From OCS116 cluster bacterium AG-435-F03 (GTDB taxonomy: Bacteria > Pseudomonadota > Alphaproteobacteria > MED-G09), in NCBI GenBank assembly GCA_003212795.1, contig QCOV01000003.1, positions 137,001 through 201,000 on the forward strand: a stretch of 64,000 nucleotides of DNA, written 5' to 3'. Both the position numbers and the translations under genes were made by a program. Shown piece by piece: positions 1 to 64,000 of this stretch. Under the pieces are notes generated by a model, which was not told the origin of the DNA, ran no database searches, and saw nothing but the letters and a program-made list of their open reading frames with translations. The first letter of the stretch is position 1. Each line of letters opens with the position of its first letter.

Positions 1-1319
1 GCTTCCCCCAAATCATCGTGAGGGCAACCAATCACTGCGCTTTCCTGAATGCCTTCAATTTCATCTAAAATTAATTCTATTTCCTTAGGATAGATATTAT
101 ATCCACCTGAAATTAACATATCAGTAGATCTACCAAATAAAGTCAGCCTTCCTTCATAATCTAGTTTACCAATATCACCAGTTATAAAAAAGCCATCCAA
201 TCTGAACTCTTTTTTAGTTTTCTCTTCCAATCGCCAATATCCACTGAAAACATTTGGCCCCTTTACTTCAACAATCCCTCGACTATCTGCTGGTAGTATT
301 TGTCCTTTTTCATCAGACACTCTTATATCTATATCTGGTAAAGCAAATCCTACGGTTCCGGCTATTCTATCTCCATTTAAAGGATTAGATGTAATCATTC
401 CAGTTTCTGACATTCCATATCTTTCAAGTATATTGTGATCTGTCCTTTTCTTAAATTCTAAAAATACATTATCTGTGAGTGGAGCGGATCCAGAAATAAA
501 TAATCGTATATTCTTACATGTGCTTTTATTAAAATTATCTTTAGATAATAATCTACTGTAATAAGTTGGAACACCCATCATGACCGTTGCATCTGGTAGC
601 CTTCTAATTAAAGTATCAGGAGAAAATTTTTTAATAAAAATGATTTTAGACCCACTTAAAAGAATTGTATGAAGAGCAACAAATAGACCATGAACATGAA
701 ATATTGGAAGAGCATGAATCAGAATATCACTTTCATTGAAACCCCAAGCACTAACAAGTGCATTGCCATTAGACTCTAAATTCCTATGAGTTATCATAGC
801 ACCTTTAGATTTTCCTGTTGTTCCTGAAGTAAATATTATAGAGGCAATATCATTTTCATCTAATTCTTCTATATTATTATCTTCTTTTAATTCAGAAATT
901 TCATCAGTAAGCTCAGTATTCTCTGTATCTAAAATAAATGTTTTTATATTTGGAAAATCTAATAACAAGTCTTTATGTTCATCAAACTTATTATTGCTCA
1001 AAAATATTAATTGAGGCTCTACATTATTGATAAAATATGACATTTCATTTGATGTATAAGCAGTATTTAAAGGAATATAAATTATCCCTTTTTTTAAACA
1101 GCTGAGATAGAGAGCTACGGAGTGAACATTTTTTTCAGCTTGAACAATAATTCTACTTCCTTTTTTTAAGCTAAGATTTCTTAAGAAAGTTGAAAATTGA
1201 GAAGTTAATTTTTTTATATCATTATATTTCCATTTTTCTCCAGACTCCTCTTCAATGAAGATATTGTCTGAGTATTTGTTAAAATTATCATTAAGAATTC
1301 TGTAAAAATTTTGATTCAT
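1..1319 (-). CDS. matB: Malonyl-CoA synthetase-like acyl-CoA ligase (3' end cut by window edge)
   Basis: An AMP-forming acyl-CoA synthetase that probably activates malonate (or methylmalonate) to its CoA ester in the cytoplasm. The reading frame starts at an ATG (1319-1317) and stays open for about 439 codons to the window edge, so the C-terminal lid domain is missing; the family is near 500 residues. Visible motifs are the P-loop TSGTTGKSKGA, GVPTYYSRLL, and the adenylate-binding ERYGMSETGM followed by FSGYWRLEEKT, all as in MatB. It lies 9 bases downstream of the gamma-glutamyltransferase gene on the same strand, so co-transcription is likely. Substrate choice within the family is inferred from motif similarity only. 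Confidence 0.8.
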   Translation of the reverse strand, partial: MNQNFYRILNDNFNKYSDNIFIEEESGEKWKYNDIKKLTSQFSTFLRNLSLKKGSRIIVQAEKNVHSVALYLSCLKKGIIYIPLNTAYTSNEMSYFINNVEPQLIFLSNNKFDEHKDLLLDFPNIKTFILDTENTELTDEISELKEDNNIEELDENDIASIIFTSGTTGKSKGAMITHRNLESNGNALVSAWGFNESDILIHALPIFHVHGLFVALHTILLSGSKIIFIKKFSPDTLIRRLPDATVMMGVPTYYSRLLSKDNFNKSTCKNIRLFISGSAPLTDNVFLEFKKRTDHNILERYGMSETGMITSNPLNGDRIAGTVGFALPDIDIRVSDEKGQILPADSRGIVEVKGPNVFSGYWRLEEKTKKEFRLDGFFITGDIGKLDYEGRLTLFGRSTDMLISGGYNIYPKEIELILDEIEGIQESAVIGCPHDDLGE

Positions 1320-1328
1320 AATACATGT

Positions 1329-3029
1329 TTAGTTAATAGGGATAACCAAACCTTCCCTTCTTGAGTCAGCTCCTCCGATATATCCTTCCCCGACTTTTTT
1401 GGCTACATGTAAACCGCTTCTTTTTCTTTTGATGGATACTTTATGACCTATTGCCTCAAGAAACTTTTGATGCTCTTCAAGTTCAGTACCTTTTTCCAAT
1501 TCAGTTACATCTTTTTTTCTCATATAATGCGGAATATCTACTGACTCTTGAGGTGTCATGTCCCAGTCAAGTAGGCCTAAAATCGACTTAGCAACATATC
1601 CAATAATACTTGTTCCTCCTGGAGACCCAGTTAAAGAATGAATATTGTTATTTTTATCAAAAATTATTGTTGGTGACATTGAAGATAAAGGGCGCTTTCC
1701 TGCTTCAACTCTATTGGCAGTTGGGGCACCATCATAATGTGGTAAAAATGAAAAATCTGTTAATTCATTATTTAACATAAACCCTCCGGCCATAATATGA
1801 CTTCCAAATGGGCCTTCGATTGTCGATGTCATTGAAATTGCATTCCCATAGAGGTCTACAATTACAAGATGGCTTGTTGAGTCTCTGGATATATCTATAT
1901 TTTCAGAATATTTTTTAGCTCCTTCAGGTTTTCCAGGCTTAGGGTTTCGTATGGAATTGGTCTCGCTAACAACACTAACTCTGTCACGTAAATATTTTTC
2001 ATTTAACAAACCCTCAATCGGGATATTGACATAATCAGGATCTGCAAGATAAAAATTGCGATCACTGTATGTAAGAGCACTTATTTCTGAATAAAAATGG
2101 ATAAATTCAGGAGAAGTTGGTTGAAAAGATTTTACATCATAGTTTTCAAGCATTTTTAAAATCATGAAAACAGAAATATTACCTGCAGGAGGCGGCAGAC
2201 CACAGAGTTTGTGTTCTCTATATTTGACACATAATGGATCGCGCCAGATTACATTATAATTCTGAAAATCCTCTAGAGTTAATATATCTGAAACATTCTC
2301 GGAATTATTAACTGCATCTATAATCATATGAGCTGTTTCACCTTTATAGAATTCATCAGCGCCATTTTTAGAAATTCTTTTTAAAGTTTTTGCATATTCT
2401 TGATTAATTAAAATAGAGCCAATTTTTATAGGCTCAAGTTGATTTAAGTTGTTCTTTTCAAAATATAAAGATGATGCTGGTTCAACTGTTTTAAGATAGC
2501 GCATATACTGCAGAGTATTATGAAGAGCAGGAGATACACTAAAGCCCTCTTCAGCAATTTTTATTGGCTCAATGAATAATTCTTCCCATTTAAGTCTTCC
2601 AAATTTTTTATGGGTCTCTTCCATTAATTTGATTAGACCAGGGACACCAACAGATTTTCCATTAATAACAGCATCTGGATAAAATTTAATAGCCTTACTG
2701 TTTTTATCAGTAAATAAATCAGGCCCTGCTGATTTTGGAGCAACCTCCCTCCCATCAATCGCATATAATTTTGAACCAAAATTATCCCAGTAAAGCATAA
2801 AACCGCCGCCACCAATTCCTGTAGATTGCGGTGTTGTCATTGTTAGAATAAGTTGCGCAGTTACTGCAGCGTCTAGTGCTGTACCGCCTCTTTTTATTAT
2901 TTTTGCAGCTGCTTCAGAAGCATATTTGTTAGCAGTCACAACTATCGCTTTTGAAGGTTCAGATGCTTCAACAATCGGTATTAAGATAAATGAAAATACC
3001 AATAATATTTTATAAAAATTTTTCATCAA
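1329..3029 (-). CDS. ggt: Gamma-glutamyltranspeptidase
   Basis: Secreted Ntn-hydrolase that cleaves or transfers the gamma-glutamyl group of glutathione and related peptides in the periplasm. The 566-residue precursor begins with a signal peptide (about residues 1-22, ending near VEA). The N-terminal signature TGIGGGGFMLYWD (70-82) and the autoprocessing site before the catalytic Thr (about T385 in DSTSHLVIVD) are present, followed by the small-subunit motifs GGFMLNNELTDFS and PLSSMSPTI. Length is normal for the family. It is divergent from a P1-family peptidase gene 58 bases away and precedes the malonyl-CoA synthetase gene, which suggests a salvage role for small peptides. Confidence 0.93.
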   Translation of the reverse strand: MMKNFYKILLVFSFILIPIVEASEPSKAIVVTANKYASEAAAKIIKRGGTALDAAVTAQLILTMTTPQSTGIGGGGFMLYWDNFGSKLYAIDGREVAPKSAGPDLFTDKNSKAIKFYPDAVINGKSVGVPGLIKLMEETHKKFGRLKWEELFIEPIKIAEEGFSVSPALHNTLQYMRYLKTVEPASSLYFEKNNLNQLEPIKIGSILINQEYAKTLKRISKNGADEFYKGETAHMIIDAVNNSENVSDILTLEDFQNYNVIWRDPLCVKYREHKLCGLPPPAGNISVFMILKMLENYDVKSFQPTSPEFIHFYSEISALTYSDRNFYLADPDYVNIPIEGLLNEKYLRDRVSVVSETNSIRNPKPGKPEGAKKYSENIDISRDSTSHLVIVDLYGNAISMTSTIEGPFGSHIMAGGFMLNNELTDFSFLPHYDGAPTANRVEAGKRPLSSMSPTIIFDKNNNIHSLTGSPGGTSIIGYVAKSILGLLDWDMTPQESVDIPHYMRKKDVTELEKGTELEEHQKFLEAIGHKVSIKRKRSGLHVAKKVGEGYIGGADSRREGLVIPIN

Positions 3030-3087
3030 ATAATGTTTAACCTAATTATTAATATACAAATACACCAGCTTTGTTTAGTTTCCAATT

Positions 3088-4092
3088 ATGTTTTATTCTG
3101 GAGAAAATAATCTAATTACTGATGTTGATGGTATTTTGGTTGGTAATGCAGAAGATAAGGAAATAGGAACAGGAACAACCATACTTATCCCTCCTGTAGG
3201 TAGTACAGCTGCTGCAGATGTAAGAGGTGGCGCCCCCGGAACAAGAGAGGTAGGAGCATTGAATCCTTATAATCTTGTAGATACGATTGATGCAGTTGTG
3301 CTTTCAGGTGGTTCAGCTTGGGGTTTAGAAGCAGCAAGCAGTGCTGCAAATTATATTGGAAAAAGTGGTCGAGGATTTAAAACATCAGAAAATATAAAAA
3401 ATGTTCCTATGATCCCTGCCGCCATATTATTTGATCTAAATAATGGCGGAAATAAAGATTGGGGTGATGAACCTCCATATAATAATCTCGGAATTGAAGC
3501 TTCAACTAGAGCTTCAGAGAAATTTCAGCTAGGCAATGTCGGTGCTGGATATGGTGCTAAAGCCGGCTCTTTAAAAGGTGGTTTAGGTAGTGCAAGTTTT
3601 GAAAATAAAGAAGGATTAAAAATTGGTGGTTTATTTGCGGTCAATAGTTTTGGATCAGTTGTTAATTATGAAACTGGACAATTTTGGGGCGCAAGTGATG
3701 AGTTAAATAATGAGTTTGGAGGAATGGGCGCTCCACAAAATTTACCAGAGGATATTTTGTCTGGATCTTCAATTGGTCATGCACTTGAAAAAAGTAATAC
3801 AACAATTGGTATCGTTGCTACAAATGCTAGGTTAGACGCTAAAACCGCAAAAAGGATTGCAATCATGTCTCACACTGGTATGGCACGAGCTATAAGACCT
3901 ATTCATACACCAGTAGATGGCGATGTTATATTTGTAGTAAGCACAAATACTTTTGAAAAAGAATTAAATTACAGAGAAATAAATGAAATTGGTGAATTAG
4001 GTGCAAGAGTTTGTTCTCGATCAATATCAAGAGCTATATATGAAGCTGATAAATTGTACGAAATGCAATCTTGGAAAGATAAATATACTTAA
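3088..4092 (+). CDS. P1 family (DmpA-like, S58) peptidase
   Basis: A member of the DmpA / L-aminopeptidase-D-esterase family, whose precursors cut themselves to expose an N-terminal nucleophile. The 334-residue protein shows the N-terminal DVDGILVGNA, the VLSGGSAWGLEAA segment and the second-half motif NTTIGIVATNARLD. By analogy with the mycobacterial member, the cut should fall between N237 and T238, leaving Thr as nucleophile. HTGMARAIRPIHTPVDGD is also typical. No signal peptide is seen, so it is probably cytoplasmic. It is divergent from ggt. Substrates (beta-peptides, D-amino-acid amides or lactam-like compounds) cannot be told from sequence. Confidence 0.88.
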   Translation: MFYSGENNLITDVDGILVGNAEDKEIGTGTTILIPPVGSTAAADVRGGAPGTREVGALNPYNLVDTIDAVVLSGGSAWGLEAASSAANYIGKSGRGFKTSENIKNVPMIPAAILFDLNNGGNKDWGDEPPYNNLGIEASTRASEKFQLGNVGAGYGAKAGSLKGGLGSASFENKEGLKIGGLFAVNSFGSVVNYETGQFWGASDELNNEFGGMGAPQNLPEDILSGSSIGHALEKSNTTIGIVATNARLDAKTAKRIAIMSHTGMARAIRPIHTPVDGDVIFVVSTNTFEKELNYREINEIGELGARVCSRSISRAIYEADKLYEMQSWKDKYT

Positions 4093-4114
4093 TTTAAATT
4101 ATATATAATTCATT

Positions 4115-4120
4115 TATAAT
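4115..4120 (+). promoter_or_regulatory. Putative -10 element of tRNA-Arg promoter
   Basis: A perfect TATAAT lies 8 bases before the mature tRNA 5' end. The only -35 candidate is a weak TTTAAA at 4093-4098 with a 16-base spacer. Inferred from consensus and position in an AT-rich stretch. Confidence 0.35.
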
Positions 4121-4128
4121 ATTATTAA

Positions 4129-4205
4129 GCGCCGGTAGCTCAGCTGGATAGAGCACCAGACTACGAATCTGGGGGTCGGGAGTTCGAATCTTCCCCGGCG
4201 CGCCA
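4129..4205 (+). tRNA. tRNA-Arg (anticodon ACG)
   Basis: A 77-base cloverleaf can be folded by hand: acceptor stem GCGCCGG (4129-4135) pairs perfectly with CCGGCGC (4195-4201), followed by discriminator G and an encoded CCA (4203-4205). The anticodon arm CCAGA-CTACGAA-TCTGG gives anticodon ACG, read as ICG after A34 deamination, which decodes CGU/CGC/CGA. The T arm contains GTTCGAATC. It sits 11 bases before the rmuC start and is the only tRNA found in the window. Confidence 0.97.
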
Positions 4206-4216
4206 TTGGAGAAAAG

Positions 4217-5089
4217 ATGTTTGATTCAGTAATTATAATTCTTCTTTTAATCAGCTTAATAATTATTGTGCTACTTAAATTCCCACAAAAAAAAGGTGAA
4301 TCTCTCCTTGATGAAGCAATCAAAAAGCAGGAGGAAAATCTATTATCATTAAATAATGACATACAGGCTTTTAAGGAGCCTATTGGAAGATTGAGAAATT
4401 TTTTATCAGGCTCGACTTCGGCAGGCTCTTTTGGTGAATGGAATTTAAAATCAATTTTAGAGGATGTTTTTTCTAAAGATCAATACCTAGAAAATGTAGA
4501 AATTATTCCAAATTCTGGGAAGTATGTTGAGTTTGCTGTAGTTTTACAAGACGGTCTTTTAATGCCTATAGATGCAAAATTTCCTTCAGGTATTTATGAT
4601 AAATATCTTAATGCCGCAGAAAAATTAGATAAAAAACTAATAGATGAATCTGAAAAAGAAATTATTAGACATATAAAAAAAGAGGCTAAATCAATTAGTT
4701 CAAAATATTTACTTGAGGGAGTAACTACTGATTATGCAATTTTGTACCTACCTAGTGAAAGTTTATTCCAACTAGTCATGAATTTAGATATCAAAGAGAG
4801 TATTCTTAGAGAAGATAGGATATTTATTTTAGGTCCAAACTCTCTAGCTGCCTATATTATAAGTATACAGATGGGCTTTCGAACACTCACTCTTAACAAA
4901 AGGACTTCGGAAATAATTAAAGAATTTGGAATATTCAAAAAAGAATTCGAAAATTTTAGTAATTCAACAGAAGAATTAAGAAAAAAAGCTTCAGCAATGA
5001 TAAAAGTTATAGATGAGCATGAAACAAGAGAAAAACAGATGAGTCGCTCAGTTGAGAGGATGGAAAAATTTAAAGATAACAATGAATAA
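4217..5089 (+). CDS. rmuC: RmuC family DNA recombination protein (short form)
   Basis: RmuC-family protein, thought to limit recombination at inverted repeats and distantly related to nucleases. The 290-residue product starts with one membrane helix (about residues 4-22), then a short helical region and the conserved core: GSTSAGSFGEWNLKSILEDV, MPIDAKFPSGIYDKYL, DYAILYLPSESLFQLV and ILGPNSLAAYIISIQMGFRTL. Typical RmuC proteins are 400-500 residues with a longer N-terminal coiled coil, so this is a compact version with the core retained. The start 11 bases after the tRNA is the first ATG of the frame. Confidence 0.85.
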   Translation: MFDSVIIILLLISLIIIVLLKFPQKKGESLLDEAIKKQEENLLSLNNDIQAFKEPIGRLRNFLSGSTSAGSFGEWNLKSILEDVFSKDQYLENVEIIPNSGKYVEFAVVLQDGLLMPIDAKFPSGIYDKYLNAAEKLDKKLIDESEKEIIRHIKKEAKSISSKYLLEGVTTDYAILYLPSESLFQLVMNLDIKESILREDRIFILGPNSLAAYIISIQMGFRTLTLNKRTSEIIKEFGIFKKEFENFSNSTEELRKKASAMIKVIDEHETREKQMSRSVERMEKFKDNNE

Positions 5090-5106
5090 ATTTTTTAAAC
5101 AGCTAT

Positions 5107-5135
5107 TTGACTTAAGAAGATCTTGGGCTTATAAC
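5107..5135 (+). promoter_or_regulatory. Sigma70-type promoter for rpmH operon
   Basis: TTGACT (5107-5112) and TATAAC (5130-5135) are separated by 17 bases, each matching 5 of 6 consensus positions. The pair lies 31 bases before the rpmH start, where a promoter for the rpmH-rnpA-yidC run is expected. Confidence 0.6.
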
Positions 5136-5165
5136 CCACATTGTTGTTAACCCTAGGGGATTATT

Positions 5166-5300
5166 ATGAAAAGAACTTTCCAACCTAGTAATATTGTTAG
5201 AAAAAGAAGGCATGGCTTTAGATCCAGAATGGCTACAGTTGGTGGTCGTAAAGTTTTGTCTAACCGAAGAGCTAAAGGCAGGAAAAGACTCTCTGCTTAA
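5166..5300 (+). CDS. rpmH: 50S ribosomal protein L34
   Basis: A 44-residue basic protein of the large ribosomal subunit. It reads [18 protein letters not shown] at the N terminus and ends [11 protein letters not shown], the near-universal L34 pattern at normal length. An AGGGG ribosome-binding site lies about 7 bases upstream, and a strong promoter-like pair sits at 5107-5135. It is followed 6 bases later by rnpA, the standard bacterial pairing. Confidence 0.97.
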
Positions 5301-5306
5301 ATTTAG

Positions 5307-5681
5307 ATGACAACAAAGCAAAAAGAACAAAAAAAAACTTCAAAAATTCAGAAAATCGATAAAATAACTAAGCGACAGGATTACTTGCGCGCATCTAAAT
5401 CAAAATACTTTAGATCAAATTCTTTTATAATTCAGTTTTATAATAGAGCTGATACCTTAGGACCAAGATATGGAGTAACAGCAACAAAAAAAATAGGCAA
5501 TGCAATTAAGCGAAATAAAGCAAAACGAAGAATAAGGAATCTAGTAAAAGATTTACTTCCAAAATACGGAAAAAATGGTTACGACTATGTTTTTATCGCA
5601 AAAGAAAATTTAATAAATGAAGATTGGAAAGTCTTAAAAGAAGAATCCACATCTGTTTTGAAAGATTTTAAATATGAATGA
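5307..5681 (+). CDS. rnpA: Ribonuclease P protein component
   Basis: Protein subunit of RNase P, which binds the catalytic RNA and helps mature tRNA 5' ends. The 124-residue basic protein has the family signature KRNKAKRRIRNLVKD (about residues 71-85), preceded by YGVTATKKIGNA. A Lys-rich N-terminal tail contains a 9-A run at the DNA level. It lies 6 bases after rpmH and overlaps yidC by 8 bases, so translational coupling is likely. The small yidD gene often found between rnpA and yidC is absent. Confidence 0.93.
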   Translation: MTTKQKEQKKTSKIQKIDKITKRQDYLRASKSKYFRSNSFIIQFYNRADTLGPRYGVTATKKIGNAIKRNKAKRRIRNLVKDLLPKYGKNGYDYVFIAKENLINEDWKVLKEESTSVLKDFKYE

Positions 5682-7374
5682 TATGTCTAGATATTTATTT
5701 GCTATCGTCCTTGCTATGGCCGTATTATTTGGTTGGCAAATTTTATTTCCACCTGAGCAAAGAGAAATTGTAAATAATGAAATTAATGTTCAACAAGACA
5801 TTGCCCAATTAAATATATCTACAGATGAAACTCAAAAATATTCAGAACCTTGCCAGGAAGATAGAATTTTAATTTTGAGTAATAAGATTACAGGGTCAAT
5901 TAATCTTTGTGGCGCAAAGATAGATGAAATTTTTCTAAAAGATTTTAAAACATCTACAAGAGAAGACTCTGATTTTGTTCAATTCTTTAATCCTAAAGAG
6001 AATGATAATGCTTTTTGGGTTGAATCAGGTTGGAAAGCTCCAAAGAATATAAGATACAATCTACCTGGAAATGATACCCTATGGACACTTGAGGAAGGGC
6101 AAACATTAACTCCTGAAACACCTATTATAATTAGTTGGAATAATGATAATGGACTTATTTTTAAACAAAAAATTTCTATTGATGAAAATTATGTTTTTAA
6201 TATTAAACAAGAAATAATTAACAATTCTCCAGGATCAATAACAGTATTTCCTTATCAACAGTTATCAAGAAAAGAGGCGCCAGATGGTCAAGCTTTGGGG
6301 TTATTGCATGAAGGCCCAACAGGATACTTTGATGAAGAGCTTGAAGAAATTGATTATGATGACATTGAAGACAGTGATTTTAGATCAGAATTTAAAGAGG
6401 GTTGGGTCGGAATTAGAGATAAATATTGGGCAACAGCAATAACTTCTCTTGATAAGGATAATAAAAGGGCAATTTTCAAAACTTCAACTGATGCTTTCGA
6501 TAAGTTTTATAGAATTGGTTATATTGGAGATCTCACTGGGGCATCATCTGGAGAGAGGGTATCTTCTGTCAGTTTAGCATTCATAGGAGCTAAAGAAGTT
6601 AAAATAATTCAGGAATACTCAGATAATAATATCTTCAATAGATTAGATTTAATAATTGATTGGGGATGGTTTTATTTTTTAGCTAAACCACTATTTTATG
6701 TCTTAGATATTCTTTTCTCTTTTTCAGGTAATTTTGGCGTGGCTATTTTGTTACTTACCATTTTAATAAAAGTTGTCTTTTTTCCTGTTGTTAATCGCTC
6801 ATATGTTCAAATGGCAAAAATGAGAAAAGTGCAACCTGAAATAACAAAATTAAGAGAATTATATGGTGATGACAGACAGAAAATGGCATTGGAGATGCAA
6901 TCTTTGTACAAAAAAGAAGAGTTAAAGCCTCTATCAGGTTGTTTGCCTGTTTTAATTCAAATACCTGTTTTTTTCGCATTATATAATGTTCTTCTAGTGG
7001 CATTAGAAATGAGACATGCGCCATTTATTGGATGGATAAAAGATCTATCTGCGCCTGATCCAATTTCATTATTTAACGGATTTGGTCTCATTAATTGGGA
7101 ACCACCTCAAATACTTATGATTGGTGTTTTCCATATATTATTTGGTTTAACATTTTTATTGCAAACTAAATTAAATCCTGCACCACCTGATCCAATTCAA
7201 AAAACATTGTTTACATGGATGCCAATACTTATGGTATTTATTGCTGCTAATTTCCCAGTTGGTTTAGTTATTTACTGGGCTTGGAATGGCATTCTGTCAA
7301 TTATGCAACAAATGTATATAATGAAAAAGCAGGGAACAGAAATTGCTCTATTTGCAAAATCTGAAAAAGAATAA
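5674..7374 (+). CDS. yidC: Membrane protein insertase YidC
   Basis: Inner-membrane insertase that places membrane proteins into the bilayer alone or with SecYEG. The 566-residue protein has the Gram-negative layout: an N-terminal helix (about 6-24), a large periplasmic beta domain (about 40-330), then the conserved five-helix insertase core beginning near FSGNFGVAILLLTILIKVV. The cytoplasmic loop MAKMRKVQPEITKLRELYGDD and the segment LSGCLPVLIQIPVFFALYNVL are diagnostic. The start overlaps the end of rnpA by 8 bases. Confidence 0.97.
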   Translation: MNDMSRYLFAIVLAMAVLFGWQILFPPEQREIVNNEINVQQDIAQLNISTDETQKYSEPCQEDRILILSNKITGSINLCGAKIDEIFLKDFKTSTREDSDFVQFFNPKENDNAFWVESGWKAPKNIRYNLPGNDTLWTLEEGQTLTPETPIIISWNNDNGLIFKQKISIDENYVFNIKQEIINNSPGSITVFPYQQLSRKEAPDGQALGLLHEGPTGYFDEELEEIDYDDIEDSDFRSEFKEGWVGIRDKYWATAITSLDKDNKRAIFKTSTDAFDKFYRIGYIGDLTGASSGERVSSVSLAFIGAKEVKIIQEYSDNNIFNRLDLIIDWGWFYFLAKPLFYVLDILFSFSGNFGVAILLLTILIKVVFFPVVNRSYVQMAKMRKVQPEITKLRELYGDDRQKMALEMQSLYKKEELKPLSGCLPVLIQIPVFFALYNVLLVALEMRHAPFIGWIKDLSAPDPISLFNGFGLINWEPPQILMIGVFHILFGLTFLLQTKLNPAPPDPIQKTLFTWMPILMVFIAANFPVGLVIYWAWNGILSIMQQMYIMKKQGTEIALFAKSEKE

Positions 7375-7391
7375 AAAATTAATTTAATATT

Positions 7392-8036
7392 ATGACTGTT
7401 AGAAAAGAAACAGGAAACGATGCTAAGTCTAAAAAAATATTGTTTAAACAAAATATTACTTTTTCACTAGGCGTTACTCGAATTGAAGATCTTCCAAAAG
7501 AAACTTCGGCAGAAGTTGCTTTTTTTGGACGATCTAATGTTGGTAAATCTTCTCTATTAAATTCTATTACTGATAAAAATAAACTGGCTTACACCTCAAA
7601 AAATCCTGGTCGCACAAGAGAATTAAATTTCTTTTCATTAAGTAAGAATTCAAAAACCCTAATTAATATTGTTGATATGCCAGGTTATGGATTTGCTAAA
7701 GCTTCAAAAGATCAAATAAGAAAGTGGACAAAACTCTCTGATTCTTATCTTAAAACTAGAAAAAATCTAAGAAGAGTTTTTCTACTTATAGACTCTCGAA
7801 GAAATATTATGTCAATTGATAATGAAATTATGGACATTATGGATGATTATGCTGTTTCATATCAAATTGTTTTAACAAAAGCAGATAAAATCTTAAAAGT
7901 TGAAAACCTTGCTGAATTAGTATTAAAAGAGGTAGAAAAAAGAAAAGCAATCTTTCCAAAGATATTAATTACATCATCTAAAAGTAAATTTGGAATTGAT
8001 GATATCAGAGAAGAAATTGCTAGTTTAATTAATTGA
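7392..8036 (+). CDS. engB: Ribosome biogenesis GTP-binding protein YihA/EngB (YsxC)
   Basis: Small GTPase needed for 50S subunit assembly. The 214-residue protein carries G1 GRSNVGKSS (about 46-54), G3 DMPGYG and G4 TKAD in the correct order, with SSKSKFGIDDI in the G5 region. Length and motifs fit the family. It follows yidC by 17 bases and is immediately followed by argB. Confidence 0.95.
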   Translation: MTVRKETGNDAKSKKILFKQNITFSLGVTRIEDLPKETSAEVAFFGRSNVGKSSLLNSITDKNKLAYTSKNPGRTRELNFFSLSKNSKTLINIVDMPGYGFAKASKDQIRKWTKLSDSYLKTRKNLRRVFLLIDSRRNIMSIDNEIMDIMDDYAVSYQIVLTKADKILKVENLAELVLKEVEKRKAIFPKILITSSKSKFGIDDIREEIASLIN

Positions 8037-8045
8037 GTGATTGAG

Positions 8046-8942
8046 ATGATTGAAAATGATAATAGCGCAAAGGACTGGCTTAATAATGCAGATATGCTTA
8101 CAGAAGCACTCCCATATATGCAAAAATATGCGGGTTCAATTATAGTAATAAAATATGGCGGAAACGCTATGAAAGATTCTCATTCCATAAATTCATTTTG
8201 CGCAGATATTGCGCTTCTTAAGCAAAGTGGCTTAAAGCCAGTAATCGTTCATGGTGGAGGCCCTCAAATAGGAACTATGCTAGAAAAAGTAGGTATAGAA
8301 ACTAAGTTCGAGTCAGGAATGAGAATCACTGATGAGAAAACTTTAGAAATTGTTGAAATGGTACTTTGTGGAGGTATAAATAAAGAAATAGCCTCGGAAA
8401 TTAATAATTGTGGTTGCAAGGCTGTAGGATTATCTGGCAAAGATGCATCAATGATAATTGCAAGAAAGCATGATGGAAAAATTAAAGATGAGTCAAATAT
8501 TGAAAAAATTGTTGATCTTGGTTTCGTTGGAGTCCCAGAGAAAATTAATACCGGAATAATTGAAATATTAACCTCAAATGATTTTATACCCGTAATCGCT
8601 CCATTAGGTATTAATGAAGAAGGTAAAACTTTTAATATTAATGCAGATACAGTTGCAGGAGCTATAGCTCATTCTTTGAATGCTAAAAGACTTTTAGTTT
8701 TAACTGATGTTGAAGGTGTAATAGATGATCAAAAAAATGTCATAGCTGAACTCTCTAAAAGCGAGGCAAAAAATCTTATAAATAATGACATTATATCCGG
8801 GGGAATGATCCCAAAAATCAATACATGTATTGATGCAGTAGAAAATGGCGTAAGTGCAGCTGTAATTGTAGATGGAAGAGTAAAACACGCTGTTCTTCTT
8901 GAATTATTTACAGAACATGGTGCCGGAACTTTAATCAGATAA
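8046..8942 (+). CDS. argB: Acetylglutamate kinase
   Basis: Phosphorylates N-acetylglutamate, the second step of arginine biosynthesis. Motifs include VIKYGGNAM (nucleotide/phosphate binding), VIVHGGGPQIGTML, and the C-terminal GGMIPKINTCIDAVENGV with GTLIR at the end. The ATG at 8046 gives 298 residues, a usual length; an in-frame GTG at 8037, directly after the engB stop, would add three residues and cannot be excluded. It is the first biosynthetic gene after the rpmH-yidC-engB block. Confidence 0.94.
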   Translation: MIENDNSAKDWLNNADMLTEALPYMQKYAGSIIVIKYGGNAMKDSHSINSFCADIALLKQSGLKPVIVHGGGPQIGTMLEKVGIETKFESGMRITDEKTLEIVEMVLCGGINKEIASEINNCGCKAVGLSGKDASMIIARKHDGKIKDESNIEKIVDLGFVGVPEKINTGIIEILTSNDFIPVIAPLGINEEGKTFNINADTVAGAIAHSLNAKRLLVLTDVEGVIDDQKNVIAELSKSEAKNLINNDIISGGMIPKINTCIDAVENGVSAAVIVDGRVKHAVLLELFTEHGAGTLIR

Positions 8943-8948
8943 TTAGAG

Positions 8949-9635
8949 ATGGACTTATCCAATATAGATAGCTGGGTATTTGATTTAGATAATACTCTTT
9001 ACTCTCCTGAAGAAGAAATTTTTAGTCAAATAGATAAAAAAATGACAGAATTTATAATCAGTAAATTTAATGTTGATAAAGAAGAGGCTTTCAATATTCA
9101 AAAAAAGTATTTCTTAGAGTATGGCACAACTCTATCAGGATTAATGAAAAGAAAAAATATAGATCCTGATGAATTTCTTGAATTTGTTCATGATATTAAC
9201 TTAGAAATTTTAAAACCAAACAATAAATTGACAAGTATTATAGAAAAATTACCAGGTGATAAATTCGTATTTACTAACGGATCAAAAAAACATGCTGAAA
9301 ATGTCATTCAACAACTTCAGATGAATAAAGTTTTTGACGATATTTTTGATATCAAAGATAGTAATTTTATTCCAAAGCCAAATATTAATGCTTATTTAAG
9401 TTTTATAAACAAAACAAAAATTAAACCTGAAACCTCAATAATGTTTGAGGACATAGGTAGGAACCTAGAGCCTGCAAAAAAATTAGGAATGAAAACAGTT
9501 TTAATAAAAAGGAAGACTCCCATACAAAATAAGAAGTTTAAGACAAAGGATTTTGAGTCTCTTTGGGAAGATAATGATTTTGCAGATTGTATAATTGATG
9601 ATCTAGTAAAGTTCTTTAATAACCATTATATATAA
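8949..9635 (+). CDS. HAD-family pyrimidine 5'-nucleotidase-like hydrolase
   Basis: A haloacid-dehalogenase-type phosphatase of the SDT1/YjjG-like group, probably acting on pyrimidine nucleotides or similar small phosphates. Motif I DLDNTLY has the nucleophile D12 and acid D14; motif II FTNGSKKHA, the Lys after PKPN, and motif IV MFEDIGRNLEPAKKLG follow in order within 228 residues. It is squeezed between argB (6 bases) and dapD, the position this gene holds in many alphaproteobacteria. The exact substrate is inferred from family resemblance. Confidence 0.82.
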   Translation: MDLSNIDSWVFDLDNTLYSPEEEIFSQIDKKMTEFIISKFNVDKEEAFNIQKKYFLEYGTTLSGLMKRKNIDPDEFLEFVHDINLEILKPNNKLTSIIEKLPGDKFVFTNGSKKHAENVIQQLQMNKVFDDIFDIKDSNFIPKPNINAYLSFINKTKIKPETSIMFEDIGRNLEPAKKLGMKTVLIKRKTPIQNKKFKTKDFESLWEDNDFADCIIDDLVKFFNNHYI

Positions 9636-9656
9636 AATTCAGCTATAGGATATTAA

Positions 9657-10484
9657 ATGGAAAATGAAATAGAAATAATTGAAAAAGCTTTTAACGATAT
9701 TGAAAAAATAAATTCAAATTCTGAAAAAGAAATTCTAGATGCTATAAATTATGTAATTGAAAAAATTGATGATGGATCATTAAGAGTAGCAGATAAGACT
9801 GATGGTGATTGGAAAGTTAATGAATATGCAAAAAAAGCAATTTTGTTATATTTTCGTATAAAAGAAATGAAATTAATTCCGAACGGACCAGATCACTCAA
9901 ACTGGTGGGATAAAATTGATCCTAAGTTCAATTCATGGGATGAAAGAAAATTTGAGGAAAGCGGATTTAGGGCAGTACCTGGATCTATTGTTAGATATGG
10001 ATCTTTTGTTGGTAAGGGATGCGTTCTAATGCCAAGCTTTATTAATATTGGCGCGTATGTTGATGAATCTACAATGGTTGATACATGGGCAACAATAGGT
10101 TCTTGTGCTCAGATCGGTAAAAATTGTCATATTTCTGGTGGTGCCGGTATAGGTGGAGTATTAGAACCATTACAAGCAAGCCCGGTAATTATTGAAGATA
10201 ATTGTTTTATAGGTGCGAGATCTGAAGTGGCTGAAGGCGTAATAGTTAGGCAAGGATCAGTAATTTCAATGGGTGTATTTCTAACAGCATCCACACCAAT
10301 TTTTGATAGAAAATCTGGTGAAGTTATTTATGGAGAAGTTCCTGAGTATTCTGTTATTGTTCCTGGTAGCATGCCATCAAAAAATGTTGAGTCTGTTGCT
10401 AATTTATCTTGTGCAGTGATTGTTAAAACAGTTGATGAGAAAACTCGATCTAAAACTTCAATTAACGAACTATTGAGGGATTAA
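9657..10484 (+). CDS. dapD: 2,3,4,5-tetrahydropyridine-2,6-dicarboxylate N-succinyltransferase
   Basis: Succinylates tetrahydrodipicolinate in the lysine/meso-diaminopimelate pathway. The 275-residue protein has a helical N-terminal part and a left-handed beta-helix of hexapeptide repeats (about 105-230) with the family segments [30 protein letters not shown] and [15 protein letters not shown]. Length is normal. dapE follows after one base, so the two enzymes of the succinylase branch are co-expressed. Confidence 0.96.
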
Positions 10485-10485
10485 T

Positions 10486-11634
10486 ATGATTTATGATCCT
10501 TTAGAGCTAACATCAGAATTAATCCGATGTCGTTCGATAACTCCAAATAATGATGGTGCAATTGAGTTATTATCTGAAAAACTAGAAAATATTGGATTTA
10601 ATTGTGAAATTATCGAGTTTACCGAAGAAGGCACCGAACCAATTAAAAATTTATGGGCTCAAATTGGTAAAAAAAGCCCGTGCTTATCATTTGCTGGGCA
10701 TACTGATGTAGTTCCTGTAGTTGATGAAGATTCATGGACTAGTCCACCATTTGAAGGAAGGAATGATGGAAATATAATTATTGGTAGAGGCGCAGCAGAT
10801 ATGAAAGGATCAATAAGTTCTTTTGTTTCTGCAGTAAGTACATACTTAGATGAATGCTCAAAAGAATTCAAAGGTTCAATAGCTTTCATTATTACTGGTG
10901 ATGAAGAAGGTGTAGCAATAAATGGAACATGTAAATTACTAGAATGGATGGAGAATAATGGACATAAATTTGATGATTGCATAGTTGGAGAACCTACCAA
11001 TCCAAATAAATTAGGTGAAATGGTTAAAATTGGAAGAAGAGGAAGTACAAATATAACTATTAAATGTAATGGAACAGAAGGACATGTTGCTTATCCAGAT
11101 TTAGCAGATAACCCTGTTCCAAAATTAGTAAAGCTTTTAAATGAGCTTATCAAGCAGCCACTAGATGATGGCAATGAGTATTTTGATGCTTCAAACTTAG
11201 AACTAACCTCAATAGATACTGGAAACTTTGCAACAAATGTAATTCCTTCAAGCATAAGTGCGAGTCTAAATATCCGTTATAATGATACCTTTGATAAAGA
11301 TAAGATTGAAAAGGAAATACATAATAGACTTAATAGTCTTGGCTATGACAATTTTGATGTCAGCTTCCAGCATTCAGGGGATTCTTTTATTACTGAGCCT
11401 GGTAAATTTGTGAATGATCTTGAAAAAATTATAGAAAAGCATTGTGGAATTAAACCAGTTCTATCAACTACAGGTGGAACTTCAGATGCAAGATTTATAA
11501 AAGACTATGGAAGAGTTGTTGAATTTGGCCTTGTTGGTAAATCTATGCATAAAATTGACGAGTACTCAAATACTAACGATATCATGAAGTTAAGAGACAT
11601 ATATCTAGATGTTTTAAGAAATTACTTTTCTTAA
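10486..11634 (+). CDS. dapE: Succinyl-diaminopimelate desuccinylase
   Basis: M20-family di-zinc hydrolase that removes succinate from N-succinyl-LL-diaminopimelate. Of 382 residues, the metal and catalytic motifs appear in order: FAGHTDVVPV, GRGAADMKGS, TGDEEGVAINGT, the GEPTN segment, and TTGGTSDARF followed by a C-terminal His in VGKSMHKIDE. It follows dapD by one base and overlaps the convergent truA gene by 4 bases at its stop. Confidence 0.95.
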   Translation: MIYDPLELTSELIRCRSITPNNDGAIELLSEKLENIGFNCEIIEFTEEGTEPIKNLWAQIGKKSPCLSFAGHTDVVPVVDEDSWTSPPFEGRNDGNIIIGRGAADMKGSISSFVSAVSTYLDECSKEFKGSIAFIITGDEEGVAINGTCKLLEWMENNGHKFDDCIVGEPTNPNKLGEMVKIGRRGSTNITIKCNGTEGHVAYPDLADNPVPKLVKLLNELIKQPLDDGNEYFDASNLELTSIDTGNFATNVIPSSISASLNIRYNDTFDKDKIEKEIHNRLNSLGYDNFDVSFQHSGDSFITEPGKFVNDLEKIIEKHCGIKPVLSTTGGTSDARFIKDYGRVVEFGLVGKSMHKIDEYSNTNDIMKLRDIYLDVLRNYFS

Positions 11635-12368
11635 TAATCAACAGATTTAAAATATAACCCTTCAGGCGGCGCTATTGGGCCACATTCTTTTCTTTCCTTA
11701 GAGTTAAGAATTTGATTTATCTTATCTGGATGCCATTTCCCCTCACCAACCAATTTTAAAGATCCAACTATTGAACGAAGCTGGTTATGCAAATAAGATT
11801 TAGCAGAGAAGAAGAGGAATATCTTGTCTTTCTTTCTTTTAATTTTAATAGAATCCAATGATTTTAAGGGTGATTTAGACTGACAATTTATTGATCTAAA
11901 GGTAGTAAAATCATGGGTCCCAATTAAATAATTTGCTCCTTTTTGCATATCCTCTTCCTTTAGAGGTCTTCCTACCCTCCAAAATAGATCTTTTTCTAGT
12001 GTAAGAGGTTGACGACGATTCACAATTTTATATTCGTAATGTCTAAGTTTTGCAGAGAATCTAGCATGAAAATCATCATCAACCTTTTCGACTTTTATTA
12101 TAGATATTAAATCTGGCCTTAGATAGTTGTTCAAAGCCTCCCTTATCTCATCTTCATTTGTTGCTCTATCAATATCAAAGTGAGCCACTTGGCCGAGAGC
12201 ATGAACGCCTGAATCGGTTCTGCCGGCTCCATATACTTTAATTAATTCACCTGAGAATTTAAATATTGCAGACTGAATTGCATCCTGAACTCCCGTTAAA
12301 TCCTTTTGACTTTGCCAACCATTAAATTGGCAACCCTTATATTCTATAATTATCTTCCATCTTTGCAT
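11631..12368 (-). CDS. truA: tRNA pseudouridine(38-40) synthase TruA
   Basis: Makes pseudouridine at positions 38-40 of the tRNA anticodon arm. The 245-residue protein has the catalytic motif GAGRTDSGVHALGQVAHFD with the nucleophilic D52, and the later RSIVGSL segment. It directly follows fmt on the same strand and overlaps the convergent dapE end by 4 bases. Fmt, TruA and Def all serve translation. Confidence 0.96.
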   Translation of the reverse strand: MQRWKIIIEYKGCQFNGWQSQKDLTGVQDAIQSAIFKFSGELIKVYGAGRTDSGVHALGQVAHFDIDRATNEDEIREALNNYLRPDLISIIKVEKVDDDFHARFSAKLRHYEYKIVNRRQPLTLEKDLFWRVGRPLKEEDMQKGANYLIGTHDFTTFRSINCQSKSPLKSLDSIKIKRKKDKIFLFFSAKSYLHNQLRSIVGSLKLVGEGKWHPDKINQILNSKERKECGPIAPPEGLYFKSVDY

Positions 12369-13310
12369 TTAATCAAAAATTCTTTCACTCACTGAAAAAT
12401 TTTTTCCTCGTAAGTAGTCTTCAAAAGGCATTGCTCTTTTTCCTTCAGGTTGAACTTCTGTAATTTTCAAAGATTTTAAACCACATCCTACAAATTGATT
12501 TTTCAGTAACACTCCCTCTTCTCCGTCAATTTCTTGAATTGAAGCACTTAATATTTTCAATCTTTTCTTTTCTTTTGTCATCGTCCAAGCTCCTGGCGAA
12601 GGGCTTATTGAATAAATAAGATTTCTAATTTCATTAGCAGCTAAGCTCCAATTAATTTTTGTTTCATGTTTCTCTATTTTATCGGCATAAGTTGCTTCAA
12701 CATTATTTTGTTTTTCTATAGGTAATTTTCCTTCAATATATTTACTTACTGTATTACTTATTGTTTCAGCAGCTAAATTTGACAAAGAGTCGTGAACTTT
12801 CAAGAAATTATCTTTTTTGCCTATTTTGATTTCCTTTTGTAAAATTACAGGACCGGTATCCAATCCTTTCTCCATAATCATAAAAGAAATTCCTGTTTTT
12901 TCATCTCCTGACATAATTGATCTCTGTATAGGGGCAGCCCCTCGCCATCTAGGTAGTAAAGAAGCATGAACATTCAAACAACCAAATTTAGGGATAGCTA
13001 AGATTTTTTCGGGTAATATAAGTCCATAAGCAGCTACAATTATAATATCAACATCTCTTTCTTTAAGAAAACTGAACTCCTCATCATCTAATTTTTTTGG
13101 TACTCTAATTTCAATATTATTCTTTTTTGCAACTTCATATATTATTGAATTTCTAACTTTCATCCCTCTTCCAGCTGGTCTTCCAGATTGTGTATAAACA
13201 TAATCTATATAATAATTATCTGCTATAAGACGCTCTAATATAGGGGCAGCAAAACTTGGAGTGCCCATAAACCCAAGCTTAAGATTTTTTATCAAATCAT
13301 TGTTGTTCAT
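12369..13310 (-). CDS. fmt: Methionyl-tRNA formyltransferase
   Basis: Transfers formyl from 10-formyl-tetrahydrofolate to initiator Met-tRNA. Residues near the N terminus read GFMGTPSFAAPIL; the catalytic core has NVHASLLPRWRGAAPIQRSI (Asn/His/Asp family site), then GISFMIMEKGLDTGPVI. The C-terminal OB-like domain is present in the 313 residues. The gene start overlaps def by 14 bases, the usual def-fmt coupling. Confidence 0.96.
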   Translation of the reverse strand: MNNNDLIKNLKLGFMGTPSFAAPILERLIADNYYIDYVYTQSGRPAGRGMKVRNSIIYEVAKKNNIEIRVPKKLDDEEFSFLKERDVDIIIVAAYGLILPEKILAIPKFGCLNVHASLLPRWRGAAPIQRSIMSGDEKTGISFMIMEKGLDTGPVILQKEIKIGKKDNFLKVHDSLSNLAAETISNTVSKYIEGKLPIEKQNNVEATYADKIEKHETKINWSLAANEIRNLIYSISPSPGAWTMTKEKKRLKILSASIQEIDGEEGVLLKNQFVGCGLKSLKITEVQPEGKRAMPFEDYLRGKNFSVSERIFD

Positions 13311-13857
13311 TATAACGAGATAATCGATTTTCTTTTGTTGGATTTTTTTGAAATTTTATGGATTTTTTTATTGAAAGATCACGCTTCAGTCTTGATAAAT
13401 GATCAACAAAAACAATGCCTTCAAGATGATCCATCTCATGTTGTATTACTGTGGCCAATAAGCCCTTACATTTTTTTTCTTTCTTCTGACCATCTCTATT
13501 TACAAATTTAACAATGCACTGATCTGGTCTTTCAATTTCTTCCCATATCCCAGGAACAGATAAACATCCCTCCTCAAATGAACTTAAATCATCAGACGGG
13601 TCTATAATTTCAGGATTTATAAAGAATTGTGGATCTTTTTTATTATTATCTTGATCACCAACAGATGAAATATCGATCACTAGCATTCTGAGAGGAATTC
13701 CAATTTGTATTGCAGCAAGACCTATACCTGGCGCATCATACATGGTGTCAAGCATATCATCCAATACTTTTCTAATCTCATCATCAACCACATCAACAGG
13801 TTTGGATACTTTCTTTAGAATTGGATTCGGTACCTTTATTATTTCTCTTATAGCCAT
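13297..13857 (-). CDS. def: Peptide deformylase
   Basis: Metal-dependent deformylase that removes the formyl group from new proteins. All three family motifs are present in 186 residues: GIGLAAIQIG, EEGCLSVPGI and QHEMDHLEG (Cys and two His ligands plus the catalytic Glu). Def reverses the reaction of Fmt, encoded by the overlapping next gene. Confidence 0.97.
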   Translation of the reverse strand: MAIREIIKVPNPILKKVSKPVDVVDDEIRKVLDDMLDTMYDAPGIGLAAIQIGIPLRMLVIDISSVGDQDNNKKDPQFFINPEIIDPSDDLSSFEEGCLSVPGIWEEIERPDQCIVKFVNRDGQKKEKKCKGLLATVIQHEMDHLEGIVFVDHLSRLKRDLSIKKSIKFQKNPTKENRLSRYNEQQ

Positions 13858-13903
13858 ACTATTTGATAAACTGCCCAGTAAAAGTTATCAATAAGAATAT
13901 TAA

Positions 13904-14497
13904 TTAGAAAGGTTGTCTAGATTCTATAGCTTCGAGTAAGGTGCCGTCATCCATATAGTCTAGTTCACCACCAACAGGTACACCTCTAGCAAGTCTCGAT
14001 ACTTTCACTTCTGCTGCTGCCAACTGATCAGTAATATAATAAGCAGTTGTTTGGCCATCTATAGTCGCATTCATTGCTAGAATTACTTCTTTTGTTTCTT
14101 CTTTTAGAGCCCTTTGCACTAGACTTGAAATACCAATATCATCGGGGCTTATCCCATCAATTGCAGACAATGTTCCTCCTAAGACATGATACAAACCTTT
14201 ATGAACTGAAGCTCTCTCAAGAGCCCATAAATCTGCTACCTCCTCTACAACAATAATAGTTGATTTATCTCTACTCTCGTCTAGACAAATATAACATGGA
14301 CTTGATGTATCAAGATTCCCACAAATTGAACATTTTACGATAGAGTCAGCTGTACTAAGAAGTGATTTTGCTAAAGGTCTCATAAGAGAATCAGGTTTTT
14401 TTAACATACTTAAAGCCAATCTTCTTGCGGAACGCGGACCAATACCAGGCAATCTTGCCAACAATTCTATTAAGTTATCTATTTCTGTTTGGCTCAT
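13904..14497 (-). CDS. recR: Recombination mediator protein RecR
   Basis: Works with RecO (and RecF) to load RecA at gaps. The 197-residue protein has the helix-hairpin-helix LARLPGIGPRSARRLAL at the N terminus, a four-Cys zinc module (CSICGNLDTSSPCYIC, about 56-71) and a Toprim domain beginning IIVVEEVADLWALE and including GGTLSAIDGISPDDIG. It lies one base after dnaX. The ybaB/ebfC gene that usually separates dnaX and recR is absent here. Confidence 0.96.
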   Translation of the reverse strand: MSQTEIDNLIELLARLPGIGPRSARRLALSMLKKPDSLMRPLAKSLLSTADSIVKCSICGNLDTSSPCYICLDESRDKSTIIVVEEVADLWALERASVHKGLYHVLGGTLSAIDGISPDDIGISSLVQRALKEETKEVILAMNATIDGQTTAYYITDQLAAAEVKVSRLARGVPVGGELDYMDDGTLLEAIESRQPF

Positions 14498-14498
14498 T

Positions 14499-16208
14499 TT
14501 AGTTTTCTATTTTATTTACTGATGTAATTCTTGATTCAGGGAATGCCTCCAAGACTTTCTTCATTTCATCAGTATTGCTCAGTTCATCAATAATATCATC
14601 CTGTTTTTGTTTTTGTTTTTCTAAAATAGTATCTTCACCCTGCTTTGCTGAAACATTAATAACCCATCTTTGCTCAGTCCATTCATATAACTTTGCAATT
14701 AAATCTTTAATAATTTCTTCATTACCATTGGGAGTATTGATATTGATATGCCCAGTTTCAAAACTAACTAAACGAACATCTTCTTGTAAAAATTTCTTCA
14801 AAATCAAATTTTTATTTTCGCCAGCAATTTCAATAATGTCTTCAAAAGACTTAATTGTAGAAAGGTTTTGCTCTATTACACCAGGGTTATGATTTAAAAC
14901 TTTTTCTTCAGTTACTTTTTTAGTTAATTTTTTTTTTTTATTTTGGCCTTCTGTATCGACAGAATTAATAATTTCCTCTGGGGTAGGCAAATCAGAAACA
15001 TAGGCCATCCTAATTGCAACCATTTCTAGAGCAGAATATGGATTAAATGAATTTTTAATTTCTTCATTGGCCTTTAAAATCATTTGCCAGAATCTAGATA
15101 GTTTTTTTACATCTAAATTTTCTTGTAATGCGATCAATTTAGAAAAATTTTCTGGTCCCAAAAGAAGATTATCATTTTTATCATTCGATACTTTCAATAC
15201 TGTTAATTCATGAATAATCTCTCCTAGACTCGAGATTATATTTAATGGTTCTGCTCCTCTATCTGTTTGCAATTTAATCTCGTCAAGCGCCTTTTGGATA
15301 TCACCTATTACTATAGATTCAAATAATTCAATAATTGCTGAATTATCTGATAAACCAAGCATTTCTCTTATAGCGTTCTCATCTATATTTGGGTCATGTT
15401 GTGATAGAGTTATTGTTTGATCTAAAATTGACAAACCATCCCTTGCTGAGCCTGAGGCCGCCTTTCCTATTATAGATAATATATTTTTGGGAATATCAAC
15501 ATTTTCATTATCACAAACTTTTGAGAGAAGGCTCATCATGTCTGTTTCATCAAGTTGTTTTAAATCAAATCTTTGGCATCGCGATAAAATCGTCAAAGGT
15601 ATTTTATGAACTTCGGTTGTAGCAAATATAAACTTAACATGAGCAGGTGGTTCTTCAAGTGTCTTCAATAAACCATTGAAAGCAGATTTAGAGAGCATAT
15701 GAACCTCATCAATAATATATATTTTAAATCTAGCTGATGTAGTCGAGTAGCTTACGGAGTCTATTATCTCTCTAATATCAGCAATTCCAGTTCTTGAAGC
15801 TGCATCCATTTCTAAAACATCAATATGTCTTGATTCCATAATCTCTTTACAATGATAACCATGTTTAGAAATATTAATCGTTGGCTCATTAATTTCTTCT
15901 GAAGAATAATTTAATGCTCTAGCCAAGAGTCTTGCAGTCGTTGTTTTTCCTATTCCTCTTACACCTGTTAACATATATGCATGTGCAATTCTCCCTGAAG
16001 AAAATGCGTTGCTTAAAATTTGGACCATTGTTTCTTGACCCAATAAATCTGAAAAGTTTTGTGGTCTATATTTTCTTGCTAAAACTCTATAAGGCTCTGT
16101 ATTAGAATCTTCAGTATTGCTAGTATCCAAAAAGCTATCTTGATTTTCATCTTCTATTGTGGGTGAAGAATTTGTTTCTTCTAAATCTTTTTCTTGTGGA
16201 TGTTCCAA
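14499..16208 (-). CDS. dnaX: DNA polymerase III subunit tau/gamma
   Basis: AAA+ subunit of the clamp loader; tau also binds polymerase and helicase. Domain order in 569 residues: RVLARKYRPQNFSDLLGQ (41-58), Walker A GVRGIGKTT (82-90), DEVHML (167-172), sensor 1 ATTEV and arginine-finger region SRCQRF, clamp-loader collar to about 405, then a C-terminal tau region. Start is TTG at 16208 with a GAGG site five bases upstream; no in-frame ATG precedes the conserved core. The zinc module is degenerate (Y101, S114, G117, only C120 kept). A run of 12 A residues at codons 424-427 could yield a gamma form by slippage. Confidence 0.94.
   Translation of the reverse strand: MEHPQEKDLEETNSSPTIEDENQDSFLDTSNTEDSNTEPYRVLARKYRPQNFSDLLGQETMVQILSNAFSSGRIAHAYMLTGVRGIGKTTTARLLARALNYSSEEINEPTINISKHGYHCKEIMESRHIDVLEMDAASRTGIADIREIIDSVSYSTTSARFKIYIIDEVHMLSKSAFNGLLKTLEEPPAHVKFIFATTEVHKIPLTILSRCQRFDLKQLDETDMMSLLSKVCDNENVDIPKNILSIIGKAASGSARDGLSILDQTITLSQHDPNIDENAIREMLGLSDNSAIIELFESIVIGDIQKALDEIKLQTDRGAEPLNIISSLGEIIHELTVLKVSNDKNDNLLLGPENFSKLIALQENLDVKKLSRFWQMILKANEEIKNSFNPYSALEMVAIRMAYVSDLPTPEEIINSVDTEGQNKKKKLTKKVTEEKVLNHNPGVIEQNLSTIKSFEDIIEIAGENKNLILKKFLQEDVRLVSFETGHININTPNGNEEIIKDLIAKLYEWTEQRWVINVSAKQGEDTILEKQKQKQDDIIDELSNTDEMKKVLEAFPESRITSVNKIEN
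14928..14939 (-). other. Homopolymer A12 in dnaX, candidate slippage site
   Basis: Twelve consecutive A on the coding strand encode K424-K427. Gain of one A leads to a stop after Ile-Asn (429-residue product); loss of one A leads to a stop after Asn (427-residue product). E. coli gamma is 431 residues. Whether slippage occurs is inferred. Confidence 0.5.
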
Positions 16209-16329
16209 GATAGCCTCTTAATTAATGAGATATTAAATATATACTGAGTCTAATCAACAGATAAATTATTCACTAAACTGTTTTATTCAACTTCATTTAT
16301 GTGTACCATAATATATATTTTAAAAAGTT

Positions 16330-17280
16330 ATGAAAGTTTATCCAAATATATTTTCAAATAATCCTGTTAATAGAGTGTCTGATTTAAGATCTGATCCATC
16401 ATGGGTAGATAAAACCTTAAATAGTGAAAAGACTATGATAAGTCTTTTTTGGAGAGGAAAAGCATTTGTAACTAAACATAAAAGCTTAACCTCCGGCCAA
16501 TCAAATCCTGAACAAATTAGTCCGGCTTGGTTTCCTAACAATTTCTTTAAAGATCAAAGTGATGACTCAGATAGTCTAATTTTTATTGGTATTATAGATG
16601 ATGTTGCCTTTTTTTCTAAAGATGTATCGAAACTATCAAATCCAGAAGAAATTTTAAATCTAAAAGACCTAGGTGAGTTTGAAGATTTAATGATTTTGGC
16701 ACCTCAAGCAATTGACCAAGGTGAACTTGCTATGTTAGGTCAAGCAAAAGCAATTTTTGAATGGCATAAGAGTCACAAATATTGTTCTAATTGTGGGGCT
16801 GAAAGTACTATGGTGGAGGCAGGATATAAGAGGGTTTGTCATAATTGTAATACAGAACATTTTCCAAGAACAGACCCAGTAGTAATTATGTTAGCAACCT
16901 TCAATAATACTGCTTTTTTAGGAAGGCAGAAAAGATTTCCTCCTGGAATGTACTCTGCGCTTGCTGGATTTATTGAACCGGGGGAATCTATAGAAGAAGC
17001 TGTAGCTAGAGAATTAAATGAAGAAGCTGGAATAAAAATAATCGAAGCAAATTATCATTCGAGTCAACCTTGGGCATTTCCATATTCCCTAATGATAGGA
17101 TATATTGCTGAGTCAAAATCAGAAAACTTTAAACTAGATGAAGTTGAACTTGATGAAGGAAGGTGGTTTTCTAAAGAAGAGCTAAAGAAAGCACTAAGTG
17201 GTGAAAATAAGAACTTTTTTGTACCACCGCCAATGGCAATTGCTCATCACTTAATCAAAGCTTTTGTAGAGAGTAAATAA
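16330..17280 (+). CDS. nudC: NAD(+) diphosphatase / decapping Nudix hydrolase NudC
   Basis: Nudix hydrolase that cleaves NAD(H) and removes NAD caps from RNA. The 316-residue protein has an N-terminal domain, a four-Cys zinc module (C152, C155, C170, C173), and a full Nudix box at 213-235 (GFIEPGESIEEAVARELNEE then AGI). The family tag QPWAFPYSLMIGY follows, with SQPWPFPxS as the usual NudC form. It is divergent from dnaX and its stop touches the start of the beta-helix gene. Confidence 0.94.
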   Translation: MKVYPNIFSNNPVNRVSDLRSDPSWVDKTLNSEKTMISLFWRGKAFVTKHKSLTSGQSNPEQISPAWFPNNFFKDQSDDSDSLIFIGIIDDVAFFSKDVSKLSNPEEILNLKDLGEFEDLMILAPQAIDQGELAMLGQAKAIFEWHKSHKYCSNCGAESTMVEAGYKRVCHNCNTEHFPRTDPVVIMLATFNNTAFLGRQKRFPPGMYSALAGFIEPGESIEEAVARELNEEAGIKIIEANYHSSQPWAFPYSLMIGYIAESKSENFKLDEVELDEGRWFSKEELKKALSGENKNFFVPPPMAIAHHLIKAFVESK

Positions 17281-18512
17281 TGAAAATTAATAAAAAAATA
17301 ATATATTTTATGGTGATTATTTTTATTTCGAATTTCTCTTATGGGAAAATTATCATAGAACCAGGTCCTAATGCCTATGACAGGATCCAAGAAGCATTAA
17401 TATTAGCTGAGCCATATGAAAATATTCACCTTTCCTCAGGTTATTATGAGATTGAAGATGGACTATCTCTTGATATTGATAATGTTACTTTATCGGGCGA
17501 TGGTTTGGATAAAACTATTTTATCCTTTAAAAACCAGAAATCTGGAGCAGAAGGCTTATTGGTTACTAGCAATGGAGTAACATTAAGTGATTTTGCAGTC
17601 GAAGATACAATTGGAGATGCGATAGTTGTTAAAAAAGCTAATGGCATTAGATTTTTGAGAGTTAGAGTAGAATGGACTGATGGACCAAAGTCTTCTAATG
17701 GAGCATATGGCCTTTATCCAGTTGAAAGCAAAGATGTGCTAATTGATAGCTGCATAGCAATAGGAGCATCTGATGCAGGAATTTATGTGGGTCAATCTGA
17801 AAGAATTAAAGTTATAAATAGTGAAGCAAAATTTAATGTTGCCGGAATAGAAATTGAAAATAGTTATTTTGCTGAAGTCACAAACAATATTGCTCATCAT
17901 AATACAGGTGGTATTTTAATTTTTGACTTACCAAATTTACCTCAACAAGGTGGTCACGATATTTTAGTAAAAAATAATAAAGTTTTAAATAATGATACTC
18001 CTAATTTTGCACCTGAAGGTAATATTGTTGGCAAAACACCGAATGGCACTGGGATAATGGTAATGGCAAATGAAAAAGTAATTTTAGAAGAAAATTATAT
18101 TTCAGGAAATGCAACAGCTGGAATTTTAGTCGTAAGTTACCTTGATGAATATGAGGATGATAACTACAACCCGCTTCCAAATAAAATATTTATCAGAAAT
18201 AACCAATTAAATAATAACGGATTTGAGGTTGATAAAGTGAGAGCAGAACCGATTGCTCTATTAACCAAAAACAAAGCACCTGAAATTATTTGGGATGGTG
18301 TAACCAGTTTCCCTGAATGGATAGGATTAAGCAAACAACAAAGACTCATTTTAGGCCCAAACAAGACTAAAGATAGAAAAACAGATATGATAAATCTTAA
18401 TCTTATGACCTATGCTTTATTGCCCTGGTTTCATAAAACAAAAGAGGATTATGATGATTATATAGGTGAAGGAATTTCCTTGACCGAAGTCAACTTCAAA
18501 ACAAAATGGTAA
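17280..18512 (+). CDS. Parallel beta-helix repeat protein (partner of diheme cytochrome)
   Basis: Exported protein of 410 residues with a signal peptide (about 1-22, ending FSYG) and a right-handed beta-helix region of NosD/pectate-lyase-like repeats (about 60-310), with short turns such as GIYVGQSERIKVINSEA and GIEIENSYFAEVTNNIA. It resembles the TIGR03805-type beta-helix family, known to occur beside an HNE_0200/SO2930-type diheme cytochrome, exactly as here (the next gene overlaps by 7 bases). Function is unknown; an extracytoplasmic enzyme or polysaccharide-binding role is possible. The start overlaps the last base of nudC. Confidence 0.82.
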   Translation: MKINKKIIYFMVIIFISNFSYGKIIIEPGPNAYDRIQEALILAEPYENIHLSSGYYEIEDGLSLDIDNVTLSGDGLDKTILSFKNQKSGAEGLLVTSNGVTLSDFAVEDTIGDAIVVKKANGIRFLRVRVEWTDGPKSSNGAYGLYPVESKDVLIDSCIAIGASDAGIYVGQSERIKVINSEAKFNVAGIEIENSYFAEVTNNIAHHNTGGILIFDLPNLPQQGGHDILVKNNKVLNNDTPNFAPEGNIVGKTPNGTGIMVMANEKVILEENYISGNATAGILVVSYLDEYEDDNYNPLPNKIFIRNNQLNNNGFEVDKVRAEPIALLTKNKAPEIIWDGVTSFPEWIGLSKQQRLILGPNKTKDRKTDMINLNLMTYALLPWFHKTKEDYDDYIGEGISLTEVNFKTKW

Positions 18513-19531
18513 AAAAATATACTAAATTTATTTTTTTTTTATTTCTTATAATTCTAATCAGTTCTGTAAGTTATGCGAAACCTCACAAACAATTATCAGA
18601 TTATAACTTTTTTAAAGATATAAAGAATCAGATACCGAGAGACGAGACTGTTCCTTATAAAATAGCTAACCCACTATTCTCAGATTACTCATACAAATTT
18701 CGTTTTGTACACATGCCATTAAATACAGCTGCAGAGTATTCCTATAATAATGTTTTCAATTTTCCCATTGGCACAACCATCATCAAAACCTTCGCTTACC
18801 CTATAGATGAAAGAGATTTAGATAAAGGTTTTCAACTTTTAGAAACGAGACTTTTGATAAAAAATAAAAATGGTTGGGAACCTTTGAGCTATATCTGGAA
18901 TAATGAACAAACAAACGCATTTCTAAAGTATACAGGTCATACATTCAATGTCAGCTGGATATCAAATAATGGACAAGAGAAGTATGTCAGATATAGAGCG
19001 CCGAATGTAAATCAATGTAAAACCTGTCATGAGATTAATAATAAAATACAACCCATCGGTCCAAAGGGTCGTAATATGAATATAAATTTTGTTTATCCTA
19101 GTGGGGAAGCTAACCAAATAGATTTTTGGCATGATAGAAAATTATTAAATAATATTCCTACACCTCTAAAAAGAAATCCAGCAATCTGGGATGATGCAAA
19201 ATATGGAATCAATGAAAGAGCAAGATCATATTTAGATGCAAACTGTGCTCACTGTCATCAAAAAGGTGCCTCTGCAAGTAATTCAGGTTTTTACCTTAAC
19301 ATAGATGAAAATAATTCTTCTATTTTAGGAATATATAAAACACCTGTAGCAGCGGGTAGAGGAAGTGGCGGACTGAAATACATTATTGATCCAGGAAATC
19401 CTGCTGATTCTATTTTATTATATAGAATGCTTTCTACTGACCCTGGCGTAATGATGCCTGAGTTAAGTAGAAATCTTCAACATGAGGAAGCAATACCATT
19501 AATAAGAGAATGGATTAGCCAACTAAAATAA
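18506..19531 (+). CDS. SO2930/HNE_0200-type diheme c-type cytochrome
   Basis: Exported c-type cytochrome of 341 residues. After the signal peptide (about 1-24, ending VSYA) there are two CxxCH heme sites: C171-C174-H175 and C247-C250-H251. The region between resembles the conserved family described as partner of the parallel beta-helix protein, whose gene overlaps this one by 7 bases. A C-terminal MMPEL provides a possible axial Met. The reaction is unknown; an electron-transfer role for the partner is inferred. It ends 13 bases before the convergent amt gene. Confidence 0.85.
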   Translation: MVKKYTKFIFFLFLIILISSVSYAKPHKQLSDYNFFKDIKNQIPRDETVPYKIANPLFSDYSYKFRFVHMPLNTAAEYSYNNVFNFPIGTTIIKTFAYPIDERDLDKGFQLLETRLLIKNKNGWEPLSYIWNNEQTNAFLKYTGHTFNVSWISNNGQEKYVRYRAPNVNQCKTCHEINNKIQPIGPKGRNMNINFVYPSGEANQIDFWHDRKLLNNIPTPLKRNPAIWDDAKYGINERARSYLDANCAHCHQKGASASNSGFYLNIDENNSSILGIYKTPVAAGRGSGGLKYIIDPGNPADSILLYRMLSTDPGVMMPELSRNLQHEEAIPLIREWISQLK

Positions 19532-19544
19532 GTTGAATAGTTTT

Positions 19545-20753
19545 TTATCCGTTTGTTTCACCATGAGAAGAAATATCAAGTCCTTCAACCTCAGAACTAT
19601 CATCAACTCTTAAACCAACGGTTAATTTTACAACATATGTTATTACTATAGTAGCTACTACTGATAAAACTAGAACAGCAACTGTGCCTTTCAATTGAAT
19701 CATTAATTGTGAAATAGCATTAATACCATCAGCATAACCGGCTCCACCAATATTCGCATCTACTAAAAATGCAACTAAAATAATACCTAACAATCCTCCA
19801 ATTCCATGTACAGCGAAAACATCAAGTGAGTCATCAATTTTTAAATTGTTCTTAACGATGTTTACAAACAGATAACAAATAATACCTGCTGATGCTCCAA
19901 TTATTAGAGCCCCTATTGGACCAACAGAACCAGATGCCGGCGTTATTGACGCTAGCCCAGCAATTGTTCCTGTAACTAGGCCAATTAAAGTTGGTTTTCC
20001 AAATCTAGACCAATCCATTAACATCCAAACTAGAGAAGCAGTTGCAGCTGAAATATGTGTAACAACCATTGCCATACCTGCATTTCCATCAGCAGCAAGA
20101 GCACTTCCGGCATTAAAGCCAAACCATCCAACCCACAGCATAGATGCACCAATCATTACCATTGCAGGATTATGAGGGGGATCAACCTGTAAAGGAAATG
20201 TTGAACGGGGTCCAAGCATAGCTGCTAAAACTAAAGCAGATGAACCAGCTGTTAAATGAACTACAAGCCCGCCAGCAAAATCCAAAAGTCCTGCTTGAAA
20301 TAACCAACCATTACCTGCCCAAATCCAATGTGTCACAGGCGCATAAACAATGAGAAGCCATAATCCACTAAATAAAAGAACAGCTGAAAATTTAATTCTT
20401 TCAACATATGCTCCAACAATTAAAGCTGGTGTAATTACTGCGAAAGTCATTTGAAAAGCAAAAAAGACTGTTTCTGGAATATCGCCTGAAAGTGTATCTC
20501 TACCAACTCCTGACAAAAACATTTTTGAGGTATCGCCAATCCATTGATTGCCATCGCCAAAAGCAAGGCTATAACCAATTACAAGCCAGAGAACTGATGC
20601 TAAACATGCAACAGAAATACATTGCATTAATACAGATAAAACATTCTTTTTACGAACCAAACCACCATAAAATAGTGCCAGTCCAGGTAAAGTCATAAAT
20701 AAAACCAAAGCTGTTGCAGTTATTATCCAAGCAGTATTTCCAGTGTCAATCAT
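19545..20753 (-). CDS. amt: Ammonium transporter Amt
   Basis: Inner-membrane ammonium channel of about 402 residues and 11 helices, running from N-terminal NTAWIITATALVLFMTLPGL to a cytoplasmic tail ending ISSHGETNG. The twin-His pore residues are in VTHWIWAGNGWL and AVHGIGGLLG; the family signature DFAGGLVVHLTAGSSALV is intact. An in-frame GTG twelve bases upstream exists, but the ATG at 20753 has a strong GGAGGGG site directly before it and is preferred. No glnK gene is adjacent, unlike the common glnK-amt pair. It reads away from the pheA-kdsB pair on the same strand. Confidence 0.95.
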   Translation of the reverse strand: MIDTGNTAWIITATALVLFMTLPGLALFYGGLVRKKNVLSVLMQCISVACLASVLWLVIGYSLAFGDGNQWIGDTSKMFLSGVGRDTLSGDIPETVFFAFQMTFAVITPALIVGAYVERIKFSAVLLFSGLWLLIVYAPVTHWIWAGNGWLFQAGLLDFAGGLVVHLTAGSSALVLAAMLGPRSTFPLQVDPPHNPAMVMIGASMLWVGWFGFNAGSALAADGNAGMAMVVTHISAATASLVWMLMDWSRFGKPTLIGLVTGTIAGLASITPASGSVGPIGALIIGASAGIICYLFVNIVKNNLKIDDSLDVFAVHGIGGLLGIILVAFLVDANIGGAGYADGINAISQLMIQLKGTVAVLVLSVVATIVITYVVKLTVGLRVDDSSEVEGLDISSHGETNG

Positions 20754-20820
20754 TGTCCCCTCCACTAAAGAATCTGAAAAAATTTCGATATTTGTTAGAT
20801 CAATTAATCATAATAGAATT

Positions 20821-20872
20821 AATATGTGTATACATAATATTGATCTTAGTTCACACATATTACACATAATAT
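20821..20872. repeat. Inverted and direct repeats upstream of amt
   Basis: AATATGTGTA (20821-20830) faces CACACATATT (20852-20861), an inverted repeat with 9 of 10 matches. ACATAATAT occurs twice in direct orientation (20832-20840 and 20864-20872). The block lies about 70-120 bases before the amt start, where a regulator of nitrogen uptake could bind. AT-richness makes chance a real possibility. Confidence 0.3.
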
Positions 20873-20897
20873 AGGATGTCTTATTGGCCTTTTATTT

Positions 20898-21725
20898 TTA
20901 ATCTCTGGCTGAAGGGTAAACACCTAAAATTTTTATCTCTTCAGAGTAATATTCTAATTCATCTATTGCAGTCTTAATTGCTTCAGATTCTAAATGACCT
21001 TCTAAATCAGTATAAAACTGAGTAGATTGAAAGCTTCCATCAACCTGATAACTTTCGAGCTTAAGCATATTAACTCCATTGGTAGCAAAACCACCCATAG
21101 CTTTATAAAGTGCAGAAGGAACATTCTTAACTTTAAAAACCAAAGTAGTGATAAATTTCTCACCTTTATTCTCAGGAATGATTTTATCTTTGCAGAGAAT
21201 CAAAAACCTAGTTGTATTATGGCCAGCATCTTCCATATCTTCTTTTAAAATTTTTAGATTATATATTTCTGCTGCTAGTGGCGATGCTATAGCCGCAATT
21301 GAGGTGTCCTTTAATTCGGAAACCTCCCTTGCTGATCCTGCGGTATCTGCGCTAACAACAGGATTCAAACCAAGATCAAGAATAGAATTTCTACATTGAC
21401 TCAATGCCATTTCATGACTTCTTACAGTCTTTATATCTTTTAGAGAGGATTCATTTAATGACATTAAACAATGATTTATTTTGAGAAAAAGTTCTCCTAT
21501 AATATTTACATTAGAAGTTGGCATAAGTCTGTGAATGTCAGAAACTCTTCCTGCAATAGTATTTTCGATTGGAATCATTGCTAAGTCAATTTCATTCTTT
21601 TCAAGAGAAATAAAAACCTCATCAAATGTTTTAAGAGCAATTGATGATGAGTTGTTATCATATAAATTGCAGGCAATATGTGAGTTTGCACCCGCCTCGC
21701 CCTGGTATCCAATTTTTTTTGTCAT
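20898..21725 (-). CDS. pheA: Prephenate dehydratase
   Basis: Converts prephenate to phenylpyruvate in phenylalanine synthesis. The 275-residue monofunctional protein has IGYQGEAGANSHIA at the N terminus, the ENTIAGRVSDIHRLM segment, the catalytic HNTTRFLIL motif, and a C-terminal ACT domain (about 190-275) with ESYQVDGSFQSTQFYTDLEG for feedback control by phenylalanine. Its ATG overlaps the kdsB stop (TAATG). The kdsB-pheA order beside a divergent CycM-like cytochrome is common in alphaproteobacteria. Confidence 0.96.
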   Translation of the reverse strand: MTKKIGYQGEAGANSHIACNLYDNNSSSIALKTFDEVFISLEKNEIDLAMIPIENTIAGRVSDIHRLMPTSNVNIIGELFLKINHCLMSLNESSLKDIKTVRSHEMALSQCRNSILDLGLNPVVSADTAGSAREVSELKDTSIAAIASPLAAEIYNLKILKEDMEDAGHNTTRFLILCKDKIIPENKGEKFITTLVFKVKNVPSALYKAMGGFATNGVNMLKLESYQVDGSFQSTQFYTDLEGHLESEAIKTAIDELEYYSEEIKILGVYPSARD

Positions 21726-22450
21726 TATAAATCCATACTTCTTCTTGCTATCTCAAGATCTTCTTGTGTATCTACACTTATAGGTAGTTCATCTATCAGA
21801 CCTAAAACTATTTTCATACCATTTTCGATGGCTCGCATTTGTTCAAGTTTTCTTTCAATTTCAGATTCAGATTGGTCAAATCCAATAAAAGTCTCAAGTG
21901 CTTTTCTTTTATAGCCATAAATTCCAACATGGTGATATAAAAATTCTTCTTTACCTATATCAAATCTTCTATCAAAATCATCAACATAATTACTCTCTGA
22001 TATATTTTTAACATAAGCCTTTACAATATTTTTATTTAAAAATTCTTCTTCTGATGAAATTTTAACACCTAAAGTTGAAATATCAGCGTCATTTGATTCT
22101 AATAATGATATTATCTTCGACAATGCATCTTTGTGAATATTTGGTAAATCTCCTTGTAAATTTACGATAATGTCGAATTTAGATTCTTTGTCATACATAT
22201 TCAAAGCTTCATATATTCTATCTGAGCCAGATGCATGATCAGGATTAGTTAATATTGCTTCACCGCCAATATTCTCTATTACCTCTTTAATCTCAACATT
22301 ACCAGCTGCAACAATTACTTTAGCTATATTAGCTTCTCTAGCTCTTTTATAGACATGAGCTATCATTGGCTCACCATTTATATCCGCCAAAGGCTTATTT
22401 GGAAGTCTAGTGGATTCTAAACGTGCAGGTATAATTATTAAATTTTTCAT
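21725..22450 (-). CDS. kdsB: 3-deoxy-manno-octulosonate cytidylyltransferase (CMP-KDO synthetase)
   Basis: Activates KDO with CTP for lipopolysaccharide inner-core synthesis. The 241 residues show IIPARLESTRLPNKPLADI at the N terminus (nucleotide binding), ASGSDRIYEAL, NLQGDLPNI, and the YHHVGIYGYKRKAL segment, all expected of KdsB. Its presence shows the cell makes a Gram-negative LPS core. It overlaps pheA by one base and is divergent from the cytochrome c gene 98 bases away. Confidence 0.96.
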   Translation of the reverse strand: MKNLIIIPARLESTRLPNKPLADINGEPMIAHVYKRAREANIAKVIVAAGNVEIKEVIENIGGEAILTNPDHASGSDRIYEALNMYDKESKFDIIVNLQGDLPNIHKDALSKIISLLESNDADISTLGVKISSEEEFLNKNIVKAYVKNISESNYVDDFDRRFDIGKEEFLYHHVGIYGYKRKALETFIGFDQSESEIERKLEQMRAIENGMKIVLGLIDELPISVDTQEDLEIARRSMDL

Positions 22451-22548
22451 ATTGCTATTCTTTTAATTTAAATTTATTAAGTAGTTTAATTAAATTGTCT
22501 AATTTAATTATCTACAAATATAACAAATATTGATATAGAAAAAACGGG

Positions 22549-23445
22549 ATGAATTTAAACATAGGTATAATAATCAAAGGTTTTTTAGCTATCTCTATTA
22601 CATTATTGATAGTCATAGGAATTATTAGGACAAGTAATAACCTATTTTATGTTGAATCAATAAATCCGCCTTCAAAAGATGAATTATTTGCAAATATAGA
22701 TTTTATAGATGAAAGTTATTTTTCTCAAACTTCTAAACCTAATAATGAAATCAAAGTAACACACACAGTACTTGGAAGAGAAAATTTAGAAAAAAAACTT
22801 GAAAAGCAAATAAGATTTGTTGAACATTTCAAGTCAATAATTACTGCGCAAGAATTAGACCTTAAAATTAATGAAGAGCAAACAGCATTAAATTTTCTTC
22901 TCAGTGGAAAATCTCATAGGGTCCTAAATAAAGATGACCTTGAAAATAAAATCTCTGTTACTGAAAAAAAACTTAACTTACTAAAAACAATAAGGCTTTC
23001 ATATGGTGATTCAGGAACTACTGAATTAGCTGTAGTTTCTGATGCTCCTGTAGCAAACCTTGTTGTTCCTGAAAAACCAAAATTAACTTTTGAAGAATTA
23101 TTAGCTACTGCCTCAATTGAGGATGGTAAAAAGGTTTCTTCTAAATGTACTGCTTGTCACGGGTTTAATTCAGGAGGTGGAAACAGAATTGGCCCAAATT
23201 TATGGGGAATTTTAGGAAAAGCTAAAGCCGAAGCAAGTGGTTTTAAATATTCTGACTCTCTTATGGGGCTTGGAGGAATATGGTCAATTGAGGATATGAA
23301 TTTATGGCTTAAAAGCCCTAAAAAATATGCACCAGGCAATTCAATGGCTTTTGTAGGACTAAGAAAAGATAAAGACAGAGCGAATCTAATTGCATATCTT
23401 AATTCAATGTCAGAAAGTCCTGTTTCATTGACAACTTTAAAATAA
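22549..23445 (+). CDS. Membrane-anchored c-type cytochrome (CycM-like)
   Basis: A class I cytochrome c held in the inner membrane by an N-terminal helix (about 5-27), likely carrying electrons between the bc1 complex and oxidases. The heme site is C200-C203-H204 (CTACH), with ligand Met266 in GNSMAF and NRIGPNLWGILG between. Residues 35-185 form a long, charged, probably helical spacer not usual in CycM, which is near 180-200 residues; this protein has 298. The position divergent from kdsB-pheA supports the CycM assignment. Confidence 0.85.
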   Translation: MNLNIGIIIKGFLAISITLLIVIGIIRTSNNLFYVESINPPSKDELFANIDFIDESYFSQTSKPNNEIKVTHTVLGRENLEKKLEKQIRFVEHFKSIITAQELDLKINEEQTALNFLLSGKSHRVLNKDDLENKISVTEKKLNLLKTIRLSYGDSGTTELAVVSDAPVANLVVPEKPKLTFEELLATASIEDGKKVSSKCTACHGFNSGGGNRIGPNLWGILGKAKAEASGFKYSDSLMGLGGIWSIEDMNLWLKSPKKYAPGNSMAFVGLRKDKDRANLIAYLNSMSESPVSLTTLK

Positions 23446-23513
23446 TAAAAATTATATTTAAATTAAATATTTATTTAGTTTAATATACATAATGATAATT
23501 AGGGGATTTAATT

Positions 23514-24854
23514 ATGGACAAAATAGCATCAAAATCTGAGGTCTTTTTTGGAGCAGATACTGTAAAAGCTCCTGAACCGAAACTTGGAAGCAAACCTATT
23601 CTCGGCAATAGATATACATCAAAAGAATTTATGGAATTAGAATGGGAAAAATTATTCACTAAAGTTTGGCAAGTTGCAGGACTAGAACAACAGCTTGAAA
23701 ACCCGGGAGATTTTTTTACTTTTGATTTTGGAAGAGAATCTATTTTGTGCGCTAAAGGCGAAGACTCTAAGATAAGATGTTTCTATAATGTATGTCAGCA
23801 CAGAGGCAATCAACTAGTACAAGTTGAAGAAGGTAATTTAGATGGTTTTTCTTGTGCATATCATGCTTGGAAATTTGGGCTTGATGGAACTTTAGAATAT
23901 GTTCCAGATGAAGAGGACTTTACACAAGGTTCACCATGCGGAAAAAGAAATTTAGTTGAAATTAAATCAGAAATATGGGCAGGTTTCATTTTCTTTAACT
24001 TGGACCCAAATTCAAAATCCCTTAAAGAATATCTTCATCCAGTTATGGATCAATTAGAAAATTATCCAATATCAGAAATGATTAGAACTCATTGGGTAAC
24101 AGTTGAAGGTGACTGGAATTGGAAATGTGTTCAAGACAATTTTAATGAGTCGTATCATACTCCTTATGTTCACCCAGCATTAAAGTATTTTTCAGATGAA
24201 AAATATTATTCATGTCAATTTGATATGTATGACAGCATGCATGCCAGAATGCTAATGCCAGGTTATATCCCAAGTAAAAGTGTTTATGATGAAGAAAAGA
24301 AGGTCCTGGAAGCCATAGCACCTGCGATTGAATACTGGGAAATGGATGCTAATGATTATAAAGGTAGATTATTGGATATCAGGGAAGACCTTCAAAAACA
24401 GAAAAGAAAATTAGATAAAGAAAAAGGTTATGATTTTAGTAAGTTTTCAGACACTCAACTGACCGACCACCATCATTATACAATCTTCCCAAATATGTCT
24501 TTCAGTGTAAAACCTGATGGAATGCAGTGGCTTAGAGGCACTCCTCACCCAACAGATCCAACTAAATGCTATTTTGATTACTGGTATCTTACATTATTTC
24601 CAAAAGGAGTTGATGAGTATTACTCACATATGCTGAAAAAGAAGACTGCAATAAATACTAAAATTCCTCATGTGTCTGGTCACCATACTGAAGTAGATGT
24701 TGGTGATGGTATTTCAGAGGATGTCGCCATTTGGACAAGTCAACAAAAAGGATTAAGCTCTAGAGGATATATTGGTGACTATATGCCAGCACAAGAAAAT
24801 AGAATCAGATTTTTCCATGAAAATATTGATAAATATCTTTTTGGGGATGAATAA
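23514..24854 (+). CDS. Rieske non-heme iron oxygenase, alpha subunit (module 1)
   Basis: A 446-residue oxygenase alpha subunit. The Rieske [2Fe-2S] site is C94-x-H96 and C114-x2-H117. The catalytic iron site is DNFNESYHTPYVH with H215 and H220. The residue three before the first His, Asp in naphthalene-dioxygenase-type enzymes, is E212. A segment with DIREDLQKQKRK, QLTDHHHY and TIFPN is shared with two paralogs in this window. The next gene encodes an NTF2-like protein, the fold of classical beta subunits. No reductase is nearby. AGGGG lies 9 bases before the ATG. Substrate is unknown. Confidence 0.9.
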   Translation: MDKIASKSEVFFGADTVKAPEPKLGSKPILGNRYTSKEFMELEWEKLFTKVWQVAGLEQQLENPGDFFTFDFGRESILCAKGEDSKIRCFYNVCQHRGNQLVQVEEGNLDGFSCAYHAWKFGLDGTLEYVPDEEDFTQGSPCGKRNLVEIKSEIWAGFIFFNLDPNSKSLKEYLHPVMDQLENYPISEMIRTHWVTVEGDWNWKCVQDNFNESYHTPYVHPALKYFSDEKYYSCQFDMYDSMHARMLMPGYIPSKSVYDEEKKVLEAIAPAIEYWEMDANDYKGRLLDIREDLQKQKRKLDKEKGYDFSKFSDTQLTDHHHYTIFPNMSFSVKPDGMQWLRGTPHPTDPTKCYFDYWYLTLFPKGVDEYYSHMLKKKTAINTKIPHVSGHHTEVDVGDGISEDVAIWTSQQKGLSSRGYIGDYMPAQENRIRFFHENIDKYLFGDE

Positions 24855-24876
24855 TTAATTTTTATATAGGTAAGTT

Positions 24877-25410
24877 ATGGATGAAAAATTAAAACTGGCA
24901 GCGGATAAAATTGAAATTGCTGATGTTGTTTATAAATACTGTCGGGCTATCGACAGAATGGACCGCGAGCTTCTTGAATCTGTATTTCATGAAGACTCTA
25001 TTCATCATCACGGTGAATATGAAGGGCCATCCTCAGATTTCTGTAATTTTGCATTTGATATACTTGCAGAAATGGAATTTACACAACATTTAGTTGGTAA
25101 TCTTCTTATTGAAGTGGATGGGGATACTGCTTGGTCTGAGGCATATTGGACTGCATTTCATCGAATAGCAAAAGGTAAAGAATCTGATATGGGTTTTTTA
25201 GCAGAGCATGACCCTTCAATTGATGAGGATGTTTTTGTTAGCGGAAGATATATTGATCGTTTTGAAAAGAGAAATGGTGAATGGAAGATTGCAAAAAGAC
25301 AAGGCGTTCATGATTGGGTAAGATTTGAACCTGCTAATGAAAAAGGCCAACTTGAAGCAGCGGGCCCAACTGCTAGTAGAAGCCGACAAGATCCAGCTTA
25401 TCAAAGATAA
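24877..25410 (+). CDS. NTF2/SnoaL-like protein, possible oxygenase partner
   Basis: A 177-residue protein of the SnoaL_4/NTF2-like cone fold. The N-terminal motif ADVVYKYCRAIDRMDRELLE and the later VSGRYIDRFEKRNGEWKIAK are typical. This fold is used by small subunits of aromatic dioxygenases, by dehydratases and by cyclases. It follows the first Rieske gene by 22 bases, so a role as accessory subunit or next-step dehydratase/isomerase is inferred. A homolog lies at 34991-35512 near another Rieske gene. It is convergent with the P450 gene 8 bases away. Confidence 0.82.
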   Translation: MDEKLKLAADKIEIADVVYKYCRAIDRMDRELLESVFHEDSIHHHGEYEGPSSDFCNFAFDILAEMEFTQHLVGNLLIEVDGDTAWSEAYWTAFHRIAKGKESDMGFLAEHDPSIDEDVFVSGRYIDRFEKRNGEWKIAKRQGVHDWVRFEPANEKGQLEAAGPTASRSRQDPAYQR

Positions 25411-25418
25411 ATATATAG

Positions 25419-26663
25419 TTATCTTTTATCGAAAGTTATAAAAAACTCTTTCATCGGCATAAAAAACATACTGAAATTGTGAACAGGCTCTTGAAGTGGT
25501 TTATCAATTTTTATATTTTTCATTCTCTGAACAAGAAACTTAAAAGAACGTATCATTTCTTGCCTGCCTAATAAAGCACCTGGACAATGGTGTGCTCCTG
25601 ATCCAAAAGCCATATGAGCACCAACACCTTCTCTGTTTAATTGAAACTGATGCGGGCATGAAAATTTTTCTTCATCCCTATTGGCCGGTCCATATCCCAT
25701 CATCACCATTGAATCTTTAGGTATTACAGTTCCAGATACTTCAACATCTTTGCTAGTCCTTCTTAATAGAAACTGGACGGGACTTTCCCATCTAAGAACT
25801 TCTTCGATAAAGGGTTTAAGAAGTGACTCATCTTCATAAATTTTTTCTGCAATATCGGGAAACCTAATAAGTGCCCACATTCCATGATTAATTGCACTTT
25901 GAGTTGTTTCATACCCTCCGGTAATTAGTTGATGCATTAAGTTTTGTAGTTCGTGCATAGATAAGGGCTCTTCATCATCGCCATGAGCATGAACCATTGC
26001 CGACATTAAGTCTTCTTTTGGGTTTTTTCTTCTATCTTCAAATACTTCTGCTAAAAAAAGTTGAGCTTCAAGCTCAGTCTTTGCATTTGCTGTTACTTCT
26101 TCTTCAGTTGCAATAGGAGCCCTGCTCGCTCCTAACATTGAGTCTGCCCACTTCTTGAAAGTTGCAACATTATCTCGAGATAAACCCAACTGCTCAGCAA
26201 TAATTATACCTGGCATACGCATAGCAAATTCATCATTAAAATCACAATTTCCTTTTTCAATAAAATTATCAATTAATTCATTCACCACTTCATCAAGATG
26301 AGGCAATAATTCATCTACCCTTTTTTTGGTAAACACCCTATCAACAAGTTTTCTGTATCTCTTATGAACAGGGGGATCAGTTCTTTGAAGAGTTTGAACA
26401 TGCTCCCACCCTCCTCCATCTACAAGAATATTCTGATGTAAAGATGAAAATTCACCTCTCGTTGCTACGCTTACATCATTAGAGAATGTCTCATAATCTT
26501 TCAGCGCCATCCTAATATCATCATATTTTGTGAGCATATAAATTCCTACTCCAGGAATTTGGTATACAGGTTGTTCTTTATGGAGTACGCCATAAAATTC
26601 ATAAGGATCGCTATTCACTAGCGGATCTAAAAAATTATATTTTTCAACATTACTTTCAGACAT
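25419..26663 (-). CDS. Cytochrome P450
   Basis: Soluble bacterial P450 monooxygenase of 414 residues. The I-helix motif GGYETTQSAI, the K-helix ExxR in EEVLRWESP, and the heme-binding loop FGSGAHHCPGALLGR with thiolate ligand about C360 are all present. ATG at 26663 is taken as start; a TTG six bases upstream, better spaced from GGGG, is possible. It appears to be the last gene of an operon with the NmrA-like and FAD genes. No ferredoxin gene is nearby. Overall layout resembles the bacterial CYP families that oxidise terpenoids and steroids, but the substrate cannot be read. Confidence 0.92.
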   Translation of the reverse strand: MSESNVEKYNFLDPLVNSDPYEFYGVLHKEQPVYQIPGVGIYMLTKYDDIRMALKDYETFSNDVSVATRGEFSSLHQNILVDGGGWEHVQTLQRTDPPVHKRYRKLVDRVFTKKRVDELLPHLDEVVNELIDNFIEKGNCDFNDEFAMRMPGIIIAEQLGLSRDNVATFKKWADSMLGASRAPIATEEEVTANAKTELEAQLFLAEVFEDRRKNPKEDLMSAMVHAHGDDEEPLSMHELQNLMHQLITGGYETTQSAINHGMWALIRFPDIAEKIYEDESLLKPFIEEVLRWESPVQFLLRRTSKDVEVSGTVIPKDSMVMMGYGPANRDEEKFSCPHQFQLNREGVGAHMAFGSGAHHCPGALLGRQEMIRSFKFLVQRMKNIKIDKPLQEPVHNFSMFFMPMKEFFITFDKR

Positions 26664-26682
26664 AACCAAATATTAACCCCTT

Positions 26683-27591
26683 TTATATATTATCCCAATC
26701 ATGTTTTTTTATCCAGTCCTCAAAATAAGTAGGCGTGATAGAAAATTTTTTATATAAGTCATTCATTTCAATTGCTAAGGGTGAAGGATCTTGTTCGTTA
26801 TACCATCTATAAAAGGCAGCCATTCCTCCGTAGATTGATGGTTTTTCATATTCCTCAGATCCAGTAACAAGTTTGCTCATCTGCCTTGCAAAACTATTTG
26901 GTTCAAGACTTTGAAATGCTATTTTTCTTCCAAGAGATTTTGAGAATCTTTCTGCAACTTCATGGCCAAGTAAAATTTCCGGTCCACCAACAGTAATTTT
27001 ATCAGCCTTTACATCTTTATCGGATAATGCAGCAACCATAAAAGCAGCAACATCTTCAAGACATATCCATGAAATTTTTAAGGTTTCACTGCAAGGATAA
27101 GCAAATGTATCACTCTTTACTATCGATGGTTTAGCCCAAAATCTAGATAAATTATCCATAAATACAACGGATCTAATCACCGCATAATCCATTCCACTTT
27201 CAGCCATGGATTTTTCTATCTCTCTTCTTCCATCATGAGCTGCTAATCCATTATCAGTAGGGGCAACATAACAACTTGTATTGAAAACAATTTTTTTAAC
27301 ACCCATTTCTTTTCCAGCATTTGTTATATTTTCACCCCATTGCTTAGCAATATCTCTATCAAAGACAAAAGGTAAATTCATAGCAATACAATCGATACCT
27401 TGGGAAGCCTTCTTAAGTGTATCAATATCAAAAAGATCTGCCTTTACGCTTTCTACATCTCCTTCTATTTCGCTATTATAATTTTCTGGATATCTTGAAG
27501 CTGCTCTGATTTTATATCCGTTTTTAATTAATGTATTAACTAAAGGAACACCTTGATCTCCACTTGCTCCATATACTAAAACTTTTTCCAT
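26683..27591 (-). CDS. NmrA-like NAD(P)-binding protein (atypical SDR)
   Basis: A 302-residue Rossmann-fold protein beginning VLVYGASGDQGVPLVNTLI, an atypical SDR nucleotide-binding motif of the NmrA/isoflavone-reductase-like kind. Such proteins are either reductases or redox-sensing regulators. Residues about 120-220 include YAVIRSVVFMDNLSRFW and ISWICLEDVAAFMVAAL, matching the family. It lies between the FAD enzyme and the P450, with 2- and about 19-base gaps, so it probably acts in the same pathway. The specific reaction is unknown. Confidence 0.8.
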   Translation of the reverse strand: MEKVLVYGASGDQGVPLVNTLIKNGYKIRAASRYPENYNSEIEGDVESVKADLFDIDTLKKASQGIDCIAMNLPFVFDRDIAKQWGENITNAGKEMGVKKIVFNTSCYVAPTDNGLAAHDGRREIEKSMAESGMDYAVIRSVVFMDNLSRFWAKPSIVKSDTFAYPCSETLKISWICLEDVAAFMVAALSDKDVKADKITVGGPEILLGHEVAERFSKSLGRKIAFQSLEPNSFARQMSKLVTGSEEYEKPSIYGGMAAFYRWYNEQDPSPLAIEMNDLYKKFSITPTYFEDWIKKHDWDNI

Positions 27592-27593
27592 AA

Positions 27594-29228
27594 TTACTCC
27601 TTAACTCCAAAATTCTTTCCAGCCACATGATTGCCAGCAAGATAGCCGTAAGTTAATGCTGGACCAAGTGTTCCTCCTGCCCCCGCATAAACCGACCCAG
27701 TGCTTCCAGCCATCGCATTTCCTACAGTATAAAGACCATCAATAATATTCCCCGATGCAGAAAATACTCTTCCAAATTCATCTGTTTTCATTCCACCATT
27801 AGTTCCTAAAGCCCCAATATCTATTTCTACTGCATAAAATGGAGCCTTCTCAACTGTACCAAGAGTTGTATAAACTCCTGATTGTGATCTATCACCATAA
27901 AATGAGTCGTACTCACTCTTTCCTCTTCCAAAATCTAGATCATTTCCAGTTTCGACATATTTATTAAAAGTATCTAATGTTAAATTTAGTGAATCTTTAT
28001 CGATTTCTAGTTTTTGTGCCAAATCGCTAATACTGTCTGCTTTAATAAACCAATCAGGATCTTCAGTTCCTGGAAAAATATTCACAAATGGGTATTTTTC
28101 TCTGAAATTTGAATCAAAAATTATCCAAGAAGGAAGATTGGGGTAGCCATACTCATTAGGATCAAAAAAATGAAATGCGCCAGCCAAGGCAGAATAATTA
28201 GTTGCCTCATTACAAAATCTTTTTCCAGATTTATTAACCATTAATGTATGAGGTAATGTTCTTTCAATTAAAATTGGTGATGATTTTTGATTACCTTCTT
28301 CCCAATTATCATTTGGTACAGACAAAACAGGTGACCACCAAGCACTCGTCATATTTCCAAGCGATGCTCCGACTTCTTGAGCCAATAATAGACCATCCCC
28401 ATCATTACCAGGAGGTGATGCAGGTGCATTCAAAGGGCCTCTTAAAAAATTGTTAACCAACTCATCATTCCATTCAAAACCTCCTGTTGCTATTATCACT
28501 CCTCTATTGGCAAAAACTTCTTTTGCTTCACCATTTTCTTCAATTTCAACACCAATAATCCTATTATTATCTTTGATTAATTTTCTAGTATGAACATTCA
28601 GTTCAGGTTCAATATCTCTATCTAAGCATCCTTTTAAAAGTGCTCCCACTAGAGCCTGTCCCATTCCTCTTGAATCCTTTGATATTCTATCAGTCATTAT
28701 TTCCTCATCAACAACTCCTGTTCCTCCACCCAATGGTGTTTCCCCAAGAGTCATTGGAATAGGCATTCCATTGTTTCGCACTTTACTTGCCCAATCTCCT
28801 AAGTTTGAATAATCAAATAATTGGTTATCTAAAGCCCTGCCACCCCCTAAAATTGCTCCTGGTCTATCTAAGTAATAATCTGGATAACCATCCAAAACAT
28901 AAAAACTTGCGTCAGTTTTTTCTTCAATAAAGTCAATTGCTGCTGAACAATTATCAATAAATGATTCCAGACGATTAGAGTCTATTTCACCATTTGATAA
29001 AGACATGAAATAATCTATTGCCATAGATCTATCATCTTTGATGCCTATTTTTTTCATGTGGCTATTCATTGGAGCCCAAATAATACCTCCAGAAATACCA
29101 GCAGTACCTCCAACTAAGTTTTGTTTCTCAAATAAACCAACTGATAAACCATTCTCATGAGCTGCTATAGCTGCAGTCATTCCGCTAGCGCCAGCGCCAA
29201 GAATTATGACATCATAAGTATTTTGCAT
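27594..29228 (-). CDS. FAD-dependent oxidoreductase, 3-ketosteroid dehydrogenase-like
   Basis: A 544-residue flavoprotein of the fumarate-reductase/3-ketosteroid-delta1-dehydrogenase superfamily. The dinucleotide motif VIILGAGASGMTAAIAA (8-24) is followed by GGTAGISGGIIWAPMN, the ATGGFEWN segment, RFCNEATNYS, and the C-terminal GLYTVGNAMAGSTGSVYAGA with GTLGPALTYGYLAG, the pattern of KstD-like enzymes. It probably introduces a double bond next to a ketone in a cyclic substrate. It is first in an operon with the NmrA-like protein and P450, divergent from the SDR-crotonase-Rieske operon. Steroid use is not established. Confidence 0.85.
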   Translation of the reverse strand: MQNTYDVIILGAGASGMTAAIAAHENGLSVGLFEKQNLVGGTAGISGGIIWAPMNSHMKKIGIKDDRSMAIDYFMSLSNGEIDSNRLESFIDNCSAAIDFIEEKTDASFYVLDGYPDYYLDRPGAILGGGRALDNQLFDYSNLGDWASKVRNNGMPIPMTLGETPLGGGTGVVDEEIMTDRISKDSRGMGQALVGALLKGCLDRDIEPELNVHTRKLIKDNNRIIGVEIEENGEAKEVFANRGVIIATGGFEWNDELVNNFLRGPLNAPASPPGNDGDGLLLAQEVGASLGNMTSAWWSPVLSVPNDNWEEGNQKSSPILIERTLPHTLMVNKSGKRFCNEATNYSALAGAFHFFDPNEYGYPNLPSWIIFDSNFREKYPFVNIFPGTEDPDWFIKADSISDLAQKLEIDKDSLNLTLDTFNKYVETGNDLDFGRGKSEYDSFYGDRSQSGVYTTLGTVEKAPFYAVEIDIGALGTNGGMKTDEFGRVFSASGNIIDGLYTVGNAMAGSTGSVYAGAGGTLGPALTYGYLAGNHVAGKNFGVKE

Positions 29229-29348
29229 ATTATTAAAGACCCTAAATAAAGATAAGCATTTTAGCTATATAAAATTCCTTAGCAATTATTAAATGTTGAA
29301 TTTTTTAAAAGTATCGTGTTTCAATATAAGAATATATGGGGAGATATC

Positions 29349-30137
29349 ATGGATTTAGGAATTAAAGGTAAAAAAGCTATCATTAATGGTGGTAGTGCTG
29401 GGATGGGGAAAGGAAGCGCACTTGCATTAGCTAAAGAAGGTGTTGACCTTTTTATATCTGCAAGAGGAGAGAAACGACTACTCGAAACATGTGAGGAAAT
29501 TGAAAAAAAGACAGGTGTAATTGTTAAATCCATTGTAGCTGATCATAGTTCAGATGAAGGAAGAGAAAAAATTTTATCTTCTTGTCCAGATCCCGATATA
29601 TTAGTTGGAACATGTACTCCACCACCTTTTACATATAGTTATGAGGAAGTTTCTACAGAGGAATGGAGGCAGACTCTTGATGTATCGCTTCTTAGTCCGG
29701 TAGAGTTTATGAAAGCAATTATTCCGGGTATGGTTGAGAGAAAGTGGGGAAGAATAGTAAATATTGGTACTGGGGCAGCTAAAACACCTGCTGAAGTTAG
29801 AATATTATCTGGTCCGCCAAGGGCAGCCCTTGTTAATTACTCTGTGGCAGTTTCAAAAAAGGTTGCTAAACATAATGTTGTTATCAATAACATCCTTCCA
29901 GGAATGCATCATACAGCAAGTATTGCAGATAGATATAATAAGCTAGCAGAAGAAAATGGTACTACATATGATGAAGAAATAGAAAAATTTGTTAATAACT
30001 GGAAAATACCAGCTAAAAAATTTGGATCATCTGATGACTTAGGATCTTTTGTAGCAATGTTTTGCAGTGAGCAAGCATCTTATGTAATTGGTCAAAGTTT
30101 AGTAATAGATGGCGGAATTGGAAATACAACTTTTTAA
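29349..30137 (+). CDS. SDR-family protein lacking the canonical Tyr/Lys
   Basis: A short-chain dehydrogenase/reductase fold of 262 residues beginning at ATG 29349, which has GGGGAG eight bases upstream; a further upstream ATG is less likely. The cofactor motif reads NGGSAGMGKG. The usual YxxxK is replaced by S154-x3-R158, and the NAG motif by GTCTPPP, as in a noncanonical FabG-like subgroup. The C-terminal VIGQSLVIDGGIGNTTF is typical SDR. It opens an operon with the crotonase, Rieske, ABM and two amidohydrolase genes. Activity as a dehydrogenase is uncertain. Confidence 0.82.
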   Translation: MDLGIKGKKAIINGGSAGMGKGSALALAKEGVDLFISARGEKRLLETCEEIEKKTGVIVKSIVADHSSDEGREKILSSCPDPDILVGTCTPPPFTYSYEEVSTEEWRQTLDVSLLSPVEFMKAIIPGMVERKWGRIVNIGTGAAKTPAEVRILSGPPRAALVNYSVAVSKKVAKHNVVINNILPGMHHTASIADRYNKLAEENGTTYDEEIEKFVNNWKIPAKKFGSSDDLGSFVAMFCSEQASYVIGQSLVIDGGIGNTTF

Positions 30138-30148
30138 TAGGATTAGAA

Positions 30149-30940
30149 ATGAGTGAAAAAACTTTAATTTTTGATATTCAAGATAATATTGCAACAATAA
30201 CAATGAATAAACCTGAGAGAAAGAATGCTCTTGATAAGGAAATGATTGATTTGTGGGTTAATGCTCTCGATGAATGCAGAGAAAACAAGGATATATCTGC
30301 GATTATTTTAACGGGTGCAGGTGATGCTTTTTGTGCAGGCGGTGATAAAGCTAACTTGGGAGCAAACAATAAAATAGACCCTCTTGAAACAAAAAATCAT
30401 TTTTGGGATCATTTTCAAAGAGTAGCAAAAAAAACAGCTGAAATTGAGAAGCCAATAATTGCAGCAGTAAATGGAATGGCTACAGGTGCGGGTATGGATA
30501 TGAGTTTGCATTGTGATATCAGATTTGCTGCAAAAAGTGCTTTTTTTAGAGCTTCCTATGCAGCCTTTGGTCTTGTACCTGGTAATGGTGGAACATATTT
30601 TCTTCCAAGAATAGTTGGCGCATCAAAAGCTTTAGAATTATTTTGGTCAACAGATATAGTGAAATCAGATGAGGCTCTAAGAATTGGGTTAGTGAATAAG
30701 GTCTTTGATGATGAAGTATTAATGAAAGAAACAGTAAAGTGGGTAAAAAATGTATTAGATCAAGCGCCAATTCCTGTAAGAGTTATTAAAAGATTGATTT
30801 ATCAAAATTTAAATATGGATTTATTATCTAGTCTTGATTTAATATCATCACATATGGCTTTTGCAAGAACGAGTGAAGATCATGCTGAAGCAATTAAAGC
30901 TAGTGAAGAAAAGAGAAAACCAGTTTTTAAAGGAAAATAG
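30149..30940 (+). CDS. Enoyl-CoA hydratase/isomerase family (crotonase) protein
   Basis: A 263-residue crotonase-fold enzyme acting on acyl-CoA. The N-terminal IATITMNKPERKNALD, the oxyanion-hole segment GAGDAFCAGGDKANLG (56-71) and NGMATGAGMDMSLHCD are clear. By hand alignment to rat enoyl-CoA hydratase, catalytic Glu144 is D117 and Glu164 is Y137, so ordinary hydration is doubtful; isomerase, decarboxylase, hydrolase or ring-opening activity are options within the superfamily. It lies 11 bases after the SDR and 14 before the Rieske gene. Confidence 0.88.
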   Translation: MSEKTLIFDIQDNIATITMNKPERKNALDKEMIDLWVNALDECRENKDISAIILTGAGDAFCAGGDKANLGANNKIDPLETKNHFWDHFQRVAKKTAEIEKPIIAAVNGMATGAGMDMSLHCDIRFAAKSAFFRASYAAFGLVPGNGGTYFLPRIVGASKALELFWSTDIVKSDEALRIGLVNKVFDDEVLMKETVKWVKNVLDQAPIPVRVIKRLIYQNLNMDLLSSLDLISSHMAFARTSEDHAEAIKASEEKRKPVFKGK

Positions 30941-30954
30941 TTTAGGATTTATCG

Positions 30955-32292
30955 ATGAGTGTTACTGATTTAGAATGGTATAAAAGCAATAGTCCATCTT
31001 GGAAAAACCCTGATCTTAAGGGATTGGATGTTGACGGTAGTAGATATCATTCGAAAGAATTTATGGATAAGGAATGGAATTATATGTGGCCAAAAGTTTG
31101 GTTACTTATGGGAAGAGAAGATGAAATTCCTAATCCTGGTGATTATCAAATGGAAGAATTTGGTAGAGAAAGTTTCTTAATGATTAGACAAAGTGATAAA
31201 AAAATCAGATCTTTTTACAATGTCTGTCAACACAGAGGGGCACGCCTAACATTTAACGATTTAGGAAGCACAGAAACATTTAAATGTCCTTATCATGGAT
31301 GGCAATGGCGAATAGATGGTGAATTAATCGAAGCTCAAGATGCGGAAGATTTTCCTGAAGGCAATCCTTGTGGAAAACTAAAATTAGAGGAAGTCAAAAC
31401 TGAAACATTTGCAGGATTCATTTGGATAAATATGGACAAAAATGCTTCTTCATTAAAAGAATGGCTTGGGCCTGTTTGGGATGATTGGGAAGCTTATGAA
31501 ATCCACAAATGGAAAAGATATGTTGCTCAAACAGTAAATGTTCCATGCAATTGGAAAATAATTCTTGATAACTTTAATGAATCTTATCATTTGCCAACTG
31601 TTCATGCTCCAGAAAGAGCAGTAACAAAAAGAAGAATGCCAAGTGGAGTTGATACAAGTTACCGCAGTACTCAATTTGATTTATCTGATGAAGGTCATAA
31701 TAGAATGATTATGAGGGCCGGTTATGGATCTATGCAAGAAGACGGTAAATTAGAAGATCCTCTTTATTCCGTTATGCAAGAATGGGGTATGGATCCTGAT
31801 GATTATTCAGGTAAAGGCTTAGAAACTCGTGAAGCCATACAAAAGGCAAAAAGAGATAATGGGCCTAAAAGAGGTTATACTCACTATAAGAATTTAAGAA
31901 ACGAACAACTTACTGATGCTTTTCATTACACACTATTCCCAAACTTTGCAGTTTCTCTTTGGGCTGATGGATTTCATTTTTTAAGAGCAAAGCCTCACCC
32001 CACTGATCCTGAGAAATGTGTATTTGATAACTGGTGGTATTCTAGTAATCCAGACAAGGAAAGCGCACCGGTTAGAACTACTATCGGTATATCTAAAAGA
32101 GGTGAGTATGCAGATAGAGACTTTTTTGAATTAGGTGAAAAGAGTTTGGGTCAAACTATTGACCAGGATACAGCAGTATTTATTCTTCAACAGCATGGGC
32201 TCCGATCGCGAGGTTTTAATAGAGCTTATTTTGCAGGACAAGAAAGACGTATAAGAAGATTTCATGAAATGATTGAAAGCTATTTTGAATAG
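30955..32292 (+). CDS. Rieske non-heme iron oxygenase, alpha subunit (module 2)
   Basis: A 445-residue alpha subunit closely similar to the one at 23514. The Rieske site is C91-x-H93 and C111-x2-H114; the iron site is DNFNESYHLPTVH with H212, H217 and bridging-position E209. The shared family insert (ETREAIQKAKRD, EQLTDAFHY, LFPN) is present. It is the third gene of a six-gene operon and follows the crotonase by 14 bases, which suggests it may act on a CoA thioester or on a product related to it. Electron-transfer partners must come from elsewhere. Confidence 0.9.
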   Translation: MSVTDLEWYKSNSPSWKNPDLKGLDVDGSRYHSKEFMDKEWNYMWPKVWLLMGREDEIPNPGDYQMEEFGRESFLMIRQSDKKIRSFYNVCQHRGARLTFNDLGSTETFKCPYHGWQWRIDGELIEAQDAEDFPEGNPCGKLKLEEVKTETFAGFIWINMDKNASSLKEWLGPVWDDWEAYEIHKWKRYVAQTVNVPCNWKIILDNFNESYHLPTVHAPERAVTKRRMPSGVDTSYRSTQFDLSDEGHNRMIMRAGYGSMQEDGKLEDPLYSVMQEWGMDPDDYSGKGLETREAIQKAKRDNGPKRGYTHYKNLRNEQLTDAFHYTLFPNFAVSLWADGFHFLRAKPHPTDPEKCVFDNWWYSSNPDKESAPVRTTIGISKRGEYADRDFFELGEKSLGQTIDQDTAVFILQQHGLRSRGFNRAYFAGQERRIRRFHEMIESYFE

Positions 32293-32301
32293 GAGGAGAA
32301 T

Positions 32302-32652
32302 ATGATTATTATTTCAGCAACATTAGATTTTGAGACCGAAGCTGATAGAGATAAAGCGGTATCTCTTACAAAAGACATACAAATGGCAACTCGCACGGAA
32401 GAGGAAGGTTGTATTAGTTATTGTTTTGCTGCAGATCCAGCGGTTGCAAATAGAATTCAAGTATATGAACTTTGGAAAGATGAAGAATCATTAGTAGCTC
32501 ATTTCTCTCATCATACATACCTTGAAATGGTTGAAGCACTCAATTCTGTAGGAATAAGAGAAACTGAAAATCAAATGTATTTAATTGACAAACATAAATC
32601 TGTTTATGATGAAGATGGCAATCCAAGAACAGTTCTATTTGCGGATGATTAA
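32302..32652 (+). CDS. ABM-domain (antibiotic biosynthesis monooxygenase-like) protein
   Basis: A 116-residue dimeric alpha-beta-barrel protein of the ABM family. The pattern SATLDFETEADRDKAVSL, TRTEEEGCISYCFA, IQVYELWKDEESLVAHFSH is typical. ABM proteins include cofactor-free monooxygenases, quinone-forming enzymes and proteins of unknown role. A strong AGGAGGAGA site lies just before the ATG. It sits between the Rieske and the amidohydrolase genes; a second ABM gene occurs at 38421 beside an MBL hydrolase. Confidence 0.82.
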   Translation: MIIISATLDFETEADRDKAVSLTKDIQMATRTEEEGCISYCFAADPAVANRIQVYELWKDEESLVAHFSHHTYLEMVEALNSVGIRETENQMYLIDKHKSVYDEDGNPRTVLFADD

Positions 32653-32657
32653 TTAAA

Positions 32658-33638
32658 ATGACAATAAATGTAATTGATACCCACGCACACATTGTTTTAG
32701 GCAAGGCTTTTGGTAAAGCAGGAAAATATGGTCCAGACACTGGGTTGGATGAAAATGGAACTCCATATTTTCGAATTGGCTCATATAAAATGAAACCTAT
32801 GCAATATGAGGGAACTATTTTCATGGAAAATAATTTGAGAATAGAAGCAATGGATAAATTGGGAATTGATTTACAACTCTTATCACCAAACCCGTTAACT
32901 ATGTTTCATAGGATCGAAGGTGACATAGCCAATGAATTTTGCAAAATTCATAATGACGCAATGGTAGAGTCAGTCCAAGAATATCCAGATAGACTTCTTG
33001 GATCAGCTACCCTTCCGATGCAAGATGTAGATGCTGCTTGTAAAGAGCTTGAGCGGGCTATTAATGAACTAGGCCTTGTTGCAGTCTCAACAGGGACTGA
33101 TTATCCATTTGGCCTTGATGATCCTAGACTAGATGACTTTTACAAAACTGTTGTAGATTTAAATGTGCCATTATTTTTACATCCTGCCTCTACTGGTGGT
33201 GCTGAAGGACCAGATGATTGGAGAATGGGAAGATATGATATGAGTATTATGCTTGGTTACGCTTATGAAGAAACCCTAGCAGTAGCTACACTTATAATTG
33301 GTGGTGTTTTGGATCGTCATCCTGATCTAGATATATGTATCTCTCATGGTGGTGGTGCAATGCCTTATTTAATAGAGCGTTTTTCTGAAATGTCTGAATT
33401 CCGAGATTGGGCCCCAGAAGGGGTACAAAAGAATGGATTTGTTAATGAACTTAAGCGTTTGTGGTTTGATGCCCATGTACATGGCGAGAAATCTCAGAAA
33501 ATGTTATTTGACTTAATTGGTGAGGATAGATTAGTTTATGGCACTAATTTTGGTGGATGGGATACACCGAAGAAGTTAGAAGATTTTGCTCCAAACCTTA
33601 CAAATAATGCAAAAAAGCTTCTTCGATTGAATAATTAA
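32658..33638 (+). CDS. Amidohydrolase 2 (ACMSD-like) family protein
   Basis: A TIM-barrel metal enzyme of the ACMSD/gamma-resorcylate-decarboxylase/LigW group, 326 residues. The metal motif DTHAHIV (H9, H11), FLHPAST and SHGGGAMPYLIERFSE are in place. Close to the C terminus, the usual metal-binding Asp (as in GTDYP) appears as Asn297 in VYGTNFGGWD. Family members decarboxylate aromatic or muconate-type acids without oxygen, or hydrolyse C-C or lactone bonds. It follows the ABM gene by 5 bases and precedes another amidohydrolase. Confidence 0.87.
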   Translation: MTINVIDTHAHIVLGKAFGKAGKYGPDTGLDENGTPYFRIGSYKMKPMQYEGTIFMENNLRIEAMDKLGIDLQLLSPNPLTMFHRIEGDIANEFCKIHNDAMVESVQEYPDRLLGSATLPMQDVDAACKELERAINELGLVAVSTGTDYPFGLDDPRLDDFYKTVVDLNVPLFLHPASTGGAEGPDDWRMGRYDMSIMLGYAYEETLAVATLIIGGVLDRHPDLDICISHGGGAMPYLIERFSEMSEFRDWAPEGVQKNGFVNELKRLWFDAHVHGEKSQKMLFDLIGEDRLVYGTNFGGWDTPKKLEDFAPNLTNNAKKLLRLNN

Positions 33639-33649
33639 AAGGTATAGGA

Positions 33650-34990
33650 ATGCTTATAACAAACATAAAATTGTTTGATGGAACTAGCGATAATCTAATT
33701 AAAGATTCTTCAATTTGGGTAGAAGATAATTTAATCCGTTATGCTGGACCTTCAAAGAAATTAAGGGATGTTCCAGATAACATCCAAACTATTGATGGAA
33801 ACGGATTATTCATAATGCCTGGGATGGTTGAAGCTCACGCCCATATTTCATACTCTAATAGTGGTCCCTTAGAATTAGATAAAGCTCCTGTCGAAGAATC
33901 TATGATTAAAACTATTGCGAATGCTCGATTGATGTTGGGGTCTGGTTTTACTTCAGCGATAAGTTTTGGTTCAGTTCACAAAATAGATGTCTTCTTAAAA
34001 GAAGCTATTGAAAGAGGGGAAATTCCCGGACCTCGCCTGCTTGCGGGAAGTAAAGATATATCTGCTACAGGAGGAAATTCAGATTTTTATCCTGATAATG
34101 TTCAGATAGTTCCAGAAGGTTTGGGTATGATAAGAAATGGTCCATGGGAGTTAAGAACTGCAGTAAGGCAATTATGGAAAAATGGTGCAGAAATAGTCAA
34201 GGTTATGATAGATGGAGAAATTATATCTCTTCAAGGTAGGCCAGGTGATTTAGGCTTCACAGATGAAGAAGTAGAGGTAATTGTTGATGAGGCACATAGA
34301 AAAAAAATGAGAGTTGCCTGTCACGCAAGATCTTCAGAGGCGGTTAAACAGGCTGTTAGAGCCGGTATTGACTTCATTGGTCATGCAAATTACATCGATG
34401 ATGAAGCACTTGATCTCCTTATAAAAAATAAAGATAAAGTTTTTGTTGGTCCCGCTATTGCTTGGGAAATTACTTTTCTAGAAAATTATAAAAATATGGG
34501 CTTTGATGAGAACAGCAGGGAAGTAATAGCTTATAGAAAAGAACTTGAAGAAACGATCATTTCTTACAAAAAGATGCAAGCTGCTGGTATTCGTATTCTT
34601 GTTGGAGGTGATTATGGACTCAACATTACCCCTCATGGCACATATGCAAAAGATCTAGAATATTATGTTACTCATTTTGGATTTACTAATGCAGAGGCAA
34701 TTCATTCTGCTACAAGATTAGGTGGATTAGCTATGCATCCAGATGGTTCTCTCGGAACTCTGGAGGAGGGAAAACTTGCTGACTTAGTTGTTATAGATGG
34801 CAATCCGTTAGAAGATATTACAGTTCTACAAGACCACGATCGTATTGTATCAGTTATGAAAGATGGTAAATTTTATAAAGATCTTTTAAACAACGATATC
34901 CCTTATGAAATTAGTGATGATCAATTAAGTCTCGCATTACAACCCTCATCAAAATCAAGAAGAAAAAATGTTAGGGTAGTTAAAAATTAA
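33650..34990 (+). CDS. Metal-dependent amidohydrolase (imidazolonepropionase/prolidase-like)
   Basis: A 446-residue amidohydrolase-1 family enzyme with an N-terminal beta-sandwich (TNIKLFDGTSDNLIKDSSI) and a TIM barrel. Metal ligands are suggested by AHAHISYS (H63, H65), the Lys in AEIVKVMIDGE, CHARS, IGHANYI and the Asp in LVGGDYGL; the C-terminal GTLEEGKLADLVVIDGNPLED is diagnostic. It probably hydrolyses a cyclic amide, lactam, lactone or imine made earlier in the pathway. It is the last gene of the SDR-to-amidohydrolase operon and abuts the convergent NTF2-like gene with no gap. Confidence 0.88.
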   Translation: MLITNIKLFDGTSDNLIKDSSIWVEDNLIRYAGPSKKLRDVPDNIQTIDGNGLFIMPGMVEAHAHISYSNSGPLELDKAPVEESMIKTIANARLMLGSGFTSAISFGSVHKIDVFLKEAIERGEIPGPRLLAGSKDISATGGNSDFYPDNVQIVPEGLGMIRNGPWELRTAVRQLWKNGAEIVKVMIDGEIISLQGRPGDLGFTDEEVEVIVDEAHRKKMRVACHARSSEAVKQAVRAGIDFIGHANYIDDEALDLLIKNKDKVFVGPAIAWEITFLENYKNMGFDENSREVIAYRKELEETIISYKKMQAAGIRILVGGDYGLNITPHGTYAKDLEYYVTHFGFTNAEAIHSATRLGGLAMHPDGSLGTLEEGKLADLVVIDGNPLEDITVLQDHDRIVSVMKDGKFYKDLLNNDIPYEISDDQLSLALQPSSKSRRKNVRVVKN

Positions 34991-35512
34991 TTAAGTTGGA
35001 TTATATCGATCTTTAGTATCATAAACTCTATCATCTTGCCGACCACCTCGAAAACAATCTGGTGCTGAATCAAAATAAGGTTCATGAGTTGGTTCAGTCC
35101 GAGACCAGTCTACGATTTCTGATCTGTAAACCATTTTCCAAATACCGTCTCTTTTCTCATAACGATCAAGATAGCGCCCCGAAATAAAAACATCATTTGT
35201 TTGGCCATCTTCATCAACTTTATGGTAAGCCTGGAAATAGACTTCGCCAAAAGCTTCATTCTCATTATCACCAAATTCTATCAAGACATTACCTATCATA
35301 TGATGATTAGCATGATGTTCCTTCAATGCATCCATACAGAATTGAGCAAATGTTGGTGCATCACTTTTTGTAAAACCATAATCGCACCAAGCACCATCAT
35401 GAAAAACAGATTTTAATAATTCTATATCTAATCTATCTAGCCCCCTCATATATTTACATGAGAGATCATAAATTTCTGATTTTGCGATTACTCTTTCTAA
35501 TGCTTCACTCAT
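34991..35512 (-). CDS. NTF2/SnoaL-like protein (second copy)
   Basis: A 173-residue SnoaL_4/NTF2-like protein, clearly related to the one at 24877. Both share a motif like SEIYDLSCKYMRGLDRLDIE near the N terminus and FISGRYLDRYEKRDGIWKM near residue 130. It is the third gene in an operon with the GPH carrier and a Rieske oxygenase (36928), so again it is coupled to an oxygenase. A partner subunit or dehydratase role is inferred. No catalytic residue can be assigned by eye. Confidence 0.82.
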   Translation of the reverse strand: MSEALERVIAKSEIYDLSCKYMRGLDRLDIELLKSVFHDGAWCDYGFTKSDAPTFAQFCMDALKEHHANHHMIGNVLIEFGDNENEAFGEVYFQAYHKVDEDGQTNDVFISGRYLDRYEKRDGIWKMVYRSEIVDWSRTEPTHEPYFDSAPDCFRGGRQDDRVYDTKDRYNPT

Positions 35513-35513
35513 T

Positions 35514-36911
35514 TTATGCTCCTTGTGTTTGTTGTTTTTTCAGATCTATTTCTCGTCTAATCTCTTCTTGTTTTTCCTGCGTAATCGGATAATTACGAAT
35601 ACATAAGATTGTCAAAAGAAGGAATAGAGGCAAACCAAAACAGAATAATATTTTTAGTCCTAAAATTTGTTCAGGACTATTTATTGCTCCAGGTGTACTA
35701 TCAAAACCAATGAGATCCAAATATGTAAAAGCAAAAAATGGAGCAATAGCAATTGCCATCTTTGTTATAAATGACCATGCAGCAAAAAATTGTGCTGCCC
35801 TATCTTCGCCTGTTAGGTGAGTATCATAATCTATAACATCAGCCTTCATAGCATGGGGGATAAGATGAAATGTTGAACCTGCAAGTCCAGCAATAAATGT
35901 GATTGGAAACATCCAATAATAATCACCTTCACCCAAAAAGAAATAACATGGTTGTAAAAAAGTAAATACTAATAAACCAATTTTCCAGGCATTATGTTTT
36001 CCTATTGTTTTTGATAACCAGAGCCAGAAGGGAATGCCTAAAAGATTGGCAACGTAATAAAATACGAAATATAAAATACCCTGCTCTTCTTCACCTGTTA
36101 CGCCTCTAATGAAGAACATAACTGTCAAAGTTGAAAGCGTTACTCCCAAATAATTAAAAAAGTAAGCAAAAATTAATTGTCTAAAAGCCTTATTCTTCCA
36201 CATAGCCACTAAGCCTTCTTTCAAAGACCCTTGCTTAACTTGATAATCCATTCTTTCAGGAACATTGAAAACTGATAAGCAAATCGTAATTGGAATAACG
36301 ATGAGAAGGCAAAATCCAATAATAATAATTGTTTCTTCAGCACCCCCAAATGCAAATAAGAATAAAGCAATGGCAGGTAAAAATTTTGAAATTGCATTGC
36401 CAAATGTTCCAATAAACATTCTCCAACCCACTATTGTTGATCGCTCATTATAATCAGATGATAATTCTGCTGCCCATGAATAGTAAGGAATAAATAGCAT
36501 ACTCCAACCAAACCAAAGCACTAAAAACCAAAATAATAAATAATGCCCACCTGCTCCCAAATTAAAGGAAAGAAAATCCAAATTAAAAGGAACCCATTCC
36601 CATGAGCTTTCAGGAAAGAAAATTTTATATGTCGCCAACATTAAAAGTGGCATTGAGAAAAACATCCAAATACGTCTTCTTCCCCAGCGCGTATCCGTTC
36701 TATCACTTAAGAATCCTATTAAAGGATCTGTGACGGCATCAAAAGATCTTGCCAGAAGCATTACCAAAGCAACTACAGCAAAATCAAGACCTAAATCAGA
36801 GACATAATAATTTGGAATAAAAGCTAATAAAGGTAGAGAGGCTATTGATAGAGGCATCTCGCTTAAACCATAGAAAAACAGAGTTTTTTTAGGTAATTTT
36901 TTTTTGGTCAT
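35514..36911 (-). CDS. MFS carrier, GPH (MelB-like) family
   Basis: A 12-helix inner-membrane symporter of 465 residues. The signature ARSFDAVTDPLIGFLSDRTD and the loop RWGRRRIWMF identify the glycoside-pentoside-hexuronide:cation family, whose members also carry non-sugar substrates. The later VIDYDTHLTGEDRAAQFF is also typical. It lies between the Rieske gene (16 bases upstream) and the NTF2-like gene (1 base), so it most likely imports the substrate of this oxygenase module. Specific substrate unknown. Confidence 0.9.
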   Translation of the reverse strand: MTKKKLPKKTLFFYGLSEMPLSIASLPLLAFIPNYYVSDLGLDFAVVALVMLLARSFDAVTDPLIGFLSDRTDTRWGRRRIWMFFSMPLLMLATYKIFFPESSWEWVPFNLDFLSFNLGAGGHYLLFWFLVLWFGWSMLFIPYYSWAAELSSDYNERSTIVGWRMFIGTFGNAISKFLPAIALFLFAFGGAEETIIIIGFCLLIVIPITICLSVFNVPERMDYQVKQGSLKEGLVAMWKNKAFRQLIFAYFFNYLGVTLSTLTVMFFIRGVTGEEEQGILYFVFYYVANLLGIPFWLWLSKTIGKHNAWKIGLLVFTFLQPCYFFLGEGDYYWMFPITFIAGLAGSTFHLIPHAMKADVIDYDTHLTGEDRAAQFFAAWSFITKMAIAIAPFFAFTYLDLIGFDSTPGAINSPEQILGLKILFCFGLPLFLLLTILCIRNYPITQEKQEEIRREIDLKKQQTQGA

Positions 36912-36927
36912 TATTAATCTTTAACAC

Positions 36928-38301
36928 TTATGATGAATTACTTACTTTTGACCATAAAGATTTATCACTTAACCAGTTGTCAACCCAGTCATGAAAATGC
37001 TGAACTCTTTCTTCATCTTTACTTAAAATTGCTTTATCAAAACCTCTTGAATGCATTCCGGCCTGCATATCATTTAGATAATGAATATCTTGGTCTATCG
37101 TAACAGTCATTGAATTTCTACCCTCTATAACATCTTGCCTTGTAAAGACTTCATGCTCAACGCGTGTATCGGAATATGAATAATCATATGAACCCGGTAA
37201 AAGCTCAAGACCCTTATCCTTATCACGTATCTTATCTTCTGGAATCATCAAGCTATATTTTGTGAAGATACACTTATTTGGATCGGCGCCATGAGGTCTT
37301 GGGCCAAAGATCCATAATCTCTCAGCATGAATGGTCATGAAGATATTAGGAAATATGTCATATTGAAAAACATCTGAAACTTGTTCATCAGATAGCTCTG
37401 AATAATCAAAGCCAAGTTTTTTTCCTATAATTCTTTTTTGTTTTTGAACTGCATTTCTAATGTCTGGAACTTTACCGTTAAAATCCTCAGGATCTAATTC
37501 TAATCCTATTAAGTATTGTTTCATGTAATCTGGCGGTTCTTCAGGCATATCATATCTTGGATTCATAACAGGACTCTCGACCCAAGTATGTGAATGACCA
37601 AAAGGCCATAGATAATTTTGAGCATCACAGCAATCTACAAAGCTAGCATGTTGAGGGTGAATAAAATCAACATGATATTGTTCTAAAAAATTATCTCTAG
37701 CTGTTTTCCAGTTCGTATCTAGAGTCACACTTTGATGTTTAACAAGTTCCATATTTTCAAAATGATATGGATTAAGTTGGTCCATTATGGTTCCAAGGAA
37801 AGTTTTAAGTGGGGCTGGATTATCACTCATGTTAATAAATACGAGACCTGCCCATACATCAACATTTACCTCTTTAAGGGATTTTTCTTTTTTACAAACG
37901 CCACCTTCAAATAATTCCTCATCAGGGACCTTTTTAAGCTCACCATCCAAACCATAAGTCCATCCATGATAAGGACAGGAAATTTGTTTTACCCAACCAG
38001 AATCTTCAGTGAAAATTTTATTTCCTCTGTGCTGACAAGTATTATAAAAGGCCGAAATATTATTATTATCATTTAATGTGATAATTATTGACTCTCTTCC
38101 AATATCATAAATAAAAAAATCACCGGGTTCCTTTAAGTCGGTTAAAACGCCGGCAAATAACCAGCATTGAGTCCATAGCCTTTCCCATTCTTTATTCATA
38201 AACTCATTAGATGTATACCTATCACTACTCAAAGTTGCATTACATTGAGGATCTGCACTAATTTCTTCAGAAAAATTTATAGGATCAAATTTTTGTGGCA
38301 A
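36928..38301 (-). CDS. Rieske non-heme iron oxygenase, alpha subunit (module 3)
   Basis: A 457-residue alpha subunit. The Rieske site is C89-x-H91 and C109-x2-H112; iron site DNFLEQYHVDFIH has H210, H215 and E207 at the bridging position. The shared insert is present (DIRNAVQKQKRI, EQVSDVFQY, DIFPN), so it groups with modules 1 and 2. Its operon adds a GPH carrier and an NTF2-like protein downstream. It is divergent from the ABM-MBL pair across a 119-base AT-rich gap. Confidence 0.9.
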   Translation of the reverse strand: MPQKFDPINFSEEISADPQCNATLSSDRYTSNEFMNKEWERLWTQCWLFAGVLTDLKEPGDFFIYDIGRESIIITLNDNNNISAFYNTCQHRGNKIFTEDSGWVKQISCPYHGWTYGLDGELKKVPDEELFEGGVCKKEKSLKEVNVDVWAGLVFINMSDNPAPLKTFLGTIMDQLNPYHFENMELVKHQSVTLDTNWKTARDNFLEQYHVDFIHPQHASFVDCCDAQNYLWPFGHSHTWVESPVMNPRYDMPEEPPDYMKQYLIGLELDPEDFNGKVPDIRNAVQKQKRIIGKKLGFDYSELSDEQVSDVFQYDIFPNIFMTIHAERLWIFGPRPHGADPNKCIFTKYSLMIPEDKIRDKDKGLELLPGSYDYSYSDTRVEHEVFTRQDVIEGRNSMTVTIDQDIHYLNDMQAGMHSRGFDKAILSKDEERVQHFHDWVDNWLSDKSLWSKVSNSS

Positions 38302-38420
38302 TGTTTCCCCCTAAAAAACATCTCAATATTATCTAAAAAAAATAATAGTACAAATTGAAAAATAAAATTGTTTACATATATAATTTAAATATACAGAATT
38401 ACTTAACTTTGGAGGGTTTA

Positions 38421-38720
38421 ATGATAGTAGTTAATGCAATAATGAAAACAAATGATAATAATTTTGAAACTATAAAAAATGCAGTAAAAGAATTAGAAAT
38501 TAGGACAAGAGAAGAGGATGGGTGTCTAGATTACGCTTTTAGTGTTGAGCTTCATAGTGACAGAATTATTAGAATTACTGAATTATGGGAAAACCTTCAA
38601 TCTTTAAAAGATCACTTAAAAACTGAACATGTAGCCCATTTTGTTGGATCGCTGTCTGATGATCCACCAGAAACAGATGCAAAATTTTATGAGGCCAACC
38701 AAATCGATTACCCTGGTTAA
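38421..38720 (+). CDS. ABM-domain protein (second copy)
   Basis: A 99-residue ABM-fold protein: IVVNAIMKTND at the N terminus, then TREEDGCLDYAFSVEL and IIRITELWENLQSLKDHL. The start at ATG 38421 is chosen because GGAGGG lies directly upstream; a longer frame would add 22 poorly conserved residues. It resembles the protein at 32302 and is followed by an MBL-fold hydrolase after one base. Role unknown; cofactor-free oxidation or small-molecule binding are options. Confidence 0.8.
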   Translation: MIVVNAIMKTNDNNFETIKNAVKELEIRTREEDGCLDYAFSVELHSDRIIRITELWENLQSLKDHLKTEHVAHFVGSLSDDPPETDAKFYEANQIDYPG

Positions 38721-38721
38721 A

Positions 38722-39597
38722 ATGAATAGTAAAATAAGTAGCTGGAATATTGGTGATGTTAAAATTACTAGAATAATTGAAGCTGAAAGAGCTGGGCCAA
38801 TGTTTGTTGTTCCAGATGCAGTGCCTGAAGAAATTTTAAAAATGCCTTGGTTACAACCTCACTTCTCTGATAGCGAGGGAAACACAATTGTTAGCATTCA
38901 TGCACTTGTTATTGAAACTAGTGAAAAATGTATAATCGTAGATACTTGCTTAGGGAATGATAAGGAAAGACATATCCCTCAATGGAATATGTTACAAACA
39001 AAATTTTTAGAGGATTTAAATAAAGCTGGATACTCAGTTGATCAAATTGATACAGTCCTATGCACACATATGCATACTGACCATGTTGGTTGGAATACAA
39101 TCTTAGTTAATGATAAATGGGAACCAACTTTTAAAAAAGCAGATTATCTGTTTGGACAAAAAGAATGGGAATATACTGAGAAACAACTTGGTGATCATAG
39201 ATATGCAGAATTTATCAATGACTCTATAATTCCAATTATTGAGTCTGGTTTGGTTAAGTTTGTAGAGATGGATGAGAAAATATGCGAAGGTATTTGGTTA
39301 GAACCAACAATTGGTCATACACCTGGTCATGTTAGTGTTTGTATAGAGTCAAAAGGAGTAAGCGCCGCTATAACAGGTGATTTTTTGCACCACCCATGCC
39401 AAATGGAAAGACTAGACTGGGAATCAAGTGCTGATTGGGATAAAGAACTCGCGAAAAAAACGAGAAGGGAAAAACTTGGAGAATATGCTGACAATAATAT
39501 TTTAGTTTTTGGAACACATTTCGCAACACCATCTGCTGGTTATGTGAAAAGAAAAGATGATCACTTTATATATGAAGTAAAGTATCCGGATAATTAA
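38722..39597 (+). CDS. Metallo-beta-lactamase-fold hydrolase
   Basis: A 291-residue MBL-fold enzyme with the di-metal motif THMHTDHVGWN, later Asp in ITGDFLHHP and His ligands in IGHTPGHVS and FGTHFATP. The pattern is of the AHL-lactonase-like branch, suggesting hydrolysis of a lactone or related ester. The start ATG at 38722 lies one base after the ABM stop; a longer frame overlapping the ABM gene is unlikely. A bidirectional terminator follows 1 base after the stop. Confidence 0.87.
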   Translation: MNSKISSWNIGDVKITRIIEAERAGPMFVVPDAVPEEILKMPWLQPHFSDSEGNTIVSIHALVIETSEKCIIVDTCLGNDKERHIPQWNMLQTKFLEDLNKAGYSVDQIDTVLCTHMHTDHVGWNTILVNDKWEPTFKKADYLFGQKEWEYTEKQLGDHRYAEFINDSIIPIIESGLVKFVEMDEKICEGIWLEPTIGHTPGHVSVCIESKGVSAAITGDFLHHPCQMERLDWESSADWDKELAKKTRREKLGEYADNNILVFGTHFATPSAGYVKRKDDHFIYEVKYPDN

Positions 39598-39622
39598 AAA
39601 AGGCCCTATCAAAGGGCCTTTT
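39598..39622. terminator. Bidirectional Rho-independent terminator
   Basis: Stem AAAAGGCCC (39598-39606) pairs perfectly with GGGCCTTTT (39614-39622) around a 7-base loop TATCAAA. The A and T tracts make it work in both directions, for the MBL gene (+) and the convergent TonB receptor gene (-). It is the clearest terminator in the window. Confidence 0.9.
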
Positions 39623-39642
39623 CAAATTAATTATATTTTAGA

Positions 39643-41817
39643 CTAAAAATTATAAGTTAAACTTGCAGATAACATTCTTGGATGTCCATGAGTTCCAATA
39701 ATATAAAAAGGATCAGTCATATTATTGACACCATCTAAAGCGCCTCCGGCTCCAAGATTTACCCAATTTTCTAGATCGGTATAATAATTTTCATCTGTTA
39801 GATTTTCGCCATGAATCATAAATTCCCAATTACCAGATCTAATACCAGTAGTTAAATTAAGTGTATAATAACTTGGGTTATCTATAGCATTTTGAGGAGG
39901 CATACTCATGCTTGGTCCTCTTCTATTATATTGAAAGTCAGCAACAAACTCCATACCATTATCAAGCGGTCTCGCATAGTTTGCTGCAAGCGCAACGCCA
40001 TTATCAATAGAACCAGAAGGAGTTTGACCGCTAACATCAACTCCTGAAATAATTGTGCCATTATCCCATTCAGCTTCAAGTGTGCCAAACGCTGCTGCTA
40101 ATGTTAAATATTCAGTAGCTTGATATGCTACCTCAAGCTCAAATCCAACATTCTCAGAGTCTCCTGTATTATCTATAGATTCAAATGGCCCTGTAGCTGA
40201 TTGAACTATGGTTGTGAAAAGTCGATCTTCATAATCAATCATAAATGCAGCCATTGAAAAATTGCCTCTTCCTTCCATAAAAGAACCTTTCCAACCAAGC
40301 TCATATTGTATAGCCTCTTCTTTATTATATGTAGATAAAGATGGATTGCCTTGATTATCAAAAGTAACAGGCTCATGTCTTAAACCTCCAGGCTCATAAC
40401 CTTTAGCAACTGTCAAATAAACCATTGAGTCATTTTCTAAAGATCTTGAAATGGATACTCTTGGAAGAACTTCAGTACCGTCAACTTTATTAGCGTGCGG
40501 AAGACCACTTTCTGTAACATTAGCTGGTACAACCTTTTCTCTTTCCCATGAGTCGATTCTTACTCCTAATCCAATTTCCCAAGGGCCAGTTGTATAAGTA
40601 ATGTTACCAAAACCAGCTAAATGAGTAGTTTCTGTATCATCCTGTTTTGCTGGTACTGTAAGGTCACAAAAACAAATTACTGTACCTGGACCAAATCTTG
40701 TTGTGGCTCTTTCTACCCATTCCATATTTGATGTATAAAGTCCCATTTGCCATTGTAAATTACTATCCGTTGTTGATGTAAGACGAATTTCTTGAGTCAT
40801 AGCTTCAAAAGTTTCATCTTGACGAGCGTCTAACCATAATTCTGGTTGAAGATCAACATCAGTAAGTCTTTTAGCTTCGGTATCGGTATAAGAAGATATA
40901 GAAGTCAAATCAAAACCATCAAACTCCCAAACTAGCTCTAAATGAGCACCGATCGTTTCTTTGTCATTATTAGATGGAGTATCAATATCATTTATGAATG
41001 GATATTCAAAGTTCGGAGGAGTACCTCTTTCTAATGCCCAGTTATTATTTGGACCATCATATTGATTTGATCTTATAGAAGCATAAAGAGATAGATTATC
41101 AGAAATTGGTCCGGCTATTGATAGTCGGCCTCCACTTTCTTCATAACCAGCTACGCTGTCGTCATTTGTACTTGGATTATACATAAAGCCATCGTCTTCT
41201 CTTGAAAAAGCAAATAATCTTATCGCCCAATCATCTCCAATTGGAATATTAATAGAGCCCTCAATATCAATCGAATTTTGTTCACCAACCATTAATTTCA
41301 ATCGGCCTGATGTTTCGTCTGGAGATGGTCTTGTACTTATAAACTTAATAGCACCACCAATATTACTTCCACCATATAATACACCTTGGGGTCCCTTTAA
41401 GATTTCAATTCTATCTAAATCACCAAATCTTGAAGTTGCATCACCAAAAAGTTGAATATCGTCAAGATAAAAACCTACACCCTGAGTTAAACTAAATGCG
41501 CCAAGGCCTCTCATTGTTACATTTGGCCATCCATCTGTCCTTGTATTAAGATTGAAGTTAGGAACTGTCATTCCAATCTTATCAAGAGTTTTCATATTAT
41601 GCTGTGTAATAGTATCTCCTGATATGGCCACAACAGATTCAGGAATATCCAAAAGGCTTTCCTCTCTTTTTCTTGCAGTCACAACTATCTCTTCAAGACT
41701 AGAACTTGAAATATTATTATTATTTGACGAACTAGATTGAATATCACCTTCGTCAGCGATAACATTACTTGTACTAATTAAAAAACAAGCAATAAGAAAA
41801 ACATATACTTTTTTCAT
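39643..41817 (-). CDS. TonB-dependent receptor
   Basis: Outer-membrane active transporter of 724 residues. Signal peptide about 1-21 (ending VIA), then a Ser/Asn-rich linker, a TonB-box-like LEEIVVTARKREESLLDIPES (about 41-61), the plug domain with DIQLFGDATSRFGDLDRIEILKGPQG, and a 22-strand barrel ending SLTYNF. This is the sphingomonad-type receptor layout often linked to uptake of hydrophobic or plant-derived compounds rather than siderophores. It is divergent from the Rieske-SDR-DLH operon, across a 191-base gap, and probably brings in its substrate. Confidence 0.94.
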   Translation of the reverse strand: MKKVYVFLIACFLISTSNVIADEGDIQSSSSNNNNISSSSLEEIVVTARKREESLLDIPESVVAISGDTITQHNMKTLDKIGMTVPNFNLNTRTDGWPNVTMRGLGAFSLTQGVGFYLDDIQLFGDATSRFGDLDRIEILKGPQGVLYGGSNIGGAIKFISTRPSPDETSGRLKLMVGEQNSIDIEGSINIPIGDDWAIRLFAFSREDDGFMYNPSTNDDSVAGYEESGGRLSIAGPISDNLSLYASIRSNQYDGPNNNWALERGTPPNFEYPFINDIDTPSNNDKETIGAHLELVWEFDGFDLTSISSYTDTEAKRLTDVDLQPELWLDARQDETFEAMTQEIRLTSTTDSNLQWQMGLYTSNMEWVERATTRFGPGTVICFCDLTVPAKQDDTETTHLAGFGNITYTTGPWEIGLGVRIDSWEREKVVPANVTESGLPHANKVDGTEVLPRVSISRSLENDSMVYLTVAKGYEPGGLRHEPVTFDNQGNPSLSTYNKEEAIQYELGWKGSFMEGRGNFSMAAFMIDYEDRLFTTIVQSATGPFESIDNTGDSENVGFELEVAYQATEYLTLAAAFGTLEAEWDNGTIISGVDVSGQTPSGSIDNGVALAANYARPLDNGMEFVADFQYNRRGPSMSMPPQNAIDNPSYYTLNLTTGIRSGNWEFMIHGENLTDENYYTDLENWVNLGAGGALDGVNNMTDPFYIIGTHGHPRMLSASLTYNF

Positions 41818-41909
41818 AAATCCTCTCCCACATTATGTTTAAATGAAGATATAGATAAAATAATTAATTTGAAGTAAAAATTATTTTTTTGTAAAAAATA
41901 CAAGAATAT

Positions 41910-41938
41910 TGACGATTTTTTGTAAATAAATCATAATT
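41910..41938 (+). promoter_or_regulatory. Sigma70-type promoter for the Rieske operon (module 4)
   Basis: TTGACG (41910-41915) and CATAAT (41933-41938) are 17 bases apart, each matching 5 of 6 consensus positions, about 70 bases before the oxygenase start. The intervening leader ends with TTAGGGGG, a ribosome-binding site. Inferred by consensus only. Confidence 0.45.
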
Positions 41939-42008
41939 TTGAAAATTATCATTTAGAATAAGCAAATATTAATATATCGTCATTTATGAAATTAGGGGGC
42001 TTAATTTA

Positions 42009-43397
42009 ATGAGTGAACTTAAAAACCTGAAGCCTGGTGAGGCAAGATGTCCAGACCATCCATCTACTAAAGAATTGGTAAGTAGAGATTGTACTGGAGC
42101 GCCTGATGCTATTCTTGAGGAATCTTATGAATTCATTGGAGATGCAGATATACCTTTTGAAAGATATATTTCAAAAGATTTTGCACAGGAAGAAAATAAT
42201 AAAATGTGGTCTAAAGTCTGGCAGTGGGCTTGTCATGTAGACCATATACCTGAAGTAGGTGATTATTATGTTTATGATGTTGCTGATTTATCAGCAGTAA
42301 TTGTCCGATCAAATAATAATGAAATAAAAGCATATTATAATTCATGTCTACATAGAGGAACTCAATTAAAGCCATCAGGTACTTCTGGCGTATGCAAAGA
42401 ACTTAAATGCCCTTTTCATGGCTGGACATGGTCCCTTTCTGGTAAATTAGAATACCTTCCTTGTGATTGGGATTTTCCTCATGTCGATAAGGAAGAGTAT
42501 AATCTTCCAGAACTAAAATGCGATACATGGGGCGGGTTTGTTTTTATAAATTTTGACCAAAATGCTAACCCTTTAAATGATTATTTAGGTGTCTTACCTG
42601 AACATTTTAAAAACTGGAATCTTGAAGATAGGTATATTGAAACACATGTCACAAAAAAACTTCCATGCAATTGGAAGGCGGCAGCGGAAGCTTTTTTAGA
42701 GGCATATCATGTGCTTGAAACTCATTCTGAAGGTGTTTATACCGCAGGTGATGCCAATGCAGATTATGATATTTTTGGTGATCATGTCTCACGCTTTATT
42801 CATACAATAGGGTATACAAGCCCACATATTGTTGAAAATAGACCAAGTCAACAAGAGATTTTGGATATTTTATTAGGAAGAAAACTCGATGATAATTCAG
42901 GAACAGTTAAAGTTCCTGAAGGTAGTACTGCTCGAGAAGTATATGCTAGAATTGTACAGGAGGAGATGGGAGAAAAATATAAATCAGATTTTTCACATCT
43001 TACTGTTACTGAGACTATAGATTCAATTGAATATTTTGTTTTCCCTAACGCTTTCTTTTTTCCAGGTCTTCAACTTCCCATGGTTTATAGATTTAGACCA
43101 GATGGAGTAGATCATGCAATTTTTGATTTATTATTTTTAAGACCTAAAGTAGAGGGTGAAGATCATCCACTTCCGCCAGAACCACATTATCTGGATATTG
43201 ATGATAGCTATACATTATGTGAAGGAACTGGTTATCTTGGAGCAGTATATGATCAAGACACTAATAACCTTCTTTCTCAAACTAGAGGATTTAAAGCTAG
43301 CCCTAAGGGAGCTCAGACTCTTGGAAATTATCAAGAATCTAGAGCAAGACATTTACATCAAATAGTTGACAAATATATTAACCAAACAAAAAATTAA
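42009..43397 (+). CDS. Rieske non-heme iron oxygenase, alpha subunit (module 4)
   Basis: A 462-residue alpha subunit, the most divergent of the four. It has a 45-residue N-terminal extension, Rieske site C113-x-H115 and C134-x2-H137 (with an extra Cys129 in the intervening loop), and iron site AFLEAYHVLETH with H234, H239 and E231 at the bridging position. It lacks the QKQKR-type insert of the other three. It leads an operon with an SDR, a dienelactone-hydrolase-like enzyme, a glyoxalase-II-like hydrolase and an MFS carrier, and is divergent from the TonB receptor. Confidence 0.9.
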   Translation: MSELKNLKPGEARCPDHPSTKELVSRDCTGAPDAILEESYEFIGDADIPFERYISKDFAQEENNKMWSKVWQWACHVDHIPEVGDYYVYDVADLSAVIVRSNNNEIKAYYNSCLHRGTQLKPSGTSGVCKELKCPFHGWTWSLSGKLEYLPCDWDFPHVDKEEYNLPELKCDTWGGFVFINFDQNANPLNDYLGVLPEHFKNWNLEDRYIETHVTKKLPCNWKAAAEAFLEAYHVLETHSEGVYTAGDANADYDIFGDHVSRFIHTIGYTSPHIVENRPSQQEILDILLGRKLDDNSGTVKVPEGSTAREVYARIVQEEMGEKYKSDFSHLTVTETIDSIEYFVFPNAFFFPGLQLPMVYRFRPDGVDHAIFDLLFLRPKVEGEDHPLPPEPHYLDIDDSYTLCEGTGYLGAVYDQDTNNLLSQTRGFKASPKGAQTLGNYQESRARHLHQIVDKYINQTKN

Positions 43398-43415
43398 TTT
43401 AATTAGGAGAACAAT

Positions 43416-44186
43416 ATGACAGGACGACTTGAAAACAAGGTTGCAATAATAACTGGAGCAGCTATGGGCTTAGGCGCAGCAGATGCAACATTATTTGCTA
43501 AAGAAGGCGCAAAAGTTATACTTACCGATGTTGCTGCTGATAAAGGTCAAGAGTTAGCTGATAAAATTGGAGCTACTTTTATGCAGCAAGATGTAACGGA
43601 TGAAGAAAGATGGAAAGAAATAATTTCTGATACTGTTAACCTTCACGGTAAATTAGATGTTCTTGTTAATAATGCAGGTATAGTTGAAGTTGGTGATCCA
43701 GAAAATCAAACAACCGAAGAATATAGAAAAACGATGGCCGTTCATATGGATAGCACATTCTTTGGGTGTAAATATTCTATACCAGTAATGGCCGAATCTG
43801 GCGGTGGGTCAATTGTTAACATGTGTTCAATCGCATCCGTACAGGGCGAATCTTATGTTGCCGCTTATTGTGCAGCAAAAGGAGCTATTGAAGCTTATAC
43901 TAGAGCTGTAGCAGTTCATTGTGGTTTAAAGAAAAATGGAGTTAGATGTAATTCTATTCATCCATCAGGAATTATTACTCCCATGGTTGAAAGTGTACCA
44001 GAGAAAATGGAAGCTAAATTTGGCGGTGCACCTAATCAGGATGCTCCAGCAAGCAAGCAAGGTGAACCAAATGACATAGCTTATGCAGCATTATATCTTG
44101 CATCTGATGAATCTAAATTTATGAATGGCGCTCAACTAAGGGTAGATAATGCTATGTCTGTTGCCTCAGGTTCTATGCCAGAATAA
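43416..44186 (+). CDS. SDR-family oxidoreductase
   Basis: A classical short-chain dehydrogenase of 256 residues with cofactor motif TGAAMGLG, NNAG (VLVNNAGIVEVG), and the catalytic triad: Ser in SIASVQG and Y-x3-K in AAYCAAKGA. It resembles cyclohexanol and 3-hydroxysteroid dehydrogenase-type members, and uses NAD(P). A GGAGA site precedes the ATG. It probably oxidises the alcohol made by the upstream oxygenase (18 bases upstream), unlike the other SDR in the window, which lacks the triad. Confidence 0.9.
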   Translation: MTGRLENKVAIITGAAMGLGAADATLFAKEGAKVILTDVAADKGQELADKIGATFMQQDVTDEERWKEIISDTVNLHGKLDVLVNNAGIVEVGDPENQTTEEYRKTMAVHMDSTFFGCKYSIPVMAESGGGSIVNMCSIASVQGESYVAAYCAAKGAIEAYTRAVAVHCGLKKNGVRCNSIHPSGIITPMVESVPEKMEAKFGGAPNQDAPASKQGEPNDIAYAALYLASDESKFMNGAQLRVDNAMSVASGSMPE

Positions 44187-44198
44187 TAGGAGAGTATA

Positions 44199-44906
44199 AT
44201 GAGTCAGCAAATAGATTATTATGATAATGATGTAAGATTAGAGGGCATTTTATTTCCAACTGAAAATCCAGCTAGCAATCCTATTGTACTTGTAGTTCCA
44301 ACATATGCAGGAAGAGATGATTTTACTCTTGAGAAAGCGAAAATGATGAATCAATTAGGTTACTCTGGTTTTGCTGTTGATATGTATGGAGAAGGGAAGA
44401 CAGGCTCTACACCAGAAGAAAATATGGAATTGATGCAGGCTGTCCTTGATGACCGTGAAATGCTTCAAAGAAGAATAAATCTGGCTCATCAAACAGTGAT
44501 TGATCAAGTAGGAGTTAGTGCAAATAAATCAGCTGCAATTGGTTTCTGTTTTGGTGGATTATGTGTTCTTGATCTTGCAAGAACCGGTTCAAGCGTTGCA
44601 GGCGTAGTGTCTTTTCATGGATTATTCAATCCTCCAGGAAATACTGATGGTAATAAAATTAGCTCAAAAATATTAGTTCTTCATGGAAATGATGATCCTA
44701 TGGTTCCTCACGAATCTGTGAATGGCCTAGCTAACGAATTAACAGCTGTAAATGCAGATTGGCAAATTCATGCCTATGGGGGAACATCCCATGCATTTAC
44801 TAATCCTTTAGCAAATGCTCCTGAGGATGGGATGGCGTTTAATGAAAATGCAAATAGAAGATCTTGGGAAGCAATGAGTAATTTTTTAGAAGAGATTTTC
44901 TCATAA
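44199..44906 (+). CDS. Dienelactone hydrolase family protein
   Basis: An alpha/beta-hydrolase of 235 residues in the dienelactone-hydrolase family. Nucleophile elbow GFCFGG gives Cys117 rather than Ser, as in true DLH; the acid is about Asp166 in GNDDPMVP and the base His198 in GGTSHAFTNP. It probably hydrolyses a lactone or ester produced in this operon. A GGAGAG site lies 7 bases upstream. The next gene, a glyoxalase-II-like hydrolase, follows 3 bases later. Confidence 0.9.
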   Translation: MSQQIDYYDNDVRLEGILFPTENPASNPIVLVVPTYAGRDDFTLEKAKMMNQLGYSGFAVDMYGEGKTGSTPEENMELMQAVLDDREMLQRRINLAHQTVIDQVGVSANKSAAIGFCFGGLCVLDLARTGSSVAGVVSFHGLFNPPGNTDGNKISSKILVLHGNDDPMVPHESVNGLANELTAVNADWQIHAYGGTSHAFTNPLANAPEDGMAFNENANRRSWEAMSNFLEEIFS

Positions 44907-44909
44907 GTT

Positions 44910-45632
44910 ATGACTAAAGGTCCTCAAGAAAAAACAGTTAGGGCAATTGTTGTTCCTGTTACGCCCTTTCAACAGAATTGCTCTATTGTTTGGTGTTTAG
45001 AAACTTCTATGGGAGCTGTATTTGATCCAGGCGGAGATCTTGATAATATTCTAAAAGCAATTGAGGAAAATGATGTAACTGTCGAAAAAATATTGATAAC
45101 ACATGCACACCTAGATCATGCTGGCGGAGCTCACGAACTTTCTAAAATTCTTAATGTTCCAATTGAAGGTCCTCATAAAGAAGATCTTTTCTTGATGGAA
45201 AGCCTTGCTCAGCAGGGAGAAAAATTTGGCCTACATGGTGCCAAGGTTTTCAAAACTGATAGATATCTTGAAAATGGCGATGAAGTTAAAGTTGGTAATC
45301 AAACTCTAGGTGTCAGACACTGTCCAGGTCATACTCCAGGTCATATTATTTTCTTCCATGAACAGTCTCAATTAGCAGTTGTCGGAGATGTAATCTTCCA
45401 GGGATCAATTGGCAGATCTGATCTTCCGAGAGGTAATCATGAAGAATTAGTAAATTCAATTGTAAATAGATTATGGCCTCTTGGAGACAATATGACATTT
45501 ATCCCTGGTCATGGCCCTCTTTCTACCTTTGGTCAGGAAAGACTGACTAATCCATATGTTTCTGATTTTGCATTAGGTATTGAGAGAGAAATATCACAAA
45601 AAGTAAAAGATCAAGAAGAAGAGCAAAATTAA
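44910..45632 (+). CDS. Glyoxalase II-like MBL-fold hydrolase
   Basis: A 240-residue metallo-beta-lactamase-fold hydrolase similar to YcbL-type glyoxalase II. Motifs include THAHLDHAGGAHEL (about 68-81), RHCPGHTPGHIIFFHEQS, VVGDVIFQGSIGRSDLP and FIPGHGPLSTFGQE. It likely cleaves a thioester or similar bond. Members of this group also occur in general metabolism, so its link to the pathway rests on the operon position, 3 bases after the DLH-like gene. Confidence 0.88.
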   Translation: MTKGPQEKTVRAIVVPVTPFQQNCSIVWCLETSMGAVFDPGGDLDNILKAIEENDVTVEKILITHAHLDHAGGAHELSKILNVPIEGPHKEDLFLMESLAQQGEKFGLHGAKVFKTDRYLENGDEVKVGNQTLGVRHCPGHTPGHIIFFHEQSQLAVVGDVIFQGSIGRSDLPRGNHEELVNSIVNRLWPLGDNMTFIPGHGPLSTFGQERLTNPYVSDFALGIEREISQKVKDQEEEQN

Positions 45633-45648
45633 AGGAATAAAATAGATT

Positions 45649-46899
45649 TTGTTAAATCTAAATATACAAAAATATAAAAGAACTTACCTATGTTCCTTAT
45701 ATTTCCTTCAGGCAATACCTCAGGGTCTCATTTATTTTTCTATACAAGATTGGTTAACTGGTAACGGCTTTACAATTAAGGATATAGCTCTAATTACTGC
45801 AATTTCATCAATACCATGGTCATTGAAATTTATAATAGCACCTTTTGTTGATTACTATTCAGAATCAAACATGGGTAAAAGAAGATCTTGGATAATTTTA
45901 TCTATTCTTTTTATGAGTATAACAATATTTATCGCGGCAATACTTTCAAAAAATGAAATCGATCCATTGCTACTTGGAATTACTTTTTTTTCAACTTTAC
46001 TTGCTACTTCTATTCTTGATGTTTCAACAGATGGACTAGCAATAGATATTTTAAATGATAATGAAAGAGGTACTGTTAATGGACTAATGTGGGCCTTTCG
46101 AACTTTCGGCTTAAGTTTGTCAGGTATTTCTTCAGCTTATATCATGACAAATTATGGCCTAATAAATGCAATCGCATTTATTGGGTTTTTTATTTTTTTA
46201 GCGGGTGTCCTTCTTTCAATTTTTAGAGAGAAACAAACAGATAAATACCTTTCGTTTGGAACCAAGATTAATACTAACGAATTATCTCCATTCAAATTTA
46301 AAGATACTATCCTTTTTATTATTAAGACTATTAATCAAAAACATATTTTTTTATTAATTTTATTTTGTATTACCTCAAATCTTGCTTCAGGTATACATTT
46401 CTCATCAATTTCATATCTTTATACAAATTATGCTGACTGGAAATCATTCGACTTAACATTTTATAGGTCGGTCGCACTTTATGGTGGAATTTTAGCTGCA
46501 CTTTTGGGTGGATATCTTTCTGATAAAGTAAATTCACAATTAATTATAAAGATATCACATGTATCTCTTAGTTTTCTATGTTTATTAATTGCAATTCAAA
46601 CAAATATCATAATAAATGAGTTTTTTGGAATAGGCATATTGCTTGCCTTTTCATTTTTTAATTCATTTGCATTAACTGCTGTCTTAGCTTTATGTATGAA
46701 ATTTTCTTTATCATCTTATGCGGCATCAATATTTGCTATTTTTATGAGTACAAGGCATTTTTCAAGAATTATTGGTGAAACTTTTGCTGGTATATTTGAC
46801 GGTTTCTTTAATTTAACTGTTAGTTCAATTTACCTAATAACAGCTTTTTTATGTATCTTACCTTTAGCATTTTTAAATTATTCCAAACCCAAGGTATAG
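45649..46899 (+). CDS. MFS carrier (AmpG/PAT-like)
   Basis: A 416-residue, 12-helix inner-membrane carrier. The N-terminal YFLQAIPQGLIYFSIQDWL followed by SIPWSLKFIIAPFVDYY resembles the AmpG (muropeptide permease)/acetyl-CoA transporter branch of the MFS. The start is a TTG at 45649 with AAGGA about 14 bases upstream; no nearby in-frame ATG exists before the first helix. It is the last gene of the module 4 operon, which could make it the inner-membrane importer, although a housekeeping AmpG-like role is possible. Confidence 0.78.
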   Translation: MLNLNIQKYKRTYLCSLYFLQAIPQGLIYFSIQDWLTGNGFTIKDIALITAISSIPWSLKFIIAPFVDYYSESNMGKRRSWIILSILFMSITIFIAAILSKNEIDPLLLGITFFSTLLATSILDVSTDGLAIDILNDNERGTVNGLMWAFRTFGLSLSGISSAYIMTNYGLINAIAFIGFFIFLAGVLLSIFREKQTDKYLSFGTKINTNELSPFKFKDTILFIIKTINQKHIFLLILFCITSNLASGIHFSSISYLYTNYADWKSFDLTFYRSVALYGGILAALLGGYLSDKVNSQLIIKISHVSLSFLCLLIAIQTNIIINEFFGIGILLAFSFFNSFALTAVLALCMKFSLSSYAASIFAIFMSTRHFSRIIGETFAGIFDGFFNLTVSSIYLITAFLCILPLAFLNYSKPKV

Positions 46900-46923
46900 G
46901 ATAATTTTTTGCCATCATAAAAC

Positions 46924-46951
46924 TTGACACAAACCATCCTAGGGTTATAGT
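46924..46951 (+). promoter_or_regulatory. Sigma70-type promoter for rplU-rpmA
   Basis: A perfect TTGACA (46924-46929) and TATAGT (46946-46951, 5 of 6) are separated by 16 bases, 38 bases before the rplU start. This is the strongest promoter match in the window. Confidence 0.65.
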
Positions 46952-46989
46952 CGCGCCACACATTAATTTGTAATAAGAATGGGTTGAAA

Positions 46990-47514
46990 ATGTACGCTGT
47001 TATTAAAACTGGTGGTAAACAATATAAAGTATCAAAGGATGATATTATTTCTGTCGAAAAATTATCTGAAGACACTGGTAAAAAGATCAAGTTAAATGAG
47101 GTCTTAATCATATCGGACAAAGGAAAACCAATTGTCGGAGATCCATTAATTAAAGGTGCAAGTGTAGAGGCAGAGATTATGGATCACTTCAGGGCTGCTA
47201 AAATTACAGTCTTTAAGAAAAAAAGAAGACATAATTACAGAAGAAAAAAAGGTCATAAACAAAATATTACAAATTTAAAGATTTTAAGTATAAATGCTTC
47301 TCAGGGGAAAACTAAAGCCTCCGATACCGAAGAAAAGAAGACAACAACAAAAAAGGCAGCTCCAAAAAAGGCAGCTCCAAAAAAGGCAGCTCCAAAAAAA
47401 GCAGCTCCAAAAAAAGTAGCCACAAAATCAAAAAAAACTGAAGACAAACCAAAAAAATCTGATAAAAAGGCTAAATCGGAACCAAAAAAAACTAATAAAG
47501 GTTCAAAGGAGTAA
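46990..47514 (+). CDS. rplU: 50S ribosomal protein L21 with Lys/Ala/Pro-rich tail
   Basis: Large-subunit ribosomal protein. Residues 1-100 are a standard L21 (MYAVIKTGGKQYKV, KRRHNYRRKKGHKQ). The remaining 75 residues are a highly basic tail containing four KKAAP pentapeptides and one KKVAT, then Lys-rich low-complexity sequence; E. coli L21 stops near residue 103. The ATG at 46990 is chosen because it gives the canonical N terminus (an in-frame TTG six bases earlier is ignored). rpmA follows 3 bases later, as usual. Confidence 0.95.
   Translation: MYAVIKTGGKQYKVSKDDIISVEKLSEDTGKKIKLNEVLIISDKGKPIVGDPLIKGASVEAEIMDHFRAAKITVFKKKRRHNYRRKKGHKQNITNLKILSINASQGKTKASDTEEKKTTTKKAAPKKAAPKKAAPKKAAPKKVATKSKKTEDKPKKSDKKAKSEPKKTNKGSKE
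47350..47424 (+). repeat. 15-base tandem repeat in rplU tail
   Basis: Five head-to-tail units of AAAAAGGCAGCTCCA or close variants, encoding KKAAP four times and KKVAT once. The fifth unit has diverged. Length is likely to vary between strains through replication slippage. Confidence 0.9.
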
Positions 47515-47517
47515 AAA

Positions 47518-47787
47518 ATGGCTCACAAGAAAGCAGGCGGTTCATCAAGGAACGGAAGAGATTCAGCTGGAAGAAGACTTGGTGTTAAAAAATATGGAGG
47601 GGAAAATGTTATTCCCGGAAATATTATTATTCGTCAAAGAGGAACAAAGTGGAAGCCAGGTAAAAATGTTGGCTTAGGAAAAGATCATACAATCTTCTCT
47701 TTAATTCAAGGAACTGTGGATTTTTCAAAAACACAAAATGGAAGACCGGTAGTTTCTGTAAAGCCAAGTCCAGAAGCTACAAACTAG
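47518..47787 (+). CDS. rpmA: 50S ribosomal protein L27
   Basis: An 89-residue ribosomal protein whose N-terminal tail reaches the peptidyl-transferase centre. It begins [20 protein letters not shown] and includes [19 protein letters not shown], the conserved L27 pattern. There is no extra N-terminal leader to be cleaved, unlike Firmicutes. The rplU-rpmA-obg order is typical. Confidence 0.97.
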
Positions 47788-47839
47788 AAAAGTTTCAACT
47801 TAATCACTATAATATTTAATTAACTTTGCGAGCATGGTT

Positions 47840-48859
47840 ATGAAATTCCTTGATCAGGCAAAAATACATATTCAATCTGGAAACGGCGGAAACGGTTGTG
47901 TAAGTTTTCGTAGAGAAAAGTTTGTTGAATTCGGAGGTCCAAACGGCGGGAATGGTGGTAAAGGAGGCGATATCATTATCAAATGCGTTGATGGGCTCAA
48001 TACTTTAATTGATTATAGATATAGACAACATTTTAAAGCAAAAAATGGTAGTCCAGGAATGGGAAGTGATAAAACTGGTAGATCAGGCGAGGATACAATT
48101 ATTGAAGTTCCAAGGGGTACATTAATATTGGAAGAGGATAATGAAGAGGTCATTGCAGATGTTGTTAATAAAGATCAATCTCTCACTATTCTAAAAGGTG
48201 GGAATGGAGGGTTCGGTAATGCGCATTTTAAGAGCTCAGAAAACCAAACACCACGAACTGCTAATGATGGAGAAAATGGTCAAGAAAAATGGATATGGCT
48301 TAGATTAAAACTTATTGCCGATATTGGTTTAATTGGATTACCCAATGCCGGTAAATCAACTTTAATATCAACTGTGAGTGAAGCAAAGCCTAAGATTGCT
48401 GATTACCCCTTTACAACACTAAACCCAGTTCTTGGTATAGCAAAATATAATGATAATGAGTTAGTAATTGCTGATATCCCTGGGTTAATCGAAGGCGCCC
48501 ATGAAGGCAAGGGTCTAGGTGATAGATTTCTTGGGCATATTGAAAGATGTAATTTGCTTCTTCATTTGATCGATGCAAATGACACTGATGTAATTAATTC
48601 ATGGAAAACTGTTAGAAATGAGATATCAGCATATTCTAAAGAATTAGATGAGAAAAAAGAAATTATTGTCTTATCTAAGTCAGACTCTATTGATGAAGAA
48701 AAATTAGATGAAAAATTAATTATTTTAAAAGATTATACTAATAAAGATGTTTTCAAGATGTCTTCTGTAACCGGAAAAGGAATTACTTCGATACTTAGAA
48801 TATTGCATGATAATATCTCAAAAACTGAAGATGATGATATAAAAGGTTGGCAACCATGA
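47840..48859 (+). CDS. obg: GTPase Obg (CgtA)
   Basis: Essential GTPase in 50S assembly and stress control. The 339 residues comprise the glycine-rich Obg fold (1-158; [29 protein letters not shown]) and a G domain with [27 protein letters not shown] and LSKSD. The ATG at 47840 gives the canonical MKFLDQ start with GAG seven bases upstream; an ATG six bases earlier is less likely. The short C terminus ends soon after the G domain. Its stop overlaps the proB start (ATGA). Confidence 0.96.
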
Positions 48860-49971
48860 AAATAAAAGAAATAAATAGAATGGTGGTGAAAATTGGCTCC
48901 TCACTTCTTATTGATAAAGATAAAGGAGTGAATAACAATTTCTTGAATAATATTAGTGAAGATATTTTGTCATTAAAAAAAAGGGGTATAGAAACTTTAG
49001 TAGTTTCTTCAGGCGCTATAGAATTAGGAAAAATTGAATTAGATAAAACAAAAGAGAAATTTAATTTAGCAGAAAGTCAGGCCGCTTCTTCAATTGGCCA
49101 AATAAAATTAATAAATTCTTGGAAAGAATCTTTAAGTAAGTTTGATCTTAATGCTGCGCAAATATTAATAACTGCTGAAGATACAGAAAATAGAAAAAGA
49201 TTTTTAAATGCTAGATCAACAATAGAAGAATTATTGCGAGAAAAATATATTCCAATAATAAATGAGAATGATACGGTAGCTACATCCGAGATCAGGTATG
49301 GAGATAATGATAGACTAGCAGCTAGAATAGCTGGAATGGTTGCTGCGGATTGCTTAATCCTGTTATCCAATGTTGAAGGTCTCTATGAGAGAGATCCCTC
49401 TAATGAAGAAAGCAGATTAGTTAGTAATGTAGAAATTATAGATAAGAGCATTACTGATATGGCAGGTGAGGCAGGAGAATTAGGTAGAGGCGGTATGATA
49501 ACAAAAATTGAAGCTGCAAAAATAGCTACTAAGAGTGGCTGCCAAATGATTATTTCTTCAGGTAGAGTAAAAAACCCTATCCTATCTTCACTAAATGATG
49601 GAATTGGAACTGTTTTCCAATCTCAAAATAAAAACCTGAGTGCTCTTAAAAGCTGGATTTCTGGAAGTATAAAACCATCGGGAGAAATAAATATTGATAA
49701 CGGAGCTAACTTAGCTCTTAAAAATGGTAAAAGTCTTCTATCTGCGGGAATTATTAATTTTGATGGTGAATTTGATAAAGGTGATACTGTTACAATTAAA
49801 TCTCGAGATAAAGAAGTAGCTAGGGGCTTAACTAATTTCAATTCAAATGATTTATCTAAAATAATTGGTAAAAAATCTGAAGAAATTGAAGAAATTTTAG
49901 GCTATCTTACTAAGACGGAAGTAATTCATAGAAATAATTTATTTTACTCTGGAAATATGGATGAAGACTAA
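48856..49971 (+). CDS. proB: Glutamate 5-kinase
   Basis: First enzyme of proline synthesis, phosphorylating glutamate. The 371-residue protein has an amino-acid-kinase domain ([60 protein letters not shown]) and a C-terminal PUA domain (about 278-365). The start is ATG 48856, overlapping the obg stop as ATGA; a TTG nine bases earlier is disregarded. proA follows with a one-base overlap, the natural pairing for channelled glutamyl phosphate. Confidence 0.96.
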
Positions 49972-51236
49972 TGAATGAAGATATAAGATTACAATTAACT
50001 AAGATTGGTAATGATGCAAAAAAAGCATCTAACGCACTATCCATGGCAAGTGAAGACAAAAAAAATCAAGCCTTAATGAATATGGCTGAACTTATTGAAA
50101 ACAACCAAGACGAAATTCTTAAGGCCAACAATACTGATATGAAAAAAGCTGAAGAAAAAGGAATATCAGATTCCTTTCTAGACCGTCTTTATTTAGATAA
50201 AGATCGAATTTCTTCTATAAGTAACGGTCTGAGATCTATTGTAGAGCTAAATGATCCCGTTGGAGAAGAAATAGGAAGATGGCAACGGCCTAATGGTCTT
50301 GATATTTCTAGGGTAAGAACTCCTTTAGGAGTTATCGGAGTAATTTATGAAAGCAGACCAAATGTTACTGCTGATGCTGGAGCATTGTGTCTTAAAGCTG
50401 GAAATGCAGTTATTTTAAGGGGAGGATCAGAAAGCTTCCATTCCTCTAATGCTATACATAAATTTTTGGTTCAAGGATTAGAGGCTTCCAATTTACCAAA
50501 ACACTCTATCCAAATTATACCAACTACAGACCGTGAGGCGGTCGGTCTCCTTTTAGGAGGATTAAATGGAAATATTGATGTTATTGTCCCGCGCGGTGGT
50601 AAAAGTCTTGTAGAAAGAGTTCAGAATGAAGCTAAAATACCTGTGTTTGGCCATTTGGAAGGAATATGTCACTTATATGTCGATAAAAGTGCAGATTTGA
50701 CAAAAGCTAAAGATATTATAATTAATGCAAAAATGAGGAGACCAGGTATTTGTGGTGCTGCCGAGACATTATTAATTGATAAAAATAGTGATAAGTCTTT
50801 TCTTCCTTTACTAGTAAATTCATTGAAAGATAGTGGATGTGAGGTAAGAGGATGTGAGGAAACTCTCAAATTAACTGATAATATAATTTCTGCAAATGAT
50901 GAAGATTGGTCAACTGAATATCTTGAGGCAATTATAAGCGTAAAGATAGTTGATGGCGTAGAGGAGGCAATTTCACATATTGATGAGTATTCAACTAATC
51001 ACACAGACTCAATAATTACAGAAGATAATGATATTGCAGAAAAATTTATGAGAGAAGTTGATAGTGCGATAGTTATGCATAACACATCTACTCAGTTTGC
51101 AGATGGCGGTGAATTTGGTATGGGAGCAGAAATTGGTATTGCAACAGGAAGATTTCATGCCAGAGGGCCAGTAGGTGTAGAACAATTAACTAGTTTTAAA
51201 TATATAGTTCGTGGTTCAGGCCAAATAAGACCTTAG
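49971..51236 (+). CDS. proA: Glutamate-5-semialdehyde dehydrogenase (gamma-glutamyl phosphate reductase)
   Basis: Second enzyme of proline synthesis; reduces glutamyl-5-phosphate with NADPH. The 421-residue ALDH-fold protein shows [31 protein letters not shown], and the catalytic Cys261 in [14 protein letters not shown], ending with [20 protein letters not shown]. The start codon overlaps the proB stop by one base (TAATG). Confidence 0.97.
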
Positions 51237-51249
51237 TGATGATACTCTA

Positions 51250-51846
51250 GTGAATAATTATATTTTACCAATAAAACCTGGATCACAAATTGGCCTATTT
51301 GGAGGCTCTTTTAATCCAGCACATGAATGGCATTTTCAAGTTTCAAAAAATGCTTTAAGTGAACTTAATTTAAATCAAGTTATTTGGTTAGTATCTATGT
51401 CCAATCCACTTAAAGAAGATGAAGACATTATGGACTTTCATGACAGATTTATGAGTGCAAGGGATATTGCAAAAAAAAATAATTTCTTTGTTAGTGATTT
51501 TGAAAAAGAATATAAGACAAAATACAGTATAGATACTGTTTCAAAAATTATGGAATTATATCCAGATGTAAATTTTGTATGGGTTATGGGCTCTGACTGT
51601 GCTGCAGAAATTTCTCAATGGAAGGATTGGGAAAAATTTTTGGATTTAATTCCAATAGCAATTTATCCAAGACCATCCTTTGAGATTGAATCAAATAAGC
51701 TAGACTTAATAAAAGAAAGAGCAAAAATAATCGGTAGTAATAATCAGAAAGGTTTTACAAAATTTAAACCACCTGTAATAACATTTATTCCAGGTCCTAT
51801 GAGTGATATTTCCTCAAGTCAAATTAGAAAGCTAAAAGATGGATAA
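51250..51846 (+). CDS. nadD: Nicotinate-nucleotide adenylyltransferase
   Basis: Joins nicotinate mononucleotide and ATP in NAD synthesis. The 198-residue protein has the nucleotidyltransferase motif GLFGGSFNPAHEWHF (the usual form is GGSFNPxHxGH, so Gly before the second His is Trp here) and the C-terminal ISSSQIRKL (family ISSTxIR). The start is a GTG at 51250, in line with the conserved N terminus. It overlaps rsfS by 8 bases; nadD-rsfS is the standard order. Confidence 0.93.
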   Translation: MNNYILPIKPGSQIGLFGGSFNPAHEWHFQVSKNALSELNLNQVIWLVSMSNPLKEDEDIMDFHDRFMSARDIAKKNNFFVSDFEKEYKTKYSIDTVSKIMELYPDVNFVWVMGSDCAAEISQWKDWEKFLDLIPIAIYPRPSFEIESNKLDLIKERAKIIGSNNQKGFTKFKPPVITFIPGPMSDISSSQIRKLKDG

Positions 51847-52168
51847 AACCTTAGATAATATTGTAACTCAATTAGAAGATAATAAAGCCTTAGATATTAT
51901 TTCGATAGATTTAAAAGGAAAATCAGATATTGCTGATTTTTTAGTTATTGCTACTGGGACATCAAATAGACACGTAGGTTCATTATCAGAAAATCTAATT
52001 ACTGAACTAAAAAAAGATGGAATAAAAAACATTAAAGCAGAAGGTATTAACAAGAGTGATTGGGTTCTTATTGATAGTGGAGATGTAATTGTACATATTT
52101 TTCGAAAAGAAGTTCGTGAGTTCTATAATTTAGAAAAATTATGGCAAACTAATATAGAAACAAACTAA
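51839..52168 (+). CDS. rsfS: Ribosomal silencing factor RsfS
   Basis: Binds L14 and blocks subunit joining during starvation. The 109-residue protein reads KALDIISIDLKGKSDIADF then FLVIATGTSNRHVGSLSEN, and SGDVIVHIFRKEVREFYNLE-K-LW near the end, the signature of the RsfS/Iojap family. It overlaps the end of nadD by 8 bases, so its translation is probably coupled. Confidence 0.95.
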   Translation: MDKTLDNIVTQLEDNKALDIISIDLKGKSDIADFLVIATGTSNRHVGSLSENLITELKKDGIKNIKAEGINKSDWVLIDSGDVIVHIFRKEVREFYNLEKLWQTNIETN

Positions 52169-52176
52169 ATATACTT

Positions 52177-52650
52177 ATGTTAATAACTATTATTTATATT
52201 GGTAGTTCGAATAATTTATTCCAAGATGTTGTTAGAGATTATGAAAAAAGAATCAAAAATCTAGGAAGAAGTATTGGTCTAAAAGAAATTATTTATAAGG
52301 AAATTAAAAATTCTAATAAAAAAAATGCTACTGAAAAAAAAGATGAGGAAACTAAAAAATTAATAGGCCAAAAAGAAAAAGAAGCAGTAAACATTCTTCT
52401 TGATATAGAGGGCTCAAAATTAAACTCAGTCGAATTTTCAGAGTGCATTCTTGATCAAGCAGATATTAATCAGAATATTAATTTTTTTATTGGTGGATCT
52501 GAGGGTATCGATAGAAAATATTCCGGAGATTTTGATAAGATAATTTCATTTGGGGACTTAACATGGCCCCATAAGATGTTTAAAATGATGCTTTTGGAAC
52601 AGATCTACAGGTCAATAACGATTATTAACAAACACCCCTATCACAAATAA
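52177..52650 (+). CDS. rlmH: 23S rRNA (pseudouridine1915-N3)-methyltransferase RlmH
   Basis: SPOUT methyltransferase that modifies pseudouridine 1915 in helix 69 of 23S rRNA. The 157-residue protein has FFIGGSEGIDRKY (SAM-binding knot), and the C-terminal FGDLTWPHKMFKMMLLEQIYRS with the terminal HPYHK, both very conserved. The ctpA start overlaps the stop by one base. Confidence 0.95.
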   Translation: MLITIIYIGSSNNLFQDVVRDYEKRIKNLGRSIGLKEIIYKEIKNSNKKNATEKKDEETKKLIGQKEKEAVNILLDIEGSKLNSVEFSECILDQADINQNINFFIGGSEGIDRKYSGDFDKIISFGDLTWPHKMFKMMLLEQIYRSITIINKHPYHK

Positions 52651-53954
52651 TGCTAATAAAAACTTATAATAAATCTATATTTACAATTTTATGTCTAATA
52701 ATTCTAAATTCCTTATCTCTAGAAGGAAAAACACTAGAGAGAGAGAATGTAGATTTGTTAAATAAAGTTATAGATTTAGTTGATAAAGAATATATCGAGT
52801 CAACGGAACAAAGTGAATTAGTTGAGGCTGCAATTAATGGGATGCTCCAATCTTTAGACCCTCATTCAGTTTATTTAACACCAAAAGATTTTGCCAATCT
52901 ACAAAATGATACAAGTGGAGAATTTGGTGGTATTGGAATAGAGGTTACTATGGAAAATGGCGTAATAAAAGTAATCAGTCCAATTGATGAAACACCGGCA
53001 CAAAAGGCCGGCATGATTGCAGGGGATTATATTACTCATATCAATAAAGAGCCAATATTTGGTAAAAACCTCAATGATGCAGTTGATCTTATGCGAGGAA
53101 AACCTAATACAGAAGTAGCAATAACTGTTGTTCGTAAGGAAAAAGATGATGCTTTTGATATAACAATTATAAGAGATATTATACAAATACCTGGAATTAA
53201 AAGTGAAATTAAAGGGAAAAATAATAATATTGGATACATTAGAATTTCTGCATTCAATGAGAGAACATCTGAAAAATTATATAAAGAACTCTATATTCAT
53301 GAGAACAATAAAAACCCATCTATTAAGGGGTATATTTTAGATCTGAGAAGAAATCCTGGAGGATTACTGAAACAAGCAATTGAAGTAGCTAATATGTTTC
53401 TTGATTATGGAGAAATTGTTTCTACAAAAAGACCAAGATTTGAAGAAAAAATTAATTCTTTTGAAGCAAAAAGAGGTGACTTTATAAATCAAAAACCTCT
53501 TATTATTTTAGTAAATGGTGGTTCTGCTTCAGCGTCAGAAATTGTAGCTGGCGCTCTTCAAGATCACAATAGAGCAATAATTATTGGAACCAGAACCTTC
53601 GGAAAGGGTTCAGTACAAACACTTTATCCTATAAATAAAAATAATCTTTATTTCCCAAATTCTAAAAATCTTGGAGCCTTAAAATTAACAACTGCTGAAT
53701 ATTTTACTCCTAGAGGAAGATCTATTCAGGCGGAAGGAATTGAACCTGATTTTGTAATAAAGCAAGAACCTACAAAGGAAAATAATCCCGAAATATATGA
53801 AGTAGGGGAAACACAATTAAATGAATTTATAAAAAAGGATTCAAACGACAAATCTGAATCAGGATCATCCGCATATATACCTTTAGATAGCAGTGAGGAC
53901 ACCCAACTGAATTTAGCGGTAGAAATAATGAATGATCTATTATTAAAGATTTAA
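52650..53954 (+). CDS. ctpA: S41 family C-terminal processing peptidase
   Basis: Periplasmic serine protease with a Ser-Lys dyad. The 434-residue precursor has a signal peptide (about 1-27), a helical N-terminal domain, a PDZ domain (about 90-165; FGGIGIEV, AQKAGMIAGDYITHINK) and the protease domain with RRNPGGLL, catalytic S294 in GGSASASEIVAGALQD and K319 in TFGKGSVQ (25 residues apart, as in Tsp). In many alphaproteobacteria an M23 peptidase gene lies between rlmH and ctpA; here it is absent. Confidence 0.94.
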   Translation: MLIKTYNKSIFTILCLIILNSLSLEGKTLERENVDLLNKVIDLVDKEYIESTEQSELVEAAINGMLQSLDPHSVYLTPKDFANLQNDTSGEFGGIGIEVTMENGVIKVISPIDETPAQKAGMIAGDYITHINKEPIFGKNLNDAVDLMRGKPNTEVAITVVRKEKDDAFDITIIRDIIQIPGIKSEIKGKNNNIGYIRISAFNERTSEKLYKELYIHENNKNPSIKGYILDLRRNPGGLLKQAIEVANMFLDYGEIVSTKRPRFEEKINSFEAKRGDFINQKPLIILVNGGSASASEIVAGALQDHNRAIIIGTRTFGKGSVQTLYPINKNNLYFPNSKNLGALKLTTAEYFTPRGRSIQAEGIEPDFVIKQEPTKENNPEIYEVGETQLNEFIKKDSNDKSESGSSAYIPLDSSEDTQLNLAVEIMNDLLLKI

Positions 53955-53969
53955 ATTATCGAGAATAAA

Positions 53970-54470
53970 ATGAATAAAAATTTGGGATTAAGAAAGGCTG
54001 TTGGAATTATTTTAGCTAGAGATGACGGAAAAATTTGGACAGGCAAACGTAAAATTGGCATTGGAGTGAGGCCTAACGAGAAAAACTTATGGCAAATGCC
54101 ACAAGGGGGTATAGATATTGGTGAAAGTCCTGAAAATGCAGCATATCGTGAATTAGAAGAAGAAACTGGTACAACTTCAGCAGAGATTATTTTTACTTTA
54201 GATGAGTGGCTAGAATATAATTTACCTTCTGAACTAATTGGGAAAGCCTTAGGAGGAAAATTCAAAGGACAAAAACAAAAATGGTTCCTTATGATCTTTA
54301 AAGGTGATGATAGTGATTTTAACCTAAACAGTCATATAGCTGAATTTGATGAGTGGGCATGGAGAGATATAGAAGAAATGCCTGATCTAGTTGTAGATTT
54401 TAAAAAAGAATTATATTTAAAACTTATAGAAAAATTTTCACCTATAAAAGATAAAATTAAGAGTAATTAG
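53970..54470 (+). CDS. rppH: RNA pyrophosphohydrolase RppH
   Basis: Nudix enzyme that removes pyrophosphate from RNA 5' ends and starts mRNA decay. The 166 residues include NLWQMPQGGIDIGESPENAA followed by YRELEEETG (Nudix box GGIDIGE...RELEEETG) and KGQKQKWFLMIF. These are the RppH family pattern, and location after ctpA matches many alphaproteobacteria. The 3' end overlaps the convergent atpC gene by 14 bases. Confidence 0.94.
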   Translation: MNKNLGLRKAVGIILARDDGKIWTGKRKIGIGVRPNEKNLWQMPQGGIDIGESPENAAYRELEEETGTTSAEIIFTLDEWLEYNLPSELIGKALGGKFKGQKQKWFLMIFKGDDSDFNLNSHIAEFDEWAWRDIEEMPDLVVDFKKELYLKLIEKFSPIKDKIKSN

Positions 54471-54849
54471 CTTCAAGTATTTCTTTTTTGATTAATAAAT
54501 CCTCTTTTTCTCTATCATCTTCACTTTTTTCAATATCTTTTGCTATATCATTAATAATCTTATCAAAATCTTCCTTAGATGATTTAACTAAGTCAAATGA
54601 CCTCTCTGCTAATAAAGTAACTTGATCAAGTGCAATATCAGCAAATCCTCCATCGATAAGAAATTTTAAATTTTCTGAATCTGTTAGCTTAATTTCAACA
54701 ACACCAACTCTTAAAGCTGTCATAAAAGGGGCATGCTGAGGAAGGATTTCAGCATCACCTTCTTTAGCAGGAATTAAAATACCATCCACTTCCCCTGAAA
54801 AAATTGATGACATTGGTGAAACAAAATCGAAATTTAGTTTTGAGGACAT
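54457..54849 (-). CDS. atpC: ATP synthase F1 epsilon subunit
   Basis: Central-stalk subunit of F1 that couples and inhibits the enzyme. The 130-residue protein has the N-terminal beta-sandwich (FDFVSPMSSIFSGEVDGILIP, GDAEILPQHAPFMTAL), and a short helical C-terminal part. It is the last gene of atpHAGDC, and its stop overlaps the convergent rppH gene by 14 bases. Confidence 0.94.
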   Translation of the reverse strand: MSSKLNFDFVSPMSSIFSGEVDGILIPAKEGDAEILPQHAPFMTALRVGVVEIKLTDSENLKFLIDGGFADIALDQVTLLAERSFDLVKSSKEDFDKIINDIAKDIEKSEDDREKEDLLIKKEILEANYS

Positions 54850-54851
54850 AA

Positions 54852-56276
<1,425 letters not shown>

Positions 56277-56290
56277 TTAACCTCTTTTAA

Positions 56291-57175
56291 TTATAGTGCC
56301 TCAGCACCTGAAATAATTTCTATCAATTCTGATGTGATGGATGCCTGACGCGATCTATTATATGTAATAGTTAGGTCATCAATCATATCTGAAGCATTCC
56401 TTGTTGCATTATCCATAGCAGTAAGTCTTGCTCCAAATTCACTAGCAACATTTTCTAGTAAAGCTCTTAAAATTTGGACCGATAAATTCTTTGGTAAAAG
56501 TTCTTTAAGTATATCTTCCTCATCAGGTTCATATTCATAGCAGATATTCTCAATATCTTTTTCTTCATTAACTTCCGATTCAATATCAAAAGGAATTAAT
56601 TTTTGACAGACAGGAACTTGGCTTAACACTGATTCAAATTTTGCAAAATATAAGCTGCAAATATCAAATTTTCCTTCTTCAAATAGTGACAGAATATTTT
56701 CTGCAACTTTCTCCGCTTCGATAAACCCAAGATCTTTAACTTCAGAGAAATCATAAATATCAATTATCTCTTGTCCAAAATCTCTTTGGAGTAATTCTTT
56801 TCCTTTTTTTCCTATAATAATCAGTTTTACTTCTTTTCCCTCTTCCTTTAATTGCAAAATATGTTCTTTGGCTAACTTCACGATAGATGTATTAAATCCA
56901 CCACATAAGCCTCTTTCAGAAGTGGCAATAATAAGTAAATGACTTTTATCATTACCATTACCTGCTAAGAGTTCTGGAGCATTATCTTGTCCAGAAAAAG
57001 ACGCAGATAAATTCTTTAGAATATCACCAAGTTTATCAGAATAAGGTCTAGCAGTTTCAACATTTTCTTGCGCTCTTCTCAATTTAGAAGCTGCAACCAT
57101 TTGCATAGCCTTAGTAATCTTCTGAGTAGAAGATACGCTAGAAATTCTGTTCCTTAATTCTTTTAAATTTGCCAA
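56291..57175 (-). CDS. atpG: ATP synthase F1 gamma subunit
   Basis: The rotating shaft of F1. The 294-residue protein has the two long terminal helices (ISSVSSTQKITKAMQMVAAS near residue 12, and TAMDNATRNASDMIDDLT toward the C terminus, followed by YNRSRQASITSELIEIISGA). The Rossmann-like middle domain has GLCGGFNTSIVK. It is between atpA (16 bases) and atpD. Confidence 0.97.
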   Translation of the reverse strand: MANLKELRNRISSVSSTQKITKAMQMVAASKLRRAQENVETARPYSDKLGDILKNLSASFSGQDNAPELLAGNGNDKSHLLIIATSERGLCGGFNTSIVKLAKEHILQLKEEGKEVKLIIIGKKGKELLQRDFGQEIIDIYDFSEVKDLGFIEAEKVAENILSLFEEGKFDICSLYFAKFESVLSQVPVCQKLIPFDIESEVNEEKDIENICYEYEPDEEDILKELLPKNLSVQILRALLENVASEFGARLTAMDNATRNASDMIDDLTITYNRSRQASITSELIEIISGAEAL

Positions 57176-57191
57176 TTCAATCTCTCACTTA

Positions 57192-58721
57192 TTAATTAAA
57201 ACTTGCAGTAAATTCTTCAACGGCACTTTTAAGGGTAGCTTCAGTTTCTTCATCAAGACTCTTAGTTGATGTAATAGTTTCTAATATCTGTATGTAATTA
57301 TTTCTTATGTGATTAAGAAGTCCTTCTTCAAAATCTCCAATTTGGTTTACGGCAATATCATCCATATATCCATTTACGCCGGCAAATAGAAGAACAACCT
57401 GTTCATTTGTAGATATTGGTGAAAATTGTTTTTGTTTAAGAAGCTCAGTTAATCTCTCACCTCTAGCTAGGAGGTTTTGAGTAGAGGCATCTAGATCAGA
57501 TCCAAACTGTGCAAAGGCAGCCATCTCTCTATATTGTGCTAATTCACCTTTAATCGATCCAGCAACTTGTTTCATTGCTTTTATTTGTGCAGATGAACCA
57601 ACTCTAGAAACTGAAAGACCAACATTAACAGCAGGTCTAATTCCTTGGAAAAAAAGATCAGTCTCTAAGAAGATTTGACCATCAGTAATTGAGATCACAT
57701 TTGTTGGAATATATGCAGAAAGGTCATTTGCTTGTGTTTCAATTATAGGTAGGGCTGTTAAAGAACCCCCTCCATTATCTTCATTCAATTTAGCTGCTCT
57801 TTCTAGTAATCTTGAATGTAGATAAAAAACATCGCCTGGATAAGCTTCTCGCCCAGGAGGCCTTCTTAATAAGAGAGACATCTGTCTATAAGCAACAGCC
57901 TGTTTTGATAAATCATCATATACAACTAGAGCGTGCATTGAGTTATCTCTGAAGTATTCACCCATAGTACAACCTGTAAATGGTGCTAAATATTGCAAAG
58001 GAGCAGGTTCAGATGCAGTAGCTGCTACTACAATTGAATATTCCATTGCTCCATTCTCTTCTAATGTTTTTACTAATTGTGCAACTGAAGATCTTTTTTG
58101 GCCAATCGCAACATATATACAATATAATTTTTCAGATTCATTATCGGATTTATTAACTTCTTTCTGATTCAAAATTGCATCAACTGCAATAGCCGTTTTA
58201 CCTGTTTGTCTGTCACCAATAATGAGCTCTCTTTGACCTCTTCCAATTGGTATCAATGAATCAATTGCTTTTAATCCTGTTTGCATTGGTTCATTAACAG
58301 ATTTTCTAGGAATAATACCTGGAGCCTTAATATCGACTCTTTTACTTTCAGATGAATTAATTGGGCCCTTCCCATCAATTGGGTTACCTAGCGCATCAAC
58401 GACTCTGCCTAATAGCTCTTTTCCAATAGGTACTTCAACAATTGCACCTGTTCTTTTTACTGTATCACCTTCCTTAATATCAGTATCATCACCAAAAATA
58501 ACGACACCAACATTATCTTCTTCAAGATTCAGTGCCATACCTTTGATTTCACCAGGAAATTCGACCATCTCACCAGCTTCAATATTATCCAATCCATAAA
58601 CCCTTGCAATGCCATCGCCAACTGACAATACCTGCCCTATCTCAGATACTTCAGCATCTTTGCCAAAATCCTTAATTTTTTTCTTTAAAATAGCGGATAT
58701 TTCTGCTGGTTGAATTTCCAT
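57192..58721 (-). CDS. atpA: ATP synthase F1 alpha subunit
   Basis: Non-catalytic nucleotide-binding subunit of F1. The 509 residues show [21 protein letters not shown], Walker [21 protein letters not shown], and the C-terminal conserved [21 protein letters not shown]. Length is normal. It lies 2 bases after atpH and leads into atpG. Confidence 0.98.
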
Positions 58722-58723
58722 GA

Positions 58724-59293
58724 TTAAACCTCACTCATATTTGATTGCATTAATTTAAGTCTTGTTAATAAGGATGAATCTATCATCTTACTTCCTATTT
58801 TTACTATAAGTCCTCCCAAAATCTTCTCATCTATCTCTAGATCTATATCAATTTCTTGAGAATAATTATCTGCTAATACTTTCTTTATATTATTCATTTG
58901 ATTCTTATCTAATTCAGAACTTGCAATAACTGTTGCTGTCATTTTACCTTTTAAATTATTCAAAAGCTCTTTAAAGGAAATGATCATATCAGGTAAAACA
59001 AATAATCTTCTATTTTGACATAAAACCCCAATAAAGTTTGTTAATAATTCTGATGTATTGAGTATTTCTAATACTGACTGCATTGCAGAAAATTGTTCTT
59101 GGGCGTTATAAATTGGACTTTGAATTATCTTTGACATCTCTTCACTCTGAGAGATTGCACTGCCAATAGTTGATAGTTCATCATTAATTTTATCTAGTTC
59201 ATTCAAATCATAATCTTCTTGAATAAGCTCAAAAAGGGCAAAAGCGTATCTTCCTGATATTCCTGATGTGTGATCTTGACTTGATTGACTCAT
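58724..59293 (-). CDS. atpH: ATP synthase F1 delta subunit
   Basis: Peripheral-stalk connector of F1. The 189 residues begin after a short polar N terminus with [14 protein letters not shown], and end with the conserved [28 protein letters not shown] region (read in two parts, [16 protein letters not shown] and [10 protein letters not shown]). It is the first gene of the F1 operon; as usual in alphaproteobacteria, F0 genes are not adjacent. The 137-base gap to priA contains small hairpins but no clear promoter. Confidence 0.95.
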
Positions 59294-59430
59294 GTGTAAA
59301 ATTCCAATTACTGTAAGTTATTGATTTAAATAGATATTATTATTTAAGAACTCCCAGATAATTTTAAAAATAATTCTATGTTTCTCGTAACATAAGCGTA
59401 CCTTGCATGCAATATCTGAAAACAGATTCT

Positions 59431-61401
59431 TTATAAAAAATTATAAGGATCTATATCAACTGAAAGCCTTATTGAATTAGGTTTTTTAATTCCCGAAATC
59501 CAGTTTTCAATAAATTTCTGAATATCTAATGTCTTATTAGCTTTAATTAAAAACTTATAACGATACCTGTTTCTAATTTTTGTTATGGGGGCTGGGGCTG
59601 GACCAAAAACTTTAATCCTATCTGATTTAGGAATTAATGATTTAAGGTAGTTATTAAAATTTACTAATCTTTCTTCACTTGTATCGGTAACAGTAATATT
59701 TGCTAACCTACCATATGGTGGTAATTCAGATCTTTCCCGCATAAATAATTCAGCTTCTGTAAATTCATCTCTACTATTATTCACTAATGAATGTATTACT
59801 GGATGATGAGGATAATAGGTTTGAATAAAAGCTTTCCCTTCTTTTTCGTCTCTTCCTGATCTCCCTGAAACTTGCTGAAGGAGTTGAAAAGTATGTTCTG
59901 AAGCTCTTAAATCACTACTTGCAAGACCTATATCGGCATCAATAACTCCAACTAATGTCAGATTAGGCAAATGATATCCTTTTGAAATAATTTGAGTTCC
60001 AATAATAATATCTATCTCACCATTACTCAATGATTCCATTGTTTTGAGAAAATCTTTAGAATTATCTGACGAAATAGAGCTTACAGATTTATCCGGGAAT
60101 ATTTTATTTGTTTCTTCTAATAATCTCTCTATACCAGGACCATATTGTAAAAAAGAATTTTCAGTTTTACAGCTTTTACATTTATCTAAAAAGACTTCTG
60201 TATAACCACATTGATGACAAAGTAATTTGTTTTTAGTCTTGTGATGTACCAAATAAGAATCACATTTTGAGCAACCGATTTTATCTCCGCAACTTTTACA
60301 TACTGTTAAAGGTGCATAACCTCTTCTATTTATAAATAAGAGAACCTGCTCTCCAGACTCAAGTGTTTCAAGCATTGCTGATTTTAATGAAGGAGAAATC
60401 CAAGAGTCTTTTTCCATTTTCTCTTTTCTCATATCTATTGTCTTAATATATGGCATCCCAGCTGATCCAATTCTATTAGGTAAATTGAGATGATAGTATT
60501 TTTTTTCTTTTGCATTAAACAATGACTCTAATGATGGAGTAGCTGATACAAGCACAGTTGTTGAGTTTTCAAATGAACCTCTGGCAATTGCCATATCTCT
60601 TGCATTATAAATAATCTGATCTTGCTGCTTGTAACTAATATCATGCTCTTCATCGACAATAATTAGATCAAGATTTTTAAATGGAAGAAATAGTGATGAT
60701 CTAGCTCCTATAACTAATTGAGCTTTACCATTATAGATATCCTTCCATATCTTCTTTTTTTTTGCGACTTTAGTTTCAGAATGCCAAACATATGGTTCAA
60801 ATCCAAATCTTTCAGTGACTCTTTCAACTAATGAATCCACTAAGGAAATTTCGGGCAAAAGTATTAGTACTTGATTACCCTTTTTTACAACCTCATTAAC
60901 TGCCTCAAAATAAACTTCCGTTTTTCCTGATCCAGTCACACCGTCTATCAAAAAACGTTCAAATGTATTTTTTTTTACAGAATTCTTAAGTATGTTTGCG
61001 GCATTTTGTTGAAGTTCAGTTAATTTCAGTGATGATTCAGAAGGAATATTTGTATTAATCCCTAAATCACTTTTCTCACTGATTTCTTCTATTGATTTAT
61101 CTTGAGGGATAACCAACTTAAATAATTTACTAATAGGAACTAAATTATATTTATAAAAAAAATCTAAAAAGGAGATTAATTTTTTTTCTAACTTAATTTC
61201 ATTAAATACTTTTTTTACCTTTTTTAACTTTTCAAATGGAATATCCTCAGAACTATCATACCAAACTATCCCTTTCATTTCCTTATTTCTAAAAGGCACT
61301 GATACCAAAGTACCTAACTCTAATGAACTTGGACTCAAATAGTCATATGTGCTGTTGGTGTTAGATGGAAGTAATACAGAAACTTTTTTCATTTTAATCA
61401 T
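59431..61401 (-). CDS. priA: Primosomal protein N' (replication restart helicase PriA)
   Basis: 3'-5' helicase that reloads replication forks. About 656 residues, with the N-terminal DNA-binding domain, Walker A DGVTGSGKTEVYFEA, DEEH box VDEEHDISYKQQ, eight zinc-binding Cys (CKSCGDKIGCSKC, then CHQCGYTEVFLDKCKSC), and the helicase motif QLLQQVSGRSGRDEKEGKA. Possible starts are ATG 61401 (used) or ATG 61392; a TTG at 61407 is less likely. No clear ribosome-binding site separates them. It is divergent from the transaldolase-like gene. Confidence 0.95.
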   Translation of the reverse strand: MIKMKKVSVLLPSNTNSTYDYLSPSSLELGTLVSVPFRNKEMKGIVWYDSSEDIPFEKLKKVKKVFNEIKLEKKLISFLDFFYKYNLVPISKLFKLVIPQDKSIEEISEKSDLGINTNIPSESSLKLTELQQNAANILKNSVKKNTFERFLIDGVTGSGKTEVYFEAVNEVVKKGNQVLILLPEISLVDSLVERVTERFGFEPYVWHSETKVAKKKKIWKDIYNGKAQLVIGARSSLFLPFKNLDLIIVDEEHDISYKQQDQIIYNARDMAIARGSFENSTTVLVSATPSLESLFNAKEKKYYHLNLPNRIGSAGMPYIKTIDMRKEKMEKDSWISPSLKSAMLETLESGEQVLLFINRRGYAPLTVCKSCGDKIGCSKCDSYLVHHKTKNKLLCHQCGYTEVFLDKCKSCKTENSFLQYGPGIERLLEETNKIFPDKSVSSISSDNSKDFLKTMESLSNGEIDIIIGTQIISKGYHLPNLTLVGVIDADIGLASSDLRASEHTFQLLQQVSGRSGRDEKEGKAFIQTYYPHHPVIHSLVNNSRDEFTEAELFMRERSELPPYGRLANITVTDTSEERLVNFNNYLKSLIPKSDRIKVFGPAPAPITKIRNRYRYKFLIKANKTLDIQKFIENWISGIKKPNSIRLSVDIDPYNFL

Positions 61402-61473
61402 TAGCAATATCAGATTATATTGTATTAATAAAAGAATATGGAATTAAATTTAGATATATAAACAGGATAGCAA

Positions 61474-62130
61474 ATGAAATTTTTTATAGATAGTGCTGAT
61501 ATTGAAGCCATTACAGAATTTACGAAATCAGGAATGGTAGATGGGGTAACTACTAATCCTTCTATAATTGCAAAATCAGGTAGAGATTTTAAAGATGTAA
61601 TCAAAGAAATTTGTTCTATAACATCAGGGCCAGTTAGTGCTGAAGTTACGGCAACAAATGCCGAAGGAATGATTGAGGAAGGATTAGTACTTAGTAAAAT
61701 AGCAAAGAATGTAGCGATAAAAGTTCCTCTAACATGGGCCGGTTTAGAAGCATGTAAAGCATTATCAGATAAAAAAATTATGATAAATGTTACCTTATGT
61801 TTTTCTGCTACACAGGCTTTATTGGCTGCAAAAGCTGGTGCAACATTCATATCTCCGTTCATAGGAAGACTGGATGATATTGGAGAAGATGGCATGGACC
61901 TTATCCGCGATATTAAAACTATTTATGATAATTACCCCATGCTAAAAACAGAAATTCTTGCGGCATCAGTAAGAAATATAGAACATGTTAAAAAAGCTGC
62001 GCTTTATGGAGCAGATATTGCTACCCTCCCTCCACAAGTTGTATCAGAATTAGCGAATCATCCGTTAACAGACAAAGGATTAAAAGCTTTTCTTGATGAT
62101 TGGAATGATAGTGGTCAAAAAATTCTCTGA
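61474..62130 (+). CDS. fsa: Fructose-6-phosphate aldolase / transaldolase-like protein
   Basis: A small, class I aldolase of the transaldolase subfamily with 218 residues, the size of FSA or of the short transaldolase. [20 protein letters not shown] and [15 protein letters not shown] are conserved; the Schiff-base Lys is K83 in [15 protein letters not shown]; and [20 protein letters not shown] follows. It supplies pentose-phosphate or aldol interconversion. Whether it is FSA or a transaldolase cannot be decided here. Its place between priA and xerC matches alphaproteobacterial order. Confidence 0.93.
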
Positions 62131-62131
62131 G

Positions 62132-63394
62132 ATGAAAAAAGAGAGTGAAAAACTTAATTATCCAAAAACGCTAAATTTTTCATATGTAGATAAAGATCTT
62201 GAGTTAGTAACAAGAGATTATATTAAGAGCCTTATATTACAAAATAAAAGTCAACTTACTATCAATGAGTATAGCAGAACAATCTTTCATTTTCTTAACT
62301 TCTGCTATTTATATACTGGCAACAATATTTCACTTAAAGATTTAGAAAATTTTCTGGATACTGATTTTTTAGCATACCAAAGTTTCTATTTAGGAAAATC
62401 AAAGAAATATGAAACCTTGAAAGAGGAAATGATTAATAATTATTTTACCTTTGAAGATAAAGAGCCGAAAGATATTTCAATTGGCCATAAAGATTTTTTT
62501 TCAAATAAAGATAATGTAGACCTTATTAATGATATTGAAAAAAAATTCCGAGGTGAGATATTCTCTGGTAAAGAAATTTTAAAAAAATACGGTGATATTT
62601 CAAGAAAGATTGAAATTCTATGTTTAAATGGATGTATAAAGAAATATAAAGAAAAAGAAAAAAGTAAAAGAAGTCTTGCAAGATGCCAATCAGTACTCCG
62701 AAACTATTTTAGATTTCTCTCTGAAAGAAATAATTGGAAAAACCACTCATTTAATAAAATATCAACTACTAAGTATGATAAGAGAATCTCTAACAAGACT
62801 TTTAAAGAAGAGGATTTAATTAATTTTCTTAAATTTATTGATCCTGATCAATCCAAAAGTGATAGAGATTGGAATTCCTGGCAACATAGAAGGGATATAG
62901 CGGTAATATACTTTATTTATTCAACAGGTTTAAGGGTATCAGAGGTTTTACAATTTAAATTTTCTGATACACCATTTAATGATCAGATAAAAGTTATTGG
63001 TAAAGGAAAAAAAGAGCGCTACATACCAATTCTTCCAATCATTAAAGAAAAAGTATCCAAATATATTGAAGCTCTTAGAGCTTCAACAAATATCGAGATC
63101 GTTAATAATGATCCTTTGTTTATGAAAATTACTTCACAAGATAAATCAGGACTAACAGCGAGAGATATTCAACGAAGCATGAAAAAATTGATAAAGATTT
63201 ATCCAGGTAAAATTCCTTCTGAAGCTACACCACATTCATTAAGACATAGTTTTGCATCACATTTACTACAAAATGGAATTAACATCAGAAAAATACAAAA
63301 ATTACTTGGGCATGAATCAATTGATACAACTCAAATATATACAAAATTAGATGATGACTATCTCAAACAGGAATATGATAAAATTCAAAATTAA
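62132..63394 (+). CDS. xerC: Tyrosine recombinase XerC-like, with long N-terminal half
   Basis: Site-specific tyrosine recombinase, likely resolving chromosome dimers at dif. The C-terminal catalytic domain has all expected residues: R268 in STGLRVSE, H368 and R371 in HSLRHSFASHLLQNG, H394 in LLGHESIDTT, and nucleophile Y403 in QIYTKLDDD. The protein has 420 residues against about 300 for XerC; the extra length is about 90 residues (roughly 88-180) within the SAM-like core-binding domain. ATG 62132 follows the fsa-like stop directly; an upstream in-frame start would overlap that gene. Confidence 0.88.
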   Translation: MKKESEKLNYPKTLNFSYVDKDLELVTRDYIKSLILQNKSQLTINEYSRTIFHFLNFCYLYTGNNISLKDLENFLDTDFLAYQSFYLGKSKKYETLKEEMINNYFTFEDKEPKDISIGHKDFFSNKDNVDLINDIEKKFRGEIFSGKEILKKYGDISRKIEILCLNGCIKKYKEKEKSKRSLARCQSVLRNYFRFLSERNNWKNHSFNKISTTKYDKRISNKTFKEEDLINFLKFIDPDQSKSDRDWNSWQHRRDIAVIYFIYSTGLRVSEVLQFKFSDTPFNDQIKVIGKGKKERYIPILPIIKEKVSKYIEALRASTNIEIVNNDPLFMKITSQDKSGLTARDIQRSMKKLIKIYPGKIPSEATPHSLRHSFASHLLQNGINIRKIQKLLGHESIDTTQIYTKLDDDYLKQEYDKIQN

Positions 63395-63399
63395 ACTTG

Positions 63400-64000
63400 T
63401 TACATATGCAATGCTCTACCATCTACAGATAATGCGGCCTCTTTTATGGCTTCTGAAAGAGTAGGATGGGCATGACATATTCTGGCAAGGTCCTCTGATG
63501 TAGCCTCAAATTCCATAGCTACTGCAGCCTCACCAATCATATTACCTGCTTGGTCACCAATTATGTGAACACCTAAAATTTGATCCGTGTCTGTCGATGA
63601 TAAAATTTTAACAAATCCTTCGGTTGTATTATTAACTTTTGCTCTTCCATTGGCCATAAAAGGAAATTTTCCAATAGAATAGTCGATCGATTTCTCTTTG
63701 AGCTGTTCCTCTGTCATACCAACTGATGCAACCTCTGGATTTGTATAAATCACGCTTGGAATTATATCATAATTAACATGACCTGGCTTACCTGCGATAA
63801 GCTCAGCTACAGCAATTCCTTCCTCTTCGGCTTTATGAGCAAGCATCGGTCCTTCGACGACATCACCAATGGCCCAAATACCGTCCAAATTTGTTCTTAA
63901 ATGAGAGTCAGTTTTGATAAATCCATTTTCAGTTTTTTCAATATCAATTCCATCACTAAATAAATTTTCTATATATGGCTTCCTACCGGTAGAAACCAAA
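63400..64000 (-). CDS. lpd: Dihydrolipoyl dehydrogenase (C-terminal part, cut by window edge)
   Basis: Flavoprotein E3 of 2-oxo-acid dehydrogenase complexes. The visible 200 residues hold the LVSTGRKPYIENLF segment, the FAD-binding GIWAIGDVVEGPMLAHKAEEEG, the dimerization domain, and the catalytic His-Glu pair in CHAHPTLSEA. The frame runs off the right edge, so the N terminus and redox disulfide are not in the window. The stop is 5 bases from the convergent xerC-like stop. Confidence 0.93.
   Translation of the reverse strand, partial: LVSTGRKPYIENLFSDGIDIEKTENGFIKTDSHLRTNLDGIWAIGDVVEGPMLAHKAEEEGIAVAELIAGKPGHVNYDIIPSVIYTNPEVASVGMTEEQLKEKSIDYSIGKFPFMANGRAKVNNTTEGFVKILSSTDTDQILGVHIIGDQAGNMIGEAAVAMEFEATSEDLARICHAHPTLSEAIKEAALSVDGRALHM

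Follow-up and report, generated by a model that had tools for sequence, protein, structure and literature searches.

The window, the whole 64,000-nucleotide stretch of DNA that was analysed, carries on its minus strand a dnaX gene (14499–16208) whose open reading frame encodes a full-length, tau-form DnaX of 569 residues from a TTG codon and matches PRK09111 (705 bits) and TIGR02397 (404 bits). The residue numbering is set by this TTG, which is a likelier start than ATG because the next in-frame ATG, 60 codons downstream, falls inside the conserved N-terminal domain. Pfam matches on the same strand comprise the clamp-loader ATPase part (PF13177, residues 57–219; 15552–16040), clamp-loader domain III (PF12169, residues 275–415; 14964–15386) and the tau-only C-terminal domain (PF12362/DUF3646, residues 453–564; 14517–14852). 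The recR gene directly follows dnaX (window 13904–14499), and ybaB, which is found after dnaX in other families, is missing there; YbaB (PF02575) gave no match in the seven PS1-order genomes searched and was matched in eight control genomes.

Between the end of PF12169 and the start of PF12362, 25 residues ahead of the latter, lies a run of twelve A on the coding strand (T12 on the plus strand, 14928–14939), which occupies codons 424–427 within the sequence CAA AAT AAA AAA AAA AAA TTA ACT AAA. Each shifted frame meets a stop almost at once, 1 and 5 nt 3′ of the run: the +1-frame TAA (minus strand, 14924–14926) is reached when the run loses one A or gains two, and the −1-frame TAA (minus strand, 14920–14922) when it gains one or when the ribosome shifts by −1. 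Gain of one A thus gives ...KKKK-I-N-stop (429 residues) and loss of one gives ...KKK-N-stop (427 residues), and the sequence confirms the initial annotation both in the position of the run and in the lengths of these two products. As the run follows the clamp-loader domains and precedes the tau-only domain, a shifted product (predicted, 427–429 residues; minus strand, 14920–16208) would be gamma-like, retaining PF12169 and lacking PF12362.

This arrangement resembles that of Thermus thermophilus dnaX, in which transcriptional slippage on an A9 run, with stops in both frames, produces gamma at about 1:1 (PMC1088944, PMC5009743). The window gene shares with it an open tau frame, a pure A run of at least nine past the clamp-loader domains, near the tau/gamma boundary, and close stops in both shifted frames. 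The differences are that the run is A11–A13 in the PS1 clade (the OCS116 cluster, Alphaproteobacteria), the genus to which the window belongs, compared with A9 in Thermus; that PS1 is an AT-rich marine alphaproteobacterium with a PF12362-type tau C-terminal domain; and that slippage here is predicted from sequence.

To place the run in its genomic context, all long A/T runs in the genome (1,444,043 bases) were located. The dnaX run is the sole A12/T12, and A/T runs of at least 10 occur at 11 places genome-wide. Besides dnaX, one of these lies deep within an open reading frame (a T10 at codon 94 of 343), and the remainder lie no more than about 10 codons from a gene end or outside any open reading frame of at least 90 residues; the dnaX A12 is therefore the only sense-strand A run of at least 10 deep in a gene. 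Synonymous codon shuffling of 797 open reading frames (856 kb, comprising one 792 kb contig and the window, from this single genome) gave an expectation of about 35 coding A runs of at least 10, against 4 observed (a depletion of about nine-fold), and of about 14 runs of at least 11, against 1 observed. In the same reading frames AAA makes up 82% of lysine codons, and KKK is encoded as AAA AAA AAA in 18 of 101 cases, against 56 expected. From this depletion it follows that the genome selects against long A runs, and dnaX, with the longest run, is the exception. By the reasoning applied in PMC1088944, such avoidance suggests that the polymerase of this genome slips on long A runs. The initial annotation had raised AT-richness and a second run, the T10 at 18531, as a caution; the T10 lies at codon 9 of 341, near a gene end, and chance from AT-richness as the source of the A12 is ruled out by the synonymous-shuffle null. 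The dual stops are also uncommon, since both frames are closed within 5 nt after 23 of 1040 runs of A7 or longer (~2%) and at 4.9% of codon boundaries drawn at random. A stop in one shifted frame alone carries little weight, because AT-rich DNA has many of them.

Conservation was assessed in seven genomes of the PS1 genus, which have a shared history, so that agreement in all seven does not amount to seven independent events. The run is present at the same site, uninterrupted and in frame, in every one of them (A12 in four genomes, A13 in two and A11 in one), whereas A11+ runs other than that in dnaX number 0–3 per genome. It is retained in a linker that is only 48–94% identical to that of the window (flanks, 82–99%) and in which the residues at the run vary (KKKKL, KKKKI, KKKNI). 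The TAACTAA motif 3′ of the run, which stops each shifted frame, is invariant, so that dual stops lie within 5–6 nt of the run in 7/7 genomes compared with 2–5% by chance. The expectation that a functional run and its immediate stops in both frames would be kept among relatives is thereby borne out, and no AAG codon, the interruption that would speak against it, breaks the run in any close relative. Sequencing error is an unlikely source of the run, because the reading frame stays open in each of seven separate assemblies, whether the run has 11, 12 or 13 A's, with compensation in the codons that come next. In the two sister genera, an A10 (one genome) and an A9 (9/9 genomes) are each followed by a −1 stop 3–4 nt downstream. 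The open-frame DnaX of the A10 genome (L020 in G007, sister genus g2) has 513 residues, with a region after the run much shorter than in other genera, and a large part of its tau C-terminal region seems to have been reduced.

The main rival explanation is that gamma is produced at this site by ribosomes rather than by the polymerase. In E. coli, dnaX gamma results from a −1 programmed ribosomal frameshift, at a similar site in the gene and with the same outcome (gamma of about 430 residues). A comparable shift without stimulators could take place at the A_AAA_AAA within the PS1 run, which is in frame, is a ribosomal slip site in its own right, though a weaker one, and is followed by a −1-frame stop 4–6 nt past the run. 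Unlike E. coli, the PS1 genes contain no A_AAA_AAG heptamer (the tract lacks AAG in 7/7 genomes, with only A_AAA_AAA present), show no shared upstream Shine-Dalgarno stimulator (duplex energies of −3.4 to −0.1 in four genus genomes, around a background with a median of −1.9 and a 5th percentile of −7.1) and no downstream stem-loop (folding z-scores near 0, about −0.8 to 1 in the seven genus genomes, based on mononucleotide shuffles); the Rfam dnaX element has no match in PS1 dnaX either. Moreover, a heptamer does not need 11–13 A's, and the +1 stop is conserved as well. We therefore consider ribosomal frameshifting in the PS1 run unlikely, though it deserves more weight than the other alternatives discussed below.

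Together, these results make it probable that the A12 is a selected recoding site, at which Thermus-type transcriptional slippage would give rise to both tau and a gamma-like DnaX. RNA polymerase would slip on the A12 to generate dnaX mRNAs that differ in their number of A's; those with 12 or 12 ± 3n would be translated into tau (569 residues), and the others would run into one of the two shifted-frame TAAs to yield a gamma-like subunit of 427–429 residues that keeps domains I–III without the tau C-terminal domain. Transcriptional slippage is favoured in PS1 by the pure run of more than nine A's and the stops in both frames, together with the lack of a shared Shine-Dalgarno sequence, structure or A_AAA_AAG. 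The original suggestion that this lineage makes tau and gamma the Thermus way is thus supported by the conservation of the run and of both stops, by the A9–A10 runs with a shifted-frame stop in other genera, and by other alphaproteobacterial families, described below, in which the tau domain is reached only by recoding at such a run. That slippage takes place in the cell, with what efficiency, and that it is mainly transcriptional, we infer, the last because stimulators of ribosomal shifting were looked for and not found.

To determine how far the arrangement extends, 168 alphaproteobacterial dnaX loci were surveyed; the sample is biased to small genomes and close relatives, so the figures that follow are not class-wide frequencies. 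The density of A9+ runs was higher in the linker than in the DnaX core at every GC content: 3.43 compared with 0.089 per kb below 0.35, 1.61 compared with 0 at 0.35–0.42, 1.74 compared with 0 at 0.42–0.50, and 0.31 compared with 0 above 0.50. These counts bear on the reading that the run is neutral, arising simply because the linker is lysine-rich and the genome AT-rich. The linker is indeed variable and rich in lysine, the preference for AAA noted above would promote such runs, and amino-acid content and the codon usage of each gene predict 18.8 linkers with an A9+ run; yet 46 were observed, while the same null accounts fully for the DnaX core (4 observed, 4 expected). As the genome avoids such runs, and as the PS1 run persists while neighbouring residues change and both stops are conserved, a neutral origin appears very improbable. 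On the DnaX tree the A9+ trait requires at least 16 changes, whereas shuffling the labels gives a mean of 40; the trait is clustered by clade, yet has been gained or lost many times.

The survey also informs on mechanism. In three families (f22, f39 and f90) the +1 frame has the nearer stop after the run, a stop that a −1 ribosomal shift would leave unused. Several other families contain A_AAA_AAG or A_AAA_AAC within A9–A10 runs, with a −1 stop, and at one locus (L109) A9 and A10 runs in the dnaX linker are each followed immediately by a −1 stop. Nine loci place the tau domain in a shifted frame, in all nine the −1 frame, as a ribosomal −1 shift would also yield. These last observations, the heptamers with −1 stops and the uniform −1 direction, lend some weight to the ribosomal alternative, and transcriptional and ribosomal mechanisms may both operate within the class.

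Five of the nine shifted-tau loci have an A9–A10 run with a zero-frame stop after it. In three genomes (family f6) the zero frame ends in KKKS-stop or KKKP-stop, with PF12362 matched in the −1 frame (E-values of 1e-26 to 1e-28), and in two (family f139, GC 0.52–0.53) it ends after A9–A10 with tau in the −1 frame. Because the tau domain follows a zero-frame stop, recoding is needed to make tau, and it is far likelier that these A runs are used than that one defect is common to five assemblies. The two families match a layout described by GeneTack, in which 17 dnaX genes have tau in a shifted frame, 12 of them with A7–A10 (PMC3711429); PS1 differs in that its tau lies in the zero frame. At a further locus (f154; L230, G263) the zero frame ends after a T9, and the tau domain is matched weakly in the −1 frame. 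Elsewhere the slip site is not homopolymeric: in both genomes of f58 (L149, L128) the −1-frame tau domain follows CCCCCAAAG, whose C_CCA_AAG has the form of a heptamer for −1 ribosomal slippage, and in f106 it follows A5G5, where a strong Shine-Dalgarno match is accompanied by a stem downstream (z −4.1), features that set f106 apart from PS1 and count against a ribosomal shift in the latter.

A last alternative is that gamma arises by proteolysis of tau, the run being of little importance. Caulobacter belongs to the same class and has the same kind of short DnaX, its gamma1 and gamma2 arising post-translationally from ClpXP processing, with no recoding (PMC5422525). Proteolysis leaves unexplained both the kept run with its dual stops and the families in which the zero frame ends after the run, and we regard it as the least probable of the explanations considered. 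Slippage on an A run is a known mechanism; what is new is the lineage and the breadth within a class whose gamma was reported from ClpXP proteolysis. In the open-access literature searched, no paper was found that describes slippage in PS1 or as a feature of Alphaproteobacteria in general, although this does not prove that none exists. Whether A-run recoding of dnaX is an old and widespread route to gamma (or tau) in Alphaproteobacteria, with three layouts repeatedly swapped (an open tau frame with gamma from slippage, an open gamma frame with tau from slippage, and sites of ribosomal type, for example C_CCA_AAG), we judge to be evenly poised; if so, the Caulobacter ClpXP route would be one of several substitutes in the class. 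This touches on the old question of whether bacteria need a short DnaX beside tau, and why it is produced by such different routes. One class combines the protease route, known for Caulobacter from the literature, with what appear by sequence to be both slippage layouts and ribosomal-type sites, and several routes in one class allow a direct test of the two-form clamp loader as the target of selection. In the window genome, the dnaX run is one site where a genome that avoids runs appears dependent on a slippage-prone one.

Finally, the survey includes short DnaX frames that have no A run; some stop at a contig end, some have no tau domain and some have a −1-frame tau after other slip sites. 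For seven loci from several families (L164, L218, L194, L170, L171, L199 and L227), no tau domain was detected in any frame. Some of the short DnaX proteins without a tau domain finish in a remnant that resembles the last helix of that domain (FPNAKV).
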